Shown here piece after piece: positions 1 through 64,000 of a stretch of 64,000 nucleotides of DNA. This stretch comes from Thermosynechococcus sp. CL-1. Its GTDB lineage: Bacteria; Cyanobacteriota; Cyanobacteriia; Thermosynechococcales; Thermosynechococcaceae. The notes beneath the pieces are model-generated. The model searched no databases and was not told where the DNA came from. It saw only the letters and a program-made list of their open reading frames with translations. The DNA lies in the NCBI RefSeq assembly GCF_008386235.1, contig NZ_CP040671.1, positions 2,482,001 through 2,546,000 on the forward strand, given 5' to 3'. The position numbers and the translations under genes are program-made. How positions within the stretch are numbered: position 1 is the first letter of the stretch; every line of letters starts with the position of its first letter.

Positions 1-597
1 GCTGCTGTCCAGCTTGGAATCATCGGTGAGATCATCACTGATATATTCCGAGAGATAAAGGGAATCATCCTCAATTTTGTCGAGGGCGGCCGCCTGTTGG
101 CGTTGTTGGGGATCTTGGCGACTGAGGCTCGGACGGGCTAGGGCATTGAGTTCCTTTTCACGCTGCCGTTTATAGCGGTTGAGGGTGGCATCAATCAGCC
201 GCAGCTTTTCATAAACGCTGGGTTCCTCGGTCGTGCTACTCACCGTAGCCGTCACCGTATAGGTTGCCGTTGCACCATTGACACTATCGTTGACAGGAGT
301 GGGGGGGCTTTGGGGGGGAGCAAGGGGCAAAATTTGACGGCTGGCGCGGAACTCCGTCATCCGCATACGAATGGTTTTTAGCAGTTGTTTTAGCTCTGTC
401 TCGAAATAGCTAGAGACTTCTCCCACGGGTAGATTGAGGGGGCTAATGGGTTGACCGTCAAAGTGTTCCAGTTCGATGGCGCGAATTTTCAGAGCGGCTT
501 CATAGGCTTCCTGTAGGGCGCGGTTCGGAGTTGTACGATACCACTGCTCTGCACGCTTGATCCAGTCTCTGAGGCGAATAAAGGGATTGCTGGACAT
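1..597 (-). CDS. pcxA: Proton extrusion protein PcxA/CemA family (5' part, runs off left edge)
   Basis: The first 199 codons of a minus-strand gene are visible, starting at an ATG whose codon occupies 595-597. The N-terminus (MSSNPFIRLRDWIKRAEQW, then an RALQEAYEAALKIRAIE stretch) is what I recognise from the cyanobacterial PcxA (formerly CotA)/CemA family. These are inner-membrane proteins of about 430-470 residues needed for light-dependent proton extrusion and, indirectly, for inorganic carbon and nitrate uptake. The part seen is soluble: a helical N-terminus, a Pro/Thr-rich linker around residues 94-125, and a charged helical stretch. The CemA membrane domain would lie beyond the window, so the assignment rests on the N-terminus alone. 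Confidence 0.72.
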   Translation of the reverse strand, partial: MSSNPFIRLRDWIKRAEQWYRTTPNRALQEAYEAALKIRAIELEHFDGQPISPLNLPVGEVSSYFETELKQLLKTIRMRMTEFRASRQILPLAPPQSPPTPVNDSVNGATATYTVTATVSSTTEEPSVYEKLRLIDATLNRYKRQREKELNALARPSLSRQDPQQRQQAAALDKIEDDSLYLSEYISDDLTDDSKLDSS

Positions 598-663
598 TGC
601 TGTTGTTCTTAACGGCTACCGCAAAAGCAATAAATCGATAGGATAGATAAAGATCGTAGCAAA

Positions 664-2730
664 TTGACTTTGCAGGCTTTGTTGGCGGTGTTGCAGTGGA
701 TCAGTGGCGGTAGTCGCAGTGGCAAGACCTGTGCACTGGTGAGGGAATTTGCTCATTGGGTTGGGCAGGACAAGTCCGTGATTCCCCGTGAGCGATCGCT
801 CCTCTTTTTGACAGATACCGTAGAAGGCCGCCAAGTCATCCAACGGGAAATTGAGTCACAGTTGGGCAGTGGCTACAGACCTTACATCACTACACCAGTG
901 GGCTTCATGCAGGATGAGGTGGAACTTTTTTGGCCACTACTGGTGCAGGCGAAGGCCGTTGATCCGCATCCCCCTTTGCGTCTGAAACCAGAAACGGAGT
1001 TGGTGTGCGCAGAGCGGTTGTGGCAGCCTTGGCTAGCCAACCATAGGTTTGCTGTCCTTAGTGAAAATCGCGATCGCGCCACCCGTCACCTGCTCGATAT
1101 TTTTCAACTAGCTGCCTTTGCCCGCCTTAGCCTAGATGATCTACCCCAACTCATTTGGGATCATCAGCTTGAGATGCCTTCAGAAACCGTGGGGGCGATC
1201 GTCACTGCCCTGAAACAGTGGCAAAGTTGGTGTACTGCCCACAGCCTTCTCACCTACGGCATCACCACGGATTTATTTGGCCGAGTTCTCCTTGACCATC
1301 CCCGATACCAAGCCTCCTTGGGGCAACGGTTTCAGTGTCTTCTTGCTGATAACATCCACAACTATCCAGCGGTGATGGCAGATGTGATCGCCCGCTTTAA
1401 CCAACAGGGGATCAAGATTGTCCTGACTCACCAACCCATTGGCGCTGTCCGTCTCGGTCTGGGAGCTGATCCCGATGCGTTTCTCAGCCTGAAAAACCAA
1501 GCCACCGTCATTGAGCAACCCTGCCCTGCCGAAACGATTTTTGGCAACACCCCTCTCCAAACTGAGATTCAAGAACGCCTCACTACGCCCCAAGCCACGC
1601 TGCCTGAAAACATCGCGGCCATTCAAACCACTTCGCGGATGCAACTGTTGCAGGAAGTAGTTGCGACGATCGCCACCGCCATTCATCAAGGGATGGTGCA
1701 ACCAAACGAGATCGCCATCCTTGCCCCCGGTTTAGATAGCGTTGCCCGCCATGTCTTTAGCACTGAGCTAAAAAAACGCGGCATTCCCCTCGTGATCTGG
1801 AATGAGCAGCGCCCCCTGATTCAATCCCCCTTTGTGCGTGCTCTTTTGACGCTGTTGCTGTTTGTTTATCCGCGAACGGGAATGATCCCAGAGGCAACGG
1901 CGGTTGCAGAGATGTTAACGGTTTTGCTGCCGCGAGCAATTGATCCTGTGCGGGCAGGCCTGCTCTCTTGCTATTGTTTTCAGCCGGGTCTGGAGAAAGC
2001 CGAACTGCTGAGCACAACCCAGTACAGCCATTGGGATCGCTTTGGCCATCGTGCCACCGCAGCCTATGAGAACTTGCGTCATTGGCTGAGCACGCTAGAT
2101 CCTAGCCAAATGCCTGTGTATCTCCTAGAGGCGGCGATTCAACGCTATCTCTGGCCACAAAACCTGACAGCCAGTGAATTGGCACCCCTGCGATCGCTCC
2201 TTGAGGGCACAGCCGCCTACTGGCAAATTTATGATCACCTCCCAGAACACCGAGCTACGCCAACGGCTGAGCGACTACGGGAATGGATCGCCCTACTGCG
2301 GCGGGGAATTGTAACCGCTGATCCTGCCCCACCCCTGCGGCAGCCCCAAGGGGTCTTACTGGCAACCACGTTTCAATATCGCAGTGCCCAACTGGCCCAT
2401 CGCTGGCATTTTTGGCTGGATGTGGGGAGTCCGCGTTGGCAGGATGGCGGCTTGCAATGCCTCTGGCAGGCGCCCATCTTTTTGCGGCAGGGGGCGGCGA
2501 GTCCCAGTGCACGGGTGTGGCAATTGGAGTCAGAACGTCTGGAGCATTTACTGGTGGATCTATGTTCACGGGTGAGCGATCGCCTATTCCTTTGCCACAG
2601 TGACTTGGCGGCCAATGGCAGTGAGCAAGAAGGCCCCCTGAGTCCTTGGGTGGATCTGGCGGTGGGCGATCGCCTCCAAGCTGTTACCGATGGCACTATG
2701 ATAAATAACGCGATTTGCTCGTCCTCCTAG
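664..2730 (+). CDS. AddB/UvrD-like P-loop ATPase (helicase/nuclease-related)
   Basis: A 688-residue soluble protein with a Walker A motif almost at its N-terminus (GGSRSGKT, residues 15-22), as in AddB/RecB-like proteins. A later segment around residues 350-395 (NEIAILAPGLDSVARHVFS, then a block on restoring a 'GIPLVIWNEQRPLIQSPFVRALL' type fold) resembles the second motor domain of UvrD/AddB helicases. No ATG lies before the Walker A motif, so the start must be non-ATG: TTG at 664 or GTG at 688 are possible. I see no AddB-type Fe-S cysteine set and no clear nuclease motif. A role in DNA repair is inferred. metG follows after 13 nt, with its ribosome binding site overlapping this stop codon. 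Confidence 0.6.
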   Translation: MTLQALLAVLQWISGGSRSGKTCALVREFAHWVGQDKSVIPRERSLLFLTDTVEGRQVIQREIESQLGSGYRPYITTPVGFMQDEVELFWPLLVQAKAVDPHPPLRLKPETELVCAERLWQPWLANHRFAVLSENRDRATRHLLDIFQLAAFARLSLDDLPQLIWDHQLEMPSETVGAIVTALKQWQSWCTAHSLLTYGITTDLFGRVLLDHPRYQASLGQRFQCLLADNIHNYPAVMADVIARFNQQGIKIVLTHQPIGAVRLGLGADPDAFLSLKNQATVIEQPCPAETIFGNTPLQTEIQERLTTPQATLPENIAAIQTTSRMQLLQEVVATIATAIHQGMVQPNEIAILAPGLDSVARHVFSTELKKRGIPLVIWNEQRPLIQSPFVRALLTLLLFVYPRTGMIPEATAVAEMLTVLLPRAIDPVRAGLLSCYCFQPGLEKAELLSTTQYSHWDRFGHRATAAYENLRHWLSTLDPSQMPVYLLEAAIQRYLWPQNLTASELAPLRSLLEGTAAYWQIYDHLPEHRATPTAERLREWIALLRRGIVTADPAPPLRQPQGVLLATTFQYRSAQLAHRWHFWLDVGSPRWQDGGLQCLWQAPIFLRQGAASPSARVWQLESERLEHLLVDLCSRVSDRLFLCHSDLAANGSEQEGPLSPWVDLAVGDRLQAVTDGTMINNAICSSS

Positions 2731-2743
2731 GGAGAAACACTGC

Positions 2744-4333
2744 TTGTCACCGCACTTTTCACTCACTACCCCCCTGTACTACGTCAATGCCCTTCCCCAC
2801 ATTGGCAGTGCCTACACAACCATTGCTGCCGATGTGCTTGCTCGCTTCTATCGTTTGCAGGGCTATCAGGTGCGGTTCATTACCGGTACCGATGAGCATG
2901 GCCAAAAAATTGAGCGCACCGCCCAACAGCGGGGTCTCAGTCCCCAAGCCCACTGCGATGAGATTGCCGCTGGTTTTCAAGCCCTGTGGCAACAACTGCA
3001 TATCCACTACGATCGCTTTAGCCGCACCACCAGTCCTCGCCACCACGCCATTGTCAACGAGTTTTTTCAGCGGGTATGGGACAACGGCGACATTTACCTC
3101 GGTCAGCAGCAGGGTTGGTACTGTGTCGAGTGCGAAGAATTCAAGGAGGAACGCGAACTGCTTGAGGGTCGGCGCTGCCCGATCCATGTGAATCGCACGG
3201 TGGAATGGCGAGATGAGCGCAACTATTTTTTCCGCCTCTCGAAGTATCAGCCGGCGCTTTTGGACTACTACGCTGAACATCCTGACTTTGTCCAGCCCCC
3301 TAGCCGTCGCAATGAGGTGCTGAGTTTTATTGAGCAGGGGCTTCAGGATTTTTCGATTTCGCGGGTGAATTTGGCGTGGGGGTTTCCCGTGCCCACGGAT
3401 CCAGATCAGACCCTCTATGTCTGGTTTGATGCCCTCTTGGGCTATGTCACTGCCCTCTTGGAACCAGAAGATGAGCCAACCTTGGCCAATGCCCTCAAAA
3501 CCTGGTGGCCGATTAACCTACACATAATCGGTAAGGATATTCTTCGCTTCCATGCCATCTCTTGGCCAGCAATGTTAATGTCGGCGGGTTTGCCACTGCC
3601 AGAGCAAATTTTTGTCCATGGCTTTCTCACTAAGGATGGTCAAAAAATGGGCAAAAGTCTGGGGAATACCCTTGATCCCTTTGCCTTGGTGGCGCAATAC
3701 GGTGCCGATGCCGTGCGCTACTACTTCATGAAGGAGGTGGAGTTTGGCCGCGATGGTGACTTTAGTGAGACCCGCTTTGTCAATATCCTCAATGCGGATC
3801 TGGCCAATGATTTGGGCAATTTGCTCAATCGCACGCTGAAAATGGCTTGGAAATATACCGATGGGAAAGTACCCAATGTCCAAGGGTCAGCGATTCCGCG
3901 CGAGCATTCCCTGCGGCAACTGGCGGAGCACCTCTGCCAAACCTATGGCCAAGGGTATCGGCAACTGGCCTTCCATGAGGTCTGTCAACAGGCACTGACC
4001 CTAGCACGGGCAGGGAATAAGTTCCTTGATGAAGAGGCACCGTGGAAACGTTATAGGGCTGGAGAAACCGAACGGGTTGCCAAAATTCTCTACTGTGTAT
4101 TGGAGTCAGTGCGCCTTGTGGCCTATGTCCTTGCCCCGATTATCCCCCAACTGAGTGAAGCGATCTATGAGCAGTTGGGCTATAGTATCAAATTTAACGG
4201 ATCAGTTGCCCCAGACCTTTTGGGCGATCGCCAAGCCCAGTGGGGTGTTTTACCGGCCTTGCAACCTCTGGCCAATCCAGAGCCGATTTTCCAAAAACTG
4301 TCGCTGCCTGCAACTGTCGCCGATTCCCCTTGA
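2744..4333 (+). CDS. metG: Methionyl-tRNA synthetase
   Basis: A class I aminoacyl-tRNA synthetase charging tRNA-Met in the cytoplasm. The HIGH-type motif is HIGS (residues 19-22) and the KMSKS loop is KMGKS (residues 301-305). The connective peptide carries a zinc-knuckle-like set (WYCVEC near residue 125, then RRCPIH). At 529 residues it lacks the C-terminal EMAP/tRNA-binding dimerisation domain of longer bacterial enzymes, which is common in cyanobacteria. The start is TTG at 2744, preceded by AGGGAG at 2729-2734 with a 9-nt spacer. No ATG is available before the HIGH motif. It is probably co-transcribed with the ATPase gene upstream. Confidence 0.95.
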   Translation: MSPHFSLTTPLYYVNALPHIGSAYTTIAADVLARFYRLQGYQVRFITGTDEHGQKIERTAQQRGLSPQAHCDEIAAGFQALWQQLHIHYDRFSRTTSPRHHAIVNEFFQRVWDNGDIYLGQQQGWYCVECEEFKEERELLEGRRCPIHVNRTVEWRDERNYFFRLSKYQPALLDYYAEHPDFVQPPSRRNEVLSFIEQGLQDFSISRVNLAWGFPVPTDPDQTLYVWFDALLGYVTALLEPEDEPTLANALKTWWPINLHIIGKDILRFHAISWPAMLMSAGLPLPEQIFVHGFLTKDGQKMGKSLGNTLDPFALVAQYGADAVRYYFMKEVEFGRDGDFSETRFVNILNADLANDLGNLLNRTLKMAWKYTDGKVPNVQGSAIPREHSLRQLAEHLCQTYGQGYRQLAFHEVCQQALTLARAGNKFLDEEAPWKRYRAGETERVAKILYCVLESVRLVAYVLAPIIPQLSEAIYEQLGYSIKFNGSVAPDLLGDRQAQWGVLPALQPLANPEPIFQKLSLPATVADSP

Positions 4334-4398
4334 CGCGCGATACGCTAGAGGTATGACTTCATATTTCGATAACACACTTTTTTTGAGATGATTTCTAC

Positions 4399-5094
4399 AT
4401 GGTTACATCTTCGTCTTCAGCTATTTACACGCCAGAACAGGTGTTACAAAATCGCGGGCGCGTTGCCATTTTTATTGATGGCTCCAACCTCTTCTATGCA
4501 GCACTCCAACTGGGCATTGAAATTGACTATTCAAAACTCCTCTGCTACTTGACCCAAGGTTCCCGTCTCTTTCGCTCCTTCTTCTATACAGGGGTTGACC
4601 CCACCAATGAAAAACAGCAGGGGTTTTTGCTGTGGATGCGCCGCAATGGCTACCGTGTCGTCTCCAAGGAACTGGTTCAACTGCCGGATGGCTCGAAAAA
4701 GGCCAACCTTGATGTGGAAATTGCCGTCGATATGATGGCACTGGTGGGCTGCTATGATACGGCCATCTTGGTTAGCGGCGATGGGGATTTGGCCTATGCG
4801 GTGGATGCTGTGAGTTATCGGGGGGCACGGGTCGAGGTGGTGAGCTTGCGATCGATGACGAGCGATAGCCTGATTAACGTTGCCGATCGCTACATTGATC
4901 TCGAAAGCATCCGCGAAGAAATCCAAAAAGCACCCCGCCCAACCTATACCTATCGCCCCGTCACGGGTAGCCTGACGCCGCCCCCCATTGTGACTCCCCA
5001 TTGGGAGCAAGATACCGCCGAAGGGAAAGATGAAGCTGCGCCCAATAAGTCACCCGAGACCCTAGAGAACCTAGACAACAATGCCTCTGCCTAG
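4399..5094 (+). CDS. labA: LabA-like NYN-domain protein (DUF88)
   Basis: 231 residues with the conserved acidic residues of the NYN/PIN-like ribonuclease fold: FIDGSNLF (about residues 25-32), NLDVEIAVDMM (about 98-108) and LVSGDGDLAYAVD (about 119-131). This is the LabA family. In Synechococcus elongatus PCC 7942, LabA acts in the negative feedback of KaiC-controlled circadian gene expression, although the family fold suggests RNA cleavage. The C-terminal 55 residues are Pro/Thr/Glu-rich and probably disordered. The 3' end overlaps the next gene by 14 nt. Family assignment is firm; a circadian role in this organism is transferred from homologues and not shown here. Confidence 0.82.
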   Translation: MVTSSSSAIYTPEQVLQNRGRVAIFIDGSNLFYAALQLGIEIDYSKLLCYLTQGSRLFRSFFYTGVDPTNEKQQGFLLWMRRNGYRVVSKELVQLPDGSKKANLDVEIAVDMMALVGCYDTAILVSGDGDLAYAVDAVSYRGARVEVVSLRSMTSDSLINVADRYIDLESIREEIQKAPRPTYTYRPVTGSLTPPPIVTPHWEQDTAEGKDEAAPNKSPETLENLDNNASA

Positions 5095-6310
5095 ACCCCT
5101 CCTCCCCCTTTGCCTTGTACTGGCCTTGACAGGCTGCGGCTGGGTGGATCAATGGGTGGGCGAGGAACCCTCACCAGAACCAGAAATCACGGGGGAGGTC
5201 AAGCTGCAAAATCTAACCCTGCGGCAAACGAATGCCAAAGGTGAACTCCTCTGGTTATTGCAGGCGGCGGGAGCACGCTATCGCGATGACGATCGCCAGC
5301 AATTGGAGATTCAAAACCTCACGGGAGAATTAAAGGCAGAGGGCAAAACTGCTTACAAGGTGCAAGCTAAGGCAGTCAATGTGCGGCAGCGGGATGGGCA
5401 ACTCTGGATTGAAGGCCGCACCACCGTCACTGATCTCCAGCAAAAGGGGACGATTGTGGCCGATCAATTGGTCTGGCAGGGCGATCGCGGCGTTCTCATT
5501 GCCCAGAAAAACTTGCAAGCCCGCTATCCCCAAGTCACTGTTACTGCTAAGCGCCTCGAAGCCGATAGCCAACGCCAAGAACTGCGTGCCCTCAATGCCG
5601 TTCAGGTGACCTCGTCAGCCAAGGAGGCCAAGGATTTGCAACTCAGTACGGAGAGTCTAGTGTGGCAGCAGCAACCCAATCGACTGTTGGCAGGGGTGAT
5701 TGGTCAAGGGGGGGTCACCGTCCGCGGTGTGGCGGGCGATCGCCAAGGGCAGCGGCTGCAAGCCCAAAGAGCCATCTGGTCGATTAGCGATCAGGTAGTT
5801 ATCCTTGAGGGGGGTGTTCAAGTGCAGCTTCCCAACCCTGCCCTACGGGTTGAAGGAGAAACGGTACGCTGGTTGATTCCGCAGCAGCAATTGGTGAGCG
5901 ATCGCCCGGTGCGGGTGCAGTACTCCACTCAAGGCATTCAAGGGCAGGCCAATCGTGGTGTCTTCCTGATGGCTGAAAACCGCGCCATCTTTGACAATGC
6001 CCAGATCAATAGTCAGCCCCAAAAGGCACAACTGCGTGCCCAACGCCTCAATTGGTGGATTCCCCAAGAGCGGGTGGAAGCCAGTGGTCAAGTGGAAATT
6101 CAGCGCCCCAATGCCCACCTGCGCACGGCTCAACTGATTTGGCGGATTCCCCAACAGGAAGTGGAAGCCCAAGGGGGCGTCTTTTACCGCCAGCGCAATC
6201 CCCGCATTCAAATTCAGGGACAGCGGGCAAAGGGGTGGCTCGATCGCCAAGAGGTGATTGTCAGTGGCAATGTCCAAAGCGAAGTACCGCTGCAACTACG
6301 CCTCCCCTAA
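5081..6310 (+). CDS. LptC-like lipoprotein, LPS transport periplasmic domain
   Basis: A 409-residue exported lipoprotein: hydrophobic signal followed by a lipobox LTGC (residues 16-19). The mature part repeats strands such as LRVEGETVRWLIPQQQ and QANRGVFLMAENRAI, typical of the LptC/OstA beta-jellyroll family that bridges the inner-membrane LptBFG transporter and LptA/LptD in lipopolysaccharide export. It is about twice the length of proteobacterial LptC, consistent with cyanobacterial versions that appear to fuse LptC-like and LptA-like repeats. It starts inside labA (14-nt overlap), so translation is probably coupled. Confidence 0.75.
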   Translation: MPLPRPLLPLCLVLALTGCGWVDQWVGEEPSPEPEITGEVKLQNLTLRQTNAKGELLWLLQAAGARYRDDDRQQLEIQNLTGELKAEGKTAYKVQAKAVNVRQRDGQLWIEGRTTVTDLQQKGTIVADQLVWQGDRGVLIAQKNLQARYPQVTVTAKRLEADSQRQELRALNAVQVTSSAKEAKDLQLSTESLVWQQQPNRLLAGVIGQGGVTVRGVAGDRQGQRLQAQRAIWSISDQVVILEGGVQVQLPNPALRVEGETVRWLIPQQQLVSDRPVRVQYSTQGIQGQANRGVFLMAENRAIFDNAQINSQPQKAQLRAQRLNWWIPQERVEASGQVEIQRPNAHLRTAQLIWRIPQQEVEAQGGVFYRQRNPRIQIQGQRAKGWLDRQEVIVSGNVQSEVPLQLRLP

Positions 6311-6343
6311 ACCGATGGTAGAGATAGCAACAATCTTTGCCCT

Positions 6344-6937
6344 ATGAGTGCTGCACCGCTGCAAATTCTTGACTTGGGGGGTGAGATTCTCCTCTTCCAG
6401 CGTTTGATTCCGGCTCACCAGTGTCAGCAGGTGATTGCTACGGCTGAGAAGGTGGGGTTTGAGGATGCACAAATTCTCATGGGGACGGTCGATCGCTCAG
6501 TGCGCGGTGGCAGTTTGCTCCGCTTTGATCCCCAAGATCCCCAACAGGACACGATGCGGCAGATTCTGCTTCAAGCCACACAAACGATTCAAATCGTCCT
6601 CTACCAGCACTATGGCATTCGCTTTCCTGAAATTGAGAACTTCTCGATCCTGCGCTATCGCGTGGGCGAGGGCTATCGCCGCCATGTGGACAACCTGCTG
6701 CTGGCCAGTCGGCAAATGGAACTGGCGCAAGGTATCCCAACACGGGATGTGAGTTTAGTGGGCTATCTCAACGAGGACTTTCAGGGGGGAGAAACCTATT
6801 TCGATCGCCAAGGGGTGAGGGTCACACCCCGCACCGGTGATGTCGTTGTCTTTCCCGCCTACTACACCCATCCCCATACGGCTTTGCCCGTGGTGCAGGG
6901 GACTAAATATGCCTTTGCCACTTGGCTATTCTATTGA
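6344..6937 (+). CDS. 2-oxoglutarate/Fe(II)-dependent oxygenase, prolyl 4-hydroxylase-like
   Basis: 197 residues forming a double-stranded beta-helix dioxygenase. The iron-binding facial triad is visible as H114-x-D116 (in YRRHVDN) and a distal His at 176 or 178 (in YYTHPHTALPV). A Lys follows in the PVVQGTKYAFATW strand, where the P4Hc family places the basic residue that holds 2-oxoglutarate. The GYLNEDFQGGETYF strand is characteristic of the family. The substrate is unknown; bacterial members hydroxylate protein prolines or small molecules. It lies 33 nt after the LptC-like gene and 3 nt before the next, so it is probably part of that operon. Confidence 0.8.
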   Translation: MSAAPLQILDLGGEILLFQRLIPAHQCQQVIATAEKVGFEDAQILMGTVDRSVRGGSLLRFDPQDPQQDTMRQILLQATQTIQIVLYQHYGIRFPEIENFSILRYRVGEGYRRHVDNLLLASRQMELAQGIPTRDVSLVGYLNEDFQGGETYFDRQGVRVTPRTGDVVVFPAYYTHPHTALPVVQGTKYAFATWLFY

Positions 6938-6940
6938 TGG

Positions 6941-7510
6941 ATGATCATGAACCCTTTAGGCAATAACTCAGCAACAACCATGACTGAACCTCTGCGCTTC
7001 AAAACCTCGCCCCTGATTTCGGGAACGCTCATTGCCCTCTATGGCGCACTCACACTTCCTCTCCCCTTTTTGGCGGCACAGACGGCGGCGCCTGTTTCAC
7101 CCCTGCTGCTTTGGGGGGCGATCGCCTGTGGGGGCATTTTGCTCTGGGGGGCACTGAGTCAGCGGGTAGAACTGGACGCGCAAGGGATTTGCCTCACCTA
7201 TCCCGGTTGGGTGCCCCCCTTCCTGCGGCGGCAGTGGCAACTGGCTTGGTCAGAGATTCAAGGGCTTCAGCCCCGCAGTACCAGCCAAGGGGGCTTGGTC
7301 TATTATCTAGTCACTGCCACAGGTCAGGGGTATCTTCTGCCGATGCGAGTGGCGGGGTTTGCCCAAATGATGCGTGCCATTGAAACCCATACCGGATTGC
7401 CCACAGAGGTGGTTAAGCCCCTTGCTCAGCCTTGGATGTACGGTATTTTGGCCGTCTTTACGCTGCTCTTGGGAGCGGTTGATCTGTGGATTTTGACCAC
7501 TGTGGGATAA
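6941..7510 (+). CDS. Conserved membrane protein, PH-like soluble loop between TM helices
   Basis: A 189-residue protein I do not recognise by name. Two hydrophobic helices near residues 25-45 and 55-68 are followed by a soluble beta-rich region (RVELDAQGICLTYPGW, then WSEIQGLQPRS), like the PH-type domains found in many small bacterial membrane proteins. A third helix lies near the C-terminus (about 166-186). The start is uncertain: ATG at 6941 sits 3 nt after the oxygenase stop, but ATG at 6980 gives a cleaner N-terminus (MTEPLRF). No function is proposed. Confidence 0.65.
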   Translation: MIMNPLGNNSATTMTEPLRFKTSPLISGTLIALYGALTLPLPFLAAQTAAPVSPLLLWGAIACGGILLWGALSQRVELDAQGICLTYPGWVPPFLRRQWQLAWSEIQGLQPRSTSQGGLVYYLVTATGQGYLLPMRVAGFAQMMRAIETHTGLPTEVVKPLAQPWMYGILAVFTLLLGAVDLWILTTVG

Positions 7511-7535
7511 TAGGGGCGTGTTGAAGTGCTGAGCG

Positions 7536-7994
7536 ATGACCATGAGTGCGAATCGGTTTGTGGCCTATCTGCGTCGAGCAGTGGTGTGTTTGCTCCTGAG
7601 TGTCCTGTGCTGGTCAAGTATCGCCACGCTGCCGGCGATCGCCGCTATTCAAGTGCGGCTCTTTGACCTCAGTTACCATGAATGCCCGCCAGAAATTGGT
7701 GAAGGTTCAGTTACACCCGGGGGCACGACCCTCAAGGCCAACTGCTACCTGATTACTGGCAAAGCAGAGAATAAATCCAGCAAAACAGTGGTGGATGCCG
7801 ATGTCTTTGGCCGCATCTACGATGCCAATGGCAATCCAGTGTTGCAAAACCGCACACGGGTTGGGGCAATTGATGTGATTCCACCTGGCATTAGCGATTT
7901 TGAAATTCGCATTAGCGTGCCCTACGACCAACCAACACCTTTGCAGTTGGAGCAATTTAAGGCCTCTGGCTTTACAGCAAAAGTGCGCGGCTAA
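7536..7994 (+). CDS. Secreted conserved protein with beta-sandwich (FxLYD-like) domain
   Basis: 152 residues with a classical signal peptide (positively charged start, hydrophobic VVCLLLSVLCWSS, AIAAI cleavage region near residue 37). The mature part contains a CPPEIGEG segment, a second Cys in KANCYLI, and strands such as GKAENKSSKTVVDADVFGRI and VIPPGISDFEIRI. The latter resemble the FxLYD/DUF3426 beta-sandwich found in exported proteins. The two mature-region cysteines could form a disulfide in the periplasm or lumen. Two nearby ATGs (7536 and 7542) are possible starts. Function unknown. Confidence 0.6.
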   Translation: MTMSANRFVAYLRRAVVCLLLSVLCWSSIATLPAIAAIQVRLFDLSYHECPPEIGEGSVTPGGTTLKANCYLITGKAENKSSKTVVDADVFGRIYDANGNPVLQNRTRVGAIDVIPPGISDFEIRISVPYDQPTPLQLEQFKASGFTAKVRG

Positions 7995-8218
7995 GCCAGC
8001 CAATCTCTGCGCAAACTCGCACTGAGGGGCAAAAATTGTGATACCCTAGAACGCTTGATGCTCCCTTTTTTCTGGGAATCCTCTGTAGTGTCATTCCCAA
8101 AGGCTTCTGGTGTAATTTCTAAACCCTTAGCCATTTTTGGAGGGGTTCCCTGTTCTTCCTAAATCAAGGCACGTGTTGCGGTTGATGGACTGGTTTATCT
8201 CTAGAGGTTTGGGTTCAG

Positions 8219-10231
8219 GTGCGCATTCCCCTCGACTATTACCAAGTGCTGGGTGTGCCAATTCAGGCAACGCCGGAGCAAATCGAGCAAGCGTTTCAGG
8301 ATCGGCTGTTGCAACTGCCCACCCATCAACACTCCCCCACCACCGTTGCCACCCGTCGTGAACTCATTGAGCAAGCCTATGCGGTTTTGCGAGAACCTGA
8401 GCAGCGCCATGCCTACGATCGCCACCGCCGTGCCGTTGACCCCGATGATTTAATTGCCCAGTTGGATCCCGATACCACCGCTCCCCACCTTGAAATTAGT
8501 GATCAGCAATTTTCGGGGGCGCTCCTCCTGCTCTATGAACTGGGGAACTACTCCCAAGTGGTCAAACTGGGAGAACAATTCCTAAAGGGGGATGCTTTTG
8601 ATCTCAACCGCCCCTATACTTCCTCTGCCGTCGTTGCTGACATTACCCTCACCGTCGCTTTGGCCTATTTGGAATTGGGACGCGAGGAATGGCAGCGGCA
8701 GTCCTACCAAGCAGCCGCCTCTCGCCTCGAAGCCGGTCTAGGGGTACTTCAGCGGGCGAACCTGTTTCCTGAACTCCAAGAGCAGTTTCAGACGGAACTG
8801 AATCGCCTACGTCCCTACCACATTCTGGAGTTACTGGCACTGCCGCTATCCGATAGTGTGAATCGGCAGCGGGGTATTTTATTGCTGCGGGAGATGCTCA
8901 GCGATCGCGGGGGGATTGAAGGTCGCCATGACGATCACTCTGGCCTTGGGGTTGAGGATTTTCTGAAATTTATTTTGCAACTGCGCAGCCATCTCACCGT
9001 AGCAGAGCAACAGGAACTCTTTGAACGAGAATCCCGCCGTCCCTCAGCAGTAGCGACCTATCTGGCAGTGCATGCGCTGGTGGCACGGGGTGTACAGGAA
9101 CTTCAGCCAAGCTATATTCGCCGCGCCAAGGATTTACTAGAGCGACTCTCTCCCAATCAAGACATCTACCTTGAACTGGCCAGTTGTTTACTGCTGTTGG
9201 GTCAACCTGCTGAGGCACTGGCCGCTCTCGATAAATCTCAAGATCAGCAGAGTCTCGCCTTTATCCGCCGTCATTCCCATGACTCCAGCGATCTGCTGCC
9301 GGGGCTGTACTACTACACAGAGCAATGGCTACGGGAAGAAATTTATCCTGCCTTTCGGGATTTGGGGGAAACGCCGGTGGCCTTGGATGCCTACTTTGCG
9401 GATCCCGATATCCAAACCTACCTAGAAGCTCTCAGTGACGACTCCTTTGCCCCTGAACCGCCCAGCACCACTGCCTCTGCCCTCCCCGAAGTCATTAGAC
9501 CAACGGTGGCCGTGCCGCCGCCCGTCTCCTTCACAGCGGAAACGTTGCCCTTGGAGTATCATACTGGGCTGGGTCAAGGCTTTTCGGCATCGGCTGCTAC
9601 CCGCTCTTCAACCGCCACGGAGACCGACACGCCCCCAGCATCCACTCCCAAACGGCGCCGCCCGCCAACCAGTCACCACAAAAAACGTCAGACTTGGTTT
9701 TGGATGGGTGCAGGGGTTGTTCTTGTTGGGTTAGGCGCCTTGGCAAAAGTTTATTGGCCAGCCAAAACGGCTGAAGCCCCCCCACCACCGCCAGTGACCC
9801 CGACGCCAACTCCTGTGGCAACGCCACAACCAACGACCTTAGCCACCACCTTAACGCCGGAGATGGCACGCGATCGCCTCCGCACGTGGCAGCAAATTAA
9901 AGCCCAAGCCCTTGGCACGGCATTTGAGATGGACAAACTAGCAACGATTTTGGCGGAGCCAGAACTCAGCCGCTGGCGATCGCGGGCACAGAGCTTAAAA
10001 TCCGAGGGCAGCCATTGGGTCTATACCCTCAAGAACCTAGAAGTGAAGGAAGTCCGTCCCCGAGGGAGCGATCGCGTGGATGTATTGGCGGAAGTCAATG
10101 AGGATGCCCGTTTCTATGAACAGGGGACGCTACGCAATGATATTTCCTATAGCGATCCCTACCGCGTCATTTACACCTTTACCCGTCGCGGCAATCAATG
10201 GTTGATTCAACGCATGCAGGTGGTTAGCTAA
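8219..10231 (+). CDS. ftn2: Cell division protein Ftn2/ZipN (ARC6 homologue)
   Basis: 670 residues with the order of domains that defines cyanobacterial Ftn2/ZipN and plastid ARC6. An N-terminal J-like domain (LDYYQVLGVPIQATPEQIEQ to EQRHAYDRHRR, residues about 5-70) lacks the HPD tripeptide needed to stimulate DnaK. A long helical region follows (about 80-400), then a Pro-rich linker, a single transmembrane helix (FWMGAGVVLVGLGALAKVYW, about 498-517) and a C-terminal IMS/DUF4101 domain (about 545-670). It anchors and organises the FtsZ ring. The start is GTG at 8219, directly before the J-like fold. Its 3' end overlaps the convergent permease gene by 8 nt. Confidence 0.88.
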   Translation: MRIPLDYYQVLGVPIQATPEQIEQAFQDRLLQLPTHQHSPTTVATRRELIEQAYAVLREPEQRHAYDRHRRAVDPDDLIAQLDPDTTAPHLEISDQQFSGALLLLYELGNYSQVVKLGEQFLKGDAFDLNRPYTSSAVVADITLTVALAYLELGREEWQRQSYQAAASRLEAGLGVLQRANLFPELQEQFQTELNRLRPYHILELLALPLSDSVNRQRGILLLREMLSDRGGIEGRHDDHSGLGVEDFLKFILQLRSHLTVAEQQELFERESRRPSAVATYLAVHALVARGVQELQPSYIRRAKDLLERLSPNQDIYLELASCLLLLGQPAEALAALDKSQDQQSLAFIRRHSHDSSDLLPGLYYYTEQWLREEIYPAFRDLGETPVALDAYFADPDIQTYLEALSDDSFAPEPPSTTASALPEVIRPTVAVPPPVSFTAETLPLEYHTGLGQGFSASAATRSSTATETDTPPASTPKRRRPPTSHHKKRQTWFWMGAGVVLVGLGALAKVYWPAKTAEAPPPPPVTPTPTPVATPQPTTLATTLTPEMARDRLRTWQQIKAQALGTAFEMDKLATILAEPELSRWRSRAQSLKSEGSHWVYTLKNLEVKEVRPRGSDRVDVLAEVNEDARFYEQGTLRNDISYSDPYRVIYTFTRRGNQWLIQRMQVVS

Positions 10232-11102
10232 GGGGCATTTCCACCTGTCGGCCAAACTTGAGATTCAAGAGAGACAACGACAGGATAAATAGGAATAAGA
10301 CCAGTCCCATCGTACAGGCGTAGTTTATCTCTAAGCGCTGAAAGGCATTCTCGTAGATGTAATAAACAATGGTCTTGGAGCTATTGAGGGGCCCCCCTTG
10401 GGTCATGACATAGACCTCTTCAAAGACCTTCGTGGCAGAAATTGCTGAGATAATGCTCACCAAAAGAATATAGGGACGCATCAGCGGTAAGGTAATATCC
10501 CAATGCTGTCGCCAGCCGTCACTACCATCGAGTGCTGCCGCTTCGTAGAGTTCACCACTAATCCCCTGAAGTCCCGCCAGATAGATCACCATGTAGTAGC
10601 CCAAGCCTTTCCAAATCGTGACGGCCATGACACTAAAGAGGGCGAGTTGGGGACTTGTCAGCCAAGGAATCGGGGTGTCCCGCAGATGTAGACCCTGTAC
10701 CAGTTGGTTGAAGAGGCCATTGGGGGCATAGAGCCAGCGCCAAGCAATCCCCGCCACCACCATTGAGATAATCACGGGGCTGTAGTAGGCAGCACGAAAC
10801 CAGTGGATGCCCCGCAGGGGTTGATTGACCAAAATCGCCAACAGCAGGGGGGCGATCGCCAGAATCGGCACCACGACCACTAAATAGAGGAAAGTATTGG
10901 CCAAGGTTTTCCAGAAAACACCATCGCGCCACAATTGCGCAAAGTTGGCCCATCCCACCCACACAGGCGGACTCAGGAGATCCATCTCATAGCGAGTGAA
11001 ACTAAGGAAAAAGGCCTGTAGGGCTGGCCAAAAGACCGTCAGTGTGAGTAACCCCAAGGCAGGGGCAAGAAAGAGATAGGAGGTGAGCGATCGCCCTTTC
11101 AT
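10224..11102 (-). CDS. ABC transporter permease, MalF/UgpA sugar family
   Basis: 292 residues, six predicted helices, and the EAA loop that contacts the ATPase ([20 protein letters not shown], about residues 187-206). The N-terminus [20 protein letters not shown] is typical of the CUT1 sugar/polyol/glycerol-phosphate permeases such as MalF, UgpA and the glucosylglycerol permease GgtC. No binding protein, second permease or ATPase lies beside it, so the substrate cannot be inferred from context. Its start overlaps the carA stop by 4 nt (ATGA), meaning it is probably translated from the carA message. Confidence 0.85.
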
Positions 11103-12247
11103 TGGCTGCGGGGGTGCTGTTGACGATAGGCACGCATTTGCGCCACAAACTCGCCAAAGAGATAATCAGCATCGTGGGGGCCGGGGCTGGCCTCAGGGTG
11201 ATACTGCACTGAGAAAATCGGCAATGTTTGGTGCTTCAGACCGGCAACGGTTTTGTCATTGAGGTTAAAGTGGGTAATCTCAACGGGGGTTTGGGCAAGG
11301 GATTCTTCAGTAATGGCAAAGCCGTGGTTTTGGCTGGTAATTTCCACTTGCCGCGTCAGGCCAGCGGGCTGGTTCAACCCGCGGTGACCAAATTTCAGCT
11401 TGAAGGTTTCCGCCCCCAAAGAAAGTCCCAACAACTGATGCCCCAGACAAATGCCAAACATGGGACGCTGAGCCACCAGTAATTTGCGTGCGGTTTCAAT
11501 GCCTTCCTGAACCGCCGCAGGGTCGCCGGGGCCATTGGAGAGGAAAATGCCATCGGGGTCATAGCTGAGAATCGTTTCCGCTGGCGTATCCGCCGGCACG
11601 ACAATCACACGGCAGCCATAGCTGGCCAAGCGACGGAGAATATTGCGCTTCACACCAAAGTCAATGGCCACAACTGTTAGCGGTGGCTCTTCGGTGGCGG
11701 TTTGGGGACGAAATTCCCAGGCCGGGGGCGTTGGCTCTGTCCATTCATAGGGGGTGCGGGTGGTCACCACCTTGGCTAGATTTTGCCCCTGCATACTGGG
11801 AGCGGCAAGGACTTTTTGCAGCAGTTCAACGGGATCAAGGATTTCCGTGGAGATGCCGCCATTCATGGCACCGACAGTACGAATTTTGCGGGTGAGGGCG
11901 CGGGTGTCAATCCCATAAATTGCGGGAATGCGATGGGCTTTGAGGTAATCAGGTAAGGATTGTTGCGATCGCCAGTTACTGGGAATGTCACAAATATGGC
12001 GAGCAACCGCACCGCGCACTTGGGGGCGATCGGATTCATCGTCTTCGGGCGTGGTTCCGGTATTGCCCAACTCAGGGTAGGTGAATGTCACGATTTGACC
12101 ACAATAGCTAGGGTCGGTGAGTACCTCTTGATAACCCGTCATGCCGGTGTTAAAAACCACCTCTCCAATGACCGTTCCCGGTGCCCCAAAGGAAAAACCG
12201 CGAAAGACTGAACCATCGGCAAGAACCAGCAAGGCGGGTGTCGGCAT
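11099..12247 (-). CDS. carA: Carbamoyl-phosphate synthase small (glutaminase) subunit
   Basis: A 382-residue class I glutamine amidotransferase that feeds ammonia to CarB for carbamoyl phosphate, used in arginine and pyrimidine synthesis. The catalytic Cys is in [16 protein letters not shown] and the catalytic His/Glu in [10 protein letters not shown]. The N-terminal CPSase domain begins with [22 protein letters not shown] chose the ATG at 12247 because the 23 codons upstream do not match the family. The gene overlaps the downstream sugar permease by 4 nt, an unusual pairing. Confidence 0.95.
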
Positions 12248-12340
12248 TTCAATATCTCCAACTGGGAAAGCCCAATAGTTTATTGTGCATGATAAAGCCG
12301 GCCGTTGACTGCACAAGAATTCTCTGATGTTTTGATTTTC

Positions 12341-13399
12341 TTACTTGCGGCGACTCACCTGTTCGGTTAGATAATCTGCCGCTGTGGCCACTAGGGGAAT
12401 AATCCGTGCATAGGGCATCCGCGTCGGCCCTAGAATGCCAATACTGCCCACGGGGGAGTCCCCATAGCAGTAGCAGGAATAAACCAATGTACAGGACTGC
12501 ATCGGCGCTAAGGTATTTTCACTGCCAATGCGGATTTGCACCTGCGAGGGGGCTTGGGTATCGGCACTGATCAAGGGAGCCAGTTGATCCTGTTGGTCTT
12601 CGAGAAGATGCAGTAGCATTTGTACCTGCTCCACTTGGGAAAACTCTGGCTGCTGGAGAACATCGGCAAGACCACTGATGACAAAGGAGGTGCCTTGCTG
12701 GCTGTAGCGATCGCTCAACTGCCGCAGTAGGGTCTGAAGCTGCTGACTGTAGGTCTGAAACTCCAAATCCAGTTTTTGCCAGTCAATGGCACTGAGTTCC
12801 ACCAGCGATCGCCCCTGCAACTGATGGTTAAGAAAGTTGGTAAGCACCTGTACAGTCCGCTCCCGCAGCTCAGGATCCTCTTCCCCTTGATCCAATTGGA
12901 TCAGGGCGGATTGGGTTTCATAGGTATCGAGAACAAGAATGACCATCACTTGGTGCGGCTCTAAAGCCACCAGCTGAATGAGGCGAATCTGCCGCTCCAA
13001 ACGATTGGGCAGCGTGATCAGCGTAATGTAACCGCTGAGATCTGAGAGCAACTGCGCCGCTTGCCGCAAGATCACCTCAAGACGTTGTTGTCCCCAGATA
13101 AACCGCTCACTCAAGAGGCTCTCAGCTTTGCGAGCCACATCGGGAATGGGCTGGATTAGTTCATCCACATAGACGCGATAGCCAGAATCAGAGGGCACCC
13201 GCCCTGCGGAGGTGTGGGGTTGGTAAAGCAGGCCACTTTTTTCGAGGAGCAGCATCGTATTGCGCACCGTGGCCGGGCTGACGTTGAGGTTGTATTCCGT
13301 GGCGATCGCCTTTGAGCCAACAGGTTCTGCGGTGGCAATGTAATGGTTAATGGTGGCGCCCAGAATTTGCTTTTGGCGATCGCTGAGTTCAATCGTCAT
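12341..13399 (-). CDS. hrcA: Heat-inducible transcription repressor HrcA
   Basis: 352 residues. The N-terminal winged helix (LSDRQKQILGATINHYIATA, then SPATVRNTMLLLEKSGLL, then HTSAGRVPSDSGYRVYV) is the HrcA signature, followed by the GAF-like dimerisation domain. HrcA binds CIRCE elements upstream of groESL and related heat-shock genes. I saw no CIRCE inverted repeat (TTAGCACTC-N9-GAGTGCTAA) in front of this gene or elsewhere in the window, so its targets lie outside. The 137-nt upstream gap is AT-rich and probably holds its promoter. Confidence 0.95.
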   Translation of the reverse strand: MTIELSDRQKQILGATINHYIATAEPVGSKAIATEYNLNVSPATVRNTMLLLEKSGLLYQPHTSAGRVPSDSGYRVYVDELIQPIPDVARKAESLLSERFIWGQQRLEVILRQAAQLLSDLSGYITLITLPNRLERQIRLIQLVALEPHQVMVILVLDTYETQSALIQLDQGEEDPELRERTVQVLTNFLNHQLQGRSLVELSAIDWQKLDLEFQTYSQQLQTLLRQLSDRYSQQGTSFVISGLADVLQQPEFSQVEQVQMLLHLLEDQQDQLAPLISADTQAPSQVQIRIGSENTLAPMQSCTLVYSCYCYGDSPVGSIGILGPTRMPYARIIPLVATAADYLTEQVSRRK

Positions 13400-13535
13400 A
13401 ACCCCTTACACCTGTGACTTGTTATCTGTGTTTTTTATCTATCTATAAACTAGCCTTTGTATTTCAGCAATTCTGAGTTGCAACTTGCCGCTATGGCGAT
13501 TGGTCTTTTGTGACTAAAAACTCAGCTAGAAATGG

Positions 13536-14834
13536 CTAAGCAGTACTGCCAATGGGGGATTCCCAAATAAATTGCAGATGGATCGACCAAGGCTGGCAGG
13601 GGCGGCTGGTCACCTCGATCGCCCGCAAAAATTCCCGTAGATAAAACCGTTGCTCCGCTGCCGAGAGTTGGTACCAAAATTGCGGCTGACCAAGGGTCAC
13701 CGCTAGTTGCACAAGATTGCTAGGAGGCAATTGCGCCTGCTGTGCTTCAAGTTGTGCCCGTTCCCCAGCCAGTTTATAGCGGCGCAGTTGAGCGGTTTCG
13801 GGATCCAAGAGGCCTTGGGCTTCTAGTTCGGCAAGGCGGTGCAGTTGGGTTTCAATTGCTTGCAGTTGAGCCGTCAGCGGTGGCGGCAGCAGCGACAGTT
13901 GGGCGATCGCGGGCGGCAGGCGCTCAGCAATTTGATCAATCACAGCAGCCAAAGCCGCGTCGTAGGGAATGCTGCGACACTTGGGGGAGAGGGGACAGTG
14001 GAGGGGACGCAAATAGGCATATTGGCTCGGTTGGCGGTAGGGTTGCACCTGAGTCCGGCCAAAGCGTTGCTGACATTGGCGGCAAATCACCAATCCCGCC
14101 AGAGGATGGGGGGCACTGGCACTGCGACGAGGCAGAGAGCGTTGGCGTCGCAACAGCCGATCCACCTGAGCCGCTTCATCGGGGGCAATCAGGGGGGCAT
14201 GGGTCTGGGGAATCACCGTTTTCCCTTGGTAGTAGAGATGGCCGCGATAGACGGGGTGGGTCAACCAGCGCCGACCGGTCGCTACGCTAATCTGCTTGTG
14301 GTGGGTGGTGGCAATAAAGCGCACCGCCGCACTGAGGGAGCCATAGAGGAGAAAATGCTCGACAAAATCCTTGACGACAACGGCTGCCGCTCGATCAATG
14401 ACATAGTGCTCTTTGCCGCGGCGATAGCCATAGGGAGCACGACCCGGCGGCGGACGGTGCTTGAGACGATTGCGGGCATGGCTGTGGCAGAGGGTTTGCT
14501 GGTGGAGTTGCTGCTTTACCTGATCCCAAAGGGCTAAGAGTTGATCGCCACTGGGGGGGCGATCGCTCACGTAGCCTTCGGCTAGGGCAATCACGGTAAT
14601 ACCCGCTGCCTCCAGTTGCCGCAGGCGATCGCTCACTTCCATCACCGTTTGGCCAAGGGCACTTAATTGGTGCAACAGCCAATAGCCCGGTGCTAACCGC
14701 TGCAACCAGTACCGCAACTGCGGCCGAGCAGCCTCCGCATCCAGTACCCAGTGGTCAATCTCCTGCCCCCACACTTGGGGATCGGGTAGGGGCTGCCAGA
14801 GGGGATCAATGTACTCGTAGGCAATAATGACCAC
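13536..14834 (-). CDS. Degenerate large serine recombinase-like protein
   Basis: 432 residues. The middle and C-terminal parts resemble large serine recombinases: a Recombinase domain (GRAPYGYRRG at about 130-139, then YRGHLYYQGKTVIP at about 195-208) and a zinc ribbon (ICRQCQQRF about 249-257, with further Cys in LHCPLSPKC). A helical coiled-coil tail of the Zn_ribbon_recom type follows (about 305-370). The N-terminal resolvase domain is only vaguely preserved: it begins MVIIAYEYIDPLWQPL, and the catalytic YxRVS-type serine motif is not visible. It does not sit in a prophage or IS. I infer a domesticated protein with a non-catalytic or altered role. Confidence 0.68.
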   Translation of the reverse strand: MVIIAYEYIDPLWQPLPDPQVWGQEIDHWVLDAEAARPQLRYWLQRLAPGYWLLHQLSALGQTVMEVSDRLRQLEAAGITVIALAEGYVSDRPPSGDQLLALWDQVKQQLHQQTLCHSHARNRLKHRPPPGRAPYGYRRGKEHYVIDRAAAVVVKDFVEHFLLYGSLSAAVRFIATTHHKQISVATGRRWLTHPVYRGHLYYQGKTVIPQTHAPLIAPDEAAQVDRLLRRQRSLPRRSASAPHPLAGLVICRQCQQRFGRTQVQPYRQPSQYAYLRPLHCPLSPKCRSIPYDAALAAVIDQIAERLPPAIAQLSLLPPPLTAQLQAIETQLHRLAELEAQGLLDPETAQLRRYKLAGERAQLEAQQAQLPPSNLVQLAVTLGQPQFWYQLSAAEQRFYLREFLRAIEVTSRPCQPWSIHLQFIWESPIGSTA

Positions 14835-14854
14835 ACATTACATCGTCCTGAGGA

Positions 14855-16279
14855 TCAGGTCGTTGCCGGTACTAGGGTTGGCCTAGGATTGGGCATGGTC
14901 TCCGGCGGCAAGCCATAAATGGAGTTATAGAGGGCATTGTAGGCTAGTGCTGATTTTGTCCAGCTAAAGTCCTCGCGCATACCCCGCTGCTGGAGGGTGT
15001 GCCACTCCCGTTTGTAGCGATACCCTTCCCAAGCCCGCACTAGACAGGTGTAGAAGTCAAGGGGTTCATAGCGGTCAAAGCAGTAGCCCGTTCCCGTTTG
15101 CTTCTCGGGGTCATGGTGAAAGACAGTATCCACAAGGCCACCGGTACGGCGCACAATTGGTACACAGCCATAGCGCAGGGCAATCATTTGGGCAATGCCA
15201 CAGGGTTCAAATCGGCTCGGCATAATGAAGGCATCGGCACCGCCATAGATCCGCCGCGACAGGACATCACTGTAGAGCAACTGGACACTACAGCGCCCCG
15301 GAAAGCGTGAGGCAATTTGCCACATTTGGGTTTCGTAGTAGCGATCGCCCGTTCCCAAGAGGACAAACTGGCTATCGGTGTAGGCCAAAAAGCGATCCAG
15401 CACCTGAATCAACAGATCCAACCCCTTTTGCTCCACCAAGCGGGTGACCATCCCCACCAAGAAAGCACCGGAGTTCACCTCCAACCCCAGTTCCTCTTGG
15501 AGCGCAATTTTGTTGGCCTTACGCCGCTCGAGGGTATCTACGCTGTAGTTTTGCACAAGGGCGCGATCGGTACTGGGATCAAAGACCTCTGTATCAATAC
15601 CATTGAGAATGCCGGAGAGCTTGCCACTAATAAACGACAGCAGCCCTTCCAATTTTTCACCATATTCGGGGGTTTTAATCTGTTCGGCGTAGGTGGGCGA
15701 AACCGTATTGACGCGATCGGCATACTGCACGGCTGCCGCCATCGTATTGTGCCCCTGCATGTACCACGGACACCAAGTAATTTGCTCGAGGCGCCACCGC
15801 CAAGGCCCTTGATAGGCCAAGTTATGGATTGTAAACACAGTGGTAATGTCGGGATCCTGATGCATCCACACTGGGATCATTCCCGTGTGCCAATCGTGGC
15901 AATGGATAATCTGGGGCTTCCAGTAGTTCCAAGCAAATTCTGCTGCCCCATTGGCAAAGAAGGTGAACCGCCAGTCCTCATCCTCACCGTAGTAGATGCG
16001 GCGGGGATTAAAGCAGGGATGGCCAAACAGGTAAAGGGGAACATCCGACCCCGGCAACACGGTTTCATAGACATGGAACGTCTGAAACATGGCATGGCCA
16101 ATCCAGATGGGATCCTTGGGGATCTCCACCTTATCGGGCAAGAAGCCATAGTAGGGCATAAAGATACGCACATCATGTCCCATGCGGCGTAACACCTTGG
16201 GCAGGGAACCCACCACATCTCCCATGCCCCCCACTTTCGCCAGCGGTGCCGCCTCAGCAGCAACAAATAGAATTCGCAT
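14855..16279 (-). CDS. glgA: Glycogen synthase (ADP-glucose type)
   Basis: A 474-residue GT5 glycosyltransferase that extends alpha-1,4-glucan from ADP-glucose. The N-terminus has the KxGG ADP-glucose-binding motif ([17 protein letters not shown], residues about 16-32). The C-terminal Rossmann domain has [18 protein letters not shown] and [10 protein letters not shown]. Length is normal for the family. The ATG at 16279 is preceded by AGGAGG three bases upstream. The gene is divergent from proA with a 122-nt shared regulatory gap. Confidence 0.96.
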
Positions 16280-16401
16280 GATCCTCCTGAACCTGTTTTT
16301 TGGCCAATTCTAGGGCAACGCAATTGCCGTTAACCTACCACAAGTGCGGGACAATTTGGCGTACGATCGCCCTTGATACGTCTTTGGAATTGACAATCCC
16401 T

Positions 16402-17697
16402 ATGACCGATTCTCCCCTCGTGCAACGGGTCAAAGAAGTTCATGAGCAGGCGCGTCTGTTGGCGACGCTGGATGCCACTGCCCGCAATGATGCCTTAGAA
16501 CAGGTAGCCTGTGCCCTTGAGGCGGCGCGGGAGGAGATTCTGGCGGCCAATGCTGCCGACTGTGAGCAGGCCAAGGCCAATCAGCTCAATCCTTCTCTCT
16601 ATGCGCGGTTGGAACTGAGTCCCAGTAAACTAGCGGCGGCGATCGCCGGGGTGCGTCAAGTGGCGGCCCTTGCGGATCCTCTAGGTCAGCGCCAACTCCA
16701 TCGCGAATTGGATACAGGCTTAATTCTCAGTCGCGTCACCTGCCCTTTGGGGGTGCTGGGGGTAATTTTTGAAGCGCGTCCCGATGCCGTCGTGCAGATC
16801 GCTTCCTTGGCAATTAAATCGGGGAATGGCGCCATTCTCAAGGGAGGACAGGAGGCGAGTCGCTCTTGCCAAGCGATTATGCAGGCCATTCACAGAGGGC
16901 TAGAGAAGTCGGCAGTGCCCGCTGGGGCGATCGCCCTCCTGATGCGGCGGGCAGAAATTACGGAATTGCTGCAACTCGATCAATGGGTTGATCTGATCAT
17001 TCCGCGGGGTTCCAATGAATTTGTACGTTATATCCAGAACAACACGCGGATTCCTGTGCTGGGGCACGCCGATGGTCTGTGTCATCTCTATGTGGATGTC
17101 GCTGCGGATCTGGAGAAGGCGATCGCCATTATCCTCGACGCCAAAACCCAGTACCCTGCCGCCTGTAACGCCATTGAGACGCTTCTTGTCCATCGGGGCA
17201 TTGCCGAAGCCTTTTTACCCAAAGTGGCTGCTGCCCTTGAGAAAGCAGGGGTGGAATTGCGGGGGGACGGGATCGCCTGCCACCTCGTGCCCATGACCCT
17301 TGCCAGTGAAGCCGACTGGGCGACAGAATACTGCGATTTGATCCTCTCCATCAAAGTCGTTCCCGATCTCGATGCCGCGCTGGATCACATTGCCACCTAT
17401 GGATCGGGGCACACTGAAGCCATTGTTACCGAGGATGCCACCGCCGCCGCCCGTTTTCTGCAAGAGGTGGATGCCGCTGGCGTTTTTCACAATTGCTCCA
17501 CCCGCTTTGCCGATGGCTTCCGCTATGGCTTTGGCGCTGAAGTCGGTATCAGTACCCACAAATTACCGCCGCGAGGCCCGGTGGGGCTAGAGGGATTAGT
17601 TACCTACAAATACCAACTGGTGGGGAATGGCCACATTGTGGCAACCTATAGCGGCGCCAATGCCAAACCCTTTACCCATCGTGATTTGGAATCCTAA
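16402..17697 (+). CDS. proA: Gamma-glutamyl phosphate reductase
   Basis: A 431-residue aldehyde-dehydrogenase-fold enzyme that reduces gamma-glutamyl phosphate with NADPH to glutamate semialdehyde in proline synthesis. Visible landmarks are [18 protein letters not shown] (about residues 114-131), the catalytic-Cys region [15 protein letters not shown] (about 251-265), and [20 protein letters not shown] near the C-terminus. I place the start at ATG 16402. The open frame extends 34 codons further upstream but that part lacks family similarity and lies in the promoter region shared with glgA. Confidence 0.96.
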
Positions 17698-18057
17698 CGA
17701 ATTTAAGGGATTGTTAAGCAACAAACAAAGCCAATTTGTCTGTTTCAGAATGGAGATATAGGGCAATTGTGATTTAACCACCGTGCAGATGATGACCGCT
17801 GCAAACTTTGCCTATCCAGTCTCCGTTGGAAATGTATTGCGTGCTTTACCCAGTGTTTGAGCAAAGGAGCAGCCTGCGTTTGTCAACGGACAATTCTGAC
17901 TTGGGAATTGCGTGCAGTTAGGTGATTCACAGATTCACGATAGCAAAGGGAGCCAAAGACACTCAAAACTTTAACGGCTCAAGCACTGCTGTTGCATCCC
18001 CAGAGGGACAGCAAACGGCAATTTAATCAATGAAACTTAATGTTTGGGAGCATAACA
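17698..18057. promoter_or_regulatory. 360-nt leader/intergenic region before ppsA
   Basis: No gene is convincing here. It contains a small inverted repeat (CAATTC 17891-17896 and GAATTG 17905-17910, 8-nt loop) and an exact tandem repeat of GATTCAC (17924-17930 and 17932-17938, start-to-start 8 nt) about 120 nt before the ppsA start. A 23-codon open frame from an ATG near 17794 was considered and not called. These elements may be regulatory sites for ppsA; that is inference. Confidence 0.35.
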
Positions 18058-20496
18058 ATGACTCAATCCATCCCTAGATCAACCAGTGAAGTGACCCATC
18101 GGGAAACAGCGTTTGTTTTAGAACTGAATTCCTTGAGCTGCAAAGACCTGCCACTGGTAGGGGGCAAAAACGCTTCTTTGGGGGAAATGCTCCAACAACT
18201 GACGCCCAAAGGCATTAATGTCCCCGATGGTTTTGCGACCACGGCCTATGCCTACCGTTACTTTATTCAAGCGGGAAATCTTGATACCCAACTGCGGCGG
18301 CTCCTTGAAGGTCTCGATGTCGAGGATGTCACAGAACTCCACCGCGTGGGGCAAGCGATTCGCTCGCTAATTTTGCACACGCCGTTTCCCCAAGAATTGA
18401 CGGATGCGATTGCTGCCGCCTACCAAAAAATGTGCGATCGCTATGGCCCAAATACGGACGTGGCGGTTCGCTCCAGTGCCACCGCTGAAGATTTGCCCGA
18501 TGCTAGCTTTGCCGGTCAGCAGGAAACCTACCTCAATGTCCATGGTCTCAAGGGCGTTCTCGATGCCTGTCATCGCTGCTTTGCCTCACTCTTTACGGAT
18601 CGGGCGATCTCCTACCGCCAGATCAAAGGCTTTGACCACTTCAATGTGGCCCTGTCGGTGGGGGTGCAAAAAATGGTGCGCTCCGACTTGGCCTGCTCTG
18701 GTGTGATGTTCTCCATTGACACGGAAACAGGCTTTAAGGACACAGCGCTGATTACTGCCGCCTATGGCTTGGGTGAAAACGTTGTCCAAGGTGCCGTCAA
18801 CCCCGATGAATACCTTGTCTTTAAGCCAACCTTGAAGGCGGGCTATAAACCCATCTTGAAAAAAGCCCTCGGTACCAAGGAAATCCGCATGGTCTATGCC
18901 CTTGGCGGGACGAAGCTCACCCGCAATGAACCCGTGCCTGAGCCACTGCGGAAACAATTTGCCCTCAGCGACGAAGAAATCCTCACCCTAGCCCGCTGGG
19001 CCTGCCTCATTGAGGAGCACTACTCTGCTCTGCGGGGTACCTATACACCGATGGATATTGAGTGGGCAAAGGATGGCCTCACGGGTGAACTCTTTATCGT
19101 CCAAGCCCGCCCCGAAACCGTCCAATCCCAAAAAGCCACGAATGTCCTGCGCAGCTACCATCTTGAAGCAAAAGGGACGTTGCTCGCCACAGGTCGGGCA
19201 GTTGGCGAAATGATTGGCCAAGGCCGTGCCCGCGTCATTCTCAACGTCCGCAATATCGATCAGTTCCAAGCGGGGGAAGTGCTGGTGACCCATCGCACGG
19301 ATCCCGACTGGGAGCCCATCATGAAAAAAGCCAGTGCCATTGTCACCGATCAGGGGGGACGCACTTGCCATGCGGCGATTATTGCCCGTGAGTTGGGCAT
19401 TCCTGCCATTGTCGGTTGTGGCGATGCCACCGAAACAATCCCCAATGGTGTTGAGGTCACAGTTTCCTGTGCTGAAGGGGAAGAGGGGCACGTCTATCAG
19501 GGATTACTGCCCTTCCATGTGGAGGAAGTGGCTCTGGAAAATCTGCCGCGGACCCGCACCCAAATCTTGATGAATGTGGGTAACCCAGAAGAGGCCTTTA
19601 GCTTGGCGGCAATCCCCAATGATGGGGTGGGGTTGGCACGCATGGAGTTTATTATCGCCAACCACATTCAGGCGCACCCCTTGGCATTGCTCCACTACGA
19701 TGAGTTGACCGATGAGGTGGCAAAGCTGAAAATTGCCGAGCTAACCCAAAACTACACCGACAAGGCGGAATACTTTGTTGATAAATTGGCTCAGGGGATT
19801 GGGGCGATCGCTGCCGCCTTTTATCCCAAGCCTGTGGTCGTGCGCATGTCCGACTTCAAGAGCAATGAGTACGCCAACCTCTTGGGCGGTCGCCAGTTTG
19901 AACCCCATGAAGAAAACCCAATGATTGGCTGGCGGGGCGCTTCCCGTTACTACGACCCCAACTATGCCGAAGGCTTTGCCCTTGAATGCCGCGCCATGAA
20001 GAAAGTCCGCGATGAGATGGGGCTGACGAACGTGATTCTGATGATTCCCTTCTGTCGTACCCCAGAGGAAGGACGGCGAGTGCTGGCGGAGATGGCCAAA
20101 CATGGGCTGAAGCAAGGGGAAAATGGTCTGCAAGTCTATGTGATGTGCGAACTCCCCAGCAACGTGGTGTTGGCGGATGCCTTTGCCGAAGTCTTTGATG
20201 GCTTCTCCATTGGCTCCAATGACCTGACGCAACTCACGCTGGGGTTGGATCGCGATTCGGCCTTGGTGGCGCACCTGTTTGATGAACGCAATGAAGCGGT
20301 CAAACGCATGGTGGCGCAAGCGATTCAAACGGCGAAGGCCAAGGGGCGCAAAATTGGCATCTGTGGTCAAGCCCCCAGTGACTATCCTGAGTTTGCTCAA
20401 TTCTTGGTAGCGCAAGGGATTGACTCCATTAGCCTCAACCCCGACTCCGTCCTGAAGACGATGCTGCAAATTGCTGAGGCTGAACAACAGGCCTAG
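18058..20496 (+). CDS. ppsA: Phosphoenolpyruvate synthase
   Basis: An 812-residue PEP-utilising enzyme converting pyruvate, ATP and water to PEP, AMP and phosphate. Domains in order: N-terminal ATP-binding domain (GGKNASLGEM, then VRSSATAEDLPDASFAGQQE), phosphohistidine domain with the catalytic His in GGRTCHAAIIARELGIPAIV, and the C-terminal TIM-barrel (MCELPSNVVLADAFAEVFD, SIGSNDLTQLTLG). The ATG at 18058 is preceded by GGGAG with a 7-nt spacer; another ATG 18 nt upstream lacks this. A strong hairpin terminator follows 33 nt after the stop. Confidence 0.96.
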   Translation: MTQSIPRSTSEVTHRETAFVLELNSLSCKDLPLVGGKNASLGEMLQQLTPKGINVPDGFATTAYAYRYFIQAGNLDTQLRRLLEGLDVEDVTELHRVGQAIRSLILHTPFPQELTDAIAAAYQKMCDRYGPNTDVAVRSSATAEDLPDASFAGQQETYLNVHGLKGVLDACHRCFASLFTDRAISYRQIKGFDHFNVALSVGVQKMVRSDLACSGVMFSIDTETGFKDTALITAAYGLGENVVQGAVNPDEYLVFKPTLKAGYKPILKKALGTKEIRMVYALGGTKLTRNEPVPEPLRKQFALSDEEILTLARWACLIEEHYSALRGTYTPMDIEWAKDGLTGELFIVQARPETVQSQKATNVLRSYHLEAKGTLLATGRAVGEMIGQGRARVILNVRNIDQFQAGEVLVTHRTDPDWEPIMKKASAIVTDQGGRTCHAAIIARELGIPAIVGCGDATETIPNGVEVTVSCAEGEEGHVYQGLLPFHVEEVALENLPRTRTQILMNVGNPEEAFSLAAIPNDGVGLARMEFIIANHIQAHPLALLHYDELTDEVAKLKIAELTQNYTDKAEYFVDKLAQGIGAIAAAFYPKPVVVRMSDFKSNEYANLLGGRQFEPHEENPMIGWRGASRYYDPNYAEGFALECRAMKKVRDEMGLTNVILMIPFCRTPEEGRRVLAEMAKHGLKQGENGLQVYVMCELPSNVVLADAFAEVFDGFSIGSNDLTQLTLGLDRDSALVAHLFDERNEAVKRMVAQAIQTAKAKGRKIGICGQAPSDYPEFAQFLVAQGIDSISLNPDSVLKTMLQIAEAEQQA

Positions 20497-20528
20497 AGTG
20501 CACAACCCAGTGACAACGCCTAAGCTGA

Positions 20529-20567
20529 GGGCAGAGAATTGAAGCCGCGATCGCTCTGCCCTTTTTT
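20529..20567 (+). terminator. Rho-independent terminator of ppsA
   Basis: A perfect 8-bp stem, GGGCAGAG (20529-20536) with CTCTGCCC (20554-20561), with a 17-nt loop that includes a HIP1-like GCGATCGC. It is followed directly by six T residues (20562-20567). Position 33 nt after the ppsA stop fits intrinsic termination. Confidence 0.85.
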
Positions 20568-20603
20568 GTGGGTAACGCCAGCAAGTAGGATCAAAGGAAT
20601 CAG

Positions 20604-21284
20604 GTGGAGAATATTAGCGTGGACATAGCAGCAATTCAGGAACTCATTACCTCAGCGGATGTGGGCGATCGCCTGCGGGGCATTAATCAACTGCGTAGCC
20701 TTGACCCCAGCGATGCCTTTCGGCTCATTCAACCCCTCAGCCAAGATGAAAATTCCCGTGTCCGCTACGCTGCGGTGAGTCAAATTGCCAGCCTTGGGCA
20801 CGTCAATCTCAATCAAGCCCATGACCTGTTGCGCGATCGCCTGCTCCATGACAGCGAAACGGATGTCCGTGCTGCTGCAGCGGATGCGATGGCTGCCCTA
20901 CAAGTTCCCTTTGCCCTTGAAGATTTAGAAACGGCCTACCACAGTACCGATGATTGGCTGTTGCAGTTTAGTATCATTGCCGCCTTGGGTGCCCTAGGCA
21001 ATCCTGCTGCTGTTGGGCTGCTCACGGAAGCCCTCAATAATCCCCAAGAATTGGTGAAATTAGCCGCCATTGGTTCCTTGGGTGAACTGAAACAACCAGA
21101 AAGCATTGTCCACCTGCGGCAGTTTGTCGAGTATCCCGATTGGCAAGTCCGCCATCGGCTAGCGATCGCCCTTGGCCAAATTGGCACTCCAGAGACTCGC
21201 CCCCTGCTGGAACAGTTGACCACTGATGCTGCGGAAGCGGTTGCCGAAGCGGCTCGCACTAGTTTGGCTCAGTTAACTACTTAA
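20604..21284 (+). CDS. nblB: NblB-like HEAT-repeat protein
   Basis: 226 residues made almost entirely of HEAT/PBS-lyase repeats (for example ENSRVRYAAVSQIASLG, ETDVRAAAADAMAAL, LVKLAAIGSLGELKQPES, WQVRHRLAIALGQIG). Length and repeat pattern match NblB, a CpcE/F-lyase-related protein required for phycobilisome degradation under nutrient starvation in Synechococcus elongatus. NblB and bilin-lyase subunits share this fold, so a lyase-like or chaperone role remains possible. The likely start is GTG at 20604. The next gene, cbiD, begins 5 nt after the stop, suggesting an operon. Confidence 0.68.
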   Translation: MENISVDIAAIQELITSADVGDRLRGINQLRSLDPSDAFRLIQPLSQDENSRVRYAAVSQIASLGHVNLNQAHDLLRDRLLHDSETDVRAAAADAMAALQVPFALEDLETAYHSTDDWLLQFSIIAALGALGNPAAVGLLTEALNNPQELVKLAAIGSLGELKQPESIVHLRQFVEYPDWQVRHRLAIALGQIGTPETRPLLEQLTTDAAEAVAEAARTSLAQLTT

Positions 21285-21289
21285 CACCC

Positions 21290-22393
21290 GTGGGTTATAC
21301 GCTACCAGTTTTTGCGGCGGCGGCGGCGGTGGCGGCATTGCGTTGCCTTACGGAAGGAACCTGTCCCAAGGAAATCACCCTTGCGCTGCTACGCCCCAAT
21401 CGCTGTGCAACCCTATCCATTGCCCAAGGGGCATCCTTAGATGATCAGCAGGCCTTGGCCATTACCTACAGTGAACCGAGTGATGCCCTTGATCTCACCC
21501 GCCATACCCCGATCTGGGCTTGGGTGCGCTGGCAAGACCCTGCAACTGCTCCCAAAATTCACATTGAGGGGGGCTTTGGGGTGGGGCGCGATCGCGCCAC
21601 GGGCGAGGCAGCTATCTATCGCTATGCCCGCTTGTTGTTAACCACTAACCTGTTGCTCTATTGTCCTAAGGAGCGGGCGATCGCCGTCACGATTCTCCTG
21701 CCCCAAGGGAAAGACTTAGCAGAGCGCACCTCCAATGCGGCCTTTGGCATTGTTGAGGGACTCTCCCTACTGGGAACCACTGCCTTAGCACAACCCCTCA
21801 CAGCCTCGGAGCAACTGGAGCGCTATCGCGAGGACTTAGCCCAGAAAGCAGCAAAATCTCCCATCCTCGTCTTTTGTATTGGCGAGAACGGCCTTCAGGT
21901 AGCCCAACAACTCCAGATTCCCCCTTCCCTGTGTGTAAAAACTGCCAATTGGCTAGGGCCAATGCTGGTGGCCGCTGCTCAACACAAGGTTCAACAGTTG
22001 CTCCTCTTGGGTTACCACGGCAAATTAATTAAACTCGCTGGCGGCATTTTCCATACCCATCACCACCTTGCGGATGCTCGCCAAGAAATTCTCACCGCCT
22101 TTTGTGCCCTTGCAGGCTTAGACCCAGAGATTCTGCATCAGGTGTGGCAAGCACCAACGGTTGAGGCTGCCCTCAAATTTTTAGCAACAATGGCTCCCCA
22201 AGCCTTACCTGAGATTCTCAGCCACATTGCCAACCGCATTGATGAGCGCGCCATTACCTATATCCATGCCCATTGTGCTGCTCCCATCAGACGGTCATTA
22301 CAGGTGGGATGTGCCTTGTTTGGGCGCGATCGCCAAATTATCGCCATCAGCGAGGCAGGAAACCTAATTTTGACAAGGATTAGGCTATACTAA
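21290..22393 (+). CDS. cbiD: Cobalt-precorrin-5B C1-methyltransferase
   Basis: A 367-residue CbiD, which transfers a methyl group from S-adenosylmethionine to C1 of cobalt-precorrin-5B in the oxygen-independent cobalamin pathway. Recognised from the N-terminal FAAAAAVAALRCLTEGTCP (the family has TGTCAAAAAKAA-like sequence; here the order is changed), the GGFGVGRDRATGEAAI segment, and LGYHGKLIKLAGGIFHTH, where the motif for the methyl-transfer region lies. The start is GTG at 21290. It is the last plus-strand core gene before an AT-rich accessory island. Confidence 0.88.
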   Translation: MGYTLPVFAAAAAVAALRCLTEGTCPKEITLALLRPNRCATLSIAQGASLDDQQALAITYSEPSDALDLTRHTPIWAWVRWQDPATAPKIHIEGGFGVGRDRATGEAAIYRYARLLLTTNLLLYCPKERAIAVTILLPQGKDLAERTSNAAFGIVEGLSLLGTTALAQPLTASEQLERYREDLAQKAAKSPILVFCIGENGLQVAQQLQIPPSLCVKTANWLGPMLVAAAQHKVQQLLLLGYHGKLIKLAGGIFHTHHHLADARQEILTAFCALAGLDPEILHQVWQAPTVEAALKFLATMAPQALPEILSHIANRIDERAITYIHAHCAAPIRRSLQVGCALFGRDRQIIAISEAGNLILTRIRLY

Positions 22394-22560
22394 GTGAAAG
22401 ACTCAATAAAATCTGTACCAGCACTTATGAATACAAACTGCCATGTTCTGATCACGAATAAGTCCAAGCTATAGCTCATATTCTTGAGTAATATTCATGG
22501 CGCTTTGAGTATAGCCTATCCCTCTTGAAAATATCTCATCTCCTTTCGAAATGGCTATAC
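22383..22560. repeat. Cluster of short palindromes at the left edge of the accessory island
   Basis: The octamer GGCTATAC occurs at 22383-22390 (inside the end of cbiD) and 22553-22560. Its inverse GTATAGCC lies at 22509-22516, forming an inverted repeat around 36 nt. Between them are the palindrome AGCTATAGCT (about 22468-22477) and a hairpin of ATATT and AATAT around CTTGAGT. I see no target-site duplication or transposase. It may be a remnant end of a mobile element or an ordinary intergenic structure. Confidence 0.4.
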
Positions 22561-22582
22561 AAGGGCTGTATTGCAGAAAGCT

Positions 22583-23359
22583 CTACCCAAATGAGATGCT
22601 AACTTCATCCCAGCGGCCTGATGGTGCGATTGTCTTCAACTCATCAATAGACTTAAATTTTCTACCCTGTTTAATTTCTTGAATAATTTTTTCAGCTTCT
22701 TTAAGCTCTAACCTCGGAACACTCTTGGCAAGATTCTTAGCGTTTTTATAGGAGTTGATGCGCACAGATTTTTGTGGATTTAGATTAGTCTTTGTCTCTT
22801 TAGAGATATGTTGCTGCAATTCACTAAATTTGCTTTTCAGATTATCCAATTCTTGGAAAATTTTTTCTAGAAAATTTACAATAGCCTTATTTTGGTCATT
22901 TAAGCTCTTCTGTAACTCAGAAAATAATTTCATAACTGATTGGGAATCTTGATCAACTAAGTTACTTCTCTCTGATTCTTGTGAATAAGAACCATCATCT
23001 TTAGAATTTATTTGCAAGATAGATTTGAATCTTTCTTGGAAGGTTAGAACTTCTTCATCTTCAAGCTCAATTCTTGATGCCCATAATTGATGGATACCCA
23101 ATTCACGGGCAAATTCAACTATCTCCTTGCCGAAGACAACTTCATACGCTGTCTCACCTTCTGGTGTAGTGACTGGACGAATAATGAGGGGGATGAGGTT
23201 GGTTTTATATTTGTCTAAGTCTTCACGGATCAGTTGTGGTGAAGCAGAGAATAAGTCTTTGGGGTAGGTCTCTGGTACTGTCAGATAATCAATATGAATC
23301 TGACCCTGATGTGTCTGATGTAAGCCGAGGTGCTTCGAGATGTGATTGGAGTGACTCAT
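22583..23359 (-). CDS. ParB-like partner protein with C-terminal helix-hairpin-helix motif
   Basis: 258 residues. The N-terminal third (IHIDYLTVPETYPKD to RIELEDEEV, about residues 22-105) looks like a ParB/sulfiredoxin-type domain. However, the GERRxRA CTP/DNA-binding motif of ParB is replaced by FGKEIVEFARELG. The middle (about 130-195) is Lys/Glu/Gln-rich and probably coiled coil. The C-terminus (SYKNAKNLAKSVPRLELKEA to FKSIDELKTI) has the spacing of a helix-hairpin-helix DNA-binding motif. It begins 3 nt after the ParA-type ATPase stop and is markedly AT-rich compared with flanking genes. I infer a partner of that ATPase. Confidence 0.6.
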   Translation of the reverse strand: MSHSNHISKHLGLHQTHQGQIHIDYLTVPETYPKDLFSASPQLIREDLDKYKTNLIPLIIRPVTTPEGETAYEVVFGKEIVEFARELGIHQLWASRIELEDEEVLTFQERFKSILQINSKDDGSYSQESERSNLVDQDSQSVMKLFSELQKSLNDQNKAIVNFLEKIFQELDNLKSKFSELQQHISKETKTNLNPQKSVRINSYKNAKNLAKSVPRLELKEAEKIIQEIKQGRKFKSIDELKTIAPSGRWDEVSISFG

Positions 23360-23362
23360 ACT

Positions 23363-24709
23363 CTATGATGCCTGAGTAAAAAGATAGCGAGCTAAATTTT
23401 CAAATGAAGTCGTTAAATCATCAATCGATTCTTTATCTGATCGATCTAATTCTTCATAAAATTTTCTACTAAATATCGGTTGCTGAGACTCTGTGGCTCG
23501 CAACATCACAACTCGGTGTGCAATCCATGTTGATTCGGGTAGAATTTGCACGGTCTGTCTGCCATTGGCTGCTTTTTCAAGAATATTCGACAACTTCTCT
23601 TTCATCTCATAGTTAGCTGCCGATGTTGTACGATTATACATACTCACAGCGATTCCAAGGGGTCGAGGCGGAGTTTCCATGGCATCCCTCATGGCCTCAA
23701 GGCGGGCTAGAACGTACTCTATTGCCCGTATAGGGTAGGGGGCAAATTGCGTCGGTATGAGTACCCCATCAGACGCCATTAAAGCAATGGCATTGACTTT
23801 ACCAAAGGCGGGTGGTGGATCAATCAGCACAATGTCATAGCCATGATTTTTGAGTTTTCGTTGTAATACCCGATCAATATCAATCGTGCTGATGAGTGCG
23901 GGTTCCTTGTCAGCTAGGCGAATGTGGGCGGGAACAATGTCAAGGTGTAGGTTGCCCCAAGCTCTTTGATAGACCACATCTTCTAGGCCAACCTTTGGCT
24001 CTAGCAATAGGTCAGCAATATCCTTCTTGCCTTGCTCTTCTACATCTTTGAGGGGGTTAATGCCGACGCCAATGGTTAAGTTAGACTGTGGGTCAATATC
24101 AATCAAGAGAACTCGCTTACCCATCGTGGCAAAGGCAGCACCAAGATTGAGGGTTAGCGTTGTTTTGCCAACGCCCCCCTTGTGATTAAAGACGGTAATG
24201 ATCATGGGTGACTCCTTAGAAGTGGTTGAGGAGATAGAAAAACTCTTTGCAAGTGCCTTTTCAAAATAATGATAGACTTTGAGCCTTTGCTGGGTTAAGG
24301 CAGTCACTAGAGCAGCGGCTGCAGAGCGGTGTAAAATTTTAGTCAGTTTCTGAATGGTTTGTTGATCGAGGATCCCTGAAGCACATGTCACCTGCTGAAG
24401 TGGTTCTCTAAGGGGATTTTGATACAAAAGGTGGTATTCTCGGCCATTGGTGAGTAACCCAAAAACAGCCTGCGCTGCTTCCATGTAGTACCTCAATTGC
24501 TGGCCACCCGTCAGCCGGGACTGCGCTGGGGTTTTCACCTCAATGATCAGATAGTTCAGGGGGCGATCGCCCGCCATCGGTAAGGCCACCAAAAAATCAG
24601 GGTAGCCTTTTCCAATTCGAGGTTTGGCTTGATACTCAGAAGACTGATAGCCCCACTGCTTGAGCAACGGTAGGATAATTTTCTGTTCCGTATTTGCTTC
24701 ATTACCCAT
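23363..24709 (-). CDS. PD-(D/E)XK nuclease-like domain fused to ParA ATPase
   Basis: 448 residues with two domains. Residues 1-150 resemble the HsdR N-terminal type of PD-(D/E)XK nuclease: P37-D38 in GKGYPDFLVAL and E57-V58-K59 in LIIEVKTPAQSR, followed by GGQQLRYYMEAAQ and LLTNGREYHLLY. From residue 169 comes a complete ParA/MinD ATPase with deviant Walker A KGGVGKTT (about 177-184), LLIDIDPQSNLT and VLIDPPPAF. ParA drives DNA or cargo positioning; type I restriction subunits share the nuclease fold. An internal ATG at M169 carries its own AAGGAG site (see separate entry), so free ParA of 280 residues may also be made. The neighbours are a ParB-like protein and a SUKH protein. Confidence 0.8.
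   Translation of the reverse strand: MGNEANTEQKIILPLLKQWGYQSSEYQAKPRIGKGYPDFLVALPMAGDRPLNYLIIEVKTPAQSRLTGGQQLRYYMEAAQAVFGLLTNGREYHLLYQNPLREPLQQVTCASGILDQQTIQKLTKILHRSAAAALVTALTQQRLKVYHYFEKALAKSFSISSTTSKESPMIITVFNHKGGVGKTTLTLNLGAAFATMGKRVLLIDIDPQSNLTIGVGINPLKDVEEQGKKDIADLLLEPKVGLEDVVYQRAWGNLHLDIVPAHIRLADKEPALISTIDIDRVLQRKLKNHGYDIVLIDPPPAFGKVNAIALMASDGVLIPTQFAPYPIRAIEYVLARLEAMRDAMETPPRPLGIAVSMYNRTTSAANYEMKEKLSNILEKAANGRQTVQILPESTWIAHRVVMLRATESQQPIFSRKFYEELDRSDKESIDDLTTSFENLARYLFTQAS
24203..24217 (-). promoter_or_regulatory. Internal ribosome binding site and start for a free ParA
   Basis: On the minus strand AAGGAG (24217-24212) precedes an in-frame ATG (24205-24203) with the ideal 6-nt spacer. 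This ATG is codon 169 of the fusion gene and lies 8 residues before the ParA Walker A motif, exactly where a stand-alone ParA would begin. The frame is open straight through it. Both a fusion and a separate ParA could therefore be translated. Confidence 0.6.
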
Positions 24710-24755
24710 GGGAAGCCGCTATGCAGGGAGCGCGCTCAGAGGCATATCCAACAAA

Positions 24756-24784
24756 ATTATCCTTGACAACAATAAGCAATTCAA
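24756..24784 (-). promoter_or_regulatory. Predicted sigma70-type promoter of the nuclease-ParA gene
   Basis: Read on the minus strand, TTGAAT (24784-24779) and GATAAT (24761-24756) are separated by 17 nt, 47 nt before the start codon of the nuclease-ParA gene. Each hexamer differs from consensus by one or two bases. The surrounding 180-nt gap to the SUKH gene is AT-rich. Prediction by eye only. Confidence 0.5.
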
Positions 24785-24886
24785 TTTGCTAACAAATCTT
24801 TATAATGTGATCTAAATATGATAAGTACATTGTGATTCTCCCTTAAGCCAAGCGTGCCAGCCAGTCTGGCATTTCCCACTCCAGTA

Positions 24887-25510
24887 TCACTCCAGTATAT
24901 TTTTGGGGGTTTGAAGCATAATTTCTTCATACTCTGGATTGAATTGATAGTCGCCTGCGATCAACTGCTGAGCATCGTGACTGAGTAAGTCTTCAAAGGA
25001 ATTAGCAAGAATTTCATAGCTAGAGTTTTCGTCACAAACCTCGATCACCTGCCCGATCGTCCCTGTGGGCGCGGGGTCAAGGTCAATGTATCGCAGAATG
25101 TCACCATTCATACAAGTAATTGGAATCCAGTGGGGATGATAAATCAACGGTTTCACCGCCCCTTTGATAAAAATAACTTGGGAAGCCACCCGATTCTTCC
25201 AAAAGGAAATGCTAAAGAAATCAGGGTCTTGGCAACTGCGGCCAATGTCTTGATCTAGTTCGTATTGCTGGATGATGTCATCGCAGGAGAGGAGCTTATT
25301 CCCATCTCCAAGTAGTGCCCCGACTATACCAGATTCGCCATTGTGCAGACTGAGGAATTCTTTGAAGCAGGGGGGCAGTGGTAGGCCAATGGCAGACTCC
25401 ACTCTGGCAATTTCAGCAGCACTAGCGGGTGGGTTCAGTCCTTCTAGGACGTTTGGCGCATGGTTTCTCATCCAGTCAAGGATGATCGCTAAGCTCTCAT
25501 GAATGCTCAT
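24887..25510 (-). CDS. SMI1/KNR4 (SUKH superfamily) protein
   Basis: 207 residues. The core (PPASAAEIARVESAIGLPLP, then CFKEFLSLHNGESG, then the FWKNRVASQVIFIKG region and WIPITCMNGDILRYIDLDP) is the SMI1/KNR4 fold. Bacterial SUKH proteins are mostly immunity proteins against polymorphic or contact-dependent toxins, especially nucleases; others have undefined roles. No toxin gene with a secretion module is adjacent. It lies upstream of the nuclease-ParA gene on the same strand with a 177-nt gap. The start at 25510 is chosen over an upstream extension of 40 codons because MSIHESLAII begins the domain. Confidence 0.82.
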   Translation of the reverse strand: MSIHESLAIILDWMRNHAPNVLEGLNPPASAAEIARVESAIGLPLPPCFKEFLSLHNGESGIVGALLGDGNKLLSCDDIIQQYELDQDIGRSCQDPDFFSISFWKNRVASQVIFIKGAVKPLIYHPHWIPITCMNGDILRYIDLDPAPTGTIGQVIEVCDENSSYEILANSFEDLLSHDAQQLIAGDYQFNPEYEEIMLQTPKNILE

Positions 25511-25682
25511 CAGTGATTCTCCAGTGATACTTTCTGGCAGCAGGCAGAGACATACCATTCTTGTCACAAAGACACTCAAAACTCTGAAAACCGGTACAGA
25601 AGAGAATCGCATCCCCTTCATGTACGCCACATTTCAGAAAAGAGCTGTCGCACAATAGCAATAGATGCTTGAGGTGAAGCAG

Positions 25683-26321
25683 ATGCCCTCTCTACGTTAT
25701 CTCGATGCTTTGGAGTATGCCGCTGTTCTGCATCGTGAACAAACGCGCAAGGGATCAAATGTGCCCTATATTTCCCACTTAGTCGCAGTATCAATGATCG
25801 CCCTTGAGTATGGTGCCGATGAGGATGTGGCGATCGCCAGCTTGCTCCATGATGCTGTTGAAGATCAAGGGGGACTACTGACCCTAGAGGCTATTCGTGA
25901 GCGTTATGGCGATCGCGTTGCTGCAATTGTCCGCGCCTGTTCTGATTCAGTGGCCAATACCCTAGAAGGAGATGCAAAATTGCCTTGGGCAACTCGCAAA
26001 CTAGCCTATATCAAACACATTCAACAGGGCACCACTGCCGATCGCGACACTCAACTGGTCTCCGCCAGTGATAAATTGCACAACCTACTGTGCATTCTTA
26101 GAGACTATGGCAACATTGGTGGTGATGTTTGGGCACGTTTTCGGGCGGGTCGAGAGGGGGTTCTTTGGTACTACCGCGAGTTGATTGCTGCCTTTGAGGG
26201 TGCTCATCTTATTCCTCTAGGCCTGTTAGAGCAGTTGCAACACACCTACCAAGAACTGACCCGTGCCGTTGTGAGTCGGGAGGGCTTTGTGCTGCCGTCT
26301 AGTTATGTGCCTATGGTATAG
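25683..26321 (+). CDS. HD-domain protein of the RelA/SpoT hydrolase type
   Basis: 212 residues, a stand-alone HD domain like the small alarmone hydrolases related to the N-terminus of SpoT. The metal ligands are seen as H in HREQTRKGSNVPYISH, HD-x(2)-ED in LLHDAVEDQGG, and a later D in SASDKLHNL. Such enzymes hydrolyse (p)ppGpp, though some members act on other nucleotides. No synthetase domain is attached. The ATG at 25683 is preceded by GAGGTG with a 6-nt spacer; an ATG at 25665 is also possible. It is divergent from the SUKH gene. Confidence 0.75.
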   Translation: MPSLRYLDALEYAAVLHREQTRKGSNVPYISHLVAVSMIALEYGADEDVAIASLLHDAVEDQGGLLTLEAIRERYGDRVAAIVRACSDSVANTLEGDAKLPWATRKLAYIKHIQQGTTADRDTQLVSASDKLHNLLCILRDYGNIGGDVWARFRAGREGVLWYYRELIAAFEGAHLIPLGLLEQLQHTYQELTRAVVSREGFVLPSSYVPMV

Positions 26322-26415
26322 GCCAAGGGTGGTGCTTCCCTAGAGTCTCCGCAGGAGTAGTATCATGAAAGCAATTTCAAGCCCACTGGCGTCACCAAGT
26401 TAGGAGCATCAATCA

Positions 26416-26619
26416 ATGGATGGCTTTTGGGAAAATGTCCTGCGCTACCAACGGTATTTTGTTACGGTTCTATTGGGCGTAGTGTGGAATGTCGTTGAGC
26501 CATTGGTGCCTCTTTTGAAGCGTCCGCTGAGCGCGATCGCCCTTATTGGCCTCATGGTGGGACTCCTCACATTTGTGGCATTGACGTTACGCGCAATGTT
26601 GGGTTTAACCGCTGCATAA
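26416..26619 (+). CDS. DUF751/Ycf33-like small membrane protein
   Basis: A 67-residue protein with two hydrophobic stretches (FVTVLLGVVWNVVEPLV and ALIGLMVGLLTFVALTLRAML). The start MDGFWENVLRYQRYFVTVLLG matches the DUF751 family, which includes the plastid-encoded Ycf33 of algae. Its function is unknown. AGGAGC lies 12 nt before the ATG. It is followed after 9 nt by the DUF3038 gene, so the three genes to 28370 probably form one operon. Confidence 0.75.
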   Translation: MDGFWENVLRYQRYFVTVLLGVVWNVVEPLVPLLKRPLSAIALIGLMVGLLTFVALTLRAMLGLTAA

Positions 26620-26628
26620 GGTGGCACG

Positions 26629-27231
26629 ATGACCTCTTCCCTGCCCATCAAGGCACAAATTGACCTGATTTTGCTGAGTCTCGAAGCCTTGGCTCATGTG
26701 GGTTCGGCAGAGGTACTGGCATTGGCAGAAGCCATGGGGTTTGAGGCCTATTTGCCCGATCGCGTGGGGTTATGGCGACTGCGGCAATCAAGTCCCCTGC
26801 GGCGAGGTCGTAATGGGCGACGCAAATTGGATGTGGATGAAGCCCGTGCCTTGGCCTTGATCTGCACCCGCTTAGCGCAGCAACACCAGCAAACCATCCG
26901 CACCGCCATTGAACGCTGGCAACAGCAGACGAGTCAAGGTCGCCCGCCCCACTTAGAACCCATTCTCGGGGATTACATTGACCGCTTCACCAATTTGTAT
27001 CAAGAGCGAATGGCCGACAACAGCAGCGATGGTCGTGAATTGGCACAACTGGCCTTAGATTTACTCGTGGATTTGCTCTTTTACAGTACGCCCCAAGGGG
27101 CACGTCGCCTTTGGATCACCCTGCTAGAACGCACTACTCCCGCGCCCCCCTCGCTATCGTTGGTGGAACCTGAACCAATCCCTGCACCAGCTCCTGAATT
27201 GCCCACCCTGTTTCCCCATTCCGATGTCTAA
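26629..27231 (+). CDS. DUF3038 protein
   Basis: 200 residues, mainly helical, soluble. I recognise it as the cyanobacterial DUF3038 family from the N-terminal region (IDLILLSLEALAHVGSAEVL, then RVGLWRLRQSSPLRRG) and from its constant neighbour, DUF4335. No catalytic motif is visible. The last 30 residues are Pro-rich. Its stop codon overlaps the next start by one base (TAATG), so translation is coupled. Function unknown. Confidence 0.7.
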   Translation: MTSSLPIKAQIDLILLSLEALAHVGSAEVLALAEAMGFEAYLPDRVGLWRLRQSSPLRRGRNGRRKLDVDEARALALICTRLAQQHQQTIRTAIERWQQQTSQGRPPHLEPILGDYIDRFTNLYQERMADNSSDGRELAQLALDLLVDLLFYSTPQGARRLWITLLERTTPAPPSLSLVEPEPIPAPAPELPTLFPHSDV

Positions 27232-28370
27232 TGAGTACCACCCTCAGCTACTCTCAACCCACCTGCCAATTGGATGTTGCTGCTGAATTTTTGCCCTTCA
27301 CTCAGAAGCTGCGCCGTGCGCCGGTGCGATCGCTCCACTTTACACTGGCTGTCGGAGAAAAACTCTGCTTTGAGGGTAACGATCGCCAGCTCTATCAACT
27401 CAAAACGCTGGTCAACGAGTATATTGAGGCTTTCTTGAGTCATCACCAAACACCAACAGAAGTAACCGCAGAGGGCTTTGTCCTGCGATCGCGATCGCCC
27501 CTCGAACATGAACTCCATCTAGCCGATGGGCGGGTAATTCTTCTGCAACTGACAGAACTATACGATTTGGTGACGGTTCTTGATGACTGGTCTGCCGTGA
27601 TGGAGCCGTTGCCGGAACTGGTGGGGCGCGCCCAATCAACTGTTGCTCAAATCCCAATCTGGGCCAAAAGTGCAGCGGTGGCCGTGGGTGTGGTTGCTGC
27701 CTTTACCCTTGTCACCCAACGCTGGCTCATCCCCCCCGCTTCAATGGTCGTCACTTCCTCTGAGGCCACCCGTGAGGAACCTAACTTGCCTCCCCTAGCA
27801 ATGCCATCCCCTTTGCCAGAATTGCCAGAACCTGCGGAAACCCCACAACTGGCTCCCCTACCTAGCCCGCCGCCAGCTGCCCCTGAAACATCTACCCTTG
27901 TGCCGCTGCCCTCGCCGCCAGAAATGCCGCCCCCAGCGATCGTGCCACCCCCGCCCCCTGTTGCCCAAGAGGCACCTCCCCCGCAACCCCCTGATCAAAA
28001 TAATGTGGTGGTGCAAGCTCCCGCTGACCGCGCGCCCGCCGGTATTGAACCTGCCCCAATGATCACCCCTCCAGCCGAAACCACCCCCGTCCCTGCAACC
28101 ACCCTGCGGGAGGTGAAAACCTATTTTCAAGACCGTTGGCGCCCGCCGGCTAGTTTAGACACGAGTTTGGAATACCGCATTGTGCTCAACCCCGATGGCA
28201 CCCTTGCTCAAGCGCTGCCCCTCAATGGTGCAGCCGTTCGCTTTATTGATCGCACCCCAATTCCTTTACAGCAAAGCCCCCTTGCCAGTCCCTTTGGGGG
28301 CGATCGCCCGATTTTACTGCGGTTAGTGTTGATGCCCTCTGGAAGCGTGCAAGTGTTTGGTGAAAATTGA
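27231..28370 (+). CDS. DUF4335 protein with Pro-rich linker
   Basis: 379 residues. The N-terminal DUF4335 domain (about 1-125) contains QPTCQLDVAAEF and RRAPVRSLHFTL. A transmembrane helix follows (AAVAVGVVAAFTLVTQRW, about 145-162), then about 115 residues of Pro/Ala-rich linker. A C-terminal domain (about 280-379) has the TonB-like pattern YFQDRWRPPASLDTSLEYRI and GGDRPILLRLVL. The layout, with helix, periplasm-spanning linker and small C-terminal fold, suggests an envelope protein. Its specific function is unknown. Only 4 nt separate it from the convergent pseudokinase gene. Confidence 0.7.
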   Translation: MSTTLSYSQPTCQLDVAAEFLPFTQKLRRAPVRSLHFTLAVGEKLCFEGNDRQLYQLKTLVNEYIEAFLSHHQTPTEVTAEGFVLRSRSPLEHELHLADGRVILLQLTELYDLVTVLDDWSAVMEPLPELVGRAQSTVAQIPIWAKSAAVAVGVVAAFTLVTQRWLIPPASMVVTSSEATREEPNLPPLAMPSPLPELPEPAETPQLAPLPSPPPAAPETSTLVPLPSPPEMPPPAIVPPPPPVAQEAPPPQPPDQNNVVVQAPADRAPAGIEPAPMITPPAETTPVPATTLREVKTYFQDRWRPPASLDTSLEYRIVLNPDGTLAQALPLNGAAVRFIDRTPIPLQQSPLASPFGGDRPILLRLVLMPSGSVQVFGEN

Positions 28371-28374
28371 TGTT

Positions 28375-29793
28375 CTATGAGGCACTTGAAGAGACGGCGG
28401 GGGTAATCGTCGCAATTTCCTGCAAGCGTTTCTTGACTTCGGCGGCGTTGGGATAGCGTTCCCGAGGATCAGGATGGGTCAAGCAGTTAATTAAATCCAC
28501 CATTAGCGGATCCAAATGGGGAATGTCCTCGGCATAGAGACGATATTCACGGGTGCCCCAGCGGAAATAGGTCTCCGGTTCATAGCCCGTGAGCAAGTAC
28601 ACCATCGTTGCCCCCAAGGCAAATAGATCTGAAGCGGGTTCGGGTTTTCCCTCCTGCTGTTCTGGCGCCGAATAGCCCACTGTCCCAATAAATGTCCCTG
28701 AGTCAGAGGTCAAGACAGAGGCTTTGCCCCAGCCCACAAGCACTAGATTGGTTGTTTCCCGCTTAACGTAGGGATGAATAAGATTGGACGGACGAATGTG
28801 CAAATGCAACACAGGGGGGTCTTGCTGGTGCAGCACCTCAAGCAATTCACACACAGGAATCAGCCAACGACTGACCTCAATCACGTTCATTGGCCCTTGT
28901 TCCTGAACCCGCTGTTTTAGGGATTGACCATAGATCATTTCTGAGACCAAGTAGGAATCGCTGCCGCACTGAAAGGCCTCCCAAAACTGGGGTAAGACCG
29001 GATGCTCGATTTTGCACAATTGCCGCGCTTGGCGCTGAAAGGCACGGATTTCGTTGCGTGACGCCGCAAGACTATGTCCCTTAATCACTGCCGTTAAGCC
29101 ACTGCGCCAGCCCAAATAAATGTTGCTTTGACCAAGGGCACGAATAATCTGGTAGTTGCCGAGGGTTTTCCAGACGCGCAGAGGCACACCGCAGTCAATG
29201 CAAAAAACATCGTTCTCTTGGGCATGGTTGTGCTGGCAATCGGGGGGAGCACGCCACTCGCTGAGTAAATGAACCGGTAGTTGGCCTGTCACCGCAAACT
29301 CAGCCTCTTCCTCCTCTTCGGCGGTGGCACTGCTACTACTGGAGGTGGGGGTGCTTTCTTCAGCACGGGAGGTGGGTTCGGCGGCTGTGCCAATGGCTTC
29401 TTCTTCCCCTGAATAGGTGCCCTTCTCAACATCCACCAAGCGACCTTCGGGCAACGTTTCCATGCGGGCATTGGGAGTGGCAGGACGCTGATCAGAACCG
29501 AGGCGAATTTGAATATTGGGTCCAGAGCGTGCCAAGCGCAGGATGCCGCCATCCATCAAGGTTGCCTGCTGAATGCGTTTGCCATCCAAGTAGGTGCCGT
29601 TGGTGCCAAGATTGACCACTTCCCATTGCAAGCCATTACGACGGAGTTCCACATGGTGACGCGACACCACCGCGCTATAGAGCACGACATGATTATCGAC
29701 TGCTCGGCCAATACGGATGACATTTTCATTCTCAAAGGTCCAGCTTTGGACTGGGGTGGCTTGAACAGGATGGAGTAATGTCAATGTAATCAC
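28375..29793 (-). CDS. FHA domain-zinc ribbon-pseudokinase protein
   Basis: 472 residues. An FHA domain (IRIGRAVDNHVVL about 26-38, SRHH 54-57, LGTNGTYLDG) would bind phosphothreonine. An acidic Ser/Glu-rich linker and a Cys motif (C196, C208, C211) follow, then a kinase fold (about 215-460). In the kinase fold the catalytic HRDxKPxN loop reads HLHIRPSN (330-337) and DFG reads GWG (364-366), so both key Asp residues are missing, although Lys 238 and the GYSAPEQ segment remain. I infer a pseudokinase that senses phosphoproteins. The start is GTG 29793; GTG 29826 is an alternative. Confidence 0.78.
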   Translation of the reverse strand: MITLTLLHPVQATPVQSWTFENENVIRIGRAVDNHVVLYSAVVSRHHVELRRNGLQWEVVNLGTNGTYLDGKRIQQATLMDGGILRLARSGPNIQIRLGSDQRPATPNARMETLPEGRLVDVEKGTYSGEEEAIGTAAEPTSRAEESTPTSSSSSATAEEEEEAEFAVTGQLPVHLLSEWRAPPDCQHNHAQENDVFCIDCGVPLRVWKTLGNYQIIRALGQSNIYLGWRSGLTAVIKGHSLAASRNEIRAFQRQARQLCKIEHPVLPQFWEAFQCGSDSYLVSEMIYGQSLKQRVQEQGPMNVIEVSRWLIPVCELLEVLHQQDPPVLHLHIRPSNLIHPYVKRETTNLVLVGWGKASVLTSDSGTFIGTVGYSAPEQQEGKPEPASDLFALGATMVYLLTGYEPETYFRWGTREYRLYAEDIPHLDPLMVDLINCLTHPDPRERYPNAAEVKKRLQEIATITPAVSSSAS

Positions 29794-29835
29794 GTTGTCT
29801 AACCGCCTCTTCGTACCTGAATACACTCTAAAGAA

Positions 29836-30474
29836 CTAGGAGATGCGTTCATAGATAAAAGTGACTAAATCTCCCTTCCCTAAGGCAATGCGATCGCCCG
29901 ATTGCAGGCGGTGACGATTGCCCGGATAAAGGGGAGTATTGTTAATGTAAGTTCCATTGGCACTGCCCACATCTTCAATATAGTGGGCATCCCCCTCAAT
30001 CCGCAGATCTGCGTGGATACGGGAGACAATTTCTGAGTTGGGGAAGCCAGCCACATCAATATCGGGGGGAATGCGATCATTGGGCTTGCCAATATGAATG
30101 ACGGGACGCCCGGTGGGAATTTGCAGTTCTGTACGAGTTTGCACATGAATCAGCTTGGCTTCAATGGTGGCAATCTCAACGGAGAAGACATGGGCCGGTG
30201 GTGGGGGCGGCGGGGGTAGCGTTGTCAGGCGGCCTTGATGGGCAGCGGCTGTGGGGGCAGCACTGGCTGTGTGTTGCATCACCTCTGGCATTGGGGGTGC
30301 GCTGACGGCAATGCGACGCAGATTGAAACCACACTGGCCACAAAAACTAGCCTCTGGTTGAACTGGGGCACCACAATTTGGACAAGGAGTCATACTGGGC
30401 ATGGGCGAAAAGCACGCTTCACATTGAACAGCACCAACGGGATTGGGATGAAAACACTCGGAACAGATAATCAT
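29836..30474 (-). CDS. Zinc-ribbon FHA domain protein
   Basis: 212 residues. Two CxxC pairs begin the protein (CSECFHPN, then CEACF) and a second ribbon follows (CPNCGAP and CGQCGF). A Pro-rich linker comes next. A C-terminal FHA domain (about 120-208) contains VIHIGKPNDRIPPDI, EIVSRIHADLRIEG and VGSANGTYINN. Such proteins bind phosphothreonine partners of Ser/Thr kinases. It is transcribed just upstream of the FHA pseudokinase, so the two probably act together in one phospho-signalling unit. Confidence 0.82.
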   Translation of the reverse strand: MIICSECFHPNPVGAVQCEACFSPMPSMTPCPNCGAPVQPEASFCGQCGFNLRRIAVSAPPMPEVMQHTASAAPTAAAHQGRLTTLPPPPPPPAHVFSVEIATIEAKLIHVQTRTELQIPTGRPVIHIGKPNDRIPPDIDVAGFPNSEIVSRIHADLRIEGDAHYIEDVGSANGTYINNTPLYPGNRHRLQSGDRIALGKGDLVTFIYERIS

Positions 30475-30561
30475 ACAAATGATGCTCTATTCCACTGCCG
30501 ATCCAACCAACCTAAGATTAAGGTCCCCATCGCTTATCTCTACTTCCCAGAGTAAAGCCAA

Positions 30562-30596
30562 AAAAGCTAGCTGCCTCTACATTTAGGTTAGCTTTT
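30562..30596 (-). terminator. Rho-independent terminator after the PstB-like gene
   Basis: AAAAGCTAGC (30562-30571) can pair with GTTAGCTTTT (30587-30596) over 10 positions, one of them G-U. Read on the minus strand the hairpin ends in a run of six T. It lies between the end of the PstB-like gene and the start of the zinc-ribbon FHA gene, separating their transcription. Confidence 0.7.
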
Positions 30597-30648
30597 ACAC
30601 CCCAATTCTACACGGGTTCATTGCCAAACTGCTGCCCAGTGAGAATGA

Positions 30649-31446
30649 TTAGAAACGACCACTGACATAATCGCGGGTTAAGGGATGCTGTGGCCTTTGA
30701 AAAAGTAAGCGCGTGGGGGCGTACTCAATCAGTTGTCCCACTGTCTGTCCCTGACGATTGGGTTGCAGGGCTAAAAAGGCTGTCCAGTCAGAAATCCGTG
30801 CTGCCTGTCGTAGGTGATGGGTTGCCATAATCAGGGTGTAGGTTTGTTTGAGGTGACACAGACACTCCTCCATGCGGCGGGTTGCAGCAGTATCAAGCCC
30901 CATACAGGGGTCATCCAGTAACAGAATCTCCGGTTGCAGGGCGATCGCCCGCGCCAGACAAAGGCGTTGTTGCTGCTCTAGGGATAGCTCTAGTGCCGGC
31001 TCGCCCAAATGATTCTTCAGAGTTTGCCACAGATTCACCTGTTCCAAGGAAGATTGCACAAGGGCATCGAGATCCCCTTGATAGCCATGCACCCGAGCAC
31101 CAAAGGCGACATTTTCATAGATTGATTTTGGAAAGAGACTCGGTCTGCTGAAAATCATCGGCATACGAGAGCGCAGTTGCGATGCATGCCACTCCTTGAG
31201 GGCGTGCTGCCGATAGCGAATTTCGCCAGTCACATGGAGATTCGGAAAAAGTTCAATAAAGCGGTTCAAACAGCTTAACAGTAAGCTCTTACCAGATCCA
31301 GAGGCACCGATCAACGTCACCAGTTGTCGTGGCTGAATCGTGAGGCTGACATCGCTGAGCAGTGGTTGACTGCGATAAAACACGCTCAGTTGGCGTACCT
31401 CGAGGAGGGTATTTTGACCAACGGCAATCGGGTCAACAGCAGTCAT
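30649..31446 (-). CDS. PstB-like ABC ATPase with altered catalytic motifs
   Basis: 265 residues, closest in sequence to PstB of the phosphate transporter (the FPKSIYENVAFGARVHG stretch is diagnostic). Walker A is intact (GASGSGKS, 47-54) and the switch His is present (ATHH, H210). The Q-loop Gln is Ser (S100), the LSGGQ signature reads LSLEQ (154-158), and the catalytic Glu after Walker B is Asp (LLLDDP, D179). No pstS, pstC or pstA is adjacent. It may be a divergent or regulatory ATPase rather than a transporter motor; that is inference. Confidence 0.8.
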   Translation of the reverse strand: MTAVDPIAVGQNTLLEVRQLSVFYRSQPLLSDVSLTIQPRQLVTLIGASGSGKSLLLSCLNRFIELFPNLHVTGEIRYRQHALKEWHASQLRSRMPMIFSRPSLFPKSIYENVAFGARVHGYQGDLDALVQSSLEQVNLWQTLKNHLGEPALELSLEQQQRLCLARAIALQPEILLLDDPCMGLDTAATRRMEECLCHLKQTYTLIMATHHLRQAARISDWTAFLALQPNRQGQTVGQLIEYAPTRLLFQRPQHPLTRDYVSGRF

Positions 31447-31504
31447 CAGCAGAACCTCGGCAGAGGCGTCACTACCACTCTAAACAGTAATGTTGGCCTA
31501 CAGC

Positions 31505-34500
31505 TTAGCGTTCCTGAAGCTCCTCAGGGGAGGGATGGGCCGGCGCTGGCAATGAATCAGGAAGACCGCGGTGGGCAGTACGCTCAAAGCCATGCAGGAT
31601 CACATAAAAACAGGGAATGAGAAAGAGGGTGAGCAGTGTTGCCACAGCCAACCCAGAAAACACAACAATGCCAAGGGGCTGCAAAAATTCTGAGCCTTCG
31701 CCTAGCCCCAATGCCAAGGGGAACATTCCCACCACCGTTGTAATTGTGGTCATCATAATTGGGCGCAGACGGGCAGGGGCAGCTTTGCGAATGGCTTGGC
31801 TATGGCTACAGCCTTCCTGTCGGTAAATCTCATTCGCTAACTCCACCATGATGATGGCATTGTTGACGACAATCCCCACAAGCAAAATGGCACCGACAAT
31901 GACCGTGGCGCCAATGGCCGTCCGTGTCAGGTACAAGCCCCAAATTCCACCGGCCAAGGCCAAGGGAATGGTAAACATAATCACTAGGGGGTCAAGCAAC
32001 GAGTTGTACTGTACCGCCATGACCACAAACACGAGAAAGGCCGCCAAACCGCCTAAGACCACTAAGGCCTGTTGCAATTGCTGATTGGCTTGAGCCGCCG
32101 TACTTGGCATCAGGGACACGCCCGGCGGAAACTCCAGATCGTTGAGAATGTCATTCACTTGGGCAAGGGCAGCACTGAGACTGGCACCTTCAACAAGATT
32201 GCCCGCTAGCATAAAGACCTGCTGCTGGTTAATGCGGCGGATTTCACCGGGGGCTTGACTGGGTTCGATGCGAGCGACATCCCCAAGGCGGAGGGGACGG
32301 TTATTGGCGGTAAAAAGGGGAATCGTTGTCAGGTCAGTAGGCGTTTGAATGCTTTCACTGTCTAGTTGGACACGAATATCCACTAGGCGATCGCCCCGTT
32401 GCAGGCGAGTGGGCACAAACCCCTCCAAAGCTGTTTGAATTGTCTGGCCAAGGTTGAGGGTATTCAGCCCCAGTTCGCTTACCCGCTCCCAATCTGGCAA
32501 AATTTGAATCTCTGGCTGGCGAGGATCCGCATCGGGGCGAAAGCGCACCAATGTGGCTTTTTCATCAAGGACTTGCAGCACTTGGCGACCAAAGCGGTTG
32601 AGGGTCTGCTCATCACTGCCCCGTAACATCACATCCACATCGGCACCGCGCACCGGCGAGTTGGTAAGAATAATGCCGCGCACTTGGCCAGGACTCAAGC
32701 GCAGCCGCACCCCTACAAGGTTGAGTTGATCAAGGGCTTTCGTCGCTTCCGTAATATAGCGATCCACGCTAACACCACGCCGCAGAACAATGGTGCTATT
32801 AGCTCGCAGGGGATTGGCAATGGTATTCGTGCCAAAGAGGGCACCGCCAGTTGTGGTAAAGACCGCCTCCGTGCCCGGTTGAGCCATCAGCACCTGATCC
32901 ACTGCCTCCATGACACGGCGACTGGTAGGCAGGGGGGTTCCCGGTGGAAAAATGGCCATGAGGTTAACTTGACCCGTATTAATGCGCGGCAGCAGTTCTT
33001 GGGGAATTTGCTGAGCCAAAAGCCAACTTCCTCCCCCTAGAAGGGCGATCGCCAGCCCCACCACCAGCCAGCGTGCCCGTAGCACTTGCCCCAAGGCCCA
33101 TTCATAGCGTGCGGTCAACCAGAGAAATTTTTCATTAAAAAGGCGAATAAACGCGACCTGCCGTAGGCGATTTTGCACCGGCACCCCCAAAAGGCGGGAG
33201 GCCAAGGCCGGCACGACCGTGAGTGCCACCAGCAGCGATGCGGCAACCGCAAAACTAATGGTTAGAATCAACTCATTAAAGAGCAGTGCAATCAAGCCCC
33301 CCAGCAACAAAAAGGGCAAAATAGCGACCAAGTTAGTGAGGGTAGAGGCCAAAAGCGCTGATTCGATGCCTTGGCTACGCCGTTTTATCTCCTCAAGGTA
33401 CTGTTCTTGGCTCATGTGGTGGGGGTCAATATCCGCCAAGGTTTCTAACATCACAATGGCGTTATCCACAACGATGCCAACCCCAAGGGCGAGTCCACCC
33501 AAGCTAAACACATTGAGGGAGAAGTTAAATAGCCCCATCAGCAACATCGCGGCCATTGTTGACAGAGGAATGGCCAGCAAAATAATCAGGGTTTGCCGCA
33601 CCGAGCCAAGGAACAGCAGCACCGCGATCGCTGCCAACAGCGTTCCCGTTAGACCGGCGGTGACCACATTGTTCAGGGAATTGCGGATATAAACCGACTC
33701 ATCAAGGACAGGAATGATCTGCGCATCGCGGGGCACGAGATTGGCTGCCTGTAGCTCGGCTAAACGCCGCTTGATACCATCGGCCACTTCCACCGTATTG
33801 GCTTCCGGCTGCTTGAGAATACTGACTTTAACGGCGGGCTGACCATTGAGCGTTACAAATACCCGTTGTTCAGCACTACCATCCACCACTTGCGCCACAT
33901 CCCGCAGATAGACCCGCTGACCATTGGCGCCTGTCAGCACCACATCCTCAATTTCACTGGTATTACGAAACCGTCCCACTGTGCGGGTTAGGGGTTCTGC
34001 CATCTGGCCGCGAATGCGCCCCCCAGAGACATCTTGGTTGCGATCGCTGAGCGCCGTTAAAATTTGGTTCAATCCTACGCCCGTGGCCTGCAATCGGTTC
34101 AAATCCACAAGAATTCGTATTTCTTCGGTGGTGCCCCCAGAGACGTCCACCCCTGCCACACCGGGGACAATACTCAGTTCGCGATCCAAGTCCTCATCGG
34201 CAAAGACCCTTAACTCGCGGCCACTAAGGGTTTCTGAGGTCAGTGCAAACTCATAGACCGGCAATTGCGACGGATCAAACTTAAAGAGGCGCGGCGACTC
34301 AATAATATCGGGCAAGGTACTGCGGGCACGATTAAAAGCAGCAGTGGTCTCATTTAAGGCCTGATCAACATCGCCACCGGGTTCAAAAAATAAATCAATA
34401 CTGACTTGACCTTCACGGGTTTGGGAATAGACCTGTACCACTCCCTCTGTGCGACTCAGGGCTTCCTCAAGGGGCTTGGTCACCTCCTCAACAGCAACAC

Positions 34501-34684
34501 TAGGCACCACCCCCGGAATATCCAGCCGTACCCCAATGCGCGGGTACGTAATCGCCGGCAACAAATCCACTTGCAGCCGCATGAGAATAAAGACCGCCAA
34601 CACAATGACAGTCAGGGTCAGCATCAGGGTGCCGATGTGGCGGGTCACCGCCAAGCCGCTAAAACTAAACCGTGGGGAGGTCAT
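31505..34684 (-). CDS. RND efflux transporter, AcrB/MexB (HAE1) family
   Basis: 1059 residues, a full-length inner-membrane proton-driven pump. Typical features are the N-terminal helix (LMLTLTVIVLAVFILMRL), two large periplasmic loops, and helix 4 with GGLALGVGIVVDNAIVMLE, which carries the aspartate of the proton relay. The C-terminal half mirrors this with VGIVVNNAIIMVEL. It forms trimers with a membrane fusion protein and an outer membrane channel. Neither gene is next to it here. Multidrug or lipophile export is the usual role; the substrate is not predictable from sequence. Confidence 0.92.
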   Translation of the reverse strand: MTSPRFSFSGLAVTRHIGTLMLTLTVIVLAVFILMRLQVDLLPAITYPRIGVRLDIPGVVPSVAVEEVTKPLEEALSRTEGVVQVYSQTREGQVSIDLFFEPGGDVDQALNETTAAFNRARSTLPDIIESPRLFKFDPSQLPVYEFALTSETLSGRELRVFADEDLDRELSIVPGVAGVDVSGGTTEEIRILVDLNRLQATGVGLNQILTALSDRNQDVSGGRIRGQMAEPLTRTVGRFRNTSEIEDVVLTGANGQRVYLRDVAQVVDGSAEQRVFVTLNGQPAVKVSILKQPEANTVEVADGIKRRLAELQAANLVPRDAQIIPVLDESVYIRNSLNNVVTAGLTGTLLAAIAVLLFLGSVRQTLIILLAIPLSTMAAMLLMGLFNFSLNVFSLGGLALGVGIVVDNAIVMLETLADIDPHHMSQEQYLEEIKRRSQGIESALLASTLTNLVAILPFLLLGGLIALLFNELILTISFAVAASLLVALTVVPALASRLLGVPVQNRLRQVAFIRLFNEKFLWLTARYEWALGQVLRARWLVVGLAIALLGGGSWLLAQQIPQELLPRINTGQVNLMAIFPPGTPLPTSRRVMEAVDQVLMAQPGTEAVFTTTGGALFGTNTIANPLRANSTIVLRRGVSVDRYITEATKALDQLNLVGVRLRLSPGQVRGIILTNSPVRGADVDVMLRGSDEQTLNRFGRQVLQVLDEKATLVRFRPDADPRQPEIQILPDWERVSELGLNTLNLGQTIQTALEGFVPTRLQRGDRLVDIRVQLDSESIQTPTDLTTIPLFTANNRPLRLGDVARIEPSQAPGEIRRINQQQVFMLAGNLVEGASLSAALAQVNDILNDLEFPPGVSLMPSTAAQANQQLQQALVVLGGLAAFLVFVVMAVQYNSLLDPLVIMFTIPLALAGGIWGLYLTRTAIGATVIVGAILLVGIVVNNAIIMVELANEIYRQEGCSHSQAIRKAAPARLRPIMMTTITTVVGMFPLALGLGEGSEFLQPLGIVVFSGLAVATLLTLFLIPCFYVILHGFERTAHRGLPDSLPAPAHPSPEELQER

Positions 34685-34750
34685 ATCAGTTCAACTGGTG
34701 TAAACGTGATCCCTTAGACACCGCTACTCTAACAAATCGTTTCTGAGCTT

Positions 34751-36091
34751 TCATATCCACACCCAGCGATCGCGCCCCCCATGTTTCGCCTTATACAAGG
34801 CCTGATCCGCACGAGGAATCGAGTCACTGATCACCTGTTCCCCCGGTCGAAAAAGCGTGCCACCCAAACTAATGGTTGCAGCCAAAAACTGCTGATCTCC
34901 TAGTTCAATTGGTTTGCTTCTCACCACAGCGCAAAGTTTCTCCGCCACCGATTTGGCGTGGTCCTCGTTTAAGGCAAAAAACAAAAGGACGAATTCTTCG
35001 CCGCCCCAGCGCACCAAAATACCGTCTTTGCAAGCCTCTAACACCTGCTTGGCTCTTGCTGCCAATGTGCGCAGGACAACATCCCCTTGATCGTGACCAT
35101 AGGTATCATTGATGCGCTTAAAGTAATCAATGTCGAAAATCATGACCGCTAGGCTCGTCTGTCCGCTTGCCGCTTGGGTTTCGTAGGCTTCTACACGACT
35201 CAACAAAAACCGGCGGTTGTAGGCGCCAGTGAGGGGATCCAACCACGCCAAGGCCAAAAGTGCTTGCTCCCGCTGGCGCATATCGGTGATGTCCGAAAAA
35301 ATCCACACGCGCCCTAGCCTGCCATCCCCTTGGACGGGGTGGGTATCAATGAGCACTGTTTTCTCACCAAGCTGACATTCCCCCTTGGCACTAAAGTTAG
35401 CATTGGTACCCAAATCCGCAAAAATGCGCTCTAGCTCCTCACGGTTATCGCAACGTTGCCGTGCCTGTTTCATGTGCTGCGCCACAAGGGAAATGGGATG
35501 GTTGCCCGGCGGTAGTTGCAGCCAGTCACTGGCATAGGCGTTCACCATTGCCGTAGTGCCATCCCCTTTGATGAGTACCAAGCCTAGGGGAACAGTGTTA
35601 AAAATATCTTGAAATTGTACTTCAAAAAGAAAATTTTGCTGATTCCGGTAGTGATCCGCCAATAGTTGCCGATAGAGGGCGGCGATGTATTCCTTTTGTT
35701 GGGTCACTCGCCCCAAAAGGTTGGCCTGCGGATTAATCAATAACAATCCTTGACGCCATTGTGCGGGCTCACCACAGGGCAGGTAGACCAGTTGTTCAAT
35801 GCGGTCTAGATAGCACAAAAAAATTGAGGGCAGTTTTTTCTGTAATAAAGGCGTCAAATCCACAGCAGCAGCCGGCAGGACGTCTCGCCACGGACACCGC
35901 AGCTCGATTGGCGGAAAGGGGGTTGCGCTGCTTGTGGTGATGATTTGGGCGCGATCGCCCGCCTCATTCACTGTTAGGGCAAGCACCAGATCCACCTGAA
36001 ACCAACTGGCAATTAAGTGGCAAAAAGCAGTAATGCCATCGGGGGTGGGCAAAAGCTGGTGGGAGGAGTGTTGCTGCAACTTTTTAAGCAT
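34751..36091 (-). CDS. Diguanylate cyclase with PAS domain, partner of RsbQ-type hydrolase
   Basis: 446 residues. An N-terminal GAF-like region (about 1-140) is followed by a PAS domain (about 155-270, FQDIFNTVPLGLVLIKGDGT and VNAYASDWL) and a C-terminal GGDEF domain. In the latter, DPLTGAYNRRFL, IFDIDYFKRINDTYGHDQGD and RWGGEEF keep the residues for c-di-GMP synthesis. The EFHxR inhibitory I-site is not obvious. It begins 3 nt after the RsbQ-like hydrolase gene, and a PAS domain is what RsbQ contacts in Bacillus. I infer that the hydrolase gates this cyclase. Confidence 0.88.
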   Translation of the reverse strand: MLKKLQQHSSHQLLPTPDGITAFCHLIASWFQVDLVLALTVNEAGDRAQIITTSSATPFPPIELRCPWRDVLPAAAVDLTPLLQKKLPSIFLCYLDRIEQLVYLPCGEPAQWRQGLLLINPQANLLGRVTQQKEYIAALYRQLLADHYRNQQNFLFEVQFQDIFNTVPLGLVLIKGDGTTAMVNAYASDWLQLPPGNHPISLVAQHMKQARQRCDNREELERIFADLGTNANFSAKGECQLGEKTVLIDTHPVQGDGRLGRVWIFSDITDMRQREQALLALAWLDPLTGAYNRRFLLSRVEAYETQAASGQTSLAVMIFDIDYFKRINDTYGHDQGDVVLRTLAARAKQVLEACKDGILVRWGGEEFVLLFFALNEDHAKSVAEKLCAVVRSKPIELGDQQFLAATISLGGTLFRPGEQVISDSIPRADQALYKAKHGGRDRWVWI

Positions 36092-36094
36092 GCC

Positions 36095-36919
36095 CTAGTT
36101 GGCGTATATGACATATTTTCTGAGGAGTGGACCAACAACCTCAGGATGGGTCATGTGGGGCAGATGACCTTGGGCGTCAATCCAGTCAAGGGTACTTTGG
36201 GGTAGGGCTGCCTGCAGCCACAGGGCCACCCCTTGGGGCACAACAAAGTCGTCGCGGTTAAAAATCAGATGAACCGGTTGCTTGACCTTGCTGATAAAGG
36301 AGCGGGTATCTGCTTCAAAGATCATTTGTAGGGTACGCAGGGCAATATCGGGCTGCAAGCGAAAGAGGGTTTGCGAAAAATTAGCCAAGCGGTGCTCGTC
36401 GGTCACACCAAACATCAGGGGAGCAAATCCCGCTGCCCAAGCTTGGTAGTTGGTGACCATTGCCTCATAAATCGACTGTAGGTCTTCCGGCAGGAGGGTG
36501 CCGGGATAATTCTCCTCTTTCAGGTAATAAGGGGAGGGGCCAATCCAGATGTGTCGCCGAAACAAGTCAGGTCTGGCGATCGCGGCAATTGCGCCAATCA
36601 TGCAACTGACGGAATGACCAACATATATGCAGGATTGGACACCAAGGCTATCTAGTAATTCAATGAGATCGTCAGCATAACCATACAAATGACTGTGTCT
36701 TTGCAGGTCGTAGCGGCGCAACGTGTCTTCATCGGAGCCACAGCCTGCAAGATCATAGCGAATATAGGTGAAGTCCTCAGGCAAGAAAGGCATTAGGTAA
36801 TCCCAAGCGCTTTTATCGGTACCAAAACCGTGTCCTAGAACAACAGGAACTGTCCCCCACTGGTCAATTTGGACGTATGGCTTGAGAGACTCGGAAACAC
36901 AAGCAACTTGGTGTGTCAT
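36095..36919 (-). CDS. RsbQ/KAI2-type alpha/beta hydrolase
   Basis: 274 residues, soluble. Nucleophile elbow GHSVS (S103), acid D224 in NRDDFVVP and H252 in GHLPHMTHP complete a catalytic triad. GHGFGTDKSAWDYL and the RYDLAGCGSDE region place it in the RsbQ/D14/KAI2 branch. These proteins bind a small hydrophobic ligand and signal to a partner. In Bacillus subtilis RsbQ activates the PAS-phosphatase RsbP; in plants the relatives are strigolactone and karrikin receptors. The partner here is probably the PAS-GGDEF protein encoded 3 nt downstream. Confidence 0.85.
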   Translation of the reverse strand: MTHQVACVSESLKPYVQIDQWGTVPVVLGHGFGTDKSAWDYLMPFLPEDFTYIRYDLAGCGSDEDTLRRYDLQRHSHLYGYADDLIELLDSLGVQSCIYVGHSVSCMIGAIAAIARPDLFRRHIWIGPSPYYLKEENYPGTLLPEDLQSIYEAMVTNYQAWAAGFAPLMFGVTDEHRLANFSQTLFRLQPDIALRTLQMIFEADTRSFISKVKQPVHLIFNRDDFVVPQGVALWLQAALPQSTLDWIDAQGHLPHMTHPEVVGPLLRKYVIYAN

Positions 36920-37095
36920 TGGTATAGAAGTTTCGCACTAATAAGCCAATTAGTTAAAATTTTTTAATTTTTAGGGGATGAATTCAGTTAGAAACCTTAA
37001 GGGCAATGCTACAAAAAGCATAGCATCTACGAGGAATCGTCCTAGGTGATCTAGCAACCCCCTTTTTCCTTGAGAAAGCAATCTTTAACAATTCC

Positions 37096-37731
37096 CTATT
37101 GACTAGAAAACTGTTGCCGCAGCCGTCGCAGCGCAGCCCCTGTGCCTTGGGTTGCCGCCTCTTCGAGGACAGCACTCATCAACGCTACTAAGTTAATGTC
37201 TGGAAAATAGCGGCTTTTGGATCGAGGGACATAGGTCTGGCCATCGAGAGCATAAATGCTCAAGCCCGTTGACGTAAAGAGCCACACTTCAGGAACGCGA
37301 TAAAGAAGGTAGTCCTCAGCCACTGTATAGGTGGTGACATCAATCTCAATCACCAAATCGGGTGGCGGATCGGTTTGCCAATCAATACGGTCTTTGCCGA
37401 CGGCTGCCGTCCAATTGTCAATATAGAAGCAATAGTCAGGCTCAATGCCATCCATCTCAGGAATCTCCATGGTGATCGGCGTAAAGGCTTCGTAATTGCG
37501 CTCCTCACTATCCAGCAAAATTTTGACAACATCGGCAACGATATTCGCTTCGCGGCCATGACGGGGTAAGGGACTCATGAGCAAAATTTCCCCCCGACGA
37601 AACTTGATGCGGGGAATCGAACCATCGCCACGGCTGTTGCGGAGGCAACAGTAATCTTGCCACGTACCCGGCATGCGTAGGACACTGCCGGGGGGAAGAA
37701 TAATTTTGGCTGGAGAAACAACCGCATACAT
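37096..37731 (-). CDS. Uma2/DUF820 family putative endonuclease
   Basis: 211 residues of the Uma2 family, abundant in cyanobacteria. The PD-(D/E)XK-like core is seen as GIEPDYCFYI, PPDLVIEIDVTTYTV and VPEVWLFTSTGLSIYALDG. The family fold matches restriction endonucleases, but no biological role is proven for most members. Cyanobacterial genomes often carry many copies. The ATG at 37731 is preferred over an upstream extension of 11 codons. Confidence 0.85.
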   Translation of the reverse strand: MYAVVSPAKIILPPGSVLRMPGTWQDYCCLRNSRGDGSIPRIKFRRGEILLMSPLPRHGREANIVADVVKILLDSEERNYEAFTPITMEIPEMDGIEPDYCFYIDNWTAAVGKDRIDWQTDPPPDLVIEIDVTTYTVAEDYLLYRVPEVWLFTSTGLSIYALDGQTYVPRSKSRYFPDINLVALMSAVLEEAATQGTGAALRRLRQQFSSQ

Positions 37732-37867
37732 GGCAAGGTATATCCACAACAGGTCTAGTTCCACTGTGCCACAGCATCAAGGTTGACGCGCTTTGCGGTT
37801 GCGGATCGCGCGGACGGTGTTCCCCTTGCACTAGCCTAGAAAAGGCAGAGATTCAGAAGAGACAAAG

Positions 37868-38683
37868 ATGCAAGACGGGCGTGTGATTGCCGATTCAATT
37901 TCGCCAGCAGGGGTGCGCTTGGTGACGCTGCAACTAACGTATCCGCGTTTTATCCATAGTGAACTTCTCACCCATCGCGTGTTTTCCCGTAATTCCGCCA
38001 GTTCGCGGGCAGTACCGGTCACAAAAATGATGGCGCAGGTGGAAGAGGATCCCGTGATTCCCTACCATTGGGGACAAAACCAGCGGGGCATGCAGGCGCG
38101 CCAAGAGAGTGAACACAAGGAGGCAGCAAAGGAAATTTGGTTGAAAACCCGCCTCGCGGTTCTTGAGGGGGCACGCCAACTCCATGAACTAGGCATTCAC
38201 AAGCAGGTGGTGAACCGCATGCTGGAGCCGTGGATGTGGATGCAAACGGTGGTGAGTAGCACGGAGTGGGAAAACTTTTTGCGCCTGCGCAACCACCCCG
38301 ATGCCCAGCCCGAAATGCAAGCCTTGGCTAAGCTGATTCAGCATTTGCTGGAAACCCATGAACCGACACCCGTGGCGGTGGGGGATTGGCACCTTCCCTA
38401 TATCGATCCCAGTGAGCGCGAGCAATATAGCCTTGAGGAGTGTAAGTATATGTCTGTGGCACGTTGTGCGCGGGTGTCCTACTATCTGCGGGATGGCCAA
38501 CGCAGTGACCCCGCCTCTGATCTGGCGCTTTATCAACGCTTGGCGGGGGCAGAACCGAAGCACCTGTCTCCCCTAGAACACGTGGCAGAATGCATGGGCG
38601 ATCGCCAGCCCTATGCCAATTTTGTGGGTTGGCGGCAGTTGCGTTACTTTGAGGAGAGAAAATCAGCACATGCCCCCCAATGA
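37868..38683 (+). CDS. thyX: Flavin-dependent thymidylate synthase
   Basis: A 271-residue ThyX making dTMP from dUMP with FAD and methylene-tetrahydrofolate. The signature RHRxxSxNxxSxR is present as THRVFSRNSASSR (residues about 36-48), with only the first Arg changed. The protein is longer than the common 210-240 residue bacterial ThyX, and the flanking sequence (HWGQNQRGMQA, RWLxWxWx-like EPWMWMQTVVSSTEWENF) belongs to the long subgroup seen in some phages and bacteria. A C-terminal FVGWRQLRYFEE closes the domain. It stands alone with its own upstream gap. Confidence 0.88.
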   Translation: MQDGRVIADSISPAGVRLVTLQLTYPRFIHSELLTHRVFSRNSASSRAVPVTKMMAQVEEDPVIPYHWGQNQRGMQARQESEHKEAAKEIWLKTRLAVLEGARQLHELGIHKQVVNRMLEPWMWMQTVVSSTEWENFLRLRNHPDAQPEMQALAKLIQHLLETHEPTPVAVGDWHLPYIDPSEREQYSLEECKYMSVARCARVSYYLRDGQRSDPASDLALYQRLAGAEPKHLSPLEHVAECMGDRQPYANFVGWRQLRYFEERKSAHAPQ

Positions 38684-38747
38684 TCCACGATACACTGAGT
38701 AGCAGAACACACCATTGTCTGAGTTGACAAGAGCGAGGAGCGCAGCC

Positions 38748-38882
38748 ATGGACGTTGCTATTAACGTGAAACCCATTCTACTGGCTATTACGCCGGTGTT
38801 TATTGTGCTGTGTTTGGTCTTTGGCACCCGCAATGGCTTCTACGACACCGATAACTACCACGGCAACGGTTCTGCTCACTAA
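38748..38882 (+). CDS. 44-residue single-TM protein, candidate NDH-1 small subunit (NdhP-like)
   Basis: A short gene with a good ribosome binding site (GAGGAG, 7 nt before the ATG). The product has a single transmembrane helix (ILLAITPVFIVLCLVF) and a polar C-terminus (RNGFYDTDNYHGNGSAH). Size and single helix fit the small subunits of cyanobacterial NDH-1, PSI or PSII. My best guess is NdhP, the about 4.9-kDa NDH-1L subunit first described in Thermosynechococcus. The calculated mass here, about 4.81 kDa, does not match the published 4.90 kDa, so the name is tentative. It is followed by an MBL gene 32 nt later. Confidence 0.6.
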   Translation: MDVAINVKPILLAITPVFIVLCLVFGTRNGFYDTDNYHGNGSAH

Positions 38883-38914
38883 AGCTAACCAAGGAGGGTG
38901 ACTGTTCGTCATTC

Positions 38915-40537
38915 ATGATCGAGTGCCTCAACTATGGGGTGGGTCACGCAGATGAGGGGGTGTGCATTGGCTTAGGAATTGGCACCTATCGGATTTTGCT
39001 GGACTGTGGTGTGCCGTCCCTTGATGTTTTGCCCCTTGATGAAATTGAACAGCATCCCTTTGACTTGGTCCTCTGTAGCCATGCCCACGCGGATCATGCC
39101 CAGAGTCTGTTGGCACTCCATCGCCGTTTTCCCCATATTCCCATCTATGCCAGTGAGGTCACGACCCAGCTTTTGCCCCTCAATTGGCCGGATGAAACGG
39201 TTCCCCCTTTCTGTCGTGCTTTGCCTTGGCGATCGCCCGTTGAGTTTGGGGATGGCCTGACCGCCGAACTCTTTCCTGCAGGGCATTTACCGGGGGCTGC
39301 TGTTTTTGCCCTCACATACCAAGACCCAAACCCAGAGCAACCGCCCCTGAGCGTGGTCTATACTGGGGATTTTTTCCTCTCCCATACTCGCTTTACGGAA
39401 GGACTACCCCTTGCGGATCTGCGAGGATTGCAGCCGGATGTGCTGATCATTGAGGCCAGCTTGGGCACCGCGCGTCATCCCCACCGCCGTCAACAGGAAA
39501 ACCAACTGGCAGAACGCATCCGCACGGCGGTTGATCAAGGCTACAATATCCTACTGCCGCTGCCGCCCCTCGGTACCGCTCAAGAAATTCTCATCCTACT
39601 GCGCAGTCATCATCTTTTTACGGGACAGCCGATTCAAATTTGGGTCACGCCAGCGATCGCTCGCGGCTGTGATGCCTACCTCACGGTGTTGCCCCATTTA
39701 CCCACGGCCATTCAAAATTTTGCCCAACACCAGTCCCTCTTTTGGGATCAGCGGGTCAAACCCCAAGTGCAGCCCTTAAGCGATTTGGCGCAAATTCGAG
39801 GCGACGCCCCCACCATTGTCCTTGTGGACGAGGATCAAGACCTGCGTCCCTACGTGGCTCAGGGGAAACGGCCTTGGCTCGTGCTCTACCCGCGTCTGCG
39901 CTATGGTCAGCCCTTTCGGGGCGGTGATCCTACCTTAGCCAGCTTGCCCAATGTGGAGGTGGATACGTTTTTACTTTCCCTCCATGCCGATGGCCCTGCA
40001 ACGACGCAACTGATTCACAATATTCGCCCGCAGCATGTGGTGCTTATCCACGGCGACCCCAACTACCTTGCTGATTTAGCCAGCTTGAATGAATTGAGCA
40101 ACCGCTACCATCTGCACACCCCCACCAGTGGTTCAACGATTCAATTTCCCATTGGTCAATTGACACTTTCGACGCCGAGTTCGTTGGTGCAACTGGCCTA
40201 TGAGGGGGAGGTGAGTGAGTGGAACGATGAAGCAATGATTCGCCTACCCGCTTCTATTACCACGGATCCGCGCTGGCGACGGTTGGCGGATACGGGCTTT
40301 GTCCTTGCCTCATGGCAGGGGGAGCAGTTGCTGATTCGCGGTATGACCCCCAAGGAAGTGCTGGGTGGGACATCGGCTTCGATCGCCCCCGATCAGGAGA
40401 GCTGTTTTAATTGCCAGTTTTATCGCGGTCAGCGCTGCTGGAATGAGGCTTCTGCACTGTACAACTTCAAAGTGGCACCGGAGGGCTACTGTCCAGCCTT
40501 TGAGCGGGCAGAAACACAGCCGGAACCCGAAAGCTAG
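38915..40537 (+). CDS. MBL-fold (beta-CASP-like) hydrolase with C-terminal Cys cluster
   Basis: 540 residues. The zinc-binding motif SHAHADH (55-61) and later metal ligands (AGHLPGAAVF, VVYTGDFF, VVLIHGD) show a metallo-beta-lactamase fold with an inserted beta-CASP-like domain. That layout is typical of RNA or DNA nucleases such as RNase J and CPSF. The C-terminal 120 residues form a second domain ending in CFNCQFYRGQRC and EGYCPAF, four Cys that could hold zinc or an Fe-S cluster. The strong AAGGAGG at 38891-38897 lies 17 nt before the ATG, unusually far; no better start is in frame. Confidence 0.75.
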   Translation: MIECLNYGVGHADEGVCIGLGIGTYRILLDCGVPSLDVLPLDEIEQHPFDLVLCSHAHADHAQSLLALHRRFPHIPIYASEVTTQLLPLNWPDETVPPFCRALPWRSPVEFGDGLTAELFPAGHLPGAAVFALTYQDPNPEQPPLSVVYTGDFFLSHTRFTEGLPLADLRGLQPDVLIIEASLGTARHPHRRQQENQLAERIRTAVDQGYNILLPLPPLGTAQEILILLRSHHLFTGQPIQIWVTPAIARGCDAYLTVLPHLPTAIQNFAQHQSLFWDQRVKPQVQPLSDLAQIRGDAPTIVLVDEDQDLRPYVAQGKRPWLVLYPRLRYGQPFRGGDPTLASLPNVEVDTFLLSLHADGPATTQLIHNIRPQHVVLIHGDPNYLADLASLNELSNRYHLHTPTSGSTIQFPIGQLTLSTPSSLVQLAYEGEVSEWNDEAMIRLPASITTDPRWRRLADTGFVLASWQGEQLLIRGMTPKEVLGGTSASIAPDQESCFNCQFYRGQRCWNEASALYNFKVAPEGYCPAFERAETQPEPES

Positions 40538-41952
40538 GCCCCTTGGAGCTGCCGCCGCAGGGTCACCGTCGGACTCTCAGCGCCTGTTTTGGGGTCAATA
40601 GCGATCGCCATCAGGGCAATGGAACGCACACTTGCGGGCACGTCAATGTGAAGCACGGTTTGCCAGTAATCCCCATAGCGATAAAAATCAAACTCCACGA
40701 GCCAGCGGGGGCCAGCAATTAACTCTCCTGTTTCGCCATTGGTGATCCACACCTTGACAGAGCAGCCCCGTTGTGTTGCTGGCAAATTCACCTTGAGGTG
40801 CAGCGGCGATACCAGTGGCTCTGGTGACAGCAGGAGCTGGGGGGGGGTCAATAGATAGGCGCTCTTAGGATTCCTAGATACTGGGGGAGTAGCTTCAACA
40901 GGAGGTGCCAACTCGGCTAACTGTTGCAATCGCAACCAAAATCGCTCTTGGCGATCAATGGGCAAATCCCGAGGCGGCGGTACGGTAACGGCAGATAGGG
41001 GCTGGCAAAAGCTAGGCAAATCCACGACAACAGGGGCTTTTACAGGCTTCAGTTGGGGCGGTAGGGAAAAGCCGCTCACTGGCACAGGTTCGAGAGTCCT
41101 ATCCCCTAAGATGGGCAACTGCGGGCCAGCGGGTGTTTCGCTCTTAGGTGGGGCGGGTTGGGGGGGCGCAGAGACGGCAGGAATCTCCGGTGCCGGTAAC
41201 ACCGTGACCATAAAGGCTTGCACTTGGCGAAGATCGCTGTGCTCTAGGGGTTGGTTGGGCAGAAGGCGGGCTTCCCCCACCATGACTGGATAATCGGCCA
41301 AGGGGGTGAGTGTACAATGAAACCCCCATTTTCCCTCGCGGGCGATCGCGGGCACTGAGTGCTCCTGCACGACATCGCGAGTAACGGGATTGCGCAAACG
41401 AATCACCACTGTACCGGGAACGGCAACTGTGCCCTCTAAAACCAGCGTTTCATCAGCAAAGATCGTATAGGCACTTTGGGGCAGCTCAATGAGCGTCGTG
41501 GGCAGCTCAGCAGGGGAGGGTGCTTGCGGCTTAGGGGGGTCGGCAGCTTTCACTGGCTGCTCTGGAACCGCAGGCAAGGTTTCTGGTGCCGGCAAATCCC
41601 ACTCTTCGCTTTGGGCAAGGACATCAAGGGCGATCGCAAACACCTCTGCATCCAGCACCCCCTCTTGGGCCACACGGCATTGAAATTCCCAACGCCCCGC
41701 CTGCAAATACGTAAAGGGCAGAATACCCATGAGTCCTGTGGAGCTGCTGCGGTGGGTGCGGCGTTGGTAGCGCTGCTTGGGCACCCCCTGATCATCGTAA
41801 AGATGGGTAATTTGCACTTCCACCGAGGTTTCGGCAACCGGACAGCGCGCCATCAAGCGGTAACTGCCCTCCAAAACTTCCGCCGAGGGTGGTTCTAGGG
41901 GCAACCAAGCGCGATCGCCCTCCTTTTGCAGTAAAAACTCCCATCCGCCCAT
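40534..41952 (-). CDS. Large conserved protein of unknown function, Pro-rich, beta-sandwich repeats
   Basis: 472 residues that I cannot assign. There is no signal peptide or helix. Three beta-rich segments (about 20-120, 150-245 and 375-470) look like repeated immunoglobulin-like sandwiches, each with a strand such as VPGTVVIRLRNPVTRDV or CSVKVWITNGETGELI. They are separated by Pro-rich linkers (about 120-150 and 250-370). A cytoplasmic scaffold or adaptor is one guess. It converges with the MBL gene, overlapping it by 4 nt, and the next gene upstream (42026-43201) is a receiver-phosphatase. Confidence 0.6.
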   Translation of the reverse strand: MGGWEFLLQKEGDRAWLPLEPPSAEVLEGSYRLMARCPVAETSVEVQITHLYDDQGVPKQRYQRRTHRSSSTGLMGILPFTYLQAGRWEFQCRVAQEGVLDAEVFAIALDVLAQSEEWDLPAPETLPAVPEQPVKAADPPKPQAPSPAELPTTLIELPQSAYTIFADETLVLEGTVAVPGTVVIRLRNPVTRDVVQEHSVPAIAREGKWGFHCTLTPLADYPVMVGEARLLPNQPLEHSDLRQVQAFMVTVLPAPEIPAVSAPPQPAPPKSETPAGPQLPILGDRTLEPVPVSGFSLPPQLKPVKAPVVVDLPSFCQPLSAVTVPPPRDLPIDRQERFWLRLQQLAELAPPVEATPPVSRNPKSAYLLTPPQLLLSPEPLVSPLHLKVNLPATQRGCSVKVWITNGETGELIAGPRWLVEFDFYRYGDYWQTVLHIDVPASVRSIALMAIAIDPKTGAESPTVTLRRQLQGA

Positions 41953-42025
41953 AGCGCATTTTCACTCTCCCACTGCTTAGGATATTGCACAGAAAAGGCC
42001 ACATTATGCAATCTCAGATGCAAAG

Positions 42026-43201
42026 TTAAGCCGATGGAAAGGCCACTTGCACCAATGAAACATCATCACTGCCAAAGGCATCGGGTGCTGCATGGCTCTG
42101 CCCTTGGGCAATCAACTGGGGCAGCGCCGGCACAGGGTCTTGGGTGTGGGCAACCATGAGCAACTTCCTAAAGGCTTCGAGACCCCAAACCCGATTGTCG
42201 GTTGTTTCAAACTCATAGATGCCATCACTAAAGAGGTAGAGAACTGCCGAAGGGGGGACTTCAATCGTGGCTTGACTAAAGGCCATGTCGGCAAACATGC
42301 CAATGGGAATGCCCGGTGTCTTGAGGAGAGTCGCTCGCCAGCCATCAGCCTCAGGGGTGAGGAGCAGTGCCGGCGGGTGTCCACCACTGGCATAGGTCAA
42401 CTGCCGTGTTTGGCGATCGTACACGCCGTACCAAATCGTGAAATACTTCTCGTGCTGATCCGTCATTTGAAAGCCATTGTTGAGGGCTTCGAGGACTTGG
42501 GCAGGGTGCAGATAGTCAAATGTGCCGCTCGTTTGCTCTCGCGTGGTGCTGCGCAGGAGGTTCAAGACGGAGACAGATGGCAGAGCAGCCCCCAAACCAT
42601 GGCCTGACACATCGAGAATGTAAAGCACTAAATAGCGATCGCCAATCCAGAAAAAGTCAAAGCAATCGCCGCCCAACTGACTTGACGGCAAGAAGTAGTA
42701 GTTGATTTTGCAGGGGGCTTCTTGGGGAGCTGGCAGGAGCGATCGCACATAATCCGCAGCCTCGTGCAGTTCCGCTTCAAGAAGTTGTTTCTGCTTGAGC
42801 AGATCTTGGTTAAGTTGATAAAGGCGCAGACCCGCCTGAATCCGTGCCCGCAGTTCATTGGGGTCAATGGGCTTGGATAAGAATTCATCCGCACCAGCAT
42901 CCAAGCCCTGAATGCGATCCTCCAGTTCCCCCTTGGCGGTCAGCAGGACAAAAAAACTGCGGGAGAGTTCCTGATCCTGCTTGATTTGACGGCACACCTC
43001 TAGGCCATCCAGTTCGGGCATCATCCAGTCGCAGATGATCAAGGCGGGTTTCTCAGCGGTGGCGATCGCGATTCCCTCACGGCCATGGCTAGCAACCGAG
43101 ACTTGGTAGCCCAGATCCTTTAGGGTTTTGCGCAGCAGCAGTCGGCTGGTAGGGTCATCATCAATGACGAGAATTCGATAGGGCTGGCGATCGCCGCTCA
43201 T
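42026..43201 (-). CDS. Response regulator with PP2C (RsbU/SpoIIE-type) phosphatase
   Basis: 391 residues. The receiver domain (RILVIDDDPTSRLLLRKTL, phosphoacceptor Asp in LIICDWMMPELDG, Lys in FLSKPIDPNELRARI) is followed by a coiled-coil linker and a PP2C-type Ser/Thr phosphatase domain. Metal-binding motifs include QLGGDCFDFF, LDVSGHGLGAALPS and LYLFSDGIYE. Such proteins dephosphorylate anti-sigma-factor antagonists (STAS) and start partner switching. A longer start at TTG 43216 is possible. No STAS or anti-sigma gene is adjacent. Confidence 0.88.
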   Translation of the reverse strand: MSGDRQPYRILVIDDDPTSRLLLRKTLKDLGYQVSVASHGREGIAIATAEKPALIICDWMMPELDGLEVCRQIKQDQELSRSFFVLLTAKGELEDRIQGLDAGADEFLSKPIDPNELRARIQAGLRLYQLNQDLLKQKQLLEAELHEAADYVRSLLPAPQEAPCKINYYFLPSSQLGGDCFDFFWIGDRYLVLYILDVSGHGLGAALPSVSVLNLLRSTTREQTSGTFDYLHPAQVLEALNNGFQMTDQHEKYFTIWYGVYDRQTRQLTYASGGHPPALLLTPEADGWRATLLKTPGIPIGMFADMAFSQATIEVPPSAVLYLFSDGIYEFETTDNRVWGLEAFRKLLMVAHTQDPVPALPQLIAQGQSHAAPDAFGSDDVSLVQVAFPSA

Positions 43202-43248
43202 AGCTTCAGCCTGCAAAATCTCCCCCTAGTGTATCCCAAGGCTCCTAG

Positions 43249-44385
43249 CTATTTTTGGGTTTGCCTCGGATCAAGGGCATCCCGCAGGCCATCGCCGACA
43301 ATGTTGAAACATAGCACAGTGATGACAATGAGGGTTGCTGGTGCCCAAACTAGCCACGGCTGCAAGACCAAGATTGAGGCATTCGTTGCCAGTGAGAGCA
43401 TATTGCCCCAAGAGGGATCCGGCTGCTGAATCCCTAGACCAATGAGACTAAGCACCGATTCCGCGACGATGAAGCTGGGAATCGAGAGCGTTGCGGCAAT
43501 CATCACGTAGGTTGCTGTCTGGGGAATAATATGCCGCACAATAATATAGAGCGATCGCCCCCCCATTACCTGCGCCGCTTGGACAAAGGCCATTTCTTTG
43601 ATCCCCAGCACCTGACCGCGAATCACCCGTGCTAGCCCCGCCCAACTCACAAACGATGTGATCACGGTAATCAGCAGGAATCGCTCGCCACTACTGAGTC
43701 CCACGGGGAGTACCGCCGCTAAGGCCACCAGCAGATAGATGGTCGGCAGTGTCATCAGCACCTCAACACCCCGCATCAAAACGGCATCCAGCCAGCCGCC
43801 AAAGTAGCCAGAAATCGCCCCCACGAGAATACCAATCGGGAAGGCGATCGCCACCCCCACAAGGCCAATACTGAGGCTAATGCGGGCACCAAAGAGCAGC
43901 CGACTCAACTGATCGCGTCCTTGGTCATCCGTTCCCAACAGATTCAGATAGCCCTTACCCACCGTGCCAAAGAGATGGCGATCGCTGGGGAACCCAGCAA
44001 AGATCGTACGTGGTTCAATTTGTGGATTGGTGAGACTCCAGCGGGTCGGTAGGGGCAGGGTAATTTCCAAGAAGCGATAGGGGCTGCCCTTGACAAAAAG
44101 GCGAATGGGTGACGGTTCCTGCCAGTCCACGATCAGAGGTCGTTCCCCGGTTTCCAAGTTCACAGGCCCCAAGCGGGTGGGATAGACATGGGGGCCAAGC
44201 CACTGACCGTTGGGGGTGCGCCAGTAAATGCGGGTAGGGGGCAGCAGGGCACCCTCCACTTGAAAGGCATAGGGACTGTAGGGAGCAATAAAATCTGCGG
44301 CGATCGCCAGCAGGTACAACGTCAGCAACACCCCCAAACTGACCATCACTAAGGGGTTGCGCCGCAACGCTTGCCAAGGGGTCAT
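43249..44385 (-). CDS. ABC transporter permease, DppC/OppC family
   Basis: 378 residues. The N-terminal helix, a long periplasmic insertion (about 45-165), and the inner-membrane core with LLGTDDQGRDQLSRLLFGAR and the EAA-type loop (QAAQVMGGRSLYIIVRHIIP) identify an oligopeptide, dipeptide or nickel permease of the DppC type. The periplasmic insertion is much longer than in Escherichia coli DppC. No DppB, binding protein or ATPase gene is adjacent; cyanobacteria often scatter these genes. Substrate unknown. Confidence 0.88.
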   Translation of the reverse strand: MTPWQALRRNPLVMVSLGVLLTLYLLAIAADFIAPYSPYAFQVEGALLPPTRIYWRTPNGQWLGPHVYPTRLGPVNLETGERPLIVDWQEPSPIRLFVKGSPYRFLEITLPLPTRWSLTNPQIEPRTIFAGFPSDRHLFGTVGKGYLNLLGTDDQGRDQLSRLLFGARISLSIGLVGVAIAFPIGILVGAISGYFGGWLDAVLMRGVEVLMTLPTIYLLVALAAVLPVGLSSGERFLLITVITSFVSWAGLARVIRGQVLGIKEMAFVQAAQVMGGRSLYIIVRHIIPQTATYVMIAATLSIPSFIVAESVLSLIGLGIQQPDPSWGNMLSLATNASILVLQPWLVWAPATLIVITVLCFNIVGDGLRDALDPRQTQK

Positions 44386-44807
44386 TCGTCACTCATCTGC
44401 TAGGGTACAGCCACTATACAGCCTTTTTTCTATCCTAGGGCTGCTCTGACAGACTCAATGCCGACATGTCTTCCGTATTTTTAGAGAGGCATAATGCTAT
44501 AGATAAATTTGACTCAAAAATCAATAAGTGATAAATAAAACTTAACAAACCAACATCAAATCCCTTTTCTTGTTAAATAGATTCGGTATCACTATATGAT
44601 TATACTGATTGCTTCAAACTAACATATTGTTAAAAAGAATACTTTGTGTTTCAAATAAAGTGGTAACTTGATTAAATCTAATAATTTCTAGTCAGATCAT
44701 TCTCGCAGACACCCTTTTTCTCTCTAGTGTGGGTACCTGTTGATTAAAGAACAATTTAGTTGCTTTATTCATTTGAATAGTGTTCTGATAGAGGAAATAT
44801 AGAGCGA
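44386..44807. promoter_or_regulatory. 422-nt AT-rich region before the cyAbrB gene
   Basis: No gene is supported. The region is far more AT-rich than its neighbours. A candidate plus-strand promoter is TTGTTA (44570-44575) and TATATG (44593-44598) with 17-nt spacing, about 210 nt before the cyAbrB start, which would give a long 5' leader. A divergent promoter for the DppC-type gene is also expected near 44400. A minus-strand frame at 44692-44892 overlaps the start of the cyAbrB gene and was rejected. Confidence 0.45.
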
Positions 44808-45209
44808 ATGGAAAAACCAAAGCCCCTAACTGGTAAAGCACTCTTGCAGCGATTAAGTGAACTGGGTTCTGCATCCCGTAAAGAAGCCGCAAAGCTCTGT
44901 GGCTACTATCGCGTCACAAAATCCGGTGAGGTGCGTGTCGACTTAGGGAAATTTTACGAAGCGGTACTCGCTGCCAGCGGACTAGAAGTAAAGTCATCGG
45001 AAAAAGAAGTCAATGGTCAATCAGGACGGGGGCGATCGCCCTCCTATCGGGTGAAAGTGCACCAAAATGGTCAGATTGTGATTGGTTCCGCCTATACAAA
45101 AGCGATGAACCTAAAGCCCGGGGATACCTTCAAAATTAAGCAGGGATACAAACATATTCATCTCTACCTCATAGATCCAGAAGAGGTGGATGGTGTCCCC
45201 ACAGAGTAA
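44808..45209 (+). CDS. cyAbrB-type transcription regulator
   Basis: 133 residues. The N-terminal region (PLTGKALLQRLSELG, ASRKEAAKLCGYYRVTKSGE, RVDLGKFYEAVLAASGL) is the cyanobacterial AbrB signature. A C-terminal AbrB-like swapped-hairpin domain follows (YRVKVHQNGQIVIGSAYTKA, then PGDTFKIKQGYKHIHL). cyAbrB proteins control nitrogen, carbon-uptake and hydrogenase genes in other cyanobacteria. I cannot tell cyAbrB1 from cyAbrB2. It overlaps the coaX start by 20 nt, so the two are probably co-translated. Confidence 0.85.
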   Translation: MEKPKPLTGKALLQRLSELGSASRKEAAKLCGYYRVTKSGEVRVDLGKFYEAVLAASGLEVKSSEKEVNGQSGRGRSPSYRVKVHQNGQIVIGSAYTKAMNLKPGDTFKIKQGYKHIHLYLIDPEEVDGVPTE

Positions 45210-45954
45210 TCAATGGTTCGCTCTCATGATTGGCAATAGTCGGCAGCACTGGGCACTCTTTAGCGGTGAACACCTCAGCCGCACTTGGCACCTCACCTCT
45301 GAGGAAGTTGCCTGCAATCCTGCCAAAGACTATCCCGGACTCCCTTGCTGGGGTGCGAGTGTTGGTTCTGTGCCCTTGCACCAAGTCTATCCGACAGCGA
45401 TCGCCTTCACCCTCGAGGATATTCCTATTCCTCAGATGTACCCCACCCTAGGGATTGACCGTGCCCTTGCCCTCTGGGGAGCGCTTCAGGTCTATGGGGC
45501 ACCAGTGTGTGTGGTGGATGCGGGAACTGCATTAACGCTGACCCTAGCCAACGATCGCGGTGAATTTGCGGGCGGTGTGATTCTCCCGGGTGTTGGGTTA
45601 ATGGCGCGAGCACTGGCGGACTATACGGCAGCGTTACCCTATGTGACGCTTCCCCCAGAGCCACCCCCCCGTTGGGGCGCCACCACTACCACAGCGATTG
45701 AAAGCGGTCTTTACTACGGTACTGCCGCCATGTTACACGCCTATCTGGGCGCCTTTTTTCAGGCGTTTCCCCAAGGTACGGTGATTGTGACCGGGGGCGA
45801 TCGCCCCTTTCTCAGTGAACTGTTAAAAACATTTTTAGACCCCGATCGCTGGCGTGAAGACGATCATTTGGTTTTTTGGGGGATCCGCGCCCTCCGCAAC
45901 CCAACCGTTAAGATAGAAATGCACCCAATGGAAAGGATTGACGAATTCCGCTAA
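45190..45954 (+). CDS. coaX: Type III pantothenate kinase
   Basis: 254 residues. CoaX phosphorylates pantothenate, the first step of coenzyme A synthesis. Seen are the N-terminal phosphate-binding strand (ALMIGNSRQHWALF), TLGIDRALALWGA, and VDAGTALTLTLAN followed by GGVILPGVGLMARALADYT, all typical of the ASKHA-fold family. Cyanobacterial forms tend to be divergent from others in the N-terminal DxGNT motif (here IGNSR). The ATG at 45190 lies inside cyAbrB; GTG at 45193 is also possible. Its stop overlaps the ccmO start. Confidence 0.88.
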   Translation: MVSPQSNQWFALMIGNSRQHWALFSGEHLSRTWHLTSEEVACNPAKDYPGLPCWGASVGSVPLHQVYPTAIAFTLEDIPIPQMYPTLGIDRALALWGALQVYGAPVCVVDAGTALTLTLANDRGEFAGGVILPGVGLMARALADYTAALPYVTLPPEPPPRWGATTTTAIESGLYYGTAAMLHAYLGAFFQAFPQGTVIVTGGDRPFLSELLKTFLDPDRWREDDHLVFWGIRALRNPTVKIEMHPMERIDEFR

Positions 45955-46715
45955 TGGAGCGACGGGATGACTTTACGGATTTAGCCTTGGGACTGGTTTC
46001 AGCCCAGAGCTTTCCGGCAATCGTGGGCATTGCCGATCACATGCTCAAATCCGCCGATGTCCTCCTAGTGGGCTATGAGAAAATTGGCAGTGGCCACTGT
46101 AGCGCGATCGTGCGCGGGCGAATTGCCGATGTGCGCCTCGCCGTGGCAGAGGGCGCTGAACGGGCGCAGCAGTTTGGTCAAGAACTCAGTACGTTAGTCA
46201 TTCCCCGACCTGACCCCAACCTAGAGAAAATTCTGCCGATTGGCAGTCTTCTCGCCCAGATTGCCTCTAAAAGTCGCGGCCATCGCCTCAGTAGCCACGC
46301 GGTTGGCCTATTGGAAACGCGAGGATTTCCAGCCATGGTGGGGGCAGCGGATGCCATGCTCAAGGCGGCAGATGTGATCCTAACGGCCTACGAAACCATT
46401 GGCGCCGGTCTATGTACGGCCATTATTCGCGGCACGGCCTCCAATACCGCGATCGCCCTTGAGGCGGGGATGGCAGAAGCCGATCGCATTGGTGAACTCC
46501 ATGCAGTGATGTTGGTACCCCGTCCCCTTGAGGATTTGGATCAATCGTTGCCCTTGGCACCCGCCCTACAACGGGAACTACAACCCCTGCGCCTACCCCT
46601 CACCCTCAAGCAAAAAGAAACCGAACCCCTTGCCCTTCAAGGTGCGGCTCAAGAGAGTGTGGCCGTGGAAGCGCCTGCCGAAACGGTGCCCGTCGAACCC
46701 TCTGCCAATCCCTGA
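45954..46715 (+). CDS. ccmO: Carboxysome shell protein CcmO (tandem BMC domains)
   Basis: 253 residues. Two bacterial microcompartment domains in tandem (about 8-88 and 110-190), for example ALGLVSAQSFPAIVGIADHML and AVGLLETRGFPAMVGAADAML, each followed by the conserved GSGHCSAIVRG or GAGLCTAIIRG pore-loop strand. The C-terminal 55 residues are charged and Pro-rich. This pseudohexameric/trimeric layout is CcmO, needed for beta-carboxysome assembly. It shares its start codon with the coaX stop (TAATG). Its 3' end overlaps the convergent flavoprotein gene by 67 nt. Confidence 0.92.
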   Translation: MERRDDFTDLALGLVSAQSFPAIVGIADHMLKSADVLLVGYEKIGSGHCSAIVRGRIADVRLAVAEGAERAQQFGQELSTLVIPRPDPNLEKILPIGSLLAQIASKSRGHRLSSHAVGLLETRGFPAMVGAADAMLKAADVILTAYETIGAGLCTAIIRGTASNTAIALEAGMAEADRIGELHAVMLVPRPLEDLDQSLPLAPALQRELQPLRLPLTLKQKETEPLALQGAAQESVAVEAPAETVPVEPSANP

Positions 46716-47926
46716 CCGGCAATCCAGCCCGTTGTCCACGCACTTTGCAGGTTAAAGCCCCCCGTCACGCCATCAATATCGAGAACTTCGCCCGCAAAGA
46801 ATAGCCCCTCACAGCAGCGGCTGGCCATGGTCTTAAAGTCCACTTCCTTGAGAGCCACCCCACCACAGGTGACAAACTCCTCTTTGAAGGCGCCCTTGCC
46901 AGCGATCGCGAAGGTACCTCGGTGCAAGGCCTCCGCCAGTGCCAGCAGTTGTTTTTTACTGAGGTGTGCCCAAGTTTGCTCAGCCGGAATCCCCACGCTG
47001 GTTGTCCAGTAACTCCAGAGGCGGCGCGGCAGCGGAAAGGGACAATGGTTAGCGATCGCTCGCTTCGGGGTATGGCTACGACAGGCTGCCAACTCCCCTT
47101 GAATCTGCGGCAGTGACAGATGGGGGAGCCAATTCACCACCAAGGTGCCGCGATAGTTCTGCACCGCCAAGGCACGTGCCCCCCATGCCGAGAGTTTCAA
47201 GACCACAGGGCCACTAAAGCCCCAATGGGTAACGAGAATAGCACCGGTTTGGGTTAAGGGCGGCTGCTGCGGCAGTTTGAGGGTTGCTTCCACGGGTTGG
47301 ACACTGAGGCCTGAGCGCTCCTGCAAGAGCGGGTCATCAATGTGAAACGTAAACAGAGAAGGGACGGGGGGAATAATGGTGTGTCCCAATTGTGCTGCCA
47401 AGCGATAACCTTGGGAACTGCTGCCAGTGGCCAAAAGGACGCGATCGCCCACAAGGGGTTGAGGCTGCTGAGCAACCGTGACTTGAAACTCATTGCCGAC
47501 TTTCACCATCTCCTTCACCGCTGCGCGGGTACAGATGCGAATGCCTAGAGCCGTTGCTTCCTGCACCAGACAGTCAATAATGGTTTCTGAATCATCACTG
47601 ACGGGAAAGACTCGCCCATCGGCTTCGGTTTTCAACTTCACCCCCCGCGCCTCAAACCAAGCGATCGTGTCTTGGGGTTGGAAGCGACTAAAGGCACCCC
47701 GCAAGGCCTTGCCACCACGGGGATAGTGCTGCACCAATAGGGCTGGATCAAAACAGTGGTGGGTGACATTGCAGCGACCACCACCAGAGCTGCGGACTTT
47801 GCTCAGCAGTGTTGCCCCAGCTTCTAAAATCGTGACGAGATTGCGGGGATTAGCCGTCGCACAGGCGATCGCTCCAAAAAATCCAGCGGCACCACCGCCG
47901 ATGACCAAAATGCGCTGACCTGCCAT
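46649..47926 (-). CDS. FAD-dependent oxidoreductase, HI0933/BaiN family
   Basis: 425 residues. Rossmann FAD site ILVIGGGAAGFFGAIACATA near the start, then SSGGGRCNVTHHCFDP and the C-terminal DIDGVTGGFNLQSAWTTGW, all characteristic of the HI0933/YhiN/BaiN flavoprotein family. The natural substrate is unknown in most bacteria; BaiN in clostridia reduces bile-acid intermediates, which is unlikely here. Its start overlaps the MscS gene stop by one base (TGATG), suggesting coupled translation. Confidence 0.88.
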   Translation of the reverse strand: MAGQRILVIGGGAAGFFGAIACATANPRNLVTILEAGATLLSKVRSSGGGRCNVTHHCFDPALLVQHYPRGGKALRGAFSRFQPQDTIAWFEARGVKLKTEADGRVFPVSDDSETIIDCLVQEATALGIRICTRAAVKEMVKVGNEFQVTVAQQPQPLVGDRVLLATGSSSQGYRLAAQLGHTIIPPVPSLFTFHIDDPLLQERSGLSVQPVEATLKLPQQPPLTQTGAILVTHWGFSGPVVLKLSAWGARALAVQNYRGTLVVNWLPHLSLPQIQGELAACRSHTPKRAIANHCPFPLPRRLWSYWTTSVGIPAEQTWAHLSKKQLLALAEALHRGTFAIAGKGAFKEEFVTCGGVALKEVDFKTMASRCCEGLFFAGEVLDIDGVTGGFNLQSAWTTGWIAGQGLAEGSTGTVSAGASTATLS

Positions 47927-49680
47927 CAAGATTCCAAGGGAAAAGGATGGGTATGTTCATCGTTGTCGTTTTTGCCGTTGCGATCGCGCGCCAAATGCAG
48001 CTGTTGATGCAGCCGACCCACGGCAATCCCCTCTGCGGCCATCAGGTTGAGCACCCGCCGCCGAAACTCCCGCCCCACGACCCATTGTTGTCCCGGTTGG
48101 GTCCTAATCCAAATGCGCACGAGTAAACCACTGGCGGTAATCTGATCAATTCCTAGAACTTCTGGCCGCTCCAGCATCTTCAGTTGCCACTCCGGTTCTT
48201 TGTAAAAGTGGATACTCAAGTCATTCAGCAACGACAACAGGCGATCGGGATTGGTTTCAATATCCACCCACAGTTCGAGATTAACCCGTGACCAAGTGCG
48301 GGTCAGGTTGGCTACCTTGGTAATCGTACTATTGGGAATTGTAATCAGCTGACCCTCGGCATTGCGCAACTGAGTAATGCGCAAATTGAGATTTTCCACT
48401 AAGCCGGAGTAGGGTTCAATTTCCACCACATCGCCAATGCCGTACTGATCCTCCCAGACAATGAGCAGACCATTGATAATGTCCTTCACCAAGTTCTGTG
48501 ACCCTAGGGAAATGGCCAAGGCTAAAAAGCCCCCCACAGCGAGAATGGAGGAAACAGGTACCCCTAAGGAACCCAAGATAACCACTAGTCGAATCAAATA
48601 AATGACAACGGTCTTAAAGCCGCGCATCACTTCCACAGTGGTACTAATCCGCAGGGTTTTACGCTGGGTATCGGCAAACTTGAGCAGATTATTTTGCTCC
48701 CAGAAAACACGAATGCGATCAAAGGCCAAGTCAGCAAATTGATTCAGCAGCCCCGTGCCAAACCAGACCACCATCCACAGAATCGGCAAGCCATAGACTT
48801 GGGAACTCAGCCAGCGGGTCATGGGGAAAAGGCGCAGAATTGCCGCTAGGCCGAGTAGCCACAGAGCCACTTGCCCCCACAACAGTAGATACCGAACGAG
48901 ACTAATGAGCTTGATGCGCTGCTTGAGAAAAAAGTGATGTCGCAGGTGGGGTAGCAGCGGCAAAACCCACTCCGGTTCTGTCGTTTGAGTGGTCACTGTG
49001 TCCAGTTGCCCTTGTAGATGCTTGCGTTGGCGGATCAAGAAGCGTTGCACAATTAAAATCACGAAACTACCTGCACCCACCTTGATAAAGATCAAGACCG
49101 CCCCCTGAATTTGCGACATCAGGGCTGTGTCGGTGCGTTCCTGAATCGCTCGGTTCATCTGCTGTTGCAAAATGTCTCGCCACTGCTGAGCAAGGGTTTC
49201 AGGGGGCAGTTGATGGTAGTCGCTGTCGGCCTCTGTCACCGTCAGGAGGCGAGTGGTGCGTTCCGCTTGGCCAATGCGGGCACTGATGACTAAAACATTA
49301 TTGAGGCGAGCAACGCCAATATCTACCCTTGCGGGCGATCGCCGCCCATGCTCAAGGGCACTCTGGAGTACCCGCCGTAGGTTCGATTGAATTAAATCCG
49401 CTCGGACTTCAACGGGAATTGCGTTACCGGGGTTATCGCGATCGCGAACTGTTGGCGCAGCAATTGTAAAGAGTGTATTGCCATCAAAGCGGACATCGGC
49501 AATTTCCAGTTCGCCAATGCGGGTGACGCCGGGGGGGGTGGGAGCAACGGTGGCTTGACTAATCCCCGGCAGAGGAACCTGAGCTACAGTTGACCAAGGA
49601 GAGAGAAGGACTAAAAAGAAAGTGATAAGGGCGATCGCTCCCCACCGCCATAATCGCTGATACCCATTGATCATTCGCAC
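47926..49680 (-). CDS. MscS-family mechanosensitive channel
   Basis: 584 residues. A signal peptide or first helix (residues about 10-32) is followed by a periplasmic domain (about 35-190), a helix, a linker rich in Lys/Arg, and the MscS core (about 375-560). The core includes the pore helix (VSSILAVGGFLALAISLGSQ), NLVKDIINGLLIVWEDQYGIGD and NLNLRITQLRNAEGQLITIPNSTI. These channels release solutes on osmotic downshock. The long N-terminal extension is common in cyanobacteria and may sense other signals. It is probably co-transcribed with the flavoprotein gene. Confidence 0.9.
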   Translation of the reverse strand: MRMINGYQRLWRWGAIALITFFLVLLSPWSTVAQVPLPGISQATVAPTPPGVTRIGELEIADVRFDGNTLFTIAAPTVRDRDNPGNAIPVEVRADLIQSNLRRVLQSALEHGRRSPARVDIGVARLNNVLVISARIGQAERTTRLLTVTEADSDYHQLPPETLAQQWRDILQQQMNRAIQERTDTALMSQIQGAVLIFIKVGAGSFVILIVQRFLIRQRKHLQGQLDTVTTQTTEPEWVLPLLPHLRHHFFLKQRIKLISLVRYLLLWGQVALWLLGLAAILRLFPMTRWLSSQVYGLPILWMVVWFGTGLLNQFADLAFDRIRVFWEQNNLLKFADTQRKTLRISTTVEVMRGFKTVVIYLIRLVVILGSLGVPVSSILAVGGFLALAISLGSQNLVKDIINGLLIVWEDQYGIGDVVEIEPYSGLVENLNLRITQLRNAEGQLITIPNSTITKVANLTRTWSRVNLELWVDIETNPDRLLSLLNDLSIHFYKEPEWQLKMLERPEVLGIDQITASGLLVRIWIRTQPGQQWVVGREFRRRVLNLMAAEGIAVGRLHQQLHLARDRNGKNDNDEHTHPFPLES

Positions 49681-49757
49681 ATACTGATATTCTGCACGGC
49701 AACACGAACTAGGACTATCCTCTCACCTTTTGAAGGCTGAACTCAGTTCACGGTTCC

Positions 49758-49994
49758 CTAGGGGCAGTCGACCCTAGCTTGCAGCACCTGCTCCCTTGCC
49801 ACATCGCGGATTAACGAGAGACGCGAGGAAATGTAGCGTTCCAGATGATAGCGCTGGTTATGCTCTAAAGGATAAACATCACTAAACTGCGTCACCAGCC
49901 ACCCCTGTAGGGCGTGATCATCCATACTCAACAATCGTCCCACCTGTGCTTGCTCAACAAAGTGCCAGAACTGCCGGAGGAGAGAGGGGGTCAT
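49758..49994 (-). CDS. Small conserved hypothetical protein
   Basis: 78 residues, helical and soluble (for example LLRQFWHFVEQAQVGRLLSM, ending with REQVLQARVDCP). I do not recognise it, but the gene is well supported by a strong ribosome binding site (AGGAGG, 6 nt before the ATG) and a continuous frame. It lies between the MscS gene and the aspS gene, divergent from aspS. Function unknown. Confidence 0.68.
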   Translation of the reverse strand: MTPSLLRQFWHFVEQAQVGRLLSMDDHALQGWLVTQFSDVYPLEHNQRYHLERYISSRLSLIRDVAREQVLQARVDCP

Positions 49995-50255
49995 ACTTGC
50001 CCTCCTTTTAAGGTTTTCTTTAGATTTTACCTATCTACTACCATACGTTGCCCCTCGGAAAATTGGGGCACAATCTGCTGAAGCTGCAACTAAAGTTAGG
50101 GAATCCACATGAAGTCCTGCAAACTTCTGTTGCGATTTCTAAAGTGCAGCCCTCCTGCAAACCTGTGCTTCCTTGGGAATGCCCCGCTAACGGTAGGGCG
50201 GTGAACCGCTAAAATAGTAAGGCTTTACCAACATACTTACAAATCATTGGGGTCT

Positions 50256-52061
50256 ATGCGCACACACTACTGTGGCGATGTTCGGCTAACGGATGTCGGA
50301 ACAACGGTCACCCTCTACGGTTGGGTGGATCGGCGGCGAGATCATGGCGGCGTGATCTTTATTGATTTGCGCGATCGCTCCGGCATTGTCCAAATTGTCA
50401 GTGATCCCCAGCGCACTCCCGACTCCTATGCTCAAGCCGATCGCCTGCGCAGTGAGTATGTGGTGAAAATTGTTGGCCGTGTCAGCAAGCGCCCTGCCGA
50501 TTCGGTGAACCCAAAATTGGCCACGGGCGATATCGAGATCTACGCCGATCACATTGATGTCCTCAATACGGTGCGCCAGCAACTGCCCTTTGCCATCTCC
50601 AGCACCGAGAACGAGCCAGTCCGCGAAGAAGTGCGGCTGCGCTACCGCTATCTTGATCTACGGCGGGAACGGATGGCACGGAATTTGCAGTTACGCCATC
50701 GCGTTGTCCAAGCCATGCGGCGCTTCCTCGAGGATGAGGCGGGCTTTATTGAGGTGGAAACCCCCATTCTCACCCGCTCGACCCCGGAGGGGGCTCGCGA
50801 TTATTTAGTGCCCAGTCGCGTGAATCCGGGAGAATGGTTTGCCCTTCCCCAATCGCCCCAGTTGTTCAAGCAGTTGTTGATGGTGGCGGGGTGCGATCGC
50901 TATTACCAGATTGCTCGCTGCTTTCGCGATGAGGACTTAAGGGCCGATCGCCAGCCAGAATTTACGCAACTGGACATGGAAATGAGCTTCATGGATCAGG
51001 ATGAAATTATTGATCTCAACGAAGCACTCATCTGCCACATTTTCAAAACCGTGAAGGGCATTGATCTGCCGCGCCCCTTTCCCCGCCTGAGTTACCAACA
51101 GGCCATGGATCGCTATGGCACCGATAAGCCCGATACCCGCTATGGCCTTGAACTGGTGGATGTCTCCGATATTCTCAAAGACTCTGGTTTCAAAGTTTTT
51201 AGTGGGGCGATCGCCCAAGGGGGCGTGGTGAAAATTTTGCCGATTCCCAATGGCAACCACCGCATCTCGAACGTGCGCATTAAACCCGGCGGCGATCTCT
51301 TCCAAGAGGCCACCACTGCCGGCGCCAAGGGGCTGGCTTATATCCGCGTTCGCGACAACGGCGAGATTGACACCATTGGTGCCATCAAGGATAACCTCTC
51401 CCCAGAGCAGAAAGCCACGCTCTTAGACCGCACGGGTGCCGAGCCGGGGCACCTCCTCCTGTTTGGGGCAGGGGATACCGCGACTGTGAATAAAACCCTT
51501 GATCGCCTGCGCCAGACCATTGCCCGTGAATTTGATCTCATTGATCCGACGGCAACCCATCTCCTATGGGTGGTTGATTTCCCCATGTTTGAGTGGAATG
51601 CTGAGGAAAAACGCCTTGAGGCGCTGCACCATCCCTTTACGGCACCCCATCCCGCCGACCTTGAGGACCTCAAAACTGCCCGTGCCCAAGCCTACGATCT
51701 CATCTTTAATGGCTACGAAGTAGGCGGCGGCAGTCTGCGCATTTATCAACCGGAATTGCAGCGGCAAGTTTTTGAAACCATCGGCCTTGATGAGACGGCT
51801 GCCCAAGAAAAATTTGGCTTCCTTCTCGAGGCCTTTGAATTTGGTACCCCTCCCCACGGGGGTATTGCCTATGGCCTGGATCGCTTAGTCATGCTCCTTG
51901 CCGGCGAAGACTCCATTCGCGACACCATTGCTTTCCCGAAAACCCAACAGGCGCGTTGCCTTCTTACCGGTGCCCCCAGCAGTGTTGAGCCACAGCAACT
52001 CAAGGAACTCCATGTGGCTTCCGCCAAGCCCGCAACAACCACTGCTAAAACCAAAGTCTAG
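50256..52061 (+). CDS. aspS: Aspartyl-tRNA synthetase
   Basis: 601 residues, class II. An N-terminal OB-fold anticodon-binding domain ([20 protein letters not shown]) is followed by motif 2 ([21 protein letters not shown]), the bacterial GAD insertion (about 300-420) and motif 3 ([20 protein letters not shown]). The large GAD domain marks a bacterial-type enzyme. I chose ATG 50256 over TTG 50247, which lies 3 codons upstream. Cyanobacterial AspRS may be discriminating or non-discriminating for tRNA-Asn; I cannot tell. A GC-rich hairpin region precedes it. Confidence 0.97.
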
Positions 52062-52480
52062 GCACGTAGGTCTGTTGGCCGATTCCACACCCCCTCTAGC
52101 AGCCATTCGCCGTTGACATCCCGCACCCGCTCAGTGCTCATCATGTAAGCCCATGCTGTGCCCAAAGGTTGATGATTCAAGTTATACACTGGCACCTCTT
52201 GGCGATGGTAGGCATTTACTTCGGGAGCCAAGTTGGGATTGTAGCCTTCAAAGGCATCCAGCTGCGCCAATACGCTGGGAGGTGGATCATGAAAGATCAG
52301 TAACTCCCCCTGCACCCAACCTTCCTCAGCCGTCAGACCGGGATACCCCATCGGTAGGTGATAAAGGCGACCTCTCACCAGCGCTGGTTGATGGGCACTC
52401 AGCCAAGGCCGACAGAGGATTTCATGGGGTTGATAGCCGGGTTTAAGGGTGCCATAGACAAAAAGGCGCAGGGTCGTCAC
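52058..52480 (-). CDS. Gamma-glutamylcyclotransferase (GGCT/AIG2-like) family protein
   Basis: 140 residues. The signature [10 protein letters not shown] at the N-terminus and a conserved Glu in AFEGYNP define the GGCT/AIG2-like fold, which cyclises gamma-glutamyl compounds with release of 5-oxoproline or acts on gamma-glutamylamines. The precise substrate is not predictable. Its 3' end overlaps the aspS stop by 4 nt on the opposite strand. Confidence 0.85.
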
Positions 52481-52548
52481 TCGTCAATGAGGGTTGATTT
52501 TAGCCACAATACAATTTAAGCCTAGCCAATTTAGCAAGGGCAAGAGCA

Positions 52549-53229
52549 ATGAAAATTCTCATTGTTGAAGATGACCCCCGCATTGCAGCACCTTTGGCGA
52601 AGGATTTACGACATCAACACCATACTGTTGATATTGCTGAGGATGGCCTGAGTGGCTGGGACTATGCCCAAGCAACTGCCTATGACCTCATTTTGCTGGA
52701 CTTAATGCTACCACGCCTAGATGGCATCGCCCTTTGTCAACGGTTGCGGGCGGTAGGTTGTCAGGCACTGATTTTGATGTTGACGGCCAAGGATACGACC
52801 ACTGATAAAGTCATTGGCCTAGATGCAGGTGCTGATGATTACCTTGTCAAACCCTTCAAGTTGGAAGAGCTGGCGGCACGGATTCGGGCACTGCAACGCC
52901 GCAGTCGTGAACTGAAACCCCCTGTGCTATGTTACGGGGCACTGCAACTGGATCCGGCGAGTCAGGTGGTGACGTACGATCAAACGGTGCTCTCTCTGAC
53001 CCCCAAGGAATATCTACTCCTAGAGCATTTTCTGCGGTATCCGAAGCAGGTCTTTAGTCGCACAGCCCTCCTAGATAAACTCTGGACATTCGATCAAGAG
53101 GCTGGTGAAGGCACCGTCAAAACCCACATCACCAATCTGCGGCATAAGCTGAAGGCAGCAGGTTGCCCCCAAGAATTGATTGAAACAGTTTATGGCGTTG
53201 GCTATCGTTTTGTACCCCCCCACGTCTAG
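52549..53229 (+). CDS. OmpR/PhoB-family response regulator
   Basis: 226 residues. Receiver domain with phosphoacceptor D51 in LILLDLMLPRLDG, acidic pocket ED at the start (LIVEDDPR) and Lys in YLVKPFKLEELAARI. The C-terminal winged-helix domain has VLSLTPKEYLLLEHFLR and LIETVYGVGYRFV. It pairs with the histidine kinase 4 nt downstream. In length and partner it resembles cyanobacterial RppA (NrsR), but I do not claim orthology. A nearby PepSY gene may be a target. Confidence 0.88.
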   Translation: MKILIVEDDPRIAAPLAKDLRHQHHTVDIAEDGLSGWDYAQATAYDLILLDLMLPRLDGIALCQRLRAVGCQALILMLTAKDTTTDKVIGLDAGADDYLVKPFKLEELAARIRALQRRSRELKPPVLCYGALQLDPASQVVTYDQTVLSLTPKEYLLLEHFLRYPKQVFSRTALLDKLWTFDQEAGEGTVKTHITNLRHKLKAAGCPQELIETVYGVGYRFVPPHV

Positions 53230-53233
53230 CCCA

Positions 53234-54469
53234 ATGTTTACCCATATTCGCCGCCGCTTACTGTTCTTTAATCTCCTCGTGTTTGCAGTCGTCCTTGGCG
53301 GGTTTGCGATCGCTGTGCGCGTGGTCTTTGTTCACAATCTCAGGGAGCAACTCACCAATCGTCTCATTGCCATTGCCCAAGGTGCGGCTGCTAATGCTGA
53401 TATTGAGAATGGTCAGCTCAAGATTGAGGAGCACGGTTTGCCCCATGAGCTAAAGAAGCAAGCAGCAACCTTAGAGTGGTTTGATGCCCACGGCCGACTT
53501 CTCAAGCAACAGGGCGAAGAACTTCCCTACATACCGCTCAATCCAAAGGTTTCAGTAGCTATTCACACCCATGATCCCCCTTTGCAGTTAGTCACACTGC
53601 CAATTTTGCACCAAGCAACCAACGAAATCATTGGCTACATCCGCATTAGTCAAGAATTGGATGAATTTAATGAGACCGTTTGGCAGTTGGATACTGGTCT
53701 CATGGCAGGGGTCATGATAGGACTCCTCCTCAGTGCTATGGGTAGTCTGTGGCTCAATCGCCAAGCCATGCAGCCTATTGAAGACAGTTTTGAGCGGTTG
53801 CGACAGTTTACGGCTGATGCTTCCCATGAACTCCGCAGTCCCCTGATGGCCATTTCCAGTAATGCTGAAGTTGCCCTTAAGTACGATGAAGGAATGCGAC
53901 CAGAGGATCGGGAAGTCCTCGGGGCGATCGCCAGCGCTACGGATCAAATGACCCGCCTCATTGACGACTTATTGATTCTGGCAAGAACTGATTGTCAACA
54001 ACCGATGGCCATGCGGACGATCAACCTCGCAGAGACCTTAGCGCAATTAATTCAACTGTATAAACTACAGGCACAGCAACAGCAAATTAGCTTAGAGTTT
54101 AGTACCGATCCTCAACTGCTGCTGCGGGGGGATGAGGCGGCTCTCATACGGGCTTTCACCAATCTTTTACAAAATGCGCTGCGCTACACTCCTGAAGGGG
54201 GCAAAGTCAGTGTGACTGCCAAGCGTCTCATGCACCATATTCACGTGACTATCGCTGATACGGGCATTGGTATAGCGTCTGAGCACCTTAGTAAAATTTT
54301 TGAGCGCTTTTGGCGAGCAGATCCCTCCCGTCACTATGTGGATGGAGGAGCAGGGTTAGGCCTATCCATTGTCCAAGCAGTTGTCCAGAGCCACGGTGGC
54401 AGCATTGATGTCAAGAGTCAAGTGGGTCAGGGCACCTCATTTACTGTCAGGCTCCCCCTCAGTCATTAA
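53234..54469 (+). CDS. Sensor histidine kinase of the adjacent OmpR-type regulator
   Basis: 411 residues. Two transmembrane helices (about 9-32 and 154-172) bracket a periplasmic sensor of about 120 residues. A HAMP-like turn follows, then the H-box FTADASHELRSPL with phospho-His 198, the N-box (LLQNALRYTPEGGK), and GLGLSIVQAVVQSHGG. The periplasmic domain lacks a recognisable known sensor motif; it is hydrophilic with His pairs (HTHDPP), possibly able to bind metal. The start is ATG 53234, 4 nt after the regulator stop. Confidence 0.9.
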   Translation: MFTHIRRRLLFFNLLVFAVVLGGFAIAVRVVFVHNLREQLTNRLIAIAQGAAANADIENGQLKIEEHGLPHELKKQAATLEWFDAHGRLLKQQGEELPYIPLNPKVSVAIHTHDPPLQLVTLPILHQATNEIIGYIRISQELDEFNETVWQLDTGLMAGVMIGLLLSAMGSLWLNRQAMQPIEDSFERLRQFTADASHELRSPLMAISSNAEVALKYDEGMRPEDREVLGAIASATDQMTRLIDDLLILARTDCQQPMAMRTINLAETLAQLIQLYKLQAQQQQISLEFSTDPQLLLRGDEAALIRAFTNLLQNALRYTPEGGKVSVTAKRLMHHIHVTIADTGIGIASEHLSKIFERFWRADPSRHYVDGGAGLGLSIVQAVVQSHGGSIDVKSQVGQGTSFTVRLPLSH

Positions 54470-54470
54470 C

Positions 54471-55091
54471 TTATTTGATAAAGGTGATCACGCCATCTGC
54501 AATGAGCTGCACCGCGATCGCTAAAATCAAAAAGCCCAAAATCCGATTGAGTGCCCCTATGCCTGTTGTGCCCAAGCCCTTAATCAAAGGCTCCCCTAGA
54601 ATTAAGCAAAAGTAGGTGATAAAGCTAAACAGAGTAATTCCCAGAACACAACCAAGATACTCTGGCCATTGATGGCAGCGGGTTGAAAAACCAATCACAA
54701 TACCAATCGCGCCCGGCCCACTAATGATGGGCATTGCCATAGGTGTAAAGGAAATATCTTCTTTGTCCACTGCCTCCAGTTGCTCTTGATTGGTCAGACG
54801 CGGTTGAGGAACAACCATCTGCCAAGCCGTATGTGCCACAATCAACCCACCAGCAATTCGCACTACTGCTAGGGAAATTCCAAAAAAGCTGAGAATAAAC
54901 TTGCCCACCAAGAAAAAAATTGCTAAGACAGCAAAAACATTAAAGGTGATTTTTCGTGCTTGTCGCAGGCGATATTTCGTAGTGTTTTTAGCAGTCAAAC
55001 TATAGAAAATAGGAATTGCCCCAATTGGATTCGCAATCGGAAAGAGGGCTGTCAATATGCCGAACATAAAAGAAAAGAGGGTGTTGACCAT
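54471..55091 (-). CDS. MarC family membrane protein
   Basis: 206 residues, six predicted helices. FPIANPIGAIPIFYSL near the N-terminus and PIISGPGAIGIVIGFSTR in the middle are the MarC/UPF0056 signatures. Despite the name, the family is not shown to be an antibiotic efflux pump, and its function is unclear. It converges with the histidine kinase gene with one base between the stops. Confidence 0.87.
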   Translation of the reverse strand: MVNTLFSFMFGILTALFPIANPIGAIPIFYSLTAKNTTKYRLRQARKITFNVFAVLAIFFLVGKFILSFFGISLAVVRIAGGLIVAHTAWQMVVPQPRLTNQEQLEAVDKEDISFTPMAMPIISGPGAIGIVIGFSTRCHQWPEYLGCVLGITLFSFITYFCLILGEPLIKGLGTTGIGALNRILGFLILAIAVQLIADGVITFIK

Positions 55092-55419
55092 GATTGGTAC
55101 TGCTCAATTAAAGCGAAATACAACCCTTTTCACATATAGAACAAGCTCAAAACTGCGAAAGCCCCTATGAGAGAGTATTACATCCCTTTTACGTATTCCA
55201 TATTGCCAATATCAGGACTATAGTCAGTGGTACGAACAAAATTTAATGACAGACTCACCCGTGGAGCCAAAGAAGGGTTTCAATGCTTCGGAAGATGTAA
55301 CTATCTTATGTTTGAGTCTAACAGGCTTGGTGTGACACATGATCAGCCGACGACACATTAAACTGGTCTCACTTTTGGGATTGGGCGTATATTGGGAGTA
55401 TCCCTTGGGGGATAAAAAG
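55092..55419. other. 328-nt region between MarC and the zinc-ribbon/HEAT gene
   Basis: Contains a 29-codon frame (ATG 55246, TGA 55333-55335) whose start MTDSPVEPKKGFN resembles the first residues of high-light-inducible proteins, but the chlorophyll-binding helix is absent. The open frame of the next gene also reaches upstream to 55339. I call no gene here. Promoter positions are not clear by eye. Confidence 0.35.
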
Positions 55420-55827
55420 ATGGATCACGCCTATTTTTGTCCAGCATGTTTTGCGGAGATTGCCGCGGACGACTCAATCTGTCCTGTATGCGGTGTCAAC
55501 ATTCACCAGTGGGAACAGGAGCATCCCTCCTACGAAGATCGACTGATCAATGCCCTAAAGCATCCCAACTCCGAAGCCCGCATGGGTTCAATTATTACCC
55601 TTGGCAATCGCGGTAATCCCAAAACGGCCACTCCCCTTACCGAAGGTGCTTTAACCTACTCCATTGACGTTTGGCAAGCTATGGAAATCGTCCGATCCTT
55701 AAGAAAGCTACCTGACTCTCCGGAGAAAACCACAGCCTTGCAAATGTTATTGGATCATCCTGCGCGAGTCATTCGTGAAGAAGCGGCGGCTACTCTAACT
55801 CAAGTTACCCGTGAAACATGTTCCTAA
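55420..55827 (+). CDS. Zinc-ribbon HEAT-repeat protein
   Basis: 135 residues. An N-terminal zinc ribbon (CPACFAEI, about 7-14, and CPVCGVNIH, about 23-31) precedes two or three HEAT-like repeats (ALKHPNSEARMGSIITLG, LLDHPARVIREEAAATL). It is small and soluble, plausible as a protein-protein adaptor. The start could be ATG 55339 (27 codons earlier), but the zinc-ribbon start at ATG 55420 looks more natural. Function unknown. Confidence 0.65.
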   Translation: MDHAYFCPACFAEIAADDSICPVCGVNIHQWEQEHPSYEDRLINALKHPNSEARMGSIITLGNRGNPKTATPLTEGALTYSIDVWQAMEIVRSLRKLPDSPEKTTALQMLLDHPARVIREEAAATLTQVTRETCS

Positions 55828-55886
55828 TGGATTGGCGTTCCCCTTGAAGTTGCTATACTCTTTTCACCACAAACCCATCCTTAGGC

Positions 55887-55927
55887 AAAAAATTAGGGTA
55901 GATATTTATGCCTGTTAATCTACCCTA
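55887..55927 (-). terminator. Rho-independent terminator of the PepSY gene
   Basis: A perfect 10-bp stem, TAGGGTAGAT (55894-55903) with ATCTACCCTA (55918-55927), 14-nt loop. On the minus strand it is followed by ATTTTTT (rc of 55887-55893), fitting termination of the PepSY gene. On the plus strand there is no T run. Confidence 0.78.
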
Positions 55928-55984
55928 GACAGCTTGGCAATTTGAGTAAAATTCAGAGAACCTTAAGGATGGTTGCCATTATTG

Positions 55985-56443
55985 CTATGGACGATCAGAA
56001 TTGGGGACTTGGATACTGCCATCCAAGGGAGCTTCATGAAGGTCATTTTCCTCTTGACCCGCTAGTTCCGTTCTGAGGATACGCCCATTACCGGCATCCA
56101 CTTTGACCTCAGCATTGGGAAAGCGCACTTCATAAACCAAGCTACCGTTTTCTGCCCCTAGGGCAACCCGTATTGCCTTTTGGCCTTGAGCCGCTTCTGC
56201 AATTTGTTGAGCTTGTTGGGGGCTAATTTTAGCAAGGCTACGGTATTGGGCCTCCTCTTGCATTTCTTCAGCCGTATTTTTCGCTTCATAGCGATCGCTC
56301 TCGTCATACCCACCCTTTTGATCTGTTTGTGCCACCAGAGCATAGCTAATGTGACGCTGCGTTTTCAGTGCCATTGCACTGCCACCAATGGCGATCGCTG
56401 AGAGCACTCCTAGTGTCATTAAAACTTTTATTGAGTCTTTCAT
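55985..56443 (-). CDS. Secreted PepSY-domain protein
   Basis: 152 residues. An N-terminal hydrophobic segment (VLMTLGVLSAIAIGGSAMAL) acts as signal peptide or anchor. A charged linker (about 42-70) follows, then a PepSY domain (about 70-140): ISPQQAQQIAEAAQGQKAIR, VYEVRFPNAEVKVDAGNGRI. PepSY domains occur in peptidase inhibitors and in proteins near two-component systems. Upstream on the minus strand are two TCTTGAC elements 11 bp apart, a spacing seen for OmpR-type sites. Confidence 0.82.
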   Translation of the reverse strand: MKDSIKVLMTLGVLSAIAIGGSAMALKTQRHISYALVAQTDQKGGYDESDRYEAKNTAEEMQEEAQYRSLAKISPQQAQQIAEAAQGQKAIRVALGAENGSLVYEVRFPNAEVKVDAGNGRILRTELAGQEENDLHEAPLDGSIQVPNSDRP

Positions 56444-56508
56444 CGTAGAGTCTCCAAGTTCAGTTCACTGTTCCTGAGGCGGAACAATTCCCACAGTAGG
56501 GAGGAATT

Positions 56509-56678
56509 GTCAAGAAGTCGTCAAGATCAAAAGGCAATTTTGAACCTACCTAATGCCTAATAGAGTCTTGTTGGCAACAATGACACGTGCTCAACACTGG
56601 GGAAACTAGTCTAGGGTAACCGCTGACCACATATTTCAGAAAAGGGCTGTAGTCTGCATTTCTTATCAAGTTCTTGAC
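56509..56678. promoter_or_regulatory. Three TCTTGAC elements in the divergent intergenic region
   Basis: GTCAAGA (the inverse of TCTTGAC) occurs at 56509-56515 and 56520-56526, one helical turn (11 bp) apart, in front of the PepSY gene. A third copy, TCTTGAC at 56672-56678, lies upstream of the 56725 gene and also forms an inverted pair TCAAG-TT-CTTGA. This fits a binding site for an OmpR-family regulator such as the one at 52549; that link is inferred. Confidence 0.45.
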
Positions 56679-56724
56679 AGTTCGTTCCTATAGTAAAGCT
56701 ATCCCAAGGAAGAGGAATAGACCG

Positions 56725-57234
56725 ATGACTTTAGAAGTTCTGCCTATTCCAGCACCAGCACAGTTTGAACGTGCTTTGGCGCTGCCTGCACAATCCCGTT
56801 GGCTGGGTCTGTATTGGGAGCCACAACTGGGGTATCCCTGCTACACCGATGGCCAGACAGTGGGCACAGTAAATCTGCAAGGATGGCAATTATTTTGCCA
56901 ACATCCAGAGATACAACCCCGCCTGTTGTCCTATCAACTGACGGCAGGGGAACGGGCGCCCCGGCATGGATTGCTCTTCGATCGCCAACATCGCCGTCTA
57001 TACGTTGGTGAGCTAGAACGCATCCAAGAGTATTTACAGCATCCAGTTGCCCTAGAAATTTTAGAGCCACTGACGCCAAGACATCGCTTTTCCCTAAAGG
57101 AGGGTTGGCAGTTCCTCAGGGAGAAGTGGTTGGTGGGGCTAGCTCTCGTGTTGTCGGCAATCGTGGGAGTGGGTGTTGTGCGTACGGCTGGAGAGTATGT
57201 TCACGAGGTGTTTGAGGAGGTCTTTGACGATTGA
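56725..57234 (+). CDS. Conserved hypothetical protein with C-terminal TM helix
   Basis: 169 residues. A soluble N-terminal region (about 1-130) contains Trp/Tyr-rich strands such as SRWLGLYWEPQLGYPCYTDG. A single transmembrane helix follows (LVGLALVLSAIVGVGVV, about 137-153) and a short acidic tail. I do not recognise the family. The ATG at 56725 is preceded by AGGAAGAGGA. A repeat shared with the 25.6-kb region lies in its 5' gap. Confidence 0.62.
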   Translation: MTLEVLPIPAPAQFERALALPAQSRWLGLYWEPQLGYPCYTDGQTVGTVNLQGWQLFCQHPEIQPRLLSYQLTAGERAPRHGLLFDRQHRRLYVGELERIQEYLQHPVALEILEPLTPRHRFSLKEGWQFLREKWLVGLALVLSAIVGVGVVRTAGEYVHEVFEEVFDD

Positions 57235-57248
57235 TCCAATGGCCAAAA

Positions 57249-57674
57249 TCAAGTGTTCAATAGGGCAATAATCTCATGGCTAATGGCGCGCAGTTGGTTT
57301 TGTAGATCTTCGCTAGGCAAATTGTTGCCACTAAAAACCCCCTGACCAATACTACTGAACCGCCACTGCTCACTCATATAGCTAAACCCCACGATGTCTA
57401 GACCAATGGCACGGCGCTGGGGAGAGTCTGGATCGCAATAGAGGCGGATTTGCAGGAGCAAACTGCGGGCTTGCCAGCGGCGACTCCAGCCCGGTAGGTG
57501 AAAACCAATGTCAATTGAATCGGGATCCACTAGGTTGCGGGTATGGGGGTCATCGGCCCAAGGGTGCAGGTCTGCCCGCAGATCCGCATTGCACTGCTTA
57601 AAGAGGTGGACGATCGCCCCCAATTTGCTGGCCATCTGCACGGTCACTGCCTGCTCTGCTGCATTCACCGTCAT
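57249..57674 (-). CDS. Conserved hypothetical protein
   Basis: 141 residues, soluble, with alternating helices and strands (VQMASKLGAIVHLFKQCNAD, RRWQARSLLLQIRLYCDP, AIGLDIVGFSYMSEQWRFSS). I do not recognise it beyond a cyanobacteria-like conserved protein. The ATG at 57674 avoids an overlap with cruA that the longer frame (57728) would need. It converges with the preceding plus-strand gene. Confidence 0.6.
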   Translation of the reverse strand: MTVNAAEQAVTVQMASKLGAIVHLFKQCNADLRADLHPWADDPHTRNLVDPDSIDIGFHLPGWSRRWQARSLLLQIRLYCDPDSPQRRAIGLDIVGFSYMSEQWRFSSIGQGVFSGNNLPSEDLQNQLRAISHEIIALLNT

Positions 57675-57702
57675 TCTCTCCGCAACACCTTTGTTCCCAA
57701 GG

Positions 57703-59748
57703 TTAGCGAGGGGAAACCGCTTGATCAACTCTGGCAGTGGGGAGGGAGGTTAAGGGTCGTTCCAAACGGGGTTGTCCCACAGAGTAACTCAGGGCATAGC
57801 TTTGCACCAAGAGCCAAAACCAAAGTTGCGGTGCCATGGGTTCTAGCCACGGTTGACAACGGCGCACCAAGGGGGGCAGCCAAAAGCCAAAGAGGGCATG
57901 GTACAGGGCATCCAAGCTAAAACTGAGGTAGCTTTGCAGCCAACGCAGCAGATCCCCAACCCCCACCATTTCGTAGATCCACCAAAGGAGGCCGGGGTTT
58001 TGCCAAGCAGCTCGCAGTGCCATACGGTTAAAGGGCAGCCAACCCGCACGGTCTTTGATAAAGCGATCGGCCAATTCGGGGGATTCTTGTCCGAGGATGC
58101 CAAAAAAGGTGTTCAACGTGGCATTGACGCGCTCTGGGGGCAGGGGGCGATCGCTGGGCACCATCATTCCCCGCGAAAAGAGCCATGTCACCGCTGTATT
58201 GCTCTGATAAGCGCGAATTTGGTTGAGAAATTGCTTTTGCACAAGGTCATGACGCAGGGCGGTGTCCAGTAGATCCGTCAAGCGGGGCAGGTTGCGCACC
58301 AGCGAGCCAAAGCCAGTAAATACTAAGGGGGATTGCAGTGAGGCGGCATCACCAATGGCCAAGACGCGATCAAAGGCCACGGCGCGATCGCTTCGGTGGT
58401 GGCTAAAGTAGCCGGGGATGTAACCAAACGTCGGCTTCACCCAAGTCAGTTGATCTAAATCGCAGCGGCGGTACTCCGGCAAGATCGTAAAGAAGTCTTC
58501 GTAGAGTTCCAGCAAAGAGCCGGGAAACTCTGGCTGAATGTGGTGATAGTGAAAAAGATAAATCGTGCGCTCTTCCCCTGCCCCCGGAAACAGTTCCCAA
58601 ATGAGTTGCCGTCCCCGCGAAATATCACCGTGGCTAAAGAGCACATCGCCATAATCGCCATCCCAAACTTGCGGGGCAATGCCCTTGACGATCGCCCCCA
58701 CCGTCGGACACACACTATCGTAGGCACGACCACCGTTCAGTTGACGAGCAATAGGGGAGGCAGTCCCCATCGCATCCACGAGGACACGGGCGATCGCCTG
58801 TCGCTGTTCTTGGGTCTGGCGGTGCTGGGTTTGCAGAACCACACCATTGGAATGAATCGTGGCCGTCTCAAATTCTGTCCAATCCCAAATCTCACCCCCC
58901 GCTTGGCGCAGTTTCTCACCACATAGATGCAGGAATTTGGCTGAGTCGAGGGCAATATTGAGAACCGTCGGGGTGTGCAGTACGGGTGCCCGACAATGGG
59001 GAGGACTAGTGGCATCAAAGAACTTGTTAAAGCCATCGCGGTACTCGCGGGCAATCAGGCTCTCAAACTCCGCAGTCGTAAACAAGCCCAGATCAATCAG
59101 ACTCTGAAATTCCATGCGGGAGATATTCCACTCCCGATTCATGCGGCCAAAGGGCAACCGCTCGATCACCAGCACCCGATAGCCCAACCGCGCCATCACC
59201 GCTGCGTGGATCACCCCCAAGGCACCCCCCACATAAACTAGGTCATAGCGAGGGGGATCACAGGGTGTCGTTGCAGTGTGCAAAACTGGAAGCGGGGGCG
59301 TGGGCTGTTGTACCCCTTGGCGCCAGCGTTGCTCCCACCAATAAACCCGCTCTAAATCCGCCTCACCTTGGGGCATGCGTTGGAAGTATTTCACGGTCAG
59401 CGGATAGCGATCGACCAAGGCTTCAAAAATTGTCTTGCCAGCCGGCCAAGGAGGAAGCACCTCAGGTTGCAGTGGAAAGGCCAAACGCAAATGCTGTTGA
59501 AGGTGTTGGAGACAGGCCCGCTCCTGGGGGAAAGGCCGCTCTCCCCAGCGCATCACCTTGAGGTATGTGGTTCGCTGCAAGCTCCACAGGAAAATAGCCA
59601 GTTCCGTGGGGGCCTCAGGAACCTGCCAGCAACCCCCGCTTGGTTTTGGCGCAATGGTGCCAATGTGCGGCTCAAAGGTGTGGTGCAGCCAGTGAATCAC
59701 CGCTGCGGTATCGGGAGTGGGCACCTCAAGGTATAACAGTTCTTGCAT
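57703..59748 (-). CDS. cruA: Lycopene cyclase CruA (FAD-dependent)
   Basis: 681 residues. After an N-terminal extension of about 165 residues comes the FAD-binding site YDLVYVGGALGVIHAAVMAR and RMNREWNISRMEFQSLIDLG. Later parts include GDVLFSHGDISRGRQLIWEL and VLAIGDAASLQSPLVFTGFG, matching the CruA branch of the CruA/CruP flavoproteins. CruA cyclises lycopene to gamma- or beta-carotene in cyanobacteria without CrtL. The paralogue CruP is shorter, which supports CruA here. The C-terminal region is membrane-associated. Confidence 0.75.
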   Translation of the reverse strand: MQELLYLEVPTPDTAAVIHWLHHTFEPHIGTIAPKPSGGCWQVPEAPTELAIFLWSLQRTTYLKVMRWGERPFPQERACLQHLQQHLRLAFPLQPEVLPPWPAGKTIFEALVDRYPLTVKYFQRMPQGEADLERVYWWEQRWRQGVQQPTPPLPVLHTATTPCDPPRYDLVYVGGALGVIHAAVMARLGYRVLVIERLPFGRMNREWNISRMEFQSLIDLGLFTTAEFESLIAREYRDGFNKFFDATSPPHCRAPVLHTPTVLNIALDSAKFLHLCGEKLRQAGGEIWDWTEFETATIHSNGVVLQTQHRQTQEQRQAIARVLVDAMGTASPIARQLNGGRAYDSVCPTVGAIVKGIAPQVWDGDYGDVLFSHGDISRGRQLIWELFPGAGEERTIYLFHYHHIQPEFPGSLLELYEDFFTILPEYRRCDLDQLTWVKPTFGYIPGYFSHHRSDRAVAFDRVLAIGDAASLQSPLVFTGFGSLVRNLPRLTDLLDTALRHDLVQKQFLNQIRAYQSNTAVTWLFSRGMMVPSDRPLPPERVNATLNTFFGILGQESPELADRFIKDRAGWLPFNRMALRAAWQNPGLLWWIYEMVGVGDLLRWLQSYLSFSLDALYHALFGFWLPPLVRRCQPWLEPMAPQLWFWLLVQSYALSYSVGQPRLERPLTSLPTARVDQAVSPR

Positions 59749-59860
59749 TTTGTTTCAAAAGTCCGCTAAGGAGCTTGACAAGGGCGCAATTTGGCGTAAA
59801 CTGCACTGTACTAAACAGTTTAAGAGAGTTTACGGTTTCTCAGAATTACCCTGTTGCCCT

Positions 59861-60130
59861 ATGCATTATCCCATTCCAAGGAGTCTCGAAGAAATAGCAG
59901 CCCTCAGCCAGCAGCCTGTCAGTGAAGAGGTGGTGGCGGCAGCGATCGCCGGCGTGATTACGATTTGCCGTGCGGAAGGTCACAGTCTAGCGCAGGTTCA
60001 GGAATGGGTGCTTGCGGAGGACGATCTGCTAGATCGCAAAACCCGCCAATGGCTGAGTGAAGCGGTGGCAATGGCTTGGTCAAGCGTTGAAACCTTGGCA
60101 GTGACGACTGGCCGTGAGGGCGATCGCTAG
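59861..60130 (+). CDS. Small conserved hypothetical protein
   Basis: 89 residues, helical ([39 protein letters not shown]). It is soluble and acidic with no motif I know. The ATG at 59861 is chosen over an open frame that begins inside cruA. Its 3' end overlaps the convergent ruvC by 51 nt. Confidence 0.58.
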
Positions 60131-60559
60131 GGCATCGGCAGCGTCATCGGGCTTGGGCAGCGTGCTGAGATTGAGTTCCCGTTGCACCGCCTGTTGAACG
60201 TCTATTTTCGCGGCATTGCCATAGCCGGTGAGGGCTTGCTTCACTTGGGGAGGGGTGAATTCCATGAGGGGACAGTGCAGTTGACTCAGGACTAAAAGAA
60301 TCACGCCCCGCGCTTGAGCAACCACAATCGTATGGCTCATTTTGTAGAAAAAGAGGCGCTCCAAAGCCACTAAATCTGGTTGGAGGGCAAGAATTAACGT
60401 GTGCAGATCGCTGTAGAGACTCTGGAGGCGATCGCCCACGGGCATATCCGCAGGAGTGGTAATCACACCAAAATCGCACACTTGGCAGGTGTTGCGCTGC
60501 ACCTCAATACAGCCATAGCCAAGGGTAGCAAGGCCGGGGTCTAGGCCAAGGATGCGCAC
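60080..60559 (-). CDS. ruvC: Holliday junction resolvase RuvC
   Basis: 159 residues. Nuclease acidic residues are seen in [13 protein letters not shown] (D7), [10 protein letters not shown] (Glu), and [13 protein letters not shown] (Asp pair). RuvC cuts Holliday junctions made by RuvAB. Length and motifs are normal. It is transcribed 5 nt after the type II NADH dehydrogenase gene. Confidence 0.95.
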
Positions 60560-60564
60560 ACGTT

Positions 60565-61767
60565 CTAGTTCACGGTGCCGGTCAACAGATCCAAAATTGG
60601 TTTCGCCATCCAGTTCAACCCCACCTTCAGTTGATGTTCGAGGGTGGGCATGCGGTAGAGGTAGGCCAGTCGCCGTGCCAAGTAGGCCAGAGGGCCATCG
60701 AGGGTCAGTCCTAGCCCTGCCAAGGCGGCGCGATCAGTTCCGAGGGTGAGCATTTCACCGAGATGGGAATAACGACAGGGCAGTAGCGGGCGATCGCTCA
60801 GACTGGCCCAGAGATTCCAAGCCGCATAATCCGCCTGTTGAAAAGCTGCCTGTGCCGTATGGGGAATGGCTTGGCCTTGCTCATCCACGGCATCCGCAGC
60901 ATCCCCAAGGGCAAAAATCTCTGGATGATCAACGACTTGCAATGTGGGCATCACCTGCAGGCGCCCCGTGGAGGTTTTGGGCAAATCAAGGGCAGCAATC
61001 ACGGGTGAAACGGCTGTACCGACCGTCCATAGGACAATATCAACGGGCAGATCATCAACGCGGTCTTTGTATTGCAGGGAAATCTGATCCGCAGTGACAG
61101 CAACCGGGGTTGTTTCCAAATCAATCCAAACGCCCCGCTCTTCAAGGGCACGCAGAGCTGCCTTGCGATTAAATTCTGGAGAAGACTTGAGAATCTCGGT
61201 GTTGCGATCCACCAAACGAATGCGCCCGCGGCTACCTAAGCGCTCCGCTAGTTTACAGGCCAATTCCACGCCACTGGGACCGGCACCGACCACCACCACG
61301 CGGATGCGATCGCGATCAGAGCGCTCCCGCCGTTGCAACGCTTCTTCGAGACGGTAGGCATCACTGAGGGTTCGGAAGGTCAAGGCATACTCTGCAACAC
61401 CGGGAATGCTGTTTTTAGGGGTTTCCCCCCCCAAGGCAAGGACAAGCTTGTCGTAGATGAGCGGGGTGCCCTCGGTCAAGTGTACCGTTTTTTCCTTGAG
61501 AGCCACAGCGCTCACGGTTCCCTGATGAAAGACGACCGGGGTCTCCTTGAGCAACTCAACAAAGGGCGGGGCAATTTCCCACGCCTGTAGCTCCCCTGTA
61601 ATTAATTCGTAAAGGAGGGGAGTAAAGACAAAGCGATCGCTCTGATCAACAAGGGTAATCTCTGGAGGCGCAGACCAAGGAAATTGGCCAAGGCGGAGGG
61701 CGGTATAAAGCCCGCCAAACCCCCCACCTAGAATACAAATTTGGCTTTTCACCGCTGATTCCGTCAT
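60565..61767 (-). CDS. Type II NAD(P)H dehydrogenase (NDH-2)
   Basis: 400 residues. Two dinucleotide-binding sites: FAD at [16 protein letters not shown] (about 12-27) and NAD(P)H at [20 protein letters not shown] (about 158-177). [20 protein letters not shown] closes the FAD domain. NDH-2 passes electrons from NAD(P)H to quinone without pumping protons. Cyanobacteria have several paralogues (NdbA-C); I do not assign which. The start ATG overlaps the HAD gene stop by 4 nt, so they are co-translated. Confidence 0.88.
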
Positions 61768-62522
61768 GATGCTATCCCCCTCAGTATAACTTGCGCCTTT
61801 GAGAGGTCAGCAATTTGGGGCACGGCTCGGGTCTCGTGGATAGCTGGTTCTGGCAGTAAGGGGCGATCGCGCCGCAGCCAAATCGCTTGCAGACCAGCAC
61901 CTTGGGCACCGAGGACATCATCCTCCCAACTGTCACCAATGTGCCAAACCTGAGAGGTCGCATAGGGGGTCACCGCCCGCTCAAAGATCAGCCGATTCGG
62001 TTTCGCCGCCCCCACCTCACTGGAAATCCACACCTCCTTGAAAAACGGCGCTAACCCCAAGGCCTCTAGCACCCCATAGAGACGGCTATCAAAATTCGAC
62101 ACCACCATCAGAGGAATGCCCTGAGCTTGCCACTCCTTCAACGCAGGCAGGACATCGCTATAAAGCAACCAAGGCTCAGCCGTGGCATAGTAGGCAAAGA
62201 CAGGGGCAAAAAAACGATCAAAATCCGCAAACTGATCCAAGACGCCCGCGCGGCGAAATGTCTCTGCCGCAACCCCTTGCCACCACCGCAATTCTGCCTC
62301 TGCCCGTTGTGCAGCCTCAAGATCAGGGAAAGCGCAGGGCGGGGCAGCCCTAAAGGCCTTAAAGAAGGCCACATCTAATGCGGCTGAATCAACCTGAACC
62401 CCGACTTCAGCAGCAAAGCGACCATAAACGGTACCCACGGATTCCCGTAGGCCAAAGAGGGTGCCGACCGCATCGAGGGTAATGAGTTGGGGCGGATCAA
62501 GCGGGGGCATCGGAACTGGCAT
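61764..62522 (-). CDS. HAD-superfamily hydrolase
   Basis: 252 residues, HDHD3-like subgroup. Motif I is LDAVGTLFG (first Asp as nucleophile; the usual second Asp position is Val), motif II VVSNFDSR, motif III Lys in GAAKPNRLIFE, and motif IV GDSWEDDVLGAQGAG. The changed motif I (DxVGT in place of DxDGT) removes the general acid, which occurs in some ATPase or phosphonatase branches and in HDHD3. It lies between psb29 and NDH-2 with overlaps on both sides. Confidence 0.85.
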   Translation of the reverse strand: MPVPMPPLDPPQLITLDAVGTLFGLRESVGTVYGRFAAEVGVQVDSAALDVAFFKAFRAAPPCAFPDLEAAQRAEAELRWWQGVAAETFRRAGVLDQFADFDRFFAPVFAYYATAEPWLLYSDVLPALKEWQAQGIPLMVVSNFDSRLYGVLEALGLAPFFKEVWISSEVGAAKPNRLIFERAVTPYATSQVWHIGDSWEDDVLGAQGAGLQAIWLRRDRPLLPEPAIHETRAVPQIADLSKAQVILRGIAS

Positions 62523-63165
62523 CTACAGCGGGTGGGGGAGAGGCCTGCTGGGCACGGCGCTTGCGTTCTTGCTCCACCAGTTCTTTCATTAGACTACGAG
62601 CCTGATTGATTTTATCGAGGTTGCTGCGGTAGAGTTCGAGATCCCGCTTGACTTTCTCGATGGGCAGCTTAATGACGGGAGCCAGTTGATCCAGTGTCTC
62701 GTTGAGATTCGTTGTCAGATCCCCCGCCAGCTCCTCAAGGAAGGCATACAGTCCCACCGCATGGAGGCGGCTATATTTGCCCTCGTGGTTGAGGCTGCTG
62801 AGGGGGGCACTGGGTTGACCACTGTTGAGTTCATCGAGGATTTGACTCAAGGGGCGGCCTTGGTACTGTTGCCAACTGGCGGCATCCTCCTTAAGCTGTT
62901 GCGGGTTCATTTCCTCAGCCCCGCAGAGGGCATGGAAAATACTGGCGCGATCGCCCTCAGGCTGATACCCCTCCATAAACTGGTCAAAGGCGGTCACGAC
63001 CCCAAGGGCAAATAGGGGAGAGTAGCGAAAATCTACATTGACGCGCAGCAGGTGAACTTCAACAAGTAGTTCCTCAATAAAGCGGCGGTAGATCGAGTGA
63101 ATCGGTCGCCTGTGAGCCGCATAAAAAGCGCGTTTGGTATCAGAGACAGTTCGAGGATTTTGCAC
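62497..63165 (-). CDS. psb29: Photosystem II biogenesis protein Psb29/Thf1
   Basis: 222 residues. RTVSDTKRAFYAAHRRPIHS, YRRFIEELLVEVHLLRVN and FALGVVTAFDQFMEGYQP identify the THF1/Psb29 family. The protein binds FtsH protease and is needed for PSII repair and thylakoid formation. A C-terminal coiled-coil and a Ser/Ala/Pro tail follow. The 3' end overlaps the HAD gene by 26 nt. Confidence 0.93.
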   Translation of the reverse strand: MQNPRTVSDTKRAFYAAHRRPIHSIYRRFIEELLVEVHLLRVNVDFRYSPLFALGVVTAFDQFMEGYQPEGDRASIFHALCGAEEMNPQQLKEDAASWQQYQGRPLSQILDELNSGQPSAPLSSLNHEGKYSRLHAVGLYAFLEELAGDLTTNLNETLDQLAPVIKLPIEKVKRDLELYRSNLDKINQARSLMKELVEQERKRRAQQASPPPAVDASSDAPA

Positions 63166-63239
63166 AAGCTCTGCCGATATTCGTTAAAAAATGTCATGAT
63201 TCTTTACTATTATCCCCCATTGTGCTCCCCCAATCAAAT

Positions 63240-63602
63240 ATGCCGCCTGAGCTTGCCTTAGCCATTGGCCAATTCAACAGAGGTGAATTCTATGCCTGCC
63301 ATGACACCCTCGAAGCCCTCTGGTTAGAGGCCAGTGAACCTGAGCGCACGTTTTACCAAGGTCTGCTACAAATTGCCGTGGCCTGCTATCACCTGAGTCG
63401 GGGCAACCAGCGGGGAGCGATTTTGCTGTTGGGGGAAGGGCGGCGTCGCCTTGAACAGTGTGATCCAGACTTTTGCGGCCTAGATTTGACAGCCTTTTTG
63501 ACGGCAGTGGCGGCGTTACAGGCGCAGCTTCAGACCCCCCTTGACTCAGAGCCAAAAATTCAGTTGCATCTTGCCGTTGCTCAATCCCTCGATCAAGCCT
63601 AG
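63240..63602 (+). CDS. DUF309 protein
   Basis: 120 residues. FNRGEFYACHDTLEALWLEA and FYQGLLQIAVACYHLSRGN are the DUF309 signature, with a His and Glu pair in HDTLEALW. The family is helical and of unknown function. The ATG at 63240 begins the domain; GTG 63222 is possible. Confidence 0.82.
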   Translation: MPPELALAIGQFNRGEFYACHDTLEALWLEASEPERTFYQGLLQIAVACYHLSRGNQRGAILLLGEGRRRLEQCDPDFCGLDLTAFLTAVAALQAQLQTPLDSEPKIQLHLAVAQSLDQA

Positions 63603-63615
63603 ACCCCGACAGCCC

Positions 63616-64000
63616 TTAAAACTCAAGCTCATCCTCTTCAGACGCTTCAGCAATTGGGGTGTCTGGACTTTCTCCCTCATCGGGTAAGCGAATAACCACC
63701 CCGTTAAAGAATCGTGCCAGTTTTTCGGCAGATTCACGCACAGGATCCGGGTCAGTGGTGAGAGGGGGCGGGGGTGGAGTAGGGGTTGGTTCTATGGGGG
63801 GTGGCGGTAGTTCTTCCCGTGGTTGAGAGGGAATGACGACAGCGGAGTGCGGCGGCTCCTTAGCTTTTGGCGCAGGCGTGGTTTTGTGGGGTAGGGGGGC
63901 AATCTCAAAGGCAACTTTGATGCGGCGGCCTAGAACTTGGGAAAAGGCGGCTTCAATTTTGGCTTGGTTATTCTTCGTCAGATTTAACAGTGTTTGATTA
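63616..64000 (-). CDS. dnaX: DNA polymerase III subunit gamma/tau (3' end, runs off right edge)
   Basis: The last 128 codons or so of a minus-strand gene. Visible is the end of a folded region (QAKIEAAFSQVLGRRIKVAF), then a Pro-rich stretch, and the C-terminus with ESAEKLARFFNGVVIRL and an acidic tail ending EEDELEF. This is the tail pattern of cyanobacterial DnaX, the clamp-loader subunit. The AAA+ core lies outside the window, so the call is moderate. Confidence 0.65.
   Translation of the reverse strand, partial: NQTLLNLTKNNQAKIEAAFSQVLGRRIKVAFEIAPLPHKTTPAPKAKEPPHSAVVIPSQPREELPPPPIEPTPTPPPPPLTTDPDPVRESAEKLARFFNGVVIRLPDEGESPDTPIAEASEEDELEF

Follow-up and report, generated by a model that had tools for sequence, protein, structure and literature searches.

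A restriction-type nuclease fused to ParA and its ParB-fold partner form a mobile two-gene module in cyanobacteria: a candidate DNA-guarding system

Two adjacent genes in the 64,000-nucleotide stretch of DNA analyzed here (the window) make up an accessory, mobile module, in which a predicted nuclease of the restriction type is joined to a ParA ATPase and accompanied by a partner with a predicted ParB-like fold. Gene A (23363–24709, minus strand) encodes the 448-residue nuclease-ParA fusion, and was identified from its open reading frame, Pfam matches, AlphaFold2 and Foldseek results, and recurrence in GTDB genomes. Gene B (22583–23359, minus strand), identified from its open reading frame, a structure model, and Foldseek, encodes a ParB_N-like adaptor of 258 residues and follows A in the same orientation after a gap of 3 bases. 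We put the chance that this horizontally moving, accessory two-gene module acts against incoming or abnormal DNA at about even. Our fuller proposal is offered tentatively, with rather less than even confidence: a ParA-type ATPase would carry and switch a restriction-type nuclease, controlled by a ParB-fold adaptor whose DNA-reading domain can be swapped, and these would constitute a new DNA-guarding system with at least three branches in cyanobacteria.

The plus strand of the gene A interval was full of stops, and the 448-residue frame lies on the minus strand. Translation of that frame contained the motifs P37-D38 and E57-V58-K59 that the preliminary description had reported. In profile searches, the C-terminal part was ParA, and residues 1–95 matched HSDR_N_2 (E = 4.7e-5) and HSDR_N (E = 2.4e-4) just below the curated Pfam cut-offs. 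Each of these profiles also matched 28 of 31 homologous N-domains (E ≤ 0.01; best values 1e-9 and 2e-8, respectively). An AlphaFold2 model of the N-domain, built from an alignment of 31 sequences, had a pLDDT of 88 and a pTM of 0.82, and the order of its elements (helix, strands, helix, strand) was that expected for a PD-(D/E)XK fold. The top PDB match in Foldseek was the HsdR fragment 3h1t (probability 1.00, E = 8.5e-4), which provided the structural match to the PD-(D/E)XK fold on which the assignment of an HsdR-N-type module had been made to depend; the next was the type IIL enzyme DrdV (probability 0.94–0.95). Profile, model, and structural matches all agreed with that assignment. A PDB sequence-profile search with the N-domain returned only chance matches to a helical segment; the fold assignments of this domain and of B rest on the Foldseek searches, not on sequence-profile searches of the PDB.

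The nuclease domain, including the helices at its C-terminal end (residues 1–157; 24239–24709, minus strand), was delimited using AlphaFold2, Foldseek, and residue conservation, and its expected motif set is E8, D38, E57, K59, Q71, and Y75. Among 36 homologues, most of which are about 20–50% identical overall, E57 was present in all 36, D38, K59, and E8 in 35 each, and Y75 in 33; position 71 was Q in 25 and K or R in 11. The codon for D38, the predicted metal ligand, is at 24596–24598, and those of the ExK motif (E57-V58-K59) are at 24533–24541, all on the minus strand. In nucleotide comparisons within the genus, dN/dS for the nuclease was 0.10–0.21 in five pairs and 0.3–0.6 in two pairs so close that few changes separate them. 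The ParA domain and the ParB-like domain of B were also under purifying selection in these comparisons, and the linker and the C-terminal half of B changed faster. Because D38, E57, and K59 are conserved and the domain is under purifying selection, the nuclease domain appears to be in use. We are confident in the prediction, drawn from the model and the alignment, that residues 1–157 of A form an HsdR-N-type PD-(D/E)XK domain whose catalytic residues are intact.

A restriction-type fold can bind DNA and leave it uncut, and P37 varied across the homologues, in which D38 was conserved; the fold might therefore serve only DNA binding or regulation, with A-B as a nucleoid-associated or regulatory pair. 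We consider this improbable, because such a role would not demand the metal-binding and catalytic residues, and D38, E57, and K59 were kept in 35 or all 36 homologues despite their low overall identity. No full-length defence-model match to A was found with PADLOC; the partial matches were all to PDC-M28B (E = 1e-10, residues 103–253, 143 of 438 profile positions).

In its fold and in its E / D / ExK / Q-Y set, the N-domain resembles the HsdR N-terminal nuclease (PF13588/PF04313) and type IIL/IIG enzymes such as DrdV. Unlike type I and type IIL restriction systems, A-B lacks an SF2 translocase, a methylase, and a specificity subunit, and a ParA switch ATPase replaces the motor. Neither an HsdR translocase nor HsdM or HsdS was found; ParA alone follows the nuclease domain, and B is the sole recurrent neighbour.

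The ParA domain (residues 169–448; 23366–24205, minus strand) matched AAA_31 (E = 1.3e-40) and the ParA-like partition protein family phrog_164 (2.7e-47). It is intact and has the deviant Walker A that had been attributed to it, KGGVGKTT (residues 177–184; 24158–24181, minus strand), in which the residues checked (K177, G178, G179, and K182) were invariant in the 36 homologues. A possible internal start (24203–24217, minus strand) is formed by AAGGAGT (24217–24211), five bases ahead of ATG169 (24205–24203), the codon for the first ParA residue. ATG occupied the ParA start in 32 of the 36 fusions, and GTG in one more, although the linker could not be aligned. One locus, in a Cyanosarcina radialis MAG (L138, 5677–7290, plus strand), encodes a ParA without the nuclease, beginning at the position equivalent to M169, and retains B; judged by its sequence, this is a locus that has lost its nuclease. 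Given the conserved ATG and the L138 locus, a separate ParA-only product from ATG169 is plausible. Only some members of this genus, and a few others, had the strong internal ribosome-binding site, which was ruled out as a family-wide feature. Synonymous constraint was also considered as a sign of a second product; the low linker dS seen in some pairs was not upheld codon by codon.

In the model of B, a ParB/Srx-fold domain lacking a GERR box (residues 15–117; 23009–23317, minus strand; Foldseek and Pfam) is followed by a predicted coiled coil, modelled as one long helix of 59 residues (134–192; 22784–22960, minus strand), and by a helix-hairpin-helix-like C-terminal end (200–258; 22586–22762, minus strand; the model and the Pfam families of homologues). 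Among the first Foldseek matches were ParB-CDP (6sdk), Noc (7ol9), and PadC (6ryk), all with probability 1.00, and the match to ParB 6sdk bears out the report of a ParB-like gene beside A. The B profile gave mostly coiled-coil matches in the PDB, together with a weak match to Spo0J (E = 0.04). Pfam ParB_N was found in 12 of 28 B homologues. The C-terminal families among the 28 were Rho_N (10), HHH_3 (6), SAP (3), and HeH (1), the helix-hairpin-helix of B being exchanged in homologues for Rho_N, SAP, or HeH. The GERR (CTP-binding) box occurred in none of the 28 and in none of 10 members of the related partner family c3, and HTH_ParB was absent among the families listed for the 28 homologues (E ≤ 0.01; 25 of 27 families). 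From the model and its Foldseek matches, we conclude with confidence that B is an adaptor of the ParB_N fold, followed by a predicted coiled coil and, at the C-terminus, a small helical domain of a type associated with DNA binding. With the GERR box and the ParB HTH missing, B is ParB-like in fold and in operon place, and falls short of two criteria for a partition ParB.

Recurrence of the module was examined in a scan of 84,980 GTDB species with patterns taken from the ParA part only and thus blind to both the nuclease and B. The scan yielded 37 loci, all cyanobacterial. The nuclease was present in 36 (the exception being L138), and B lay directly downstream of A in all 37, mostly within 30 bases or overlapping, which suggests translational coupling. 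Distances among the nuclease, ParA, and B sequences were correlated (r = 0.72, 0.81, and 0.83; P = 0.001). A and B are therefore adjacent in every locus of the scan and co-vary. This survey recovered the same two-domain order with the same neighbour that the preliminary description had proposed to look for, and homologous loci carrying the same fusion dispose of its reservation that the fusion could be an assembly error. A mis-assembly or a chance reading frame has next to no probability, being already refuted by these homologues, by the closed genomes that contain the fusion, and by the purifying selection.

The nuclease-ParA fusions of cyanobacteria fall into three divergent branches, and a ParB_N-type partner accompanies nearly all of them. 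A itself belongs to a branch found only in cyanobacteria, with an A-type match in 53 of 386 cyanobacterial genomes (E ≤ 1e-40). Branch (ii) is paired with its own partner, c3, which consists of ParB_N (detected in 9 of 10), a coil, and a helical end. Branch (iii) was present in 18 of 146 cyanobacteria (E ≤ 1e-50). A B- or c3-like gene comes next at 15 of the 17 branch-(iii) loci examined outside this genus; within the genus, branch (iii) had no such neighbour. The genome that carries A-B also has a branch-(iii) paralogue that retains D and ExK (L021, 6376–7767, minus strand; G000:C1:1092378-1093766), as do congeners. Some branch-(iii) copies are on short contigs of 36–55 kb.

The setting of the module is AT-rich, as had been noted (46% GC in A and 37% in B vs 53% in the window). 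This composition relative to the host, the pairing of ParA with a ParB_N-type protein, and the short contigs of some branch-(iii) copies would fit a relic or captured plasmid partition cassette with a nuclease that works in competition between plasmids or in post-segregational killing. As in ParABS, a ParA with a deviant Walker A shares an operon with a partner of the ParB_N fold. Unlike in ParABS, this ParA is fused to a nuclease, the ParB HTH is replaced in the B family by HHH, Rho_N, or SAP, the GERR box is missing, and A-B has no parS-like site and was not found in PLSDB. No N-domain homologue fused to ParA was present among 72,556 plasmids, and phages and IMG/VR viral contigs likewise gave no match. 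At or near the module there was no parS-like site, iteron, or repeat array, where a distant or degenerate site is possible. On the strength of these plasmid, phage, and viral searches, we rejected a plasmid or phage element as the identity of A-B. Together with the missing partition site and the form of B, they leave the suggestion of a selfish partition element unsupported, and a plasmid-derived cassette seems to us quite improbable.

The chromosomal place of the module was compared in 11 genomes of the genus. A-B occupied a first site in five, namely this genome (G000), G001, G006, G007, and G009, a second site in G002, G004, and G005, and a third site in G010; it was not found in G003 and G008. 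The G010 copy was 46% identical to the G000 copy and 64% identical to a copy in another family, a pattern that indicates horizontal transfer at least once. The first site is bounded by genes of 267 and 200 amino acids and is empty in G002 and G004. This hotspot carries A-B in G001, G006, and G009, and in G005 it carries ResIII, an N6/N4 methylase, and Mrr_N, a type III restriction locus having no genes in common with A-B (L159, 3759–10713, minus strand; ResIII, 1143 amino acids). The methylase open reading frames of L159 (387 and 195 amino acids) may be one broken gene. At the second site, relatives had no other defence gene. Two loci, L119 and L038, contain broken copies of the module, as expected if it is dispensable. 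From these results we conclude firmly that A-B is accessory and mobile.

The far side of the first site is rearranged in G000, where CbiD follows instead of the 267-amino-acid gene. This CbiD-like gene (window 21290–22393, plus strand) lies beside the module and marks the edge where synteny with congeners breaks; its C-terminal third has a 96% identical partial copy at G000:C1:1656172-1656471. In G001, an IS605 OrfB-type transposase is located just downstream of B (L022, 5083–6184, minus strand). Upstream of A in the window is a SUKH-1 (SMI1/KNR4) gene (24887–25630, minus strand) that strongly matched the PADLOC candidate PDC-M40A (8e-25). It was rejected as a third cassette gene, being beside A-B only in G000, with a truncated fragment at the same place in G001. 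Because B is always present and the SUKH gene does not accompany the module from genome to genome, the conserved unit is two genes, not the three of the cassette first envisaged.

A role in host maintenance was weighed against these observations. ParA-ParB-like positioning on the nucleoid could deliver the nuclease to host DNA, for example in resolution or repair of polyploid chromosome copies. ParA proteins generally position cargo, A-B is chromosomal in closed genomes, and the branch-(iii) paralogue with intact D/ExK persists in this genome and its congeners, although no ParB-like gene adjoins it. We regard this role as unlikely: A-B is accessory, changes loci, and is broken in places, and branch (iii) itself is restricted to so few cyanobacteria. 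Accessory, mobile, and hotspot-sharing behaviour favours defence over housekeeping, and HsdR and DrdV, the matches of the nuclease domain, are both restriction enzymes. The defence alternative of the preliminary description stands in part, since accessory distribution, horizontal transfer, and the hotspot shared with a type III system agree with it, the last being one case in one genus. Against it, known defence genes were sparse nearby. Among 131 neighbours in other loci, strong PADLOC matches were SspH (2), mad3 (2), and mad8 (2); glycosyltransferases were the commonest neighbours in the GTDB loci, and other ParA proteins were also commoner than known defence genes. Broad enrichment in defence islands was weak, and we discarded it.

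The mechanism that we propose for a defensive A-B draws on the behaviour of each part. ATP-bound ParA dimerises and binds DNA without sequence specificity, ParB-type partners stimulate hydrolysis via their N-terminus, and PD-(D/E)XK restriction domains often must pair to make a double-strand break. The ParA part of A might therefore bring two nuclease domains together through ATP-dependent dimerisation and nonspecific spreading on DNA. ATP-bound A would coat DNA with paired nuclease domains, and B would set where or when they act, recognizing its target through the swappable C-terminal domain and coiled-coil dimerisation and contacting ParA as ParB does. B might stimulate ATP hydrolysis, so that the nuclease stays dispersed, or might trap ParA-ATP on the target, leading to cutting. 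In species with the internal ribosome-binding site, a ParA-only product may damp the nuclease via mixed dimers. Foreign DNA could be singled out without a methylase by cues such as its topology, replication state, or ends.

There is a fair chance that A-B represents a new kind of system. McdAB, which positions carboxysomes, is likewise built from a ParA-type ATPase of cyanobacteria (McdA; PMC6328274) and a partner. It differs in that McdA is not described with a nuclease in the portion of PMC6328274 available to us, and in that B has a ParB_N fold; these systems are set apart by description. The available portion of a 2025 survey of ParB/Srx proteins (PMC12704722) reports ParB-CTPase folds that have combined with other domains and left canonical partition, gives ParB-DUF3850 as the sole fusion consistently next to parA, and contains no nuclease-ParA pair. 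No description of a nuclease-ParA fusion with a ParB-fold partner was found in the open-licence literature searched. ParA is among the best-studied bacterial positioning switches, and restriction-type nucleases are among the best-studied DNA cutters; the searched literature never joins them. If A-B defends, ParA-ParB logic (ATP-driven spreading plus a target-reading adaptor) can be converted to self/non-self surveillance, and A-B would count as a defence system native to cyanobacteria. Otherwise, a nuclease is tied to DNA positioning, which bears on the handling of chromosome copies in polyploid cyanobacteria. Either answer is directly testable, because the module is two small genes with a named catalytic residue.

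Two further arrangements were observed among branch-(ii) loci. At L119 (3774–6974, minus strand), immediately beside a broken branch-(i) A plus B, lies a branch-(ii) ParA that is paired with c3 and carries a frame-broken SF1 helicase region where the HsdR-N domain would otherwise be. The N-terminal part of this second ParA resembles the C-terminal half of an SF1 helicase, the remainder of which is in the preceding frame-broken open reading frame. Having no such nuclease domain, it is the one clear exception to the conservation of the catalytic residues, and its sequence hints that ParA may be a platform with swappable effectors. In L101 (5152–9176, plus strand), L103, L104, and L105, a branch-(ii) A, c3, and a full-length B homologue (about 365 amino acids) lie within 2 kb, an arrangement of one ATPase with two adaptors.

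Follow-up and report, generated by a model that had tools for sequence, protein, structure and literature searches.

A hydrolase gene coupled to a GAF-PAS-GGDEF cyclase gene in Thermosynechococcus points to a second class of hydrolase-sensor module

Two adjacent genes of the hot-spring cyanobacterium Thermosynechococcus sp. CL-1 probably encode a two-protein signalling unit, in which a hydrolase with a hydrophobic ligand would act on the GAF-PAS input of a diguanylate cyclase and thereby set the synthesis of c-di-GMP. We give this reading a probability of roughly 0.68; the direct contact, the ligand, catalysis and the direction of the change in c-di-GMP are the parts of it that we infer. The genes lie in a stretch of 64,000 nucleotides (the window) from a closed genome of 2.65 Mb. 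Judged by sequence, hydrolases joined to GAF-PAS proteins with a DIT motif form a second, parallel class of hydrolase-sensor module, and not a plain copy of RsbQ-RsbP. This class is apparently undescribed so far, and we find it across many cyanobacteria as well as outside them, in two further bacteria.

The gene pair and its domains

The hydrolase gene is the upstream member of the pair and is separated from the cyclase gene by a gap of 3 nt on the same strand, with the junction TAG-GGC-ATG (Table 1). The initial annotation had described a hydrolase encoded 3 nt before a GGDEF protein, with both catalytic sets intact, and the open reading frames, the junction, the catalytic triad and the GGEEF motif all bear this out. 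Pfam finds Abhydrolase_1 in the hydrolase (E 2e-18), and S103/D224/H252 align with S96/D219/H247 of RsbQ, a triad that is invariant across the hydrolases compared. Both the fold family and the Ser-Asp-His triad of the RsbQ/KAI2/D14 superfamily are thus present.

Table 1. Features of the hydrolase-cyclase locus and its flanking genes in the window
Feature	Position	Strand	Remarks
RND-type exporter (AcrB family)	31505..34684	minus	66 nt 3′ of the cyclase gene
GAF-PAS-GGDEF diguanylate cyclase, 446 aa	34751..36091	minus	probable ortholog of T. vulcanus/T. elongatus Tlr1158
GGDEF domain	34766..35248	minus	Pfam, motif reading; GGEEF intact, RxxD I-site absent
PAS domain, residues ~157-271	35279..35623	minus	hhalign, Pfam in relatives; low-confidence model; DIT motif (FSDIT) at end
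GAF-fold domain, residues ~13-153	35633..36055	minus	AlphaFold pLDDT 70-86 over most; GAF structures Z 10-11.5
Alpha/beta hydrolase, 274 aa	36095..36919	minus	triad S103/D224/H252; RsbQ/KAI2/D14 superfamily, plant KAI2/D14 side of tree
Uma2 gene (PF05685)	37096..37764	minus	between the pair and thyX; fragments in some relatives

GGDEF (E 9e-38) is the only domain that Pfam detects in the 446-aa protein. The RxxD I-site is missing (KDGILVRWGGEEF). The GG(D/E)EF motif and the metal and substrate residues (IFDIDYFK...NDTYGHDQGD) are all kept, and from these motifs the protein is predicted to be a diguanylate cyclase. The Pfam scan of this protein detected no PAS domain. Its PAS region nevertheless aligns with the hydrolase-partnered proteins at 97% probability (hhalign), and because these homologous relatives carry PAS or PAS_7 domains that Pfam does recognise, and the region gives a partial profile match to the RsbP-type PAS, we assign a PAS domain here. 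A GAF fold precedes it, seen in an AlphaFold model of medium confidence (VIA Z ~11). Modelling the full-length protein from five genus orthologs gave a poor result (pLDDT 42), and a model of the GAF-PAS region with more diverse rows is usable for the GAF part only. The protein had been called a PAS-GGDEF protein; both named domains stand, the PAS through its relatives, and the GAF domain had been overlooked.

Both genes are present and adjacent in 6 of the 11 Thermosynechococcus genomes and both are missing from the other five, a distribution that goes beyond a chance pairing. In one of the pair-less genomes (G392) the junction between thyX and the RND gene retains short remnants of the Uma2 gene and of the 3′ end of the cyclase gene (~51 bp), so that a joint loss removed the hydrolase gene along with almost the whole cyclase gene. 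A scan of genome contigs returned a single locus, from the same genus. Two possibly damaged copies were also seen: a cyclase ortholog split over two frames in a draft genome (G385, L064 116-1455), either a frameshift or an assembly error, and a partial GGDEF domain in a 103-aa frame (G000:C1:2349176-2349376) that is likely a decayed copy.

These distributions bear on the idea that the two genes are neighbours only, with unrelated roles, co-transcribed with the downstream RND exporter. The exporter gene is indeed close, on the same strand, and stays beside the pair where the genus has it. However, every one of the 11 genus genomes has it, including those that lack the pair, and elsewhere the pair persists without an RND gene; we therefore dropped the exporter as a component of the system and regard a mere neighbourhood as highly improbable.

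Conservation of the pair beyond the genus

A genome survey of the pair, which the initial annotation had proposed as a check, finds the adjacency conserved well outside Thermosynechococcus. A GAF-PAS profile built from five genus proteins alone was searched against 386 cyanobacterial genomes. At E<1e-5 its only matches outside the genus were in three genomes (G197, G039 and G306), each directly 3′ of such a hydrolase; the next matches, at 3e-4 or worse, were in genomes where the hydrolase search gave none. Matches of the cyclase profile include three histidine kinases (L045, L048, L049) and a class III cyclase (L046), again each directly behind a hydrolase. The flanks (L157, L158) of two weak matches (G435, G129) were searched and hold no hydrolase.

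Among 72,556 plasmid records there was one GAF-PAS match, an unannotated open reading frame spanning the record start of Novosphingobium pP6W2. It has the full GAF-PAS-GGDEF layout, is 33% identical over 435 aa and starts 4 nt inside the end of a hydrolase gene, whose product is, independently, the top plasmid match of the window hydrolase. A plasmid match from Halomonas, a diguanylate cyclase with no hydrolase neighbour, was set aside as generic GGDEF similarity. In Sphingosinicella a hydrolase gene is followed by a gene for a protein with the same type of PAS and a GGDEF domain.

With a mixed profile, 390 genomes of the class yielded 21 further strong loci. One of them (L154) ends at a contig edge, and a hydrolase lies directly upstream in 19 of the 20 that could be tested, although many of these pairs come from close relatives and the counts are therefore not independent events. 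The hydrolase overlap is 16 nt in nearly all of the loci, and the exception (L161, G403:C31) is a second paralog with no hydrolase nearby.

The outputs seen so far behind a hydrolase and a GAF-PAS(DIT) input are GGDEF, histidine kinase and class III cyclase. The cyanobacterial histidine kinases (L045, L048, L049, L159-L177) share the input and the upstream hydrolase with the window cyclase, and differ in their output and in an N-terminal segment that is longer and hydrophobic. In L046 (6806-9136, plus strand) the GAF-PAS module is fused to a second PAS and the class III nucleotide cyclase. A large response-regulator-like gene (~700-825 aa) lies 3′ of the kinase gene in L045, L048 and L049, and its product is possibly the target of the kinase.

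Comparison with RsbQ-RsbP and the plant receptors

Pairs of this general kind have been known since Nadezhdin, Brody and Price (2011) listed 45 adjacent RsbQ and RsbP-PAS pairs with phosphatase, histidine-kinase and GGDEF outputs (PMC3183031), therefore control of a cyclase by an RsbQ-type hydrolase is not new in kind. The pathway from hydrolase through sensor to cyclase that had been predicted for the window is strongly supported by the conserved adjacency, yet as a general idea it was already published. The text of PMC3183031 makes no mention of cyanobacteria; ordinary RsbQ and RsbP-PAS members do occur there (L050-L052, L054, L059, L061-L063) and on plasmids.

Is the window pair simply one more of these? 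It resembles them in having a hydrolase gene directly 5′ of the gene for a PAS signalling protein, in the GGDEF output and in the superfamily and intact triad of the hydrolase. The published RsbP-PAS, though, is always N-terminal, with hPCG (Cys in the hPhG motif) and a conserved F-alpha (e.g. FYQTHFFP) and without DIT (PMC3183031). The PAS of the window protein follows a GAF domain and is thus internal; it reads hPLG (VPLG) and ends in a DIT motif, which is SDIS in relatives. A match to F-alpha was sought in this PAS and none was found, whereas the cyanobacterial RsbP-PAS proteins show both hPCG and F-alpha. One genome (G197) holds both classes of module, a GAF-PAS pair (L048 on C94) and an RsbP-PAS pair (L062 on C71), and the class III cyclase output of the GAF-PAS class is absent from the 2011 list.

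The hydrolases divide along the same line. Two trees place the window hydrolase with those of Novosphingobium and Sphingosinicella and with plant KAI2/D14 (support 95/86 to 99/90), away from RsbQ, and a 100/99 branch separates the checked RsbP-PAS partners from every GAF-PAS partner. The AU test rejects a topology in which the window hydrolase is made to join RsbQ (p 0.00025, for a group chosen after the tree had been seen). Its best solved match is plant KAI2 at 228 bits, against 162 bits for RsbQ, so the label "RsbQ-type" fits the hydrolase at the level of the superfamily and fails at the finer one. Taken together, these sequence comparisons largely refute ordinary membership in the 2011 module, which we consider very unlikely. 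The analogy to RsbQ acting on the PAS of RsbP does not carry over directly either, since the window PAS is internal, bears DIT and follows a GAF domain, and since its hydrolase lies off the RsbQ branch.

The initial annotation had also likened the handling of the ligand to that of karrikin or strigolactone, and here there is some support, as in our sampling the hydrolase falls into one group with plant KAI2/D14. The plant proteins share its fold and triad, and are the closest solved sequences. In contrast, plant KAI2/D14 are not known to act on a GAF-PAS output protein, and the lid phenylalanine F136 of RsbQ is replaced in the Thermosynechococcus hydrolases by a leucine (L142). These hydrolases also form a long branch, and with the lid residue lost the function of the pocket may therefore differ. 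The length of the lid loop does not serve to tell the two hydrolase classes apart, as 10, 11 or 12 residues occur with no clean split.

Two groupings were rejected: an exclusive clade of plant and Thermosynechococcus sequences (AU p 0.009, with Thermosynechococcus on a long branch), and a single clade of Thermosynechococcus and the other cyanobacterial hydrolases with GAF-PAS partners (AU p 0.003), so a single vertical origin of the class within the cyanobacteria is not supported. What these trees can say of the origin of the plant proteins is limited by the long branches of Thermosynechococcus and Sphingosinicella and by sparse sampling beyond cyanobacteria and plasmids. A further set of cyanobacterial superfamily hydrolases (L047, L053, L055, L056, L057, L060) has no sensor neighbour; they form a clade of their own outside the RsbQ clade, with I, L or M at the position of lid F196.

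A proposed mechanism and its implications

We propose that the pair would work in a manner like RsbQ-RsbP, with a hydrolase from outside the RsbQ clade tied to a GAF-PAS(DIT) protein of GGDEF, histidine-kinase or class III cyclase output. The hydrolase may bind or cleave a small hydrophobic molecule in its intact Ser-Asp-His pocket and, as a complex, act on the GAF-PAS input of the cyclase encoded in the same operon. From the PAS the state would then be relayed through the DIT linker to GGDEF, setting the level of c-di-GMP synthesis. The contact of RsbQ with the RsbP-PAS, documented by two-hybrid and pull-down (PMC3183031), is a precedent for such a contact.

A looser arrangement, close to Model 1 of PMC3183031, would have the hydrolase act as a supplier, its product diffusing to the GAF or PAS pocket with no lasting contact between the proteins. 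In its favour, the triad is invariant in all members compared, and GAF and PAS domains are classic small-molecule pockets. In the sister class, however, the two proteins are documented to touch, and the strict adjacency and overlap of the genes suit a complex better, while being compatible with a supplier as well. We therefore think the supplier arrangement unlikely and prefer the complex of hydrolase and GAF-PAS protein.

An ortholog of the cyclase has probably been studied once. We take G089 to be T. elongatus BP-1, and the locus names of SesA, SesB and SesC are likewise our assumption in matching its GGDEF genes. The nine GGDEF genes of this genome agree in order and strand with the named set of PMC5871770, which on the basis of gene order makes the ortholog of the window cyclase (G089:1191635-1192960) probably tlr1158. 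Tlr1158 likewise keeps the diguanylate cyclase residues and lacks a conserved RxxD, and it was studied only as a knock-out for aggregation (PMC5871770). Its disruption in T. vulcanus left aggregation in blue and teal light unchanged (PMC5871770), hence the aggregation phenotype suggested earlier as a check has one negative result from the probable ortholog. Our literature search found no mention of the expected neighbour, tlr1157, probably the hydrolase gene, and, with subscription papers outside its coverage, no paper with both KAI2 and a diguanylate cyclase.

Plant KAI2 and D14 signal through MAX2 and SMXL proteins, and to our knowledge the plant ligand of KAI2 (KL) is still unknown. A more tentative idea, which we hold to be somewhat doubtful, is that hydrolases outside the RsbQ clade, where KAI2/D14 also fall, were already ligand-dependent receptors in bacteria, acting on GAF-PAS proteins with c-di-GMP, phosphorelay and cyclic-nucleotide outputs, and that the plant receptors descend from one of them. 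Others have proposed earlier that KAI2 came from bacteria by transfer, as cited in PMC10504578. If the idea is true, the karrikin and strigolactone receptors of plants would go back to a hydrolase that already served as a receptor when plants acquired it.

For the family, hydrolase-sensor signalling would come in two parallel classes in which the branch of the hydrolase predicts the type of partner, and the hydrolases near KAI2/D14 may gain a bacterial partner that is genetically tractable. For Thermosynechococcus, the pair would provide a candidate chemical input for a diguanylate cyclase without an assigned function.
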